From the IMG/VR virus record IMGVR_UViG_3300035204_000098, positions 1 through 30,137 of that record: a stretch of DNA of 30,137 bases; one strand, 5' to 3'. Position numbers and translations under genes: made by a program. The stretch is from a virus. The notes beneath the pieces were generated by a model. That model was not told the origin of the DNA. It worked only from the letters and a program-made list of their open reading frames with translations, and did no database searches. Shown piece by piece: positions 1 through 30,137 of this stretch; the stretch's first letter is position 1; each line of letters starts with the position of its first letter.

Positions 1-37
1 TGCACAGGCGGGGAGCGAGCCCCACACCATTCCCCCA

Positions 38-111
38 GTGGATCAAAGTTCTGAGCGGTACACGGGCGTCGCTGCTCTTGCCCGTGACCGGTCATAACTT
101 TGAGGATCCAC
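38..111. repeat. Long imperfect hairpin
   Basis: The outer arm GTGGATC (38-44) pairs perfectly with GATCCAC (105-111). Next AAAGTT (45-50) pairs with AACTTT (96-101), with GAG bulged at 102-104. After an internal loop, GGT (57-59) pairs with ACC (87-89), and CACGGGC (61-67) pairs with GCCCGTG (80-86) around a 12-base loop. About 23 base pairs form in 74 bases. The 7-bp end stem and length recall a tRNA, but there is no TTCRA loop or proper anticodon arm. Confidence 0.75.
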
Positions 112-235
112 GGACCACCACTGAACCAGCATCAACCTCACGGCTCTCGGGCAAGATGGACTCGAACTTGTTCGACTCCCTTGCACGACGCCGATGCGGT
201 TGATAGCGAGCAGTAACATCTCCGATGTCGTCGGG

Positions 236-280
236 GATTGCACCTCGGCGCCCTCCCTTTCCCTTGCGCCGACTGCAATC
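236..280. repeat. Hairpin, 7+7 bp stem
   Basis: GATTGCA (236-242) pairs with TGCAATC (274-280). After a small asymmetric bulge, TCGGCGC (245-251) pairs with GCGCCGA (266-272). The 14-base loop ends in TTTCCCTT, the same loop end as in the hairpin at 374-405. Confidence 0.75.
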
Positions 281-373
281 TCTTTCAGAAGTGGTCGGAG
301 CCAAAGGCTTCGGCCGCTGAGGAACCCGACCCACGGCAGGAAAGAGACAGTACCCGACCGAACTGGTGTTCAA

Positions 374-405
374 GCCCGACGCCCGCATTTTCCCTTGCGT
401 CGGGC
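374..405. repeat. Hairpin, perfect 9-bp stem
   Basis: GCCCGACGC (374-382) pairs perfectly with GCGTCGGGC (397-405) around a 14-base loop ending in TTTTCCCTT. It is flanked by two small GAAC-N4-GTTC hairpins at 360-371 and 407-418. These lie in a diverged direct repeat, CGAACTGGTGTTC versus CGAACTCCTGTTC. Confidence 0.8.
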
Positions 406-439
406 CGAACTCCTGTTCGCTCGTGGTGCTGGCTCTGCG

Positions 440-488
440 GATCGTCCACGGATCCCTCCGTGGTGATCGTCCACGGATCACTCCGTGG
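440..488. repeat. Tandem repeat of two identical-stem hairpins
   Basis: A 25-base unit beginning GATCGTCCACGGATC occurs at 440 and again at 465. Each unit holds CCACGGA, a four-base loop and TCCGTGG (446-463 and 471-488). The loops are TCCC and TCAC. The 7-bp stem is conserved while the loop differs, which suggests the paired structure or a bound palindrome is what matters. Confidence 0.8.
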
Positions 489-639
489 CCGCCGGAGGCA
501 CCCTACGACCATCCCACCCACCACCACCCCACAAACCCACGCCCACACCGCTTTACTAGTCATTTCACACCACGAAGCGGACTGCGAATAGCAGGCCGCA
601 TGGGAAAGGGAAGATGGGGGTGTGGTTTGGGGTGTCGTG

Positions 640-668
640 CCACGCGCGTTGGTTTCGCTTGCGCGTGG
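640..668. repeat. Hairpin, perfect 8-bp stem
   Basis: CCACGCGC (640-647) pairs with GCGCGTGG (661-668) around a 13-base loop that ends in CTT, like the loops of the hairpins at 61-86, 236-280 and 374-405. Confidence 0.75.
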
Positions 669-744
669 TGCGTGGTTTCGGTGTGTTTTAGGGTGGGGAT
701 GTACCGGGGGCACCTTCTATATATATGTGTCAGGCTTGTTTTGG

Positions 745-766
745 GGTGTGTGGACACCGGTTTTTT
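745..766 (+). terminator. Possible intrinsic terminator
   Basis: GGTGT (745-749) pairs with ACACC (754-758) around a four-base loop, followed after GG by six T residues (761-766). A short GGGTG-TAGG-CACCC hairpin follows directly (767-780). The stem is short, and no gene to be terminated is visible upstream, so the call is weak. It could end a rightward leader transcript. Confidence 0.35.
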
Positions 767-842
767 GGGTGTAGGCACCCCTTGGGTTCCCTCCGTCCGT
801 TTGTGGCACGGTTCCGCCTGACCTACTACCGTGTTTGGTCTG

Positions 843-871
843 CCCCTGCGCCTCTTGGCTTTGTGCAGGGG
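843..871. repeat. Hairpin, perfect 7-bp stem
   Basis: CCCCTGC (843-849) pairs with GCAGGGG (865-871) around a 15-base loop that itself contains GCC-TCTT-GGC. It belongs to the cluster of stem-loops upstream of the late genes. Confidence 0.65.
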
Positions 872-872
872 G

Positions 873-903
873 CGGTTGCCCTTCTGACGGGCGAACGTAA
901 CCG
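873..903. repeat. Bulged hairpin, 5+4 bp
   Basis: CGGTT (873-877) pairs with AACCG (899-903), and GCCC (878-881) pairs with GGGC (889-892). A six-base bulge lies on the 3' side. It immediately follows the hairpin at 843-871. Confidence 0.55.
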
Positions 904-1028
904 GGTGGGGGTTCGGCACTCTCGTTTTATGTGTCCGGCGGGGGTGCTGTACCGGGTGTTGCGTGGATGGTAGCATGTGTGTATTGTTTTGGGGACCGTG
1001 TTGTGTTACGGAAGGGTGACTTTTTCTT

Positions 1029-1415
1029 ATGGCTGAGATGTCTGACTATCTGGAGAAGAAGGTTCTGGATTACGTCTTGCGTGATACGGCTGATTGGGCG
1101 CCGACGGCGGTGTATTTGGCTTTGCATACTGCGGATCCGGCTGATGCTGGTTCGGGTGCGGAGGTTTCTGGTGGGTCGTATGCCCGTCAGGCTTGTGCGT
1201 TTGATGCTTGTCATGCTACGGGTGGTAATACGGCGAACACGGATGCGGAGTCGTTTACGAATATGCCTGCTTGCACGGTGACGCATATCGGTGTGTGGGA
1301 TCATGCGTCTGCCGGGAACTTGTTGTTTCATACGGCGGTTGATACGTCGAAGGCTGTGTTGGCTGGTGACACTATTAGTGTTGCTGCCGGTGCTGTGACG
1401 ATTACGCTCGCCTGA
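1029..1415 (+). CDS. Phage structural protein of the LALHTADP type
   Basis: The product has 128 residues. The N-terminal pattern is characteristic: a short helix (about residues 5-18, SDYLEKKVLDYVL), then LALHTADP at 30-37 and EVSGGSYARQ at 45-54. The second half (THIGVWDHASAGNLLF) is beta-rich. Small proteins of this pattern are common beside fibre genes in many tailed phages and are thought to be virion or fibre-associated; their exact role is not settled. A purine-rich GGAAGGG at 1010-1016 lies 12 bases before the ATG, rather far. A second ATG at 1038 (MSDYLE...) is a possible start. It is the first gene of the late operon and its stop overlaps the next start (TGATG). Confidence 0.7.
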   Translation: MAEMSDYLEKKVLDYVLRDTADWAPTAVYLALHTADPADAGSGAEVSGGSYARQACAFDACHATGGNTANTDAESFTNMPACTVTHIGVWDHASAGNLLFHTAVDTSKAVLAGDTISVAAGAVTITLA

Positions 1416-1684
1416 TGGCTAAGAAACGTAAGAAGCAGACTGGACCTCCCGGTACCCCATTGGAGGTTAGTCAGGCGACTCGTTCTGCGGCACAGTATAA
1501 TGCCAACTTTCAAACCCACGGTGGCGGATCCACTTACGGGGATTACGAAGTAAGATCGAGGCAAGAGTGGGCTGGGCTTAAGCGGGTTCATTCTGAGGAT
1601 ACTGGGGCGATTTGGAGCAGCGACAAGAGGGCGAAAGCGACTCCGGGTGGGATGGCTATACGACACAAGATTTGGGGCTTGTAG
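1415..1684 (+). CDS. Small basic hypothetical protein
   Basis: The product has 89 residues with a strongly basic start (MAKKRKKQ), no membrane segment and no motif I recognise. The start ATG shares one base with the stop of the preceding gene, and its own TAG directly abuts the next ATG at 1685. The gene therefore looks translated by coupling within the fibre operon. Placement among virion genes suggests a structural or assembly role, but nothing in the sequence demonstrates it. Confidence 0.65.
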   Translation: MAKKRKKQTGPPGTPLEVSQATRSAAQYNANFQTHGGGSTYGDYEVRSRQEWAGLKRVHSEDTGAIWSSDKRAKATPGGMAIRHKIWGL

Positions 1685-2446
1685 ATGGCTACTGCATATC
1701 CCGGTGCGCTTGACACCGCCACCCAACAGCCGTCCCCGTCCGCTACTACGGACTTGGATGCTTCCGGGTATGAACACGCGACGGTTCACACTAACCATTC
1801 GGGTGCGTTGATTGCGTTAGAAACAAAGTTGGGGTTGACTGACTCCAACGCTGTTGATGGTGCGGTTCTGGTTGGTTCGGGTGCGTCTACTACTTCGTGG
1901 ACTACCACCCCGACCATTGGTGGCAACACGACTGTTTCGGGGACGTTGACTGTTGGTTCGGATGGTTCAGGCGGCGATGTGACCTTCCACTCCGACACCG
2001 CCGGGGACTCGTTCCTCTGGGACTCGTCGGAGGAGAAGTTGACCATCACCGGCACCGACGGCCAGACGGCGCTTGATGTGCCCGACGGCAACGTCACCAT
2101 CACCGACACTCTCACCGTGTCTGGCGGTTTGGTTGCTCCGTTGGCGATCAACGCTCAGACCGGCACGACCTATACGTTCGTGCTGGCCGACGCCGGGAAG
2201 TTGGTCACCTCATCGAACGGCTCGGCGCAGACGTTCACTGTTCCTCCGAACTCGTCGGTGGCCTTTGATGTTGGTACGCAGATCATCGTCCAGAACATCG
2301 GCTCGGCTAACTGCACGCTGGCCCAAGGGTCCGGGGTGACGATCCAGTCGAAGGACTCCAACAAAGAGATCGACGGCCAGTACGCCGCTGCGACGCTTAT
2401 TAAGACGGCTACTGACACTTGGTCGCTTATCGGCGCTTTGAAGTAA
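1685..2446 (+). CDS. Fibre-like structural protein, cassette copy 1
   Basis: The product has 253 residues in three parts. Residues 1-60 form an anchor-like head (MATAYPGALDTATQQPSPSA, then VHTNHSGALIALETKLGL). The middle is Gly/Thr/Asp-rich and beta-like, with TTVSGTLTVGSDG and VTITDTLTVSGG. The C-terminal domain (about 155-253) carries QTGTTYTFVLADAGKLVT, TVPPNSSVAFDVGTQI and TLIKTATDTWSLIGAL, a pattern widespread in phage tail-fibre proteins. The head and C-terminal domain are shared with the gene at 3937, which lacks most of the middle. Third-position base use changes sharply near base 1975, from T-rich to C-rich, inside the gene. Its role as a fibre subunit or attachment protein is inferred from these similarities. 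Confidence 0.75.
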   Translation: MATAYPGALDTATQQPSPSATTDLDASGYEHATVHTNHSGALIALETKLGLTDSNAVDGAVLVGSGASTTSWTTTPTIGGNTTVSGTLTVGSDGSGGDVTFHSDTAGDSFLWDSSEEKLTITGTDGQTALDVPDGNVTITDTLTVSGGLVAPLAINAQTGTTYTFVLADAGKLVTSSNGSAQTFTVPPNSSVAFDVGTQIIVQNIGSANCTLAQGSGVTIQSKDSNKEIDGQYAAATLIKTATDTWSLIGALK

Positions 2447-3441
2447 TGGCTATTCGGCCAGCCGATCACGGGGTCGTCGCTAGTGCCGGTGGCGGGATCT
2501 ACGAATACTCAACGACCGGTTCCCCGACCGTCACCACCCACGGCATTTACACCTCGTTGACCTACACCGGGTCGGGCAGTTTCACCATCCTCAGCAACCC
2601 GAACGCCCTGACCTTCGATCTGCTTCTGGTCGCTGGGGGTGGCTCGGGCAACAGCGGCTACCAGACCACCACCTCATCGATGTTTGGTGGAGGCGGTGGC
2701 GGTGCGGGGGGCATGAAAGTTCTGACCGGCCAGACACTCGCCGTTCAGGCCCATACCGTCACAGTGTTCGCAGGTGGGGCTGCTCCGGCCACTGGTTCCA
2801 GTAGTTGGGGTTCCGACGGGAGTGGTGGGACCGCCATCACCGGCCACACGGTGACCGGCGGCGGTCTAGGCGGCAACAACTCCCAGTACGGGACTGTTGC
2901 CGGCCCCAATGTTGGTGGCTCGGGTGGCGGTGCTGGTCCCACCCAGTGGAACAGCACTTCTTCTGGAGCGGCGGGTACATCGGGTGAAGGGAACGCTGGC
3001 GGTAACGGCTGGGGCTACTACGTCTACGGCAACGTCGGCTACACCAGCGGGGGTGGTGGCGGTAAGGGAGCCGTCGGGAATGACGGCGCGCAGACCTCCG
3101 ATCCCGGCTACAGCGGTGACGGTGGTGCCGGACTGGCAAACAACTATTCGACCGGCAGCAACATCACCTACGCCGCAGGCGGCGGTGGCGGCAGTCACTA
3201 CTACCAGTACAACCCAACCGGCAAAAGCGGTGCACCGGGGGATTCCTCAGCCGGTACCGGCGGGTCATACTTCGGCTGGCCCGTCAACTACGGGGTGAAG
3301 CGGATGTCTATTGACGCTGCGGCCAACCGGGGCGGCGGGGGCGGTGGTGCGATGTGGGATGCGTACAGCATCAACAACCTAGATTCCTCGTCCGATGGTG
3401 GCTCGGGAATTGTGGTGATCCGCTGGGTCACTCCTGTCTGA
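2446..3441 (+). CDS. Glycine-rich adhesin-like protein, cassette copy 1
   Basis: The start is the ATG at 2446, overlapping the preceding stop (TAATG), which gives 331 residues. After an N-terminal beta-like domain (about 1-60) comes LLLVAGGGSGN, the usual entry to glycine-rich phage proteins. Many runs follow, such as GGGGGGAGG, GGSGGGAG, GGGGGKG and AAGGGGGS, and the protein ends GSGIVVIRWVTPV. Alternating glycine runs and short variable Tyr/Asn/Ser-containing loops recall the polyglycine-sandwich receptor-binding tips of some T-even-like phages, and that function is inferred. Codons are unusually C-ending compared with the paralogue at 4518. Confidence 0.75.
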   Translation: MAIRPADHGVVASAGGGIYEYSTTGSPTVTTHGIYTSLTYTGSGSFTILSNPNALTFDLLLVAGGGSGNSGYQTTTSSMFGGGGGGAGGMKVLTGQTLAVQAHTVTVFAGGAAPATGSSSWGSDGSGGTAITGHTVTGGGLGGNNSQYGTVAGPNVGGSGGGAGPTQWNSTSSGAAGTSGEGNAGGNGWGYYVYGNVGYTSGGGGGKGAVGNDGAQTSDPGYSGDGGAGLANNYSTGSNITYAAGGGGGSHYYQYNPTGKSGAPGDSSAGTGGSYFGWPVNYGVKRMSIDAAANRGGGGGGAMWDAYSINNLDSSSDGGSGIVVIRWVTPV

Positions 3442-3451
3442 TGGAGGACTG

Positions 3452-3934
3452 ATGGCTCACTTCGCTGAACTAGACGAAACCAACACCGTCATCAACGTGA
3501 TCGTCGTTCACAACGACATCACCACCATCGACGGTGTGGAAGAGGAACAGAGGGGCATCGACTTCCTCAACGACCTGTACCCGGACTCGGGGACATGGAT
3601 TCAGACCTCCTACAACGACAACATCCGTACCGCCTACGCCGGATTGGGTGCTGTCTATGACGCTGACAACGACCGGTTCAGCCCTCCCAGACCGTTCCCA
3701 TCGTGGATTCTGAACACGGATACGAACGACTGGGAGCCGCCCGTGGCGCGAGTCCCCGGTTACGGCTGGGACGAGCCCACTCTGTCGTGGGTCCAACCCC
3801 CGCAGCCGTTCCCATCGTGGACATGGACGAACGATGAGTGGACGCCACCGACTCCGTACCCCGGCTCACCACCAGACCCGCCGCACTACTACTGGGACGA
3901 AGACACGACCTCATGGGTTGAGATCGAGGAGTAA
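3452..3934 (+). CDS. Trp/Pro-rich virion protein, cassette copy 1
   Basis: The product has 160 residues. The N-terminus (AHFAELDETNTVINVIVVHN) and GIDFLNDLYPDSGTWIQTSY match a family frequent in marine cyanophages and other aquatic phages near fibre genes, of unproven role. The rest repeats short PxPFPSW and WxP units (about 78-84 and 117-123) and ends YYWDEDTTSWVEIEE. GGAGG at 3443-3447 lies close before the ATG. It is paralogous to the gene at 5429. An adhesin accessory or fibre-tip role is a guess from position. Confidence 0.7.
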   Translation: MAHFAELDETNTVINVIVVHNDITTIDGVEEEQRGIDFLNDLYPDSGTWIQTSYNDNIRTAYAGLGAVYDADNDRFSPPRPFPSWILNTDTNDWEPPVARVPGYGWDEPTLSWVQPPQPFPSWTWTNDEWTPPTPYPGSPPDPPHYYWDEDTTSWVEIEE

Positions 3935-3936
3935 CT

Positions 3937-4518
3937 ATGGCTACCGCATACCCCGCAGCATTGGATACGGCTACTCAGCAGCCTTCTCCCAGCGCGTCTA
4001 CGGATCTGGATACGTCCGGGTACGAGCATGACATTGTTCATACGAATCATTCTGGTGCGATTATCGCATTGGAAACAAAGGTTGGTTTGACTGATTCTAA
4101 TGCTGCTGCTAACGCGGTGTTGGTCGGTACAGGCGCATCCACGACTGCGTGGACGACCAGTCCTACCGTTTCTGGCACGATAACTGCTGGTGGCATCAAC
4201 GCCCCAGTGCATTCAATAAACACGCAAACAGGTACCTCTTATACATTGGCTATAGGTGATGCCAACGGGTTGGTCGATACCGACAACAGTTCCGCTAACA
4301 CAGTTACGGTCCCGCCAAACTCGTCGGTCGCATTCCCGGTGGGCACACAGGTTCTGGTTGTCCAACAGGGTGGCGGTCAAACGACAATCGTTGCCGGGTC
4401 AGGCGTGACTCTGCGGGCGAAGGACGGTTTGAAACTTGCTGGCGGGGCTTACGCTGGTGCTACCCTTATTAAGCGTGCGACCAACGACTGGTATGTAATT
4501 GGATCTCTAGAGGCGTAA
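3937..4518 (+). CDS. Fibre-like structural protein, cassette copy 2
   Basis: The product has 193 residues, a shorter version of the protein at 1685. It has the same head (ATAYPAALDTATQQPSPSAS, then VHTNHSGAIIALETKVGLTD). The same C-terminal domain follows (QTGTSYTLAIGDANGLVD, TVPPNSSVAFPVGTQV and ATLIKRATNDWYVIGSL). The roughly 60-residue beta-like middle is missing. Codons are T- and A-ending, unlike most of copy 1. It begins two bases after the preceding stop and its TAA overlaps the next ATG. Confidence 0.75.
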   Translation: MATAYPAALDTATQQPSPSASTDLDTSGYEHDIVHTNHSGAIIALETKVGLTDSNAAANAVLVGTGASTTAWTTSPTVSGTITAGGINAPVHSINTQTGTSYTLAIGDANGLVDTDNSSANTVTVPPNSSVAFPVGTQVLVVQQGGGQTTIVAGSGVTLRAKDGLKLAGGAYAGATLIKRATNDWYVIGSLEA

Positions 4519-5420
4519 TGGTACTTCTAGCCAACGCCGGGTTCTTCGCTGCTAGTGCTGGCAAGATGGAGTGGACATATAGCGGGTCGTACACCACGGG
4601 TACGGACGGTAGCAACACTTGGGTCAAGATGACTTCTACGGGCAACTTCGTTGTTAGTGGTGCTCCTGCTACTGTTGATATTTTTGTGAGTGCTGGTGGC
4701 GGTTCTGGCGCTAAGGCTGGCGGCGTCTATTACGGTCCTTACGGTGGTGCCGGTGGCGGTGGTGGTGGTGGTGCTTTGACAACGACAGGAGTAACTGTGG
4801 GAGTTGGAACTCACACGGTAACTGTTGGTGACGGGGGTGCCAGTCCGGGTACTTCTATCGGCGTGAATGGATCGCGTGGCAATAACAGCATGTTTGCTGT
4901 GAACGGCGGTTCGACTTACACCGGTACAGGTGGCGGACATGGAAGCACCAACGGGGCCGGTGAAAGTGCCGGTTGTGGTGGGGGCGGTGGCGGTTTGAGT
5001 TCCTCCGTTTCAAAGGCTGGCGGTACTGGTTCGCAGGGTGGCGATGGAGGCAGCACTTACGGCGCTGGTACCAACTACCACTTCGGCGGTGGCGGCGGCG
5101 GCATGGGTGGCGACGGCGGAGACGGCACTTCTTCTTGGGTAGCAGGAGCCGGGGGTACCGATCAGGCGAACTCGTACACCGGTTCCGCCATCTCCTACGG
5201 TGGTGGTGGCGGTGGACAGGGTTCCGGGTTTTCAGGCGGTGCCGGTGGTGGTACTACGGGAACTGCTGGTGTAGTTGGTCAGCAGAATGTTTCCGCTCCC
5301 AGTGCAAACACTAGCGGCGGTAGCGGTGCGGGCAGCCTTTATACCAATGGTGCTGGTGGGCCGTTTAGCGGAGCAGCGGGCGGATCGGGTGTTGTAGTTA
5401 TCCGATTCCCGACGCCGTAG
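4518..5420 (+). CDS. Glycine-rich adhesin-like protein, cassette copy 2
   Basis: The product has 300 residues. A beta-like N-terminal domain (about 15-58) leads into VDIFVSAGGGSGAK and then dense glycine runs (GGGGGGG, GCGGGGGGL, HFGGGGGGMGGDGGDG, SYGGGGGGQGSG). It ends GGSGVVVIRFPTP, matching the end of the protein at 2446. Loops between the runs differ almost completely between the two copies, as expected for receptor-binding tips that diversify. The role is inferred. Confidence 0.72.
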   Translation: MVLLANAGFFAASAGKMEWTYSGSYTTGTDGSNTWVKMTSTGNFVVSGAPATVDIFVSAGGGSGAKAGGVYYGPYGGAGGGGGGGALTTTGVTVGVGTHTVTVGDGGASPGTSIGVNGSRGNNSMFAVNGGSTYTGTGGGHGSTNGAGESAGCGGGGGGLSSSVSKAGGTGSQGGDGGSTYGAGTNYHFGGGGGGMGGDGGDGTSSWVAGAGGTDQANSYTGSAISYGGGGGGQGSGFSGGAGGGTTGTAGVVGQQNVSAPSANTSGGSGAGSLYTNGAGGPFSGAAGGSGVVVIRFPTP

Positions 5421-5428
5421 GAGACGAC

Positions 5429-5980
5429 ATGGCACGCTTCGCTGAACTAGACGAAAACAACATCGTTCTTCAAGTTATTATCGTCGGCAACGAGATAACG
5501 ACTATTGATGATGTGGAAGTTGAACAACGCGGTATTGATTTCCTGAACGACCTCTTTCCTGATTCGGGAACTTGGGTGCAGACATCCATGTGGACATGGG
5601 ATGGCAAACATCACGGAGAAGACGGCAATGAGGATGGTGGAACGCCGCTCAGGGGCAGGCACGCCGGGATCGGGTTTACCTACGATCCGTCAAACGACAT
5701 CTTTCATGCACCAAAACCGTACCCATCTTGGACTTTGAATACGACAACTGCGGAATGGGAAGCGCCCAGTGCTTACGTTCTTGGATATGAATGGGATGAA
5801 GACACGCTGGCGTGGGTCAAACCTGCTCCTCCATTCGCATCGTGGGTTACATGGAACGAAGAGTTGGGACGCTGGGAACCGCCGGTTGCCTATCCGGGCG
5901 AGGAAGGCGGAGCAGGAGTGCGATCAACGCCATTTTATTTGTGGGATGAAGACACGACCTCATGGATTGAGGTTGAGTAA
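5429..5980 (+). CDS. Trp/Pro-rich virion protein, cassette copy 2
   Basis: The product has 183 residues, paralogous to the protein at 3452. It shares ARFAELDENNIVLQVIIV, EQRGIDFLNDLFPDSGTW, PKPYPSW and LWDEDTTSWIEVE. It carries a different, longer segment (about 52-78, His/Gly/Asp-rich with KHHGEDGNEDGG) where copy 1 has YNDNIRTAYAG. AGGAG at 5419-5423, overlapping the upstream stop, serves as ribosome site. Confidence 0.7.
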   Translation: MARFAELDENNIVLQVIIVGNEITTIDDVEVEQRGIDFLNDLFPDSGTWVQTSMWTWDGKHHGEDGNEDGGTPLRGRHAGIGFTYDPSNDIFHAPKPYPSWTLNTTTAEWEAPSAYVLGYEWDEDTLAWVKPAPPFASWVTWNEELGRWEPPVAYPGEEGGAGVRSTPFYLWDEDTTSWIEVE

Positions 5981-6660
5981 TGGCTATCCAATACAACGAG
6001 TCGTCCACCGACTACAACGCCTTAGAACACGAATACGGCGGCGCTGACGAAACAACATATGAACCCGGTTACCGCCTGAAGGGCGAGAAGTACCGGAGCG
6101 TCAACTATCAGTACCGTGGCGGCGACTCGTATGCAACCCATCAGATTACTGCGGCGATTACCGGGTCGGCTACTGCTACTGCTGCGATAACAGAAGAAGC
6201 GTTTATTACAGCGGCGATTACTGGTGCTACGACGGTTGTAACGGCGGTTATCGAAGAGGCTGGTATTACGGCTTCGATTTCTGCTGCGGCGACTGTTACG
6301 GCGGCGACATTTGAGGAGAAGTTCCTTACTGGGGCCATATCGGGTACGGGCACGGTTGCTCTTGCTTCAGTTCTTCAAGAACAGTTCCTTACTGGTGCAG
6401 CAACGGGTACAGCGGCAGTAACTGCTGATGTCCAATCGATTATGATCGCCGGGGATATAACTGGGGCGGCTACTGTCACAGCAACGACCTTTGAGGAGAA
6501 GTTCCTTATAGCAGCGGTTACTGGTACGGGGACACTGAACCAGCCGGTACTGATCCGTAAGGTTCCTCAGCCGGAACTTGCACTTTCTGTTACAAATGTA
6601 ACAGGATCGTCAAATGCTGAAGAACAGCAACATACCCTAGAACTACTGGTAGGTGTCTAA
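5980..6660 (+). CDS. 20-residue-repeat virion protein
   Basis: The product has 226 residues. The head (1-55) is polar and Tyr-rich (YNESSTDYNALEHEYGG). Residues 56 to about 188 are seven units of close to 20 residues on the pattern I/L-T-A-A-I-T-G-x-A-T-V-T-A-x-x-x-E-E-x-F. The last 35 residues are unlike the repeats. Regular hydrophobic/Thr units with a Gly at the same place suggest a beta-solenoid or fibrous shaft. It lies between the duplicated fibre cassettes and an Ig-like protein, so a virion fibre component is the best inference. I know no named family for it. Confidence 0.65.
   Translation: MAIQYNESSTDYNALEHEYGGADETTYEPGYRLKGEKYRSVNYQYRGGDSYATHQITAAITGSATATAAITEEAFITAAITGATTVVTAVIEEAGITASISAAATVTAATFEEKFLTGAISGTGTVALASVLQEQFLTGAATGTAAVTADVQSIMIAGDITGAATVTATTFEEKFLIAAVTGTGTLNQPVLIRKVPQPELALSVTNVTGSSNAEEQQHTLELLVGV
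6145..6537 (+). repeat. In-frame 60-base repeats inside the solenoid-like gene
   Basis: These units encode residues 56 to about 186 of the protein at 5980. A 19-base string beginning TTTGAGGAGAAGTTC is identical at 6310-6328 and 6490-6508, exactly 180 bases (three units) apart. This suggests that blocks of three units were copied recently. Confidence 0.75.
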
Positions 6661-6938
6661 TGGCTGTATACGATAAAGGCGACCGTGTGCGGGTTACTGC
6701 TACGTTCAAGTCTGCGGGAACGGCGGTGGCTACTACTGCTACTGCCACCCAGCGTAAACCCAGCGGGGTGGATGCCACGTTGTCAGTTTTATCTGGTAGC
6801 GGTACCGGCATCTATTATGTCGATGTTGATTTAGATCAGATCGGTACCCATACGATAAAGATCGAAAGTACCGATGTTGTTATTGCCTCAGAAACGATTG
6901 GGTTAGAGGTAGGCAAGTCGGTGTTCGACCACTCGTGA
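6660..6938 (+). CDS. Small Ig-like beta protein
   Basis: The product has 92 residues predicted as all-beta. It has YDKGDRVRVTATFKSAGTAV, a central GTGIYYVDVDLDQIGTHTIKI and IASETIGLEV. This order resembles the small immunoglobulin-like domains that decorate phage capsids or fibres and bacterial adhesins. It has no signal peptide or membrane segment. TAATG joins it to the preceding gene, and its stop overlaps the GTG start of the terminase. Identification as Ig-like is from the strand pattern only. Confidence 0.55.
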   Translation: MAVYDKGDRVRVTATFKSAGTAVATTATATQRKPSGVDATLSVLSGSGTGIYYVDVDLDQIGTHTIKIESTDVVIASETIGLEVGKSVFDHS

Positions 6939-8635
6939 GCGGATATGGGAATGTCGCTAAAGATAAGGGGATAACTACCCGTACCCTATTTTTAGAGGCG
7001 TTGCATGAACATGGCAAAATTGAAGTTGCCTGTCGAATCGCTGGTGTCACACGGTCGGCATACGATAAGTGGCGTCAACGTATCCCCGATTTTGCTGAAC
7101 GGGCAGATTCGATACGCCAAGATGCTTTAACTCGTGGTGAACAGCCGTGGGATGGGACGTTCGCCTCGTTCCGTGGCAACTACTTCGATCATATGTCTCC
7201 GTGGTTCCATATCCAAGCCATCGACGCCTATGAGAACACCCAGCCGGGTAACTTGACGTTGATCCTATGGCCTCCTGAACACGGCAAGACTACATTGGCT
7301 GAAGATTACTTTTGTTACAAACTTGCAACAAACCCTGAGTTTCGTATCACGGTTGGATCTGAGGGGCAGGATATGTCCCGTAAGGTACTAGGTCGTATCC
7401 GTACCCGTATGGAGCCACAGGGTCCATTCCCACGTTATGTAGCCAAATTCGGTCCATTTGTTCCCCAGAACCAGTCTGGACGTAAAACTGCTCAGACATG
7501 GGGTGCCGATTACTTTGATGTGTACAAGAAGCAGCGTCACGATGAGCGTGATTATTCGATGGTTGCATTGGGGTGGAGATCAAAGATCGCCGGTACCCGA
7601 ACCGACCATCTGCATGTTGACGATATTCAGTCGCGGGTTTCTTTAAATTTGACTGATCAGATGTTTGAAGTGTTCCGGCAGGACTGGTTGACCCGCCCCG
7701 GTGAGAACGGACGAACAACTATTAATGGTACCCGTGTCGGTGAAGACGACTTCTACGAGCGGGTTATGACGGAGATCGACTCAGATATTCTAAAGGTAAT
7801 CAAGTTTCCGGCGATTATTATAAATCAGGATACAAAAGAACCAGAACCGTTGTGGCCTGAAATGTTCACAATGGAAAAACTGGATCGCATCCGCCGCAAG
7901 GTCGGGGAGGACGCTTGGTCACGTAACTATATGCAGGAGCCGTCGTCTTCGTTGTCGGCTACCTTCACTGAGGAGGCTATCCAGAAATGCTTGAATCCAT
8001 TACGGTCGGTGAACCATGAACCGCCAGAAAACTGTTCGATCTATATTGGGCTTGATCCTGCTCTCGGTTCCAACAATTGTGTGGTGGCTGCTACGCCGCA
8101 CGAAGGAAAACTTAAAATTCTTTTCATTCGGGAAGATACTGGGCTGACTCGTAACGAACAGATCCTCGGTGTTGTTGAGGACGCCGTGTTGCAGTGCATG
8201 AGAAATGGGGCGAGTGTTTCTGATGTAGTGATTGAGGCGATGGTGTTCCAGAAGGGACTGTCGCGTGATGAACGACTGATTGAAATGACTAAGCGTTACG
8301 GATTCCGTGTGAGGGAACACTTGACGGGTGTCAACAAGTATGATGAAACAATCGGTGTGCCGTCGATGGCGTTGTCGTTTATGCGCGGTGAGATCGATAT
8401 TCCGTACGCAGACGACAAGTCTACGCAACATATGGTCGATCAGTTTATTCGCCAGTTGAAAGCGTGGCGTCCGTTGAAACGGGGTACACGATTGCGTCAG
8501 GATCAGGTCATGGCATTCTGGTTTATTTGGATCCTATGGCGACAGCGTAAGCAATCATTTGATCTAGATGCTTCACAATTCCAGTTTAAGGGACTACCGT
8601 GGGGATCAACTATGCCCACTAGTAAGGTGTTTTGA
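6935..8635 (+). CDS. terL: Terminase large subunit
   Basis: This is the 566-residue DNA-packaging motor and nuclease. The ATPase part shows Walker A WPPEHGKTT (112-120) and Walker B LHVDD (226-230). The C-terminal RNase H-like nuclease shows YIGLDPALG, with the first catalytic Asp at 374. It also has VVIEAMV, with an acidic residue at 434, and a late RQDQVMAFW segment. Residues 12-60 form a helix-turn-helix-like segment (CRIAGVTRSAYDKWRQRIPDF) that may recognise packaging DNA, a job usually left to a separate small subunit, which I do not find here. The start is GTG, overlapping the previous stop (GTGA); there is no other nearby start. It is followed directly by the portal gene, as usual. Confidence 0.95.
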   Translation: MSGYGNVAKDKGITTRTLFLEALHEHGKIEVACRIAGVTRSAYDKWRQRIPDFAERADSIRQDALTRGEQPWDGTFASFRGNYFDHMSPWFHIQAIDAYENTQPGNLTLILWPPEHGKTTLAEDYFCYKLATNPEFRITVGSEGQDMSRKVLGRIRTRMEPQGPFPRYVAKFGPFVPQNQSGRKTAQTWGADYFDVYKKQRHDERDYSMVALGWRSKIAGTRTDHLHVDDIQSRVSLNLTDQMFEVFRQDWLTRPGENGRTTINGTRVGEDDFYERVMTEIDSDILKVIKFPAIIINQDTKEPEPLWPEMFTMEKLDRIRRKVGEDAWSRNYMQEPSSSLSATFTEEAIQKCLNPLRSVNHEPPENCSIYIGLDPALGSNNCVVAATPHEGKLKILFIREDTGLTRNEQILGVVEDAVLQCMRNGASVSDVVIEAMVFQKGLSRDERLIEMTKRYGFRVREHLTGVNKYDETIGVPSMALSFMRGEIDIPYADDKSTQHMVDQFIRQLKAWRPLKRGTRLRQDQVMAFWFIWILWRQRKQSFDLDASQFQFKGLPWGSTMPTSKVF

Positions 8636-10443
8636 TGTATACCTTTGAGGAAATCGTTGGCATTGTTCGACATCGGCAAGAGTTGCAATCTCCGTTAATC
8701 AGCCGAATGCTGGATGTGCGGGACCGGTATAACGGCGATTATGTTATTCCTATCCCATCGATGGACGATGAGCCGATCCTTCCACCGTTGACACCCGCGT
8801 TGATTGCCGAAAACATTGACGCTGTTGCCCAACGGGCAGCCTCAGTATTACCATTCATTGGTTGTCCAGCAATCAACCCAGCGAAGGAACGGGGTGTCCG
8901 GTCACGCGAATATGCTGACATCCGACGCAGGGCGTTGGCCGCGACATGGTATAACTCTAAATATAAAGTCAAGATCCGTCGCTCTTACCGGCATCTGGCC
9001 GGATATGCCACATCTTGTCTGGTAGTATCCCCTGACTTCGATAATGGTTTACCACGCATTGATGTACGTGATCCGTTAGGCGTGTTTCCCGAACCAAAAG
9101 CATATGAAGATTACGACCCGCCATCAAATTGTGCGTTTATACATGGTAAGTCTGGTGCGTGGTTGCGTAGTCATTATCCGGCTGCGCGAGAAGAAAATGG
9201 TGGGCCAGTCCAGCCAGACGATAGGTCAAGCCAAGAACTCTGGGATATTGTCGAATGGGTCGATGAAGACCACATGGTTATCGGAATCATGGGGCCACGA
9301 TATGACTATCATAGACATGCCCATTCCACCCATTCGGCACAATTGGAACTATCACGATCCGTCAACCGGGCAGGTATCCCGTGTGTGATTACACCGGGGC
9401 GTGTCACGCTTGATAAGATCGCATCATCAATTTCCAACGTAGTCGGCATCGTTGATTTGATGTCAAAGATGATGGCGTTGGAGATCATGGCGCAGGAGAA
9501 GGCAATCTTCCCTGATCGCTATATTATTGGTCGGTCGGGTCAGGTGCCGATGATTGTCGGCGGCGAGTGGAAAGATGGCCGTGAAGGACAGGTAAACATC
9601 CTGCTTGACGCTGAACAGATCGGAGAACTCCGGTCGGCACCTGATCCGTCCACCAACATTGCAATCGACCGATTGGAGCGGAATGCACGGATCTCTACCG
9701 GAACCGTACCTCAAATTGGTGGTGAGACATACGGGGCTTTGCGTACAGGACGGGGCATCGACTCGCTCATGGGTGCTGCACTTGATCCACGCATTCAGGA
9801 GATGCAGGAGATCATGGAGGCTCACCTCCCGCATCTGAACGAATCTATCTTTGCTACTTATAAGGGTTACTTTGGTAGCCAGAAGTTTTCCTTGTATACA
9901 GGTTATGCCGGGGACTTCGGACAGGTTGAGTTCACCCCAGACGAACACTTTGAAACATTTGACAATGTGGTATCGCATTCGATCCCCGGTGCAGACATCC
10001 AATCAACAACTATCCAGTTGGGACAGTTGTTGGGTATGAAGGGGATCAGTTTGCGTACCTTCCGAACCAAGCATCCATTTATTGATGATGCAGAGATGGA
10101 AGGACGGCGAGTCGATGAAGAGCAGTTGGAAGAGGCTGTTCTGGCTGCCATCCAGCAGCAGGCTTTGTCCGGTCAGTTGCCGGTGGTGTATGTCTCTAAG
10201 ATTGAGAAGCATCGCAAGAAGGGTCTTGATATTTTTGAGGCCATCGAAAAGGCAGATGAAGAGATACGGAAGGAACAGGCTGCTATAGCGCCTCCGCCGG
10301 AAGAAGGTATGGCGATGGCTCCTGAGCAGGCACCCGGTTTGGCGGTGGGACCGGAGGGTATGGCACCGCAGGGTCCACCACCTACTAATGAGTTCTCGCC
10401 AGATAATGCGCGACAACTCGTTGATGCGTTGAGGACACAGTAA
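8635..10443 (+). CDS. Portal protein
   Basis: The product has 602 residues and forms the ring at the capsid vertex through which DNA enters and leaves. The start ATG at 8635 shares one base with the terminase stop; a TTG one codon earlier is less likely. Length and position directly after terL fit a portal. The middle also fits: long helices around VDLMSKMMALEIMAQEKAIF, then NARISTGTVPQIGGETYG and LMGAALDPRIQEMQEIMEAH, as in portals of actinobacteriophages. The tail (from about residue 540) is Pro/Met/Gly-rich (MAMAPEQAPGL, MAPQGPPP), low-complexity as in many portal ends. Confidence 0.85.
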   Translation: MYTFEEIVGIVRHRQELQSPLISRMLDVRDRYNGDYVIPIPSMDDEPILPPLTPALIAENIDAVAQRAASVLPFIGCPAINPAKERGVRSREYADIRRRALAATWYNSKYKVKIRRSYRHLAGYATSCLVVSPDFDNGLPRIDVRDPLGVFPEPKAYEDYDPPSNCAFIHGKSGAWLRSHYPAAREENGGPVQPDDRSSQELWDIVEWVDEDHMVIGIMGPRYDYHRHAHSTHSAQLELSRSVNRAGIPCVITPGRVTLDKIASSISNVVGIVDLMSKMMALEIMAQEKAIFPDRYIIGRSGQVPMIVGGEWKDGREGQVNILLDAEQIGELRSAPDPSTNIAIDRLERNARISTGTVPQIGGETYGALRTGRGIDSLMGAALDPRIQEMQEIMEAHLPHLNESIFATYKGYFGSQKFSLYTGYAGDFGQVEFTPDEHFETFDNVVSHSIPGADIQSTTIQLGQLLGMKGISLRTFRTKHPFIDDAEMEGRRVDEEQLEEAVLAAIQQQALSGQLPVVYVSKIEKHRKKGLDIFEAIEKADEEIRKEQAAIAPPPEEGMAMAPEQAPGLAVGPEGMAPQGPPPTNEFSPDNARQLVDALRTQ

Positions 10444-10847
10444 TGCCACGTAAGAAGGCAACGGCGACGTTACCGGCTGAGGCGCCGGGGTTGGAGGCTG
10501 GTGCTGCTTACGGGGAAACGGGTGAGAATCTTATGGCCCAAGATCCTGAAGCGGGTATCCCGTTGCCTGATAGGCGTACGGAGGGTGGGCTTGCGCCAGC
10601 GGTTGCTCCGGGTATGCCAGAAGGTGGTGCGCCTGCGCTTCCTGTTGATGTTGCAAGTAACTTTCCGAATACGGTCACACCTCTTACTGCTCCGGGTCAG
10701 GGCATTAATCAAACGTCTGCGCCTGTCACTATTTCTAATGAGATGCGGGCAGCAGAGTTGTTGAGTAAGTGGGCTGACGCTAGCGGAGATGTTGCCGTGC
10801 GGAATGCTGCGTCACAGTTGTCTGGGCGTTTGTTCAATAATGGCTAG
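10443..10847 (+). CDS. Small Ala/Pro-rich protein after the portal
   Basis: The product has 134 residues with a basic start (MPRKKATA). A long Ala/Pro/Gly-rich disordered stretch (about 10-90) follows, then a short helical end (NEMRAAELLSKWADASGDVA, about 98-117). Composition resembles the Pro-rich tail of the portal just upstream. It may be a disordered capsid-internal or portal-associated protein; nothing diagnostic is seen. It overlaps the next gene by eight bases. Confidence 0.6.
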   Translation: MPRKKATATLPAEAPGLEAGAAYGETGENLMAQDPEAGIPLPDRRTEGGLAPAVAPGMPEGGAPALPVDVASNFPNTVTPLTAPGQGINQTSAPVTISNEMRAAELLSKWADASGDVAVRNAASQLSGRLFNNG

Positions 10848-13800
10848 GTGGAGGCCACGCGCCCAGCAGCAGCAGTTTTATAATAATAATGATATTGAGG
10901 ATTTGAACAGCGAGTATTACGGGCGTCGTACCGGCTTGTTGATGGATTCTGGTGCTGGCCGTTGGTTCCAAGCGGATTCGGCTGGTTTGGTGGGGTTGGC
11001 TCAAAGCACGCTGTCTGATGATGACATGCTTGAAACTTTGCTTATTGCAGATGGTCAGGTGCGTTTGAACGAATTGAGGAGCCGGTTTGAGTCGTTGCCT
11101 CCACAGATGCAGAAGCCGGAATTTGAGATGCTTCCGACTACTACACGCAAGTTGTTGACGGCTGCCGGTTACAGCCCAGAAGAAGAACAGCAGAAAGGAT
11201 TGCTTCATCGTATAACAAGTTGGGATATTCCTCTGCTCCCAGAGGAATGGCTTGTCGATAAGGGTGTTATCGGGAGTAGTGCTTTAGGTGCGGGTTTGGG
11301 TGTGGTAGCGATGCCTTTCCGTGGTGTGGGGTTTTTTCTCGGTAAGGGTGCCAGTGGTGCATGGGAAGGGTTGATGAAGTTCAACCGGTTTGCCCGCCAT
11401 ACGGGACGGTCGTATGCGTATATCGAAGAGGGCGACGATAACACGGCATTTCTTAGTGCTAAGCGTTGGTATCAAGCATGGAATAGAACGCAGATCGAGG
11501 AAGATTCTTTTACAGATAAGTCGATAAGACAATCGATTGAACTTATTGGTTCTCAGAATACTGAGGCGCTACGCCAATATATGTCGGATCCTAAGGGGTT
11601 GTACGAATACTTCCTTAACCAAGGTGAATCTGCCGGACAGAGTGAAGAACAGGTCCGGCAGAAGTATTACGAGTTTGAACAACGCCTTACCAGACCTGAC
11701 TTTCGGGCAGCGATGGAAACGCTGGATGGTGCCCGGTTGGATGGATTCAATTATTCTATCCGGCTTTACAACAGGCACAATTTTGGGTTGCCAGAGGTTG
11801 ATCGGGATTCGTGGGCTGGTAAGACGGTTGGGATGACCGGATCGTTGGCCCAAGAGATCCTGTTGGATCCTCTCACATGGGTTGGTGGGTTCTATACAAA
11901 GGTTATCAATCGGGCACGCGCAGGGCTTCGTGGTGGTAGTAATCGCCAAGCCCTTGATATGTTTAAGGCTGTAACCCTTATTGAACGTGAAGCGAAGGGT
12001 AGGGCAGCGTTTGCTCAGGGTATGAGCCAGCATGCCGATCAGGTCGCTGCTTGGCTCAACGAACGAAGGGGTATCAATCTAAAGAATCTGGGTTTGCTCA
12101 ATATGAATCTACGGGCGCAGGGTCGCGCCCAGAACCGGATGATTGATCGAATCAATCGTGCCTTCAGGGAAATCAACGAAATCCAAGACGAAGTTGCTGC
12201 TCTCAGGATTGAGTTGGGTGATGCTGCACCTCGGAAGTGGGAACTAGAAGCGTTGGCAATGAAAAATCTGGGTATGGATAGATCCCCGTTGACGGCGTTG
12301 AGCCGTGATTTCCCATCGTTGGATCCCATTATCGAAGATATGAGGCGCTGGCATGCCCGACAGCGTGGCACGGTTATTATCAAAACAAGAGCCAAACGAG
12401 ATCCTGTCAGAATCACTGAAGACATACCTGCTGGACAGGGTATTCCGAAAGAAAAATTGGTAGATGCCGACAGGGTTGAATTCAAGCATTTGTGGGATGA
12501 CGATCTTGTGTCAGGTGATGTTTTCATCGGCCCAGACGGTATAGATTTCGTTTACCACAAAGGAATGGACAATCCGTTCCGGGCAAAAGACACAGACAAT
12601 ATGGTGATGGCCGATCTGTCTACCTTCGACGGATACTGGAACTTTCTGGGCAGCACAAGCGGTCAACTTGGGTTGGCGACACGGGCCGGTGGTGTCAACC
12701 CGGAAGCAATGTGGTTGCCTCGCATTTCGGCCTTCGGAGCAGGGTGGGTCAAGGGTAAGAAATATATGCGAGAGGTGTTGGACTTCGCATTGCCGCAGCA
12801 TGCACTTGAAGCAGATCTTGCCCAGATGTTCTCTACGTTCCTTACGAAGCAGACATCTTATGTTATTGACCGGGTTGCTGATGATATTAGCGAAGGTGTT
12901 ATCAAACTGTCAGAAGGCGCGCAGGTAGATAAGCAAACAATCCAAAAAATCTATAATGAACCTAATCCTCAGAATAAATTGGCTCTTGGTAAGCAGGCAG
13001 GTTTGGGTACAGCCGATGTCATGCTTATCGAAAAGCATCTAACAGATGTATTGCCTGATGCGAAGCGGCTCATTCTTGAAGATGGCGATTTGTCCACCAT
13101 GCTCAACTGGTATCAGGACGCTGGATTCAAGTTTGATGAGGCAGCACGGGCAGAAGGAAAGTTGCAGATACGACGGCAGGCGATGGCTGTGCCGTTCTCT
13201 GGCGCTGGAAGGGCTGCACGGAACTATTACAGGAACCAGATGCATCCAATTGGTTCCATGAATGCGGAGATTTCCCGGCTGCATCATGTGAAGGCGATTA
13301 CTGAGAGTATGGCTGTTGCGGCTGCCTACTATCCGGCGAAGTGGGCTGAGAAACTTACCACTTTCACTCCTCGTACGAAGTATATGGATATCACCGATAA
13401 GGATACGGCGATACGAGAGTTCAAGGCGTTAGTTGATATGGGTTCGTTGGCGCATATGCCTCGTACCCAGATCGACCGCTACCTCAGTGTTTTCATAGCG
13501 GGTGATGAAGCGCAACGGTGGGTAGTCCAGACGCAGTTCCTTATGGATTTCCTTGGGCGTTCAGGTGCGCTTATCCACGGTGGCGAGCAAATGCAGGAAT
13601 ACGTTTCTCGCTTCATCAGGCATGCGGGTGCCCATTATTCGATGACGAATGCAGACAGTGTTGGTCTTTATGGGGTAACCATGAAGCGTGCCATTATGGG
13701 TTCGGCGCATCACGAAAGCCAGTTGTCTGCGTTGAACGTGATCCCAGATTATGCACAGTTGGCTGTTCTGTCGAAGCATCTGTCGTTTTATAGGAAAATC

Positions 13801-16800
13801 GGTTGGGGTACACCTCTCTCATGGATTGATAAACAGTTCGCCCGGTATTGGCGCCCAGCGGTGCTACTCCGGTTGGGGTATGTGGCTCGTAATGGTGGCG
13901 AAGAGTTGTTCTCATGGTGGTTGCGTGAAGGCCCGAAGCATTACTTCCATCAGAAACTTGCGAAGGCTGCGAGCGATACAAAAGTTGTTTACGATGAGTA
14001 CGGTCGTAAGATCGTTAAGGATATACATAAATTAGTTGACGATCCCAAACTGAATGAGCAGTTGCACCAGTCGATTATCTGGAAGCCGATGGTCGGTGTG
14101 CAGCGTGCTATGAATGAGGTTTTGGGTGTCGGTGATATGGCTATCACGACTAAGGCTTTAAAACAGGCTGTAGAACAAAATAAGATGCGATGGTCGTTTA
14201 TGTCGGCAGATGAACAAGAAGAACTGTTCATGGCTGCCCGAAATGAAATATTGATAGCCACGCAGAGGCGTCCGTTGGGGATAGTCGGTCGTGGTCTGAT
14301 GGAACTGGGACAACTCGCATCTCAGAAGACAGCACACTTTTTCCAGAAGCAGGCAGCATGGACTCGTAGACACGGCGGGGGTATCCCGACCCGTCAGCAA
14401 ATGGCTGAGAGGGTTCTGGGGTACAAGCGCGGCAAGTTTGTGATCGACCCAGACCACGAATTGCGTATAGAACTAGCCGGTATGATGATGACTAAGCCGA
14501 CGATTCTTGATCAGCAGATGAAAACCATTCTCGGCGCTTACGACGTTTATACCAATTTTGATAAGAACGGGTTGCAAAGTCTTATGAAGTCGCAGGGTGT
14601 GGGGAACACTGTGCCGGATCTGATGAAGTTGCCGATGGATTACACAGCGTCGGAGATGTCGTTTATTGAAAATATTGGCGACGAAAACAATATGGATAAG
14701 GCTATCGCAATCGCTCAGATGCTTGGTCATATAAAAGACAGCGAACCGCTTAAAGCATATGCGAGGGTATTGCAGCACCATGTGCCTGCCGTAGTGGAGC
14801 GTTCGGCAATGGTTACTGCGGAACGTCTACTTGATTTACTCAACGATTACGAGAAGCGAGAGTTTGTTGGTTATGCAGGCAGACCTGCACATACCCTTCC
14901 GGGGAGTCCCGGCGAACCTGTGACATTCGGACCAACCGGTGTGACAGAACTACCGATTACCACGGCGTATTTGTCTGAGGAAGCAGAACCAGTAATCGTA
15001 GTTGTTTCAGGTTTGCGATCACGAGGGTTGGATAGGCATACCCAAATCCAATTGCAGACACGCATCCGGTCTTCTTTGGAGTCGTTGCCAGATGGTTCAA
15101 CTGTGCGCGTTGGCGGCGCTGACGGTGTTGACCGGTGGGCTGAAGATATCGCAGAGGAATTGGTGGCGGCGGGTAAGGATCTCACGATTGAACGGTATTA
15201 CGTACCGGGAGAAGGGAAAGAGTCGTGGCGGGCAACTAGGGGCGCTGGGCATATACGTAATCGGAGGATGTTGGAAGGCCGGATGGCGGATCCGGGGACA
15301 GGTGCAGAAGTTGCGCGTAATCCGAAAGCAGACGCGCTTTGGGCTTTCCATATGGGTGAAGGGGCGAGAGTCCAGCCGTCTGAAGCCACGATGGCTATCG
15401 GGGGGTTGACTGGCCGTGGGTTGAAGCGTTTGACGGAAGGAGGCGGGACTCGTATTGCTGTTCCGTTAACTGATATTGCTAAACGGTTGAACTTGGTTGA
15501 GGGAGAAGGTGTTGCTCGTTTGCCGGTGCGGGGTGAAACTATCGCTTTGCGGGTCAATGTTGGGAAACAGACAGATTATGTCGCAGATCCGACTTCCCCT
15601 GCTGGTGCAACAACTGTCGCAGGGATGGACGAAGGTTTGGATCCATTTATTGGACCCGGTTATGTGACAAGACAGACGGCTGGTTTTAGCGAAGGCAATG
15701 TTGTTGTAGTGGAAGTCAAGAGCGTTCAGGTCATCAGCCCCGGTGACGAACTATTTGATGCTATTGATCCTGCTGACTTTGTTTTCTCAGATAAAGGTTC
15801 AGATATTCTTATAGCACTTGAACAGCGCACAATCGGATCTGGTCAGCAGGGGTATACGAATATAGGAAATTTGGGTCCGGGTAGACAGTTTGAATGGCGA
15901 ACCTCTGACCCGCATTCTCGTAAGAATGTTCCGGTTAATAAGATCCCCAGAGAAGACGCTGATGCTGTTGTTTTGATCCATGTCGAAGAGGTTGCTCCTG
16001 ATGTGAAATCAGCCGTAAGTACCGACCCCGCAATGGGTAGGGGTACGGCGGGTGCGATGCGAGAAGCGATGCATCGTGATATCAAGATCGATAATCAGGC
16101 CACGTTTGGTAATCCGGGCATTATCCCTGAGGGTGTTAAGCAGCGGGGCCATTACGAGCGTGCGCGAAATGAATTGGTAGATGCGGGCCATGATGTCAAG
16201 GAAGGTGTTGAGGGGGATCAGACTGTGTTGCGTGCCTATAAGAAGGGCACGGCGAGGGGCGAACAGTATGTTGCTGCGGAGCCTGCTGTAGAACCGAAGT
16301 CTGCTACACAGACTGTGTTGATGCTTCTGGATAAGCAGGCTCCGAGGGCTAAGGCGAGGTTGCGAGAGGGATTTTTGCATGGTGATGCGGCGTGGAATGA
16401 CGCTGTTGATGATGTGTTGGATATGGTTCCGGCGCATACGCGGCATATTTGGGAGGATTTGCTTCGTCCGCCGGAGAGTGGGCGGCCTACTCCGTCTGCG
16501 ACTACTGGTGTTGATCCGTTTGCTACTCCTCCGGCGGGTGCTGCTCCTGCTGCTGTCACTCCGAAGAAACATTTAGCAATGAAATACAAGTACGGGGAAG
16601 AAGGGGCGTTGCCTGCTGCTGCGGGTATTACATCTACTAATACCTTTGATGCTATTAATGCTGGTGAGCGAACGGCGACAACTAGAACAATCCGGTCTGG
16701 TCAGTTGGAGGATGTAGAGGTCGGGGACATTATCGGGTTTACCAGTGGGGATGCGACGAAGCCTGTACCGATTCATGTGCGTGTGACTGAGAAGCGTTTG

Positions 16801-19800
16801 GCTGGGGATGTTACGCCGGAAGAGTGGGCCAGAGTTGAGGGTTATGACGCTGCGGCTGCTGCTGAGAATTGGACTGAAGGTAAGAAGTTTAGTGAGCAGC
16901 GTCAGATTACTTATGAGTTGGTAGAAGATGCTCCTGCTGCTGCTGGTGCAGCACCGCCTGTTGTTAAAATTATTTCTGGTGGACAATCAGGTGTCGATAC
17001 CGCAGGGCTGCGTGTCGGACAGGAACTAGGTCTTGAAACTGGTGGGACTATGCCCGCCGGGTTCCGCCGATTCGATGATACGGGTACTAGAGAGACAAAT
17101 GATCCTGACTTCGGAGCGAAGTTCGGTATGGTCGAACATGAGAGCCGTGGTTGGGCGGGCCGTACAGGATCAAATGCTACTGAAGGTGACGGAACTATTT
17201 GGATTGGGCATACTGATAAGACTCCACATCCTGATAAGGCTGGTTTCATAGCGACACGCCGGGAAGTAAAGAAGGCCGGTAAGCCGTTTATTGTTAATCC
17301 GTCGAAGGAAGAGTTGTTGCAGTGGATGACGGATAACAATGTTCGGGTCTTGAATGTTGCGGGTCCGCGTACTCCTCAGGCGGGGGATGAGGCTGCGGAG
17401 TTTTTGAGGGATGCGTTGAGTCCTCCTGCTGCTGCTGATGTTGCTCCTACTGGTGCCGTTGTAACTAATGCCGCTGGTCAAACAATCGTCCACGGTCAAA
17501 GCAACCAGAATGTGATTCTGTCCAACTGGGCAGAGGCTCCGTTCACTTATAAGGGTGTCGAATTCCTTACTGCTGAGGGTGCCTATCATGCCCATAAGAC
17601 AGGCAGATTTGTAGCAGGGTTTGAGGAGGTAAGCGGTAAGAGGGCGTTAGAGAAGGCCAGAGAACAGGGTCTTGTTATCCCAAGAGAAATGAAAGAGATA
17701 GATGCCAATGTGGATATTATGCGTGAGATTCTTGAGGCTAAGTGGGAGCAGGTACCAAGGTTCAGGAATGCTTTGGCTGAATCTGGTGAGATTGTCCATC
17801 CGGTAGGGGATTCGTTTTGGAGGGAGAAGTTTCCTGAACTGTTGACAGAGTTGCGTGACCGTAAGGGTGTACCTACTCCTACGGATGCTGTTCCCCCGAC
17901 CGGTGCCGTCCCCCCTGCCGGTGCTATCCCACCAGCCGACATACCCCGAACTGATATCGACCGGCAGGTCGCAGCGATGCTTTCCAACGGTGTCGATCCC
18001 GCATACCTAACAGACGACTTTGGTTTGATCGTAGAGCGTGCCCGACAGGCGCTCATATCAGAACAGGCAACCCCGGAACAGCAGTCGATGGCGCACAGTA
18101 TGGCCCGCGCTCATATAGGTACAGATCGTCTAGCACCAGAACTTACACATCCTATCCCTGATGACATGCTCCGTTATTACGTTCCGATGATTCCTATTGA
18201 ATTGGCAGAAGATGTTACTGAAGTAATAATGCCGATTACGAACAAGTATGCAGATCAGGCAACAGAGTTTCGTGATTTCTTCTTAAGGTCGTTGCAGGAC
18301 AAACTAGACCGGTTGGGTGTTACGGGACCGGCAGCGGAGCATGCTCGTCTGTTGTTGAATCCTGCTGCGACTATCCCGAATGTAGGCGGGACAGCGACTT
18401 CGTATATGCAACTTGCAGCCCATTGGGCTAGTGCACAGGTAAGCCATTTCCCATTGGTTACAGGGTCTACTGATGGTCGTGTAGCCCATGCGATTGGTGA
18501 GGCGTTGATTGAGACAGTGGCCCGTCAGCGTGGTGTATCTCGTGAATCGCTTGGTTTGAGCCGGTTGAGGACACGCGATGTCAGCGGTGATGAGTTCTTT
18601 AACAGTCGTGGCGGTGTCGCCAATATGGATGAAACAACAAGAGGCAACATAGCAGGGCCAAGTAATAACGGTGTGTTGACGGATGATCGTGACACATTCG
18701 GTGCGATCTATTACGGCTATGGGCCACAGGGGCTAGCACCGGCAGCAGCGTTTGGTGAGGGCGGGCTGAAGAACAATACGGTGTTCGGTATTGGCGCTCA
18801 TACTCTTGCATACCCTGCTGATTGGAAAGAGGTTCCGATGGCTAGTGGTAAGCCGGTACAAAAGCGGCTGTCTATTTATAAGCATCGTGCGGGCGAACGT
18901 CCTAATGCGGTTGTTCGTGAAGGCACAGAGATTGAGACTAGTTGGTATAACGATGATGAGTGGGAGTTGGTTACGGAGCAGTTCGCCACGGGTGACGATC
19001 TCTTTGATTTCATTGAAGAAATGGGGCATATCAATGGAACGGAGATGTTGCATTGGTTGACAAATGTATCGCGTGGCGGAGAGCCGGAAGCGTTCGGGCC
19101 GTGGCTAATGGAAATATTGAGGGACGACAAGATTAGCCTAGAGAATGTTATTAATCATACGGGGGGGGCTAATTGGTGGTCTAAGGCACCTAAGCAGATG
19201 ACAGGGTATTCGTCTGCTGTGGCGGAGCCTAGCGGTGCGTGGATGAACCTTGTTCGGAATTGGTTTGATGGGATTGTGAACCCGATGATCGGGGGGATGG
19301 TCCGTGAGCCTTTGTTCCTGCATTATCTGGTGAAGGCTTGGAAGCAGACGAAAGATATCAGGCAGATGCACTGGCATAAGCCTGCGGCTGTTGAGCGGAT
19401 CAAGCATCTGGGTAGGTTGGATGAAGATGGACAGTTCGTTATAGATGAGTTGAAGACTTTCTTGTCGCATGACTGGCCGATGGCAGGGTTGGATCCCGAC
19501 ACACCGATATCAAGATTCGCTTTCGCTGTTGACAATCAGGATCCTTATCGGGCGAAGGAAACGATCAAGGATCTGTTGGCAATGAAGAACGATCCTGAGT
19601 TGGGTACTATTGCTTTGTCTAAACCACAGAGAGAATTTTATAGTGCTCTCGCTAAGTTGGACGATAAGGGATTTGAAGCCTTCTTTAAATGGGCTAAGGG
19701 GCGTCGGGCAGCGGACGATCTGCATCTTGATGCTGCACTCAAGCGGGCTATGACATTGACTAGCGCGTTTATCGATGACCATCGTATCCGGTCACAGTTC

Positions 19801-21444
19801 CAAACTATGGTCCGAACGGCTGTTCCCTTCTGGTTCGCAGAGGACCAGTTCCTACGCCGTCTTGGGCGGGGTATGGCCCATAATCCGTTGATGATGCGCC
19901 GTCTGAATCTCACAATGAATTCGGCAGAACACATGGGGTTTGTGCAGGAGGATGCTAACGGTACGCAGTGGTTGTTGATTCCCGGTAATGAGATGTTGAC
20001 AAACCATATGGTAGAGATCGCAAACGATTTCCCGATTGTCGGCAAGTTCCTTGGTGGCCCGTTGGGTGGGTTGTCTCGGGCGTTGATGGCGCCGAAGGCT
20101 ATGAATATCCATGTCATTCCGGGTTACGACTTGGAGACAATGGGGCAGATGGGTCTTGGTCCGATCTTGTCGGTACCGATCAACGCGATTGGTAATAGGG
20201 ATGCGTCGATCAGGCCGATGTTTGAAAAGAATATGGTTGGTGGACGTTGGACACCGGATTCGACTTTGCATCAGTTCTGGACTTCGGCTGTTCCGTCGAT
20301 CATTGTGAAGCCAACTGTTGCGATGTTTGCCCAGTTGGGTATGGAACCGGATCGTGTTATCAAGGCTCAGAGTGATGTGATTAAGTCGATGGCGCTTCGT
20401 GGCGACCTGCCGACAGAGGAAGAGATCGCACAGCAGGCTAATCCTGAGTTGTTTATGGAAGAATTGATGGAGCAGATCGCGCAGGAAGCACGGCATTATC
20501 TGTGGTTCCAGACGTTCACATGGTGGCTTGGACCCGGTACTGGTAAGGACACGAACCTTATCCAGTCTAAGGGCTGGGAGTGGAACGAAGAATTTTACGA
20601 GTTGTTGAGTTCAGGTATCAGTTGGGAAGAGGCATACCGTACGTGGGTAGACAAGATCAAGGCTGAAGAAGGGGTGTTTGATCCGTATCAGTATTCGCCG
20701 TTCATGGTTGCGAAGACGGACAAGGTGCCGTTTGCTGTGATGGAGAGTACCCAGATTGCGAATAAATGGATTGTAGGCAATGAGCCGTTCCTTAGTACCT
20801 ATAAGTATGCGGGTGCGTTCTTTATGCCCCGTACGTTCGGGGAGGATGTCGTAGACGAATATTCTGCTGAGGCTCATAGTCGGCAGTTGGCGCTTGGGTT
20901 GCGTCATGGGGTCGCACCAAGAGGAATCTTGGAGAACATATATGCAGACGCGGCACAACATAAGTATTTCAAAGTACGCAGCAAGTATCTGACAGATTTG
21001 TTTACCGCTAAGGCAAACAATCAGCCTACAGAACTTATTGAGAAGCAGTGGGACATGGATCAGGAAATGTTCTTGGTTAGTAATCCCATATTTATGAAGC
21101 AGTTCCAGAGTGGTGAGGCTCGTGAACGGCGTGCTAGGACTCTGGAAGAGTTGAAGGTTCTTGTCGCTAACCCGGAACTTGTGCCGGATGGCCCGTATAA
21201 GGCTGAGATTCTGTTGATGGCGACGATGATGACCGGGTTTGTTGAGGGTATCCGTAGGTTGGAAGGTGCGACTGGTAGGTCAGCGCAGCAGCAGCGGGAT
21301 CAGTTGCGGATAGGTGCGTTTGAAACGCTTACAGATTATGTGTATGGCCGACCGTATTTAAACGAACTATATTATAGTGTATTCTTGCCTACGTTGGGCG
21401 ATACTTGGATCGCCAAGTTCAATGCTGGATTGATTGAGGTCTAA
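10840..21444 (+). CDS. Giant polyvalent virion protein (SLOG, ASCH, SLOG, NADAR)
   Basis: The product has 3534 residues from the ATG at 10840 (MARWRPRAQQQQ); the frame is open 17 codons further upstream. The long N-terminal third (1-1380) and C-terminal third (about 2376-3534) are helical and of phage internal-protein character. The middle holds a YspA/DUF2493-type SLOG (1383-1510; GGADGVDR 1425-1432, GHIRNRRM 1470-1477). An unassigned stretch (1511-1900) comes next. An ASCH domain follows (1911-2029; GERTATTR 1942-1949), then a YpsA/MoCo-carrier SLOG (2041-2194; SGGQSGVD 2046-2053). Last is a NADAR domain (2217-2342; LSNWAEAPFTYKG 2227-2239, AEGAYHAHK 2245-2253). Ala/Pro linkers separate the last three and end in PPTGAVPPAGAIPPAD. 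NADAR enzymes remove ADP-ribose from guanine and SLOG domains bind or process nucleotides. Sitting between portal and capsid genes, it is probably packaged and ejected to counter host defence. That role is inference; the domain calls are by motif. Confidence 0.85.
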   Translation: MARWRPRAQQQQFYNNNDIEDLNSEYYGRRTGLLMDSGAGRWFQADSAGLVGLAQSTLSDDDMLETLLIADGQVRLNELRSRFESLPPQMQKPEFEMLPTTTRKLLTAAGYSPEEEQQKGLLHRITSWDIPLLPEEWLVDKGVIGSSALGAGLGVVAMPFRGVGFFLGKGASGAWEGLMKFNRFARHTGRSYAYIEEGDDNTAFLSAKRWYQAWNRTQIEEDSFTDKSIRQSIELIGSQNTEALRQYMSDPKGLYEYFLNQGESAGQSEEQVRQKYYEFEQRLTRPDFRAAMETLDGARLDGFNYSIRLYNRHNFGLPEVDRDSWAGKTVGMTGSLAQEILLDPLTWVGGFYTKVINRARAGLRGGSNRQALDMFKAVTLIEREAKGRAAFAQGMSQHADQVAAWLNERRGINLKNLGLLNMNLRAQGRAQNRMIDRINRAFREINEIQDEVAALRIELGDAAPRKWELEALAMKNLGMDRSPLTALSRDFPSLDPIIEDMRRWHARQRGTVIIKTRAKRDPVRITEDIPAGQGIPKEKLVDADRVEFKHLWDDDLVSGDVFIGPDGIDFVYHKGMDNPFRAKDTDNMVMADLSTFDGYWNFLGSTSGQLGLATRAGGVNPEAMWLPRISAFGAGWVKGKKYMREVLDFALPQHALEADLAQMFSTFLTKQTSYVIDRVADDISEGVIKLSEGAQVDKQTIQKIYNEPNPQNKLALGKQAGLGTADVMLIEKHLTDVLPDAKRLILEDGDLSTMLNWYQDAGFKFDEAARAEGKLQIRRQAMAVPFSGAGRAARNYYRNQMHPIGSMNAEISRLHHVKAITESMAVAAAYYPAKWAEKLTTFTPRTKYMDITDKDTAIREFKALVDMGSLAHMPRTQIDRYLSVFIAGDEAQRWVVQTQFLMDFLGRSGALIHGGEQMQEYVSRFIRHAGAHYSMTNADSVGLYGVTMKRAIMGSAHHESQLSALNVIPDYAQLAVLSKHLSFYRKIGWGTPLSWIDKQFARYWRPAVLLRLGYVARNGGEELFSWWLREGPKHYFHQKLAKAASDTKVVYDEYGRKIVKDIHKLVDDPKLNEQLHQSIIWKPMVGVQRAMNEVLGVGDMAITTKALKQAVEQNKMRWSFMSADEQEELFMAARNEILIATQRRPLGIVGRGLMELGQLASQKTAHFFQKQAAWTRRHGGGIPTRQQMAERVLGYKRGKFVIDPDHELRIELAGMMMTKPTILDQQMKTILGAYDVYTNFDKNGLQSLMKSQGVGNTVPDLMKLPMDYTASEMSFIENIGDENNMDKAIAIAQMLGHIKDSEPLKAYARVLQHHVPAVVERSAMVTAERLLDLLNDYEKREFVGYAGRPAHTLPGSPGEPVTFGPTGVTELPITTAYLSEEAEPVIVVVSGLRSRGLDRHTQIQLQTRIRSSLESLPDGSTVRVGGADGVDRWAEDIAEELVAAGKDLTIERYYVPGEGKESWRATRGAGHIRNRRMLEGRMADPGTGAEVARNPKADALWAFHMGEGARVQPSEATMAIGGLTGRGLKRLTEGGGTRIAVPLTDIAKRLNLVEGEGVARLPVRGETIALRVNVGKQTDYVADPTSPAGATTVAGMDEGLDPFIGPGYVTRQTAGFSEGNVVVVEVKSVQVISPGDELFDAIDPADFVFSDKGSDILIALEQRTIGSGQQGYTNIGNLGPGRQFEWRTSDPHSRKNVPVNKIPREDADAVVLIHVEEVAPDVKSAVSTDPAMGRGTAGAMREAMHRDIKIDNQATFGNPGIIPEGVKQRGHYERARNELVDAGHDVKEGVEGDQTVLRAYKKGTARGEQYVAAEPAVEPKSATQTVLMLLDKQAPRAKARLREGFLHGDAAWNDAVDDVLDMVPAHTRHIWEDLLRPPESGRPTPSATTGVDPFATPPAGAAPAAVTPKKHLAMKYKYGEEGALPAAAGITSTNTFDAINAGERTATTRTIRSGQLEDVEVGDIIGFTSGDATKPVPIHVRVTEKRLAGDVTPEEWARVEGYDAAAAAENWTEGKKFSEQRQITYELVEDAPAAAGAAPPVVKIISGGQSGVDTAGLRVGQELGLETGGTMPAGFRRFDDTGTRETNDPDFGAKFGMVEHESRGWAGRTGSNATEGDGTIWIGHTDKTPHPDKAGFIATRREVKKAGKPFIVNPSKEELLQWMTDNNVRVLNVAGPRTPQAGDEAAEFLRDALSPPAAADVAPTGAVVTNAAGQTIVHGQSNQNVILSNWAEAPFTYKGVEFLTAEGAYHAHKTGRFVAGFEEVSGKRALEKAREQGLVIPREMKEIDANVDIMREILEAKWEQVPRFRNALAESGEIVHPVGDSFWREKFPELLTELRDRKGVPTPTDAVPPTGAVPPAGAIPPADIPRTDIDRQVAAMLSNGVDPAYLTDDFGLIVERARQALISEQATPEQQSMAHSMARAHIGTDRLAPELTHPIPDDMLRYYVPMIPIELAEDVTEVIMPITNKYADQATEFRDFFLRSLQDKLDRLGVTGPAAEHARLLLNPAATIPNVGGTATSYMQLAAHWASAQVSHFPLVTGSTDGRVAHAIGEALIETVARQRGVSRESLGLSRLRTRDVSGDEFFNSRGGVANMDETTRGNIAGPSNNGVLTDDRDTFGAIYYGYGPQGLAPAAAFGEGGLKNNTVFGIGAHTLAYPADWKEVPMASGKPVQKRLSIYKHRAGERPNAVVREGTEIETSWYNDDEWELVTEQFATGDDLFDFIEEMGHINGTEMLHWLTNVSRGGEPEAFGPWLMEILRDDKISLENVINHTGGANWWSKAPKQMTGYSSAVAEPSGAWMNLVRNWFDGIVNPMIGGMVREPLFLHYLVKAWKQTKDIRQMHWHKPAAVERIKHLGRLDEDGQFVIDELKTFLSHDWPMAGLDPDTPISRFAFAVDNQDPYRAKETIKDLLAMKNDPELGTIALSKPQREFYSALAKLDDKGFEAFFKWAKGRRAADDLHLDAALKRAMTLTSAFIDDHRIRSQFQTMVRTAVPFWFAEDQFLRRLGRGMAHNPLMMRRLNLTMNSAEHMGFVQEDANGTQWLLIPGNEMLTNHMVEIANDFPIVGKFLGGPLGGLSRALMAPKAMNIHVIPGYDLETMGQMGLGPILSVPINAIGNRDASIRPMFEKNMVGGRWTPDSTLHQFWTSAVPSIIVKPTVAMFAQLGMEPDRVIKAQSDVIKSMALRGDLPTEEEIAQQANPELFMEELMEQIAQEARHYLWFQTFTWWLGPGTGKDTNLIQSKGWEWNEEFYELLSSGISWEEAYRTWVDKIKAEEGVFDPYQYSPFMVAKTDKVPFAVMESTQIANKWIVGNEPFLSTYKYAGAFFMPRTFGEDVVDEYSAEAHSRQLALGLRHGVAPRGILENIYADAAQHKYFKVRSKYLTDLFTAKANNQPTELIEKQWDMDQEMFLVSNPIFMKQFQSGEARERRARTLEELKVLVANPELVPDGPYKAEILLMATMMTGFVEGIRRLEGATGRSAQQQRDQLRIGAFETLTDYVYGRPYLNELYYSVFLPTLGDTWIAKFNAGLIEV

Positions 21445-21445
21445 G

Positions 21446-23908
21446 GTGGCTGAGACAGATAGCCCTGAATTTATTGAGGCTGTTGAACAGTTCTTTGCGT
21501 CTGAGTTCAATATCACTGTCGATCTTGGTCAGATGTCGTTTGAAGAGCAGGAAGAGTGGTTGGATTCTCAGTCTCAACGGGTGCAGGATGCCTTTGAAAC
21601 TTTTGTGTCTTTGCCGACTGAGGAAGAACTTTCTGATTTGGGTGATGCTCCTCATCCGGGCATGTTGGCGTTTGAGGCAGCGATGGCAGTACCCGGTTTC
21701 CGTACTGCACGGACTGGGATAGGGCTTGCGGCCCGTGCTGGACGGGCGGCTCTTGGTCGGCTTGGGGCTGCAAGATCGGTAGGGTCGCGTGCGATAACAG
21801 CGACACCGGGGCTGCGTCGGATACTGCCTGCTAACCGGTTGCAGCGCACTGTCCGGTATGACGCTAACTTCAAGCCGACGGGTGGAAGCATCACTGATCC
21901 TTTAGGGATTAAACCTTCAGGCACTATGACCCGGCGCGCCCAAGAGAGAGCAGCAGCCCGGATGCGAATCCGAGAGCAGCCGGGTAGGGCACGGGTTGGG
22001 GGTGGGGTTGGAGTACCGATGGTGCATGGTCGCTTTTCGCGTTCTGCGGAACTTGGGATGTTCGGTGCGGCTAATGCGTTACTTGCTTTAGGGGGTATCC
22101 ATCCAGATGTTATTCCTGATTGGATGCAAGGGGAAGAGGACGCACCTGAAGAGACTACTGAAGAACCCATGTTCACGGACGCAGAAGGGACTGCTGCGAC
22201 TGACGAGGATATGAATCGTTTCTATTGGGATGGGCATACGATGGAATCCGCTGGTGATAAGTGGGTTAATTTTATGCTTGGTAACGGTGCTGGTGTTATT
22301 GATTGGGATAGTTATGCAAGTCTCCAAGATTTCATTGCACGAACACCGTCAGTAAATCAAATAAATCTTCGTAGTGAGGACGGTCAGGCACAACTGGCTG
22401 AACTTCTTATTGCAAATTGGGATCAGGTACCGGCCTTTAAGGAGCAGATGGCGGAGGCTGCATTCCGTCGCATGAATCTGGATACAGGGTTCACACCGTA
22501 TGAGATCGGTGGTACGAACGAACCGGCTACACCTGAGGAAATGGATGTTATCAAAAGTCTGCTACATGACACGAACAGGTGGGGTGTGACTCTTCCTGAA
22601 GGTGCAGAATACATATTCGCTGGCTTTATCGGTGAAGAAGCCGCTCGTTACGCAAACGAATACTCGCGCACAACCCCGCACATGATGCAATGGGGGACAG
22701 CAGATGATGATATGACGTTTAGTATCGGTGGTTTTAATGAACTGTCGTATGACGGGACACCGGGTGGATCGATACATACGTTGCGGGATGCCTTTTCAGG
22801 AGATCCGAATATAGTCTTTGGTCCGAATTTTGTCACACCGTATCTGCGAGATTTGGAATCTAGGACTAAGCAGCCGGGTCAGGGTTCTCCGATTATCGCT
22901 CAGATCCAGCAGACTTTGTATTCAATGGGTTACATGCGTGATGAACAGGGCTATGGTATTGCCCCTGCTCAGTGGGGTTATCTTGATGACGCCACGATTG
23001 AGGGTATGAAGTCTCTTCAGTGGAACATGATAGAGAACTATACCGTTGCAAGCGATATGGGTATGAATACGGATATGCATTTGCTGTACCGGGAACTGGC
23101 GAATGAATCTATTCGTGAAATACAGAGCATGTCGCGTGTTGATGATAGTAAGCAACGGGAGACTCAAGTACGAAATGATGTTATTAACGAAGCCAGAACT
23201 GGAATCGTGCAAGCGTTAGCGGATCGTGGTGTTTCAATAAAGTCCGGCAGCGATGTCTATTTGGATGCCGTAAATGAAGTTATGGATAATCTAACCAGTG
23301 CAGAGCAAGAGGTATTGACGGGTGAGGGTGGTGATGCTGGGGATGTGACTGCTGCGGAACAGGTTCTAAAGGAGTTCTACGGCGGGTCGGATGACTGGGC
23401 TGACCATATTGAGTTCGGTCATACTACAAATGATAGCAATATGTTTATCAACTATGCACAGAAGGTTGGTGCTATCAGCGATCAGGAAATGAACGACCTT
23501 CGGGATTATACGTATTCGCCGGACCATATGGCACGGTTGCGTGCCCGTCACGGCAAGGACGTAGCGGTTGCGAACTTCTTGATGGACTTTGAAGGTAAGC
23601 CGATGTCTGGTATGTCACGGGACGATGTTCATAATGCTCTTGTGGTGTATGCGAATACTATCGGTCAGGGGTATGCAGGTCGTAACGGGTTTGATCCGGC
23701 GACGTTGCGGGATATGGCTGATAGGGCTTATAGCAATCTGTCGTTTGAGCCAGCAGCAGGAGTGGAACAGTTGTTGGATAAGCAGGAAGATCGTGTTGCG
23801 AAGAGTATGAAGATCAGTGAGCGTGGCAGAGGGCAGATGAATTACAGTAGGTTGCTTGATGTGATTGATAGTGTCGGCGCTCCGCGTACTAATCGAGCGA
23901 GGTTCTAA
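21446..23908 (+). CDS. Large probable internal virion protein
   Basis: The product has 820 residues from the GTG at 21446. GAGG at 21436-21439 lies six bases before it; a TTG at 21434 would overlap the giant gene. Residues about 70-125 are rich in Ala, Gly and Arg and could form an amphipathic, membrane-active helix (GLAARAGRAALGRLGAARS). Residues about 481-527 resemble a peptidoglycan-binding repeat: IIAQIQQTLYSMGYM, a Gly-containing turn and DDATIEGMKSLQ. The remainder is acidic and helical with no motif I know. Following the giant gene, it may be a second ejected protein or wall-contacting component. The function is uncertain. Confidence 0.65.
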   Translation: MAETDSPEFIEAVEQFFASEFNITVDLGQMSFEEQEEWLDSQSQRVQDAFETFVSLPTEEELSDLGDAPHPGMLAFEAAMAVPGFRTARTGIGLAARAGRAALGRLGAARSVGSRAITATPGLRRILPANRLQRTVRYDANFKPTGGSITDPLGIKPSGTMTRRAQERAAARMRIREQPGRARVGGGVGVPMVHGRFSRSAELGMFGAANALLALGGIHPDVIPDWMQGEEDAPEETTEEPMFTDAEGTAATDEDMNRFYWDGHTMESAGDKWVNFMLGNGAGVIDWDSYASLQDFIARTPSVNQINLRSEDGQAQLAELLIANWDQVPAFKEQMAEAAFRRMNLDTGFTPYEIGGTNEPATPEEMDVIKSLLHDTNRWGVTLPEGAEYIFAGFIGEEAARYANEYSRTTPHMMQWGTADDDMTFSIGGFNELSYDGTPGGSIHTLRDAFSGDPNIVFGPNFVTPYLRDLESRTKQPGQGSPIIAQIQQTLYSMGYMRDEQGYGIAPAQWGYLDDATIEGMKSLQWNMIENYTVASDMGMNTDMHLLYRELANESIREIQSMSRVDDSKQRETQVRNDVINEARTGIVQALADRGVSIKSGSDVYLDAVNEVMDNLTSAEQEVLTGEGGDAGDVTAAEQVLKEFYGGSDDWADHIEFGHTTNDSNMFINYAQKVGAISDQEMNDLRDYTYSPDHMARLRARHGKDVAVANFLMDFEGKPMSGMSRDDVHNALVVYANTIGQGYAGRNGFDPATLRDMADRAYSNLSFEPAAGVEQLLDKQEDRVAKSMKISERGRGQMNYSRLLDVIDSVGAPRTNRARF

Positions 23909-24516
23909 TGGGTTATATGCCTCATGGTGTCCCAGATCCGCCTATGATAGATGCAGATGAATCAGAATTCGCTGATTCTATAGAGGGGCTGGACACTAAA
24001 TACCCAGAAGGGGTTCCTGACGTACCTGAATCAGAGTTTGCTGATTCTATAGAGGGGCTGGATACTCCTGTTTTGGAGGATCAGTGGGATCTCAATTTGG
24101 ATGAGGTGTGGAACGAGAAGTTCTTGCGGTTTGTTGAAGCCAGTCGCGGAAAGATCAAACCGAGGGTAGGTATGGGTCGGGTTGGTGCTGATGTGTACCC
24201 GGACTGGATTCGTAGGATCGGTATTATGGATCGTGGCTTGGCTGATGCTATGGGGACGTTGCGTGATACTCCGTTCACGCGAGGGTTTGCTGCGATTCTT
24301 GAGTATACGGATGGTGGTGTGTGGGCGAAGGAGAATTCTCGCCGGTATGGTGTCCATTTGAACCCGAAGTTTCCTGAGTTGGCGGAGCCGGTGGGTAGGT
24401 TGCGGCGTCGTCCGCGACATGCGCCTTTGAATCGTTTTAATAAGGCTGATATAGCGGATCGGTTGTTTGAGATTGCTGAGGGGTCGATGCATTACGGCCA
24501 TCGGGAGGCCGAGTAA
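23908..24516 (+). CDS. Hypothetical protein with 13-residue repeat
   Basis: The product has 202 residues. ESEFADSIEGLDT occurs twice in the acidic N-terminus (18-30 and 41-53). The rest contains DVYPDWIRRIGIMDRGLADA and a basic C-terminal part (PVGRLRRRPRHAPLNRF). I recognise no domain. Its start shares one base with the stop of the preceding gene and its own TAA overlaps the next ATG, placing it in the internal-protein block. The repeated acidic peptide could be a docking motif for a virion partner, which is a guess. Confidence 0.6.
   Translation: MGYMPHGVPDPPMIDADESEFADSIEGLDTKYPEGVPDVPESEFADSIEGLDTPVLEDQWDLNLDEVWNEKFLRFVEASRGKIKPRVGMGRVGADVYPDWIRRIGIMDRGLADAMGTLRDTPFTRGFAAILEYTDGGVWAKENSRRYGVHLNPKFPELAEPVGRLRRRPRHAPLNRFNKADIADRLFEIAEGSMHYGHREAE
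23959..24066 (+). repeat. 39-base in-frame direct repeat
   Basis: Copies lie at 23959-23997 and 24028-24066, 69 bases apart. They differ at only a few silent positions (for example GAATTC versus GAGTTT), and the encoded 13 residues are identical. Silent drift with a fixed peptide suggests the peptide itself is selected. Confidence 0.8.
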
Positions 24517-25508
24517 TGCCACATCTTTCCGGTCCACCACACTTCAGGCCAGCGAGTGAAGGGCATGAGGATGACAAGGTTCACATTACAACTGACCAAG
24601 ATTATTCAAGTATTCTAAGCAACCGGTGGATGGCTAACGTCCCCGAACTAGATGCTCTTATCAATAGGTGGATTACGAAACTATCGGATCCAAACTATAC
24701 GATAAGTGAAGAACTTGCACTTATCGACTTTGAAGAAGAACTTGAATCTACAACATGGTGGTCTACTCATACGGAGGCGTGGAGAACCGCCGAAGAAAAC
24801 AAGTGGCGGGATCTGACCACTTGGGAAGACAATCTAGAAACACATAAGGAATATATTGCTGGTCTGGTTGCGCGAACCGGCTATCAGTATACAGAAGAGC
24901 AGTTGGAAAATTTGGCTGATCTGAGTTTGCACGGGTTTGAGGGTGGGCTTACTGAGACTCAGTTACTACGACATATTTATAGAGATAACTATGACGCTAC
25001 TGAAGAACTGCCGACTGGGACGCTTACAGGCGACTACGACAGTTTGTTGGCGCTTGCTGAAGGAAACCTGCTACCGGTCACGGACATGATGAAGAGGAAT
25101 ATGAAGGACTGGTCGTACAAGATTGCGATGGGTGAGGGGACTCTTGCTCAGGCTAAGGAAAGCATTTACGATATTGCTTCCACGAATGGGCATTATTCGT
25201 TCTTGGGGCAGGATAAGTGGGATAAGTGGCAGCGGAATGGTATGACGTTGACTGCGTTTCTGGATCCGTTGAGGCAACAGGTGGCGGATATTTGGGAACA
25301 GGATGTCAGTCGGATTGATATGACTAGCGATTTCTTCAAAGACAACTCGGTGATAACAGATGCAGATACGGGTGTTCAGCGTTTAGCGACTAATGGGGAC
25401 ATCAAGAGGGCGGCTATGGCCGATCAGAAGTATCTGAACACGAGTGCGTATAAGAAGGATGAGGCTGAGACTCAGGCTACTTTGCTTGGAATGTTCGGGG
25501 TGATCTGA
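24516..25508 (+). CDS. Helical hypothetical virion protein
   Basis: The product has 330 residues, acidic and Trp-rich, apparently all-helical (IDFEEELESTTWWSTHTEAW, GYQYTEEQLENLADLSLHGF, MKRNMKDWSYKIAMGEGTLA). It has no signal peptide, membrane segment or catalytic motif I can name. Its overlapping start and stop tie it to the genes at 23908 and 25508, so an internal structural role with those proteins is likely. Confidence 0.6.
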   Translation: MPHLSGPPHFRPASEGHEDDKVHITTDQDYSSILSNRWMANVPELDALINRWITKLSDPNYTISEELALIDFEEELESTTWWSTHTEAWRTAEENKWRDLTTWEDNLETHKEYIAGLVARTGYQYTEEQLENLADLSLHGFEGGLTETQLLRHIYRDNYDATEELPTGTLTGDYDSLLALAEGNLLPVTDMMKRNMKDWSYKIAMGEGTLAQAKESIYDIASTNGHYSFLGQDKWDKWQRNGMTLTAFLDPLRQQVADIWEQDVSRIDMTSDFFKDNSVITDADTGVQRLATNGDIKRAAMADQKYLNTSAYKKDEAETQATLLGMFGVI

Positions 25509-27106
25509 TGGCTATCGATATTATTACCGGTAAATACTTTATCCCCAAGTTTAAGGGTCAGCGCACTAAGGTTGATATTACGGCTAGGGGGGATGAGTCC
25601 GAAGAGGAATATCTTGCTATTGTCCAGTCGGAAATTGAGCAGCAACTTCTTGATAAGGGCGATTGGAAAAGTGGTTATCTTGCGACCACTCCGGCGCAGT
25701 TGCAGGCTGCCCATGATGCAGAATGGGAAAAGGCTTTAGCATCTGATCCGAGTGCTGAACGTCATATCGTCACGCCTGAAGAAGAAGCACAGTTGGCGGA
25801 ACGTCTACCTAATGCTTCTAAAGAGATTATGCGTAGTTTGGTTGGTGGTTACAACCCTGATCTGGACTATGGGCCTGCTGGTCCGAATCTTTTCTTGCGG
25901 ACAGAGGCCGGTTTAGAGGGTTGGAAGGGGATGGATCGGTCTGGGCAGGACACGGGAGGCCGTGCAACACTTAACCCGGAGTATCGTGCAGGCGGGGCTT
26001 CTACTGTTATTGGGATACCTTATACCGATCGCAGCGGGGCACCTACCGGGGATACTGCTGCCGCTACTAATGAATTCGGTGCTTGGATCGGGACCGAAGA
26101 CATGACTCACATCGGTAATTTTGTAGATACTGATGGTGACGGTATTGATGACAGGTGGCAGTCAGGACCGGGCCAACCAGATAGTCGCAAGACTGAAAGT
26201 CTTGTTCCTGCGATTGATACCCGTGATGACGAGGCAGCCGTTGAAAGTAAATACGCTGATTTCGTTGCATCTTTGCAGACAGTCGGTATTCAGAAGGACT
26301 TTGCAGAGTCTTTGTGGGACTGGGCTAAGGGTAAACTAATCGATCCTGATTATCCGTTGGCGAGAATCGCTATCGATGTCTATGATACGGACGCATTTAT
26401 ACAGCGGTTCCCGGCTATTAGCGCACAGCGTGACATGGAGAATGTCACCCCGTTTACTCCGGCGGAGTATATTGAGTATGAAACATTTGTGATGGGTCAG
26501 TTGGCAGCGAATGCTGTCACTGGTCAGAACATCGACTTTGATGGATTGGTTACCAGTCTGATCACCAATAATGTAGGGACGGCTGAAGTATCACAGCGTT
26601 TGGCAGCAGCGAAGCGTGTGATGGGTAATGTGCCTGAGCAGATCAAGTCTACCTATATGGATTGGTACGGGCCGGAAGCCGAAGCGAACCTGATGAAGAC
26701 GTTCCTTGACCCGGACGATAACTGGGGTGGAACGTGGTCTGAGGTTGATGTCGCGGTTGGTACCGCTGAAGTGGGTGGTTGGATTAAGCAGCGGCTCCGG
26801 TTCGATGAAACAGAGGCGATAACCAAGGAGTCTGCTGGGGCGATTAATCGGTTGGGGTTGAGTGCTGCACAGATTTGGGCGAATCTAGATACTCTCAGGT
26901 CGCAGGAGGCGTTGTTCGCAGAAAATATTGATGAAACAACTGATATGAGAATATTGGATGAAGGACTAAGAAGTCAGTTTGATTTCGATGATGAGGCAGA
27001 GGACTTGTTGTCTAAGCGTCTTGAAACACGATCTGCTAGGTTTATGGGTGGTGGTGGCGCGATTGTCAGCGGGGCGACTACAGGATTTGGAGCGGCTAAT
27101 GCCTAA
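25508..27106 (+). CDS. Hypothetical virion protein with Ca-binding-like loop
   Basis: The product has 532 residues. Residues 207-215 read DTDGDGIDD, the form of a calcium-binding thrombospondin-type-3-like or dockerin-like loop. Residues about 297-400 (FIQRFPAISAQRDMENVTPF, then PAEYIEYETFV and NNVGTAEVSQRLAAAKRVM, ending MKTFLDPDDN) resemble a helical region I recall from large structural proteins of actinobacteriophages. That match is from memory and uncertain. The C-terminus is a Gly/Ala-rich tail (FMGGGGAIVSGATTGFG). It overlaps the next gene by eight bases. Confidence 0.6.
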   Translation: MAIDIITGKYFIPKFKGQRTKVDITARGDESEEEYLAIVQSEIEQQLLDKGDWKSGYLATTPAQLQAAHDAEWEKALASDPSAERHIVTPEEEAQLAERLPNASKEIMRSLVGGYNPDLDYGPAGPNLFLRTEAGLEGWKGMDRSGQDTGGRATLNPEYRAGGASTVIGIPYTDRSGAPTGDTAAATNEFGAWIGTEDMTHIGNFVDTDGDGIDDRWQSGPGQPDSRKTESLVPAIDTRDDEAAVESKYADFVASLQTVGIQKDFAESLWDWAKGKLIDPDYPLARIAIDVYDTDAFIQRFPAISAQRDMENVTPFTPAEYIEYETFVMGQLAANAVTGQNIDFDGLVTSLITNNVGTAEVSQRLAAAKRVMGNVPEQIKSTYMDWYGPEAEANLMKTFLDPDDNWGGTWSEVDVAVGTAEVGGWIKQRLRFDETEAITKESAGAINRLGLSAAQIWANLDTLRSQEALFAENIDETTDMRILDEGLRSQFDFDDEAEDLLSKRLETRSARFMGGGGAIVSGATTGFGAANA

Positions 27107-27203
27107 GGTGGGTAAGAAGAAGTTTGCTTATACCAAGAAGGGTAAGGCTGCTGCGAAGAAACACGCTAAGAAGACTGGAAAGAAGGTGCGAAGTGTTTAC
27201 TAA
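27099..27203 (+). CDS. Lys-rich 34-residue peptide
   Basis: The product has 34 residues, 14 of them lysine, starting MPKVGKKKFAYTKKGKAAAK. Near-identical small basic peptides occur in many aquatic phages near structural genes. The charge suggests DNA binding or condensation in the capsid, not shown directly. The start ATG lies inside the end of the preceding gene (8-base overlap), and the end overlaps the holin start by eleven bases. Confidence 0.7.
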   Translation: MPKVGKKKFAYTKKGKAAAKKHAKKTGKKVRSVY

Positions 27204-27384
27204 GGATGTTCTTGAGCGGGTAGCCGCTACTTTTATTCAGGCGTTCCTCGGTATCTTTGTAGTTGGTGGGGATATCGGTAATGCTAAGGCGGCTGCGTTG
27301 GCTGGTGCTACGGCTGCGTTGAGTCTTGTCAAGGGTGTTGTCGCCTCTAGGTTTGGTGACGGATCGGCATCGGCAGCGTCGTAA
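27193..27384 (+). CDS. Holin of the r1t type
   Basis: The product has 63 residues from the GTG at 27193 (MFTKDVLERVAATFIQAFLG); AAAGAAGG at 27178-27185 is its ribosome site. Two hydrophobic segments (about 10-26 and 36-52, AALAGATAALSLVKGVVA) and a short Ser/Ala-rich tail follow the order seen in r1t-family holins, known from phages of Gram-positive bacteria. Holins open the inner membrane at the end of infection to let the endolysin reach the wall. No endolysin is seen nearby. Confidence 0.75.
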   Translation: MFTKDVLERVAATFIQAFLGIFVVGGDIGNAKAAALAGATAALSLVKGVVASRFGDGSASAAS

Positions 27385-27842
27385 TGTCTGACGATGTGGT
27401 TGACCAATTGAAGAAGGTCCAAGTATCTAAACTTACTTTGGGCCTTGTCGGGTCGATCATTGCTGTCAGTGCTGTAGTGACTTGGAATGCTGCTCAGGTT
27501 GCTAGTCGCATAGATACTTTAGAACGTTCGGTAGCGGCTATTGAGATTATAGATACCAGCGATCTTGTTACCAGTGCCCAGTTATTAGCAGCGATTCAGG
27601 CTATTCCCGAAGCGGATCTGTCTGATCTGTCTGAGGATCTTGAAGACCTACAGGATTCAGTTGCCAGTCTGTTACTCGATGCTGATAGGGAACCTGAGTG
27701 GGTTGATGAGATCGAAGAGATTCAGCAGCGCCTAGAGGAAATGGGTTGGGAACTAGGTGATCTGTGGTGGCGTACTGATATGAACGAGCAGGCTTGTCGC
27801 ACTAGGAAGTGGTGTGATGATTGGTACGACGAGAACTGGTGA
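27384..27842 (+). CDS. Membrane-anchored coiled-coil protein
   Basis: The product has 152 residues. One transmembrane segment (about 17-36, LTLGLVGSIIAVSAVVTW) is followed by a long acidic coiled-coil-like region (IDTLERSVAAIEI, then DLSEDLEDLQDSVASLLL and EIEEIQQRLEEMG). The Trp/Cys-rich end contains two Cys (CRTRKWCDDWYDENW). The gene sits right after the holin (TAATG), so a lysis accessory or spanin-like role is possible. No known spanin motif is recognised. Confidence 0.6.
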   Translation: MSDDVVDQLKKVQVSKLTLGLVGSIIAVSAVVTWNAAQVASRIDTLERSVAAIEIIDTSDLVTSAQLLAAIQAIPEADLSDLSEDLEDLQDSVASLLLDADREPEWVDEIEEIQQRLEEMGWELGDLWWRTDMNEQACRTRKWCDDWYDENW

Positions 27843-28015
27843 ACAATTTAACTAAACTTATAGCGGGTGTTACCGCGCTGTTGGTTGCTATCGGCACGCT
27901 TGTCGGCACGATCAGTATGACAATAGGTAAGAAAGAGAAACCAGCGGGTGTGACTATCGTTTTGAATAGTCCTGAAGCATATGCCGAATTCATTGCTAAC
28001 CACCCGGCGGGTTAG
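27839..28015 (+). CDS. Small single-pass membrane protein
   Basis: The product has 58 residues from a GTG that overlaps the previous stop (GTGA). One hydrophobic segment (about 7-28, IAGVTALLVAIGTLVGTIS) is followed by a short basic patch (GKKEK) and a soluble tail. With the two genes upstream it makes three consecutive small membrane proteins. It could be an antiholin or second holin, inferred from position only. Confidence 0.6.
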   Translation: MNNLTKLIAGVTALLVAIGTLVGTISMTIGKKEKPAGVTIVLNSPEAYAEFIANHPAG

Positions 28016-28022
28016 TCAGAAT

Positions 28023-28163
28023 ATGGTTGCTCCAACTGATAACAGCCCTGATCCATTTGAGGCTGAGATGGATGCGTTCGATGACGAATGTATGTTCGGT
28101 GAATGGCCGGACTTGCCTGTGTGCGATTTAGAGAATCCAGAATCTTGTGAGTCTTGTCAATAG
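28023..28163 (+). CDS. Small acidic Cys-containing protein
   Basis: The product has 46 residues from the ATG at 28023 (MVAPTDNSPDPFEAEMDAFD). It is strongly acidic, with four Cys (CMFGEWPDLPVC, then CESC) that could bind a metal. No good ribosome site is visible and upstream in-frame starts exist, so the start is uncertain. It is the last gene before the 200-base gap. Confidence 0.45.
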   Translation: MVAPTDNSPDPFEAEMDAFDDECMFGEWPDLPVCDLENPESCESCQ

Positions 28164-28183
28164 TGTTGCGACTGTGTTACAGT
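28154..28183 (+). promoter_or_regulatory. Candidate promoter for scaffold/capsid genes
   Basis: TTGTCA (28154-28159) and TACAGT (28178-28183) are separated by 18 bases and resemble sigma-70-type -35 and -10 boxes. They lie at the start of the only long gap in the operon, ahead of the genes needed in highest amount. The sequence alone does not prove promoter activity. Confidence 0.4.
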
Positions 28184-28363
28184 TACAGCCGTAGGCCGCT
28201 GTGTGCTATTCATTTGGCCGGTGAGTGCTTACACCATTGGGATCGCCCACGCCCCCGATGAGTAGAAAGTGGAGACTGACCCGGCTGACGCCCGGTGACG
28301 TTGAACAAGTCACCCCGCATAGTCTTCCTCCGACTATGTGCGACTCGGTTAAGGAGAGACATC
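28164..28363 (+). promoter_or_regulatory. Structured 200-base leader before the scaffold gene
   Basis: No gene is present. Three hairpins follow each other: ACAGC/GCTGT (28185-28202), GGTGAC/GTCACC with a nine-base loop (28294-28314), and CATAGTC/GACTATG with loop TTCCTCC (28318-28338). The pyrimidine loop of the last lies 12 bases upstream of the ribosome site AAGGAGAG (28351-28358). None is followed by a T run, so they are not ordinary terminators. Control of translation or messenger stability of the scaffold and capsid genes is likely. Confidence 0.55.
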
Positions 28364-28849
28364 ATGGCAGACGAACAGGAAACCGGTGGCATCAAGGAAC
28401 TGCGTGAGGCAGCCGACCGTGGTCGGAAGGCTTCGCAGGAACTTGACACTATGAAACGCGAGATGGCGTTTCTGAAGGCCGGTATTGATACGGATAGTAA
28501 GGCAGGTCAACTGCTGTTTAAGGCTTACGATGGAGAATTAGATACTGATCTCCTGAGGGCTGAAGCAGAGGAACTAGGTGTTCTTAGGGATGCCCAGCCC
28601 GCGCCGCAGCCAGAGCCGGACAATACTGAGGCTGATACGTTAGTAGCGAATCAGCGTCGGGAACTTGCTGCCGATCAAATTCCACCTGAACACCAGACAG
28701 AAAGCCCATACGACGCAGGTCACCGTGAGTTTAGGGAGATGTTGGATGCGGGTCGTCCGAAGGAAGACTCCGCAGCCCGATTCATCCACACGGTACTGGA
28801 AGCGGCGGGTGGGAATAGCCCAGATCAACGGGTTGTTTCTGACCGGTAA
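28364..28849 (+). CDS. Scaffolding protein
   Basis: The product has 161 residues from the ATG at 28364, with a strong ribosome site AAGGAGAG at 28351-28358. The N-terminal helical stretch (GGIKELREAADRGRKASQEL, then KREMAFLKAGIDTDSKAGQL and LRAEAEELGVL) follows the pattern of capsid scaffolds in actinobacteriophages. Acidic, coiled-coil-rich and just before the capsid gene, it should line the procapsid interior during assembly and then leave. A linker with PAPQPEPDN and a C-terminal helix (EFREMLDAG) follow. Confidence 0.8.
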   Translation: MADEQETGGIKELREAADRGRKASQELDTMKREMAFLKAGIDTDSKAGQLLFKAYDGELDTDLLRAEAEELGVLRDAQPAPQPEPDNTEADTLVANQRRELAADQIPPEHQTESPYDAGHREFREMLDAGRPKEDSAARFIHTVLEAAGGNSPDQRVVSDR

Positions 28850-29199
28850 TGCCTACATACGTTTATCGATGTTCTGAGTGCCACGTTCAGTACGAGCGTG
28901 TGCAGCAGATAGCGGACGATCCCGACAAGGTTTGTCAGGATTGTGGAGAAGAAACTGCGAAGCGGATTCTCCAATCGCCAGCCTTAACGGCTGCGGCTGC
29001 GCCATCTACAAAGAATAAGGTTCCTCCTCCTCAGGCCAATCCGGTCTGGGAGAAAGGAATTTCTGGTGAACGTAGGCGGGATGGATCGTTTGTACCGTAT
29101 TTACAGAGTGACGGTAGCCGTATAGGTGTCAAAGAGTTTGCCGATAATCGCACTAAGTATGAGCGGATTTTGCGGAGGAAAAAGAACCAATCCACTTGA
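28849..29199 (+). CDS. FmdB-type zinc-ribbon protein
   Basis: The product has 116 residues. PTYVYRCSECHVQYERVQQI with Cys 8 and 11, and VCQDCG with Cys 29 and 32, form the zinc ribbon of the FmdB regulatory family. The C-terminal part (ERRRDGSFVPYLQSDGSRIG) is a segment often attached in phage versions. It sits between scaffold and capsid genes (TAATG with the scaffold), so a role in capsid assembly or in regulating late genes is possible; which is not known. Confidence 0.85.
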   Translation: MPTYVYRCSECHVQYERVQQIADDPDKVCQDCGEETAKRILQSPALTAAAAPSTKNKVPPPQANPVWEKGISGERRRDGSFVPYLQSDGSRIGVKEFADNRTKYERILRRKKNQST

Positions 29200-29219
29200 C
29201 CACTTAGGAGCGTGACATT

Positions 29220-30137
29220 GTGGCTATCGTAGGCTACTCAGGCAACGTCACTAGTTATGATCTTGCCGTCGGCGTTAAGATCAACATGGACGAACTCATT
29301 TATATGATTTCGCCTGTTGATTCGCCGTTTATTAATGGTATTGGGACTGATGGAAGGCAACTTCTAGCCAGTTCTGGTACCGATCAGACAGAATTCAAAT
29401 GGATGGACGAGGAACTTTTGCTTCCCCGTGCACAGGCCGCAGGTACAGGAGCCGCAGGAGCGGGTGCTACGACTGTTACAGTCTCAGCAGCCGACTCTTA
29501 CAAGTTCCAAGTAGACGATCTTCTCAATGTTGGAGAAGAGGGTGCCGTTATTAACGGTGCGGTCAAACGAATTACTGCTATCAACAACACCACTGGTGTT
29601 ATCACTTTGGCCGATTGGACTAACGGTTCAGCATGGCCCGCAACGACAGCGGCACACGAAGACACGATCATGTGTCTCGGTACTGCACTCGTTGAGGGTT
29701 CTGATCCGGGTACCGCTCGGTCGGCTGACCGGACGATCCGCTCAAACTATACGCAGATCTTTGGACCTACCCCGGTCCATATGACTCGTACAGAGCAGCA
29801 GATCACCCGGTATGGCGTGAGCGACGAGTTTGCCAAGCAGTTGTATGGCCGCTCAGTTGAGAACGTCATCACCCGTGAGCAGGCTTACCTTTATGGTAAG
29901 AAAAACGATGATTCAGCCAACAAGCGCCGTTCAACTGGTGGCTTGATGGATTTCATCACAACCAACACTGACAGCACCAGCACAACGCTGACTGCTGCCG
30001 CGTTGGAAACGTTGATGCAGAAGTGCTACAACGCAGGTGGTATTCCCGATCTTTTGATTGCGAATCCTGCTTCGTTTGCCACTCTCAACGACACCTCGGG
30101 CACCGACACAGTGCGTCACGTTATCGATGACCCACGC
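29220..30137 (+). CDS. Major capsid protein, 3' end cut by window
   Basis: There are 306 codons from a GTG at 29220 to the window edge with no stop. AGGAG at 29206-29210 lies nine bases upstream. The start (MAIVGYSGNVTSYDLAVGVK), MISPVDSPFINGIG, FKWMDEEL, QIFGPTPVHMTRTEQQ and the signature RSVENVITREQAYLYGKK with STGGLMDFI fit the DUF5309/SU10-type major capsid family with an HK97-like fold. Residues 75-155 contain an inserted beta-rich segment. Codons are more C-ending than in neighbouring genes, as expected for a highly expressed gene. Confidence 0.9.
   Translation, partial: MAIVGYSGNVTSYDLAVGVKINMDELIYMISPVDSPFINGIGTDGRQLLASSGTDQTEFKWMDEELLLPRAQAAGTGAAGAGATTVTVSAADSYKFQVDDLLNVGEEGAVINGAVKRITAINNTTGVITLADWTNGSAWPATTAAHEDTIMCLGTALVEGSDPGTARSADRTIRSNYTQIFGPTPVHMTRTEQQITRYGVSDEFAKQLYGRSVENVITREQAYLYGKKNDDSANKRRSTGGLMDFITTNTDSTSTTLTAAALETLMQKCYNAGGIPDLLIANPASFATLNDTSGTDTVRHVIDDPR

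Follow-up and report, generated by a model that had tools for sequence, protein, structure and literature searches.

The first ~980 bases of the window, by which we mean the whole 30,137-nt stretch of an IMG/VR fragment analysed here, are best explained as a noncoding RNA locus flanked on one side by a leftward gene block and on the other by a rightward late operon, a locus of uncultured, mostly marine phages that has gone unrecognised. An earlier note on this DNA had described a cluster of G+C-rich hairpins upstream of the late genes; the conserved part of the region, which that note's title did not single out, is a structured RNA of about 230 bases at ~728-956 on the + strand, folded into four helices and an H-type pseudoknot. 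Taken alone, the existence of this conserved structured RNA is a conclusion in which we have high confidence.

Structure and covariation of the conserved RNA

Compared against 80 loci that carry a relative of the head protein, positions of about 690-932 form the most conserved noncoding stretch. The 5' end of the RNA was set from a promoter-like site and its 3' end from the pseudoknot. Along the + strand, helix HA (804-819) holds a conserved loop, ACGGUUCN, on a stem that covaries, and helix HC (840-875; CUGCCCCUGC...GCAGGGGGCGG) occurs in many G-U variants. The core motif GCCCNUYURACGGGCGAAC (878-896) consists of hairpin HD and GAAC, and is followed by helix HE (898-914), whose stem covaries strongly, and by the 3' pseudoknot (916-955), in which 916-921 pairs with 942-947 and 935-938 with 952-955.

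Covariation across relatives, which the earlier note had named as a check on its hairpins, is present in the stems of this RNA, where compensatory changes exceed those of shuffled and slid controls. Among 28 sequences of the window-like group 1 (alignment A1), the 23 named pairs are standard at a rate of 91.6% and include 34 two-sided cells, where shuffling leaves 10.8 +/- 2.9 and slid versions give 1-18. For HE, the count across 21 sequences from groups 1 and 3 (alignment A4) is 28 two-sided cells, compared with 11.6 in shuffles. HD is invariant in these alignment sets, and L167 carries a double change there from GCCC/GGGC to GUCC/GGAC. The pseudoknot is 98.2% paired in 17 sequences of a sister subgroup, with 20 two-sided cells against 5.4 +/- 2.5 shuffled; its helix a is 100% paired both in that subgroup and in the window's own, where two of its pairs change on both sides among seven sequences. 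Helix b takes slightly shifted registers in the window's subgroup, as judged by eye. On the + strand the A1 pairs include 68 G-U against 4 A-C cells, and from this excess we conclude that the RNA is read from +, noting that the count leans toward that strand because the structure was chosen on it. RNAalifold returned a poor mixed structure from an unrefined alignment; the helices were defined by eye and then tested with controls, so that some selection is involved. The covariation nonetheless fixes the fold well enough to pick stem-breaking and stem-restoring changes.

Distribution and genomic setting

Some 75 IMG/VR contigs, from uncultured and mostly marine phages, carry the conserved RNA, and nearly every record tested has it in a single copy. 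A search for its core, GCCCNTYTRACGGGCGAAC, matched 78 IMG/VR stretches; the matches in L112, L119 and L159 look like chance pattern matches and were rejected. The core records split into group 1, group 3 (L084, L090, L108, L117, L132, L104 and others) and group 2 (34 contigs), and a variant core, GGGCGATC, is found in L161-L163 and L165. A covariance model built from group 1 recovers group 1, group 3 and the variant with E from 1e-53 to 1e-5; for the majority of group 2 it picks out no more than the 38-nt core. None of 4227 Rfam families matches the RNA in the window at either the gathering or a relaxed threshold. Isolate phages gave no DNA match, and the RNA was not found in those that we fetched as the nearest terminase or head-protein relatives; a separate comparison yielded a single match, to Hafnia phage Enc34 at E 0.04. 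A search of 296 genomes of the same class as the sole MAG with the RNA (G027) found no further copy. A structured RNA without a known family, kept in one genome place by many uncultured phages, is a clear target for work on function.

All long genes from 1029 to the window end are on the + strand, with few gaps between them. The first late gene encodes a head protein (phrog_240, 1029-1415) and is followed further on by a terminase large subunit of the phrog_38 type (6935-8635) and a portal (8632-10443); the gene for the major head protein is truncated by the window end. In relatives whose contigs extend to the left, the genes there point leftward, so that the region is the intergenic space between two divergent blocks. 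A coding role for 1-1028 was rejected, since its open reading frames have no convincing match in Pfam or PHROGs and several indels between the window and L021 are not multiples of three. Downstream of the portal, an open reading frame of 3551 amino acids (10789-21444) contains a cpYpsA/SLOG domain (E 1e-18) together with a weak NADAR stretch and a GTP-binding stretch, and its product is probably a giant multi-domain virion protein. It had suggested an N4-like virion polymerase served by DNA-hairpin promoters, an idea dropped when no polymerase was found in Pfam, PHROGs or PDB.

In groups 1 and 3 the RNA runs in the same direction as late or terminase genes and lies shortly before them. In group 2 (for example L089 and L101), only the 38-nt HD-HE core is common; the RNA is opposite to its flanking genes and abuts the 3' end of the terminase large subunit gene. 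Wherever a terminase large subunit gene was found, it lies within about 8 kb of the RNA, including the abutting genes of group 2, and this proximity is the one positive point for a packaging function, in which the terminase would use the RNA or its DNA; late genes cluster anyway. Known packaging RNA belongs to phi29-like phages, which have a different motor. The RNA described here resembles that of phi29 as a structured phage RNA near packaging functions, but it has no Rfam match and accompanies a phrog_38-type terminase in place of the phi29-like motor.

The packaging site that the earlier note had offered as one explanation of the hairpins gains nothing from the ends of the contigs. Of 40 contigs in groups 1 and 3, 17 have an end in the 400 nt upstream of the core, where 1.5 would be expected, and downstream there is none. 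These ends are scattered over 44-350 nt upstream of the core, and G010 and G017 each have ends that overlap one another across G-runs, which points to assembly breaks and not fixed genome ends. Fixed cos ends are ruled out on the same grounds, and the pile-up of ends upstream of the RNA (as in G010, G017 and G018) looks like an assembly effect; G010 and G017 look like complete genomes opened there. Scattered and overlapping ends speak against fixed ends and not against headful pac packaging, and the G-U pairs are more in keeping with RNA than with a DNA site. We regard a packaging RNA or packaging site as improbable, the least likely of the explanations that we weigh.

Flanking signals and a possible role in late transcription

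A promoter-like ATGTACC followed by TATATATATG lies at 699-727 on the + strand and is conserved in sequence: in 29 distinct sequences, ATGTRCC is followed about 12-17 bases on by an AT-rich box, 176-222 nt before the core. Judged by its sequence and placement, the ATGTRCC site would serve as a promoter; a consensus scan found no sigma-70 site. Between the pseudoknot and the first late gene, where a ribosome site also lies, is TAGCAT (971-976, +; TATCAT in relatives), which may be the -10 box of a second late promoter. No terminator-like site was found on + at 759-1029, and the U-run 3' of HE sits within the pseudoknot loop, not behind a hairpin.

Because no U-tract terminator was found before the late genes, we take the RNA as a late leader. 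The RNA at ~728-956 would probably be transcribed on + from ATGTRCC/TATATG at 699-727 and would most likely form the 5' leader of a late transcript of ~29 kb; the uninterrupted direction of the late genes and their few gaps resemble a single long operon. Like a put-type antiterminator, the nascent folded leader would act in cis on RNA polymerase and confer processivity throughout the late operon. We favour this structured, cis-acting antiterminator of the late operon tentatively, as an explanation more apt to be wrong than right in its full form. It does not account for the opposite orientation of the RNA and the sharing of the core only in group 2, and the late genes may have their true promoter in the TATCAT that lies between RNA and gene. 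Within the late operon, terminator-like sites are no more frequent than in shuffles and so give no sign that antitermination is needed, and the 3' RNA is no demonstrated match for put. If the RNA is a leader controlling the whole late operon, it would be a late switch built on RNA, of a kind that the lambda model does not cover. In lambda, the 6S RNA or late leader is a transcript of ~200 nt between the late promoter and the late genes; an intrinsic terminator marks its end, and it is Q-dependent. The RNA of ~230 nt before the late genes here is similar, but the terminator was not found.

The properties of group 2 also make a stand-alone, trans-acting RNA nearly as likely as the late leader. 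Such an RNA would have its own promoter, would be processed or terminated before the late genes, and might act, for example, on the host polymerase, the ribosome or virion assembly. A complex pseudoknotted fold present in a single copy per genome would suit such an RNA, as would the independence of its orientation from flanking genes in group 2 and the possible second promoter 3' of it. Against these points, no intrinsic terminator was seen after the RNA in group 1, and the RNA holds a tight position before the late genes in groups 1 and 3. We therefore consider the trans-acting RNA possible at a slightly lower level than the late leader; if it acts near the terminase, the very short list of phage RNAs involved in making virions would widen.

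A close precedent for the late leader is that of the HK022 putL and putR sites, which give cis-acting folded leader RNAs of two stem-loops at the start of phage operons (PMC9378689); these short paired stem-loops act over 10 kb or more (PMC9378689). The put RNAs are ~70 nt, belong to early operons and curb pausing and termination with no phage protein involved, whereas the RNA here is ~230 nt, pseudoknotted and placed before late genes.

The hairpin block and the tandem units

The four hairpins for which the earlier note had reported loops ending in CTT beside a 3' arm starting in GC are all present as described. They lie at 61-86 (7 bp, loop GTCGCTGCTCTT), 245-272 (7 bp, loop CCTCCCTTTCCCTT, within the arm 236-280), 374-405 (9 bp, loop CCGCATTTTCCCTT) and 640-668 (8 bp, loop GTTGGTTTCGCTT). 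CTT-loop hairpins of at least 6 bp number 4 in 38-903 against a shuffled mean of 0.04, a count reached in none of 300 shuffles. The clustering itself also held up: a mechanical scan of 38-903 gives ten perfect stems of at least 6 bp (8 non-overlapping; 2.5 expected), and the 7 non-overlapping perfect stems of at least 7 bp compare with 0.65 in shuffles, none of 300 of which reach that number. Individual hairpins beat their own shuffles by 2.7 to 5.4 s.d. Folding energy, on which the earlier note had staked its proposal, is far better than that of shuffled sequence, at -335 kcal/mol for 38-720 on + against -265 (z = -10.9, 20 shuffles); on the - strand z is -7.0 (20 shuffles).

On the + strand, pair probabilities are mostly near or above 0.9 for the arms 38-111, 120-214, 230-330, 334-494 and 637-671. 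Arm I (38-111; 0.89-1.0) nests helices 38-50/96-111, 56-59/87-90 and 61-68/79-86 beneath an apical loop ending in CTT, and Arm II (120-214) nests helices beneath an apical hairpin at 162-175 with the loop CTTG. Arm III (230-330) combines hairpin 236-280, apical part 245-272, with a 13-bp hairpin at 290-318 that has three G-U pairs on +. Arm IV (334-494) contains nested helices at 343-436 with apical hairpin 374-405 and encloses two tandem 24-nt units, and the fourth CTT-loop hairpin extends to 637-671 with 11-12 bp, including G-U pairs on +. A segment at 597-616 is complementary to two of the loops: that of 245-272 matches 602-611 over 10 bp (none of 200 shuffles), and that of 374-405 matches 606-616 over 11 bp including one G-U, the Watson-Crick part of which arises in 26 of 200 shuffles. 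In L021, one loop base and its partner in 597-616 are both changed, from C-G to A-U (by eye). The loops of 61-86 and 640-668 have perfect 10-nt complements inside late genes, at 1615-1624 and 3475-3484, near chance expectation for 30 kb. A 9-bp perfect hairpin with loop CAAGTTCTT lies on the - strand at 24700-24726, in a coding region.

Across relatives the block (~38-510) beats shuffles on + in all 18 loci tested (z -3.0 to -11.3), compared with z of -1.5 to +0.9 in five coding control stretches. Its sequence is hypervariable, being wholly different in G010 despite 97% identity of the head proteins, and the contig breaks a short way upstream of the RNA explain why few relatives show it. Of the close relatives found, L021 alone clearly shares the CTT hairpins: the stems of its counterparts to 374-405 (at L021 1-25) and 640-668 differ while the loop ends are kept. 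A similar loop, GCCCTTTCCCTTT, is found in L163 in a similar place, where its 10-bp stem is unrelated. Pattern searches for further blocks like the window's returned only L021/L121 and unrelated matches. The earlier note's suggestion of a family of related RNA hairpins thus stands for the window and L021, where loop ends are kept on changed stems, but the CTT set itself is lineage-specific. The neighbouring conserved RNA also has conserved loops on covarying stems (A1 helix 1: 26 two-sided cells). In L160, L167 and L168, a homologous block shows five two-sided pair changes, a number reached in 7 of 500 shuffles and in no slid version.

Further hairpins occur in other records. Many copies of a short hairpin, GTAGCAATCTNCGATTGCACAG, are found in the noncoding block in L016 (1600-2400), L160 and L168, and adjacent perfect hairpins of 13 and 12 bp, unrelated in sequence to the window's, lie about 450-500 nt before the core motif in L099. 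In L008 (~1180-1240) and L010 (~2270-2325), a stretch bearing TTGACA or TTTACT immediately precedes a 9-10-bp hairpin and T-run on +, possibly giving a very short transcript.

The two tandem 24-nt hairpin units, GATCGTCCACGGATCNCTCCGTGG, at 440-488 on + are an element separate from the CTT hairpins. With up to 3 mismatches, the unit occurs at one site in ten other records and at two sites in one, in the same orientation wherever the conserved RNA shares the record. Among 12 distinct copies, four pairs show two-sided change (9 cells against 1.4). In L008 (1105-1153 and 2119-2142) and L166 (1227 and 3471), units flank a leftward gene of unknown function, as if it had been inserted between them.

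The late leader that we favour would have the block at 38-690, tandem units included, as a second, fast-evolving folded domain, probably of same-strand RNA, with CU-rich apical loops that are able to pair with 602-616. Support for a + strand origin of the block is modest, the mean z being -6.6 on + and -5.8 on - (paired difference -0.77, sd 1.38, n = 18). The block might instead be a - strand leader of the leftward (early) operon with the tandem units as put-like stem-loops; these units resemble those of HK022 by shape alone, as two adjacent stem-loops. Leftward genes do start to the left in relatives, the units precede leftward genes in L008 and L166, and the + strand is C-rich at 450-600. 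With the lower mean z on +, and with the informative wobble pairs of the window and L021 falling on +, we think a leftward leader unlikely.

We judge the earlier note's replication origin slightly less likely still, and see no positive support for it. The block and units would then be DNA hairpins or protein sites, and the switch in the sign of GC skew at 550-650, near 590, would mark bidirectional replication. Where pairs in the block arms and tandem units change on both sides, one Watson-Crick pair nearly always replaces another, as would also be expected of DNA hairpins. However, the divergent direction of the genes also accounts for the skew, the block stems 290-318 and 637-671 contain G-U pairs on +, and units are also found between leftward genes in L008 and L166.

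Finally, the block and the 3' RNA might together make up a single large phage RNA (~0.9 kb), ornate and of a new class, that is linked to the late or packaging module and has its CU-rich apical loops docked on an internal purine segment. We hold this doubtful; if correct, fast-evolving 5' arms would be joined to a widespread pseudoknotted 3' domain that is conserved across diverse marine phages. GOLLD and ROOL are phage-borne, large, pseudoknotted noncoding RNAs, and in GOLLD the 3' part is conserved and the 5' part less so (PMC12286853), a layout that would apply here only if the block and the 3' RNA belonged to a single molecule. The RNA here is likewise phage-borne, pseudoknotted and noncoding, but differs in having no Rfam match and in lying at the late operon. 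GOLLD and ROOL are often beside tRNA genes, whereas a scan for such genes found none in the window or in those group 1 relatives that it covered. The group 3 phage contig L090 carries a Pistol ribozyme and one tRNA-Lys gene, at 11841-11906 and 12061-12134.
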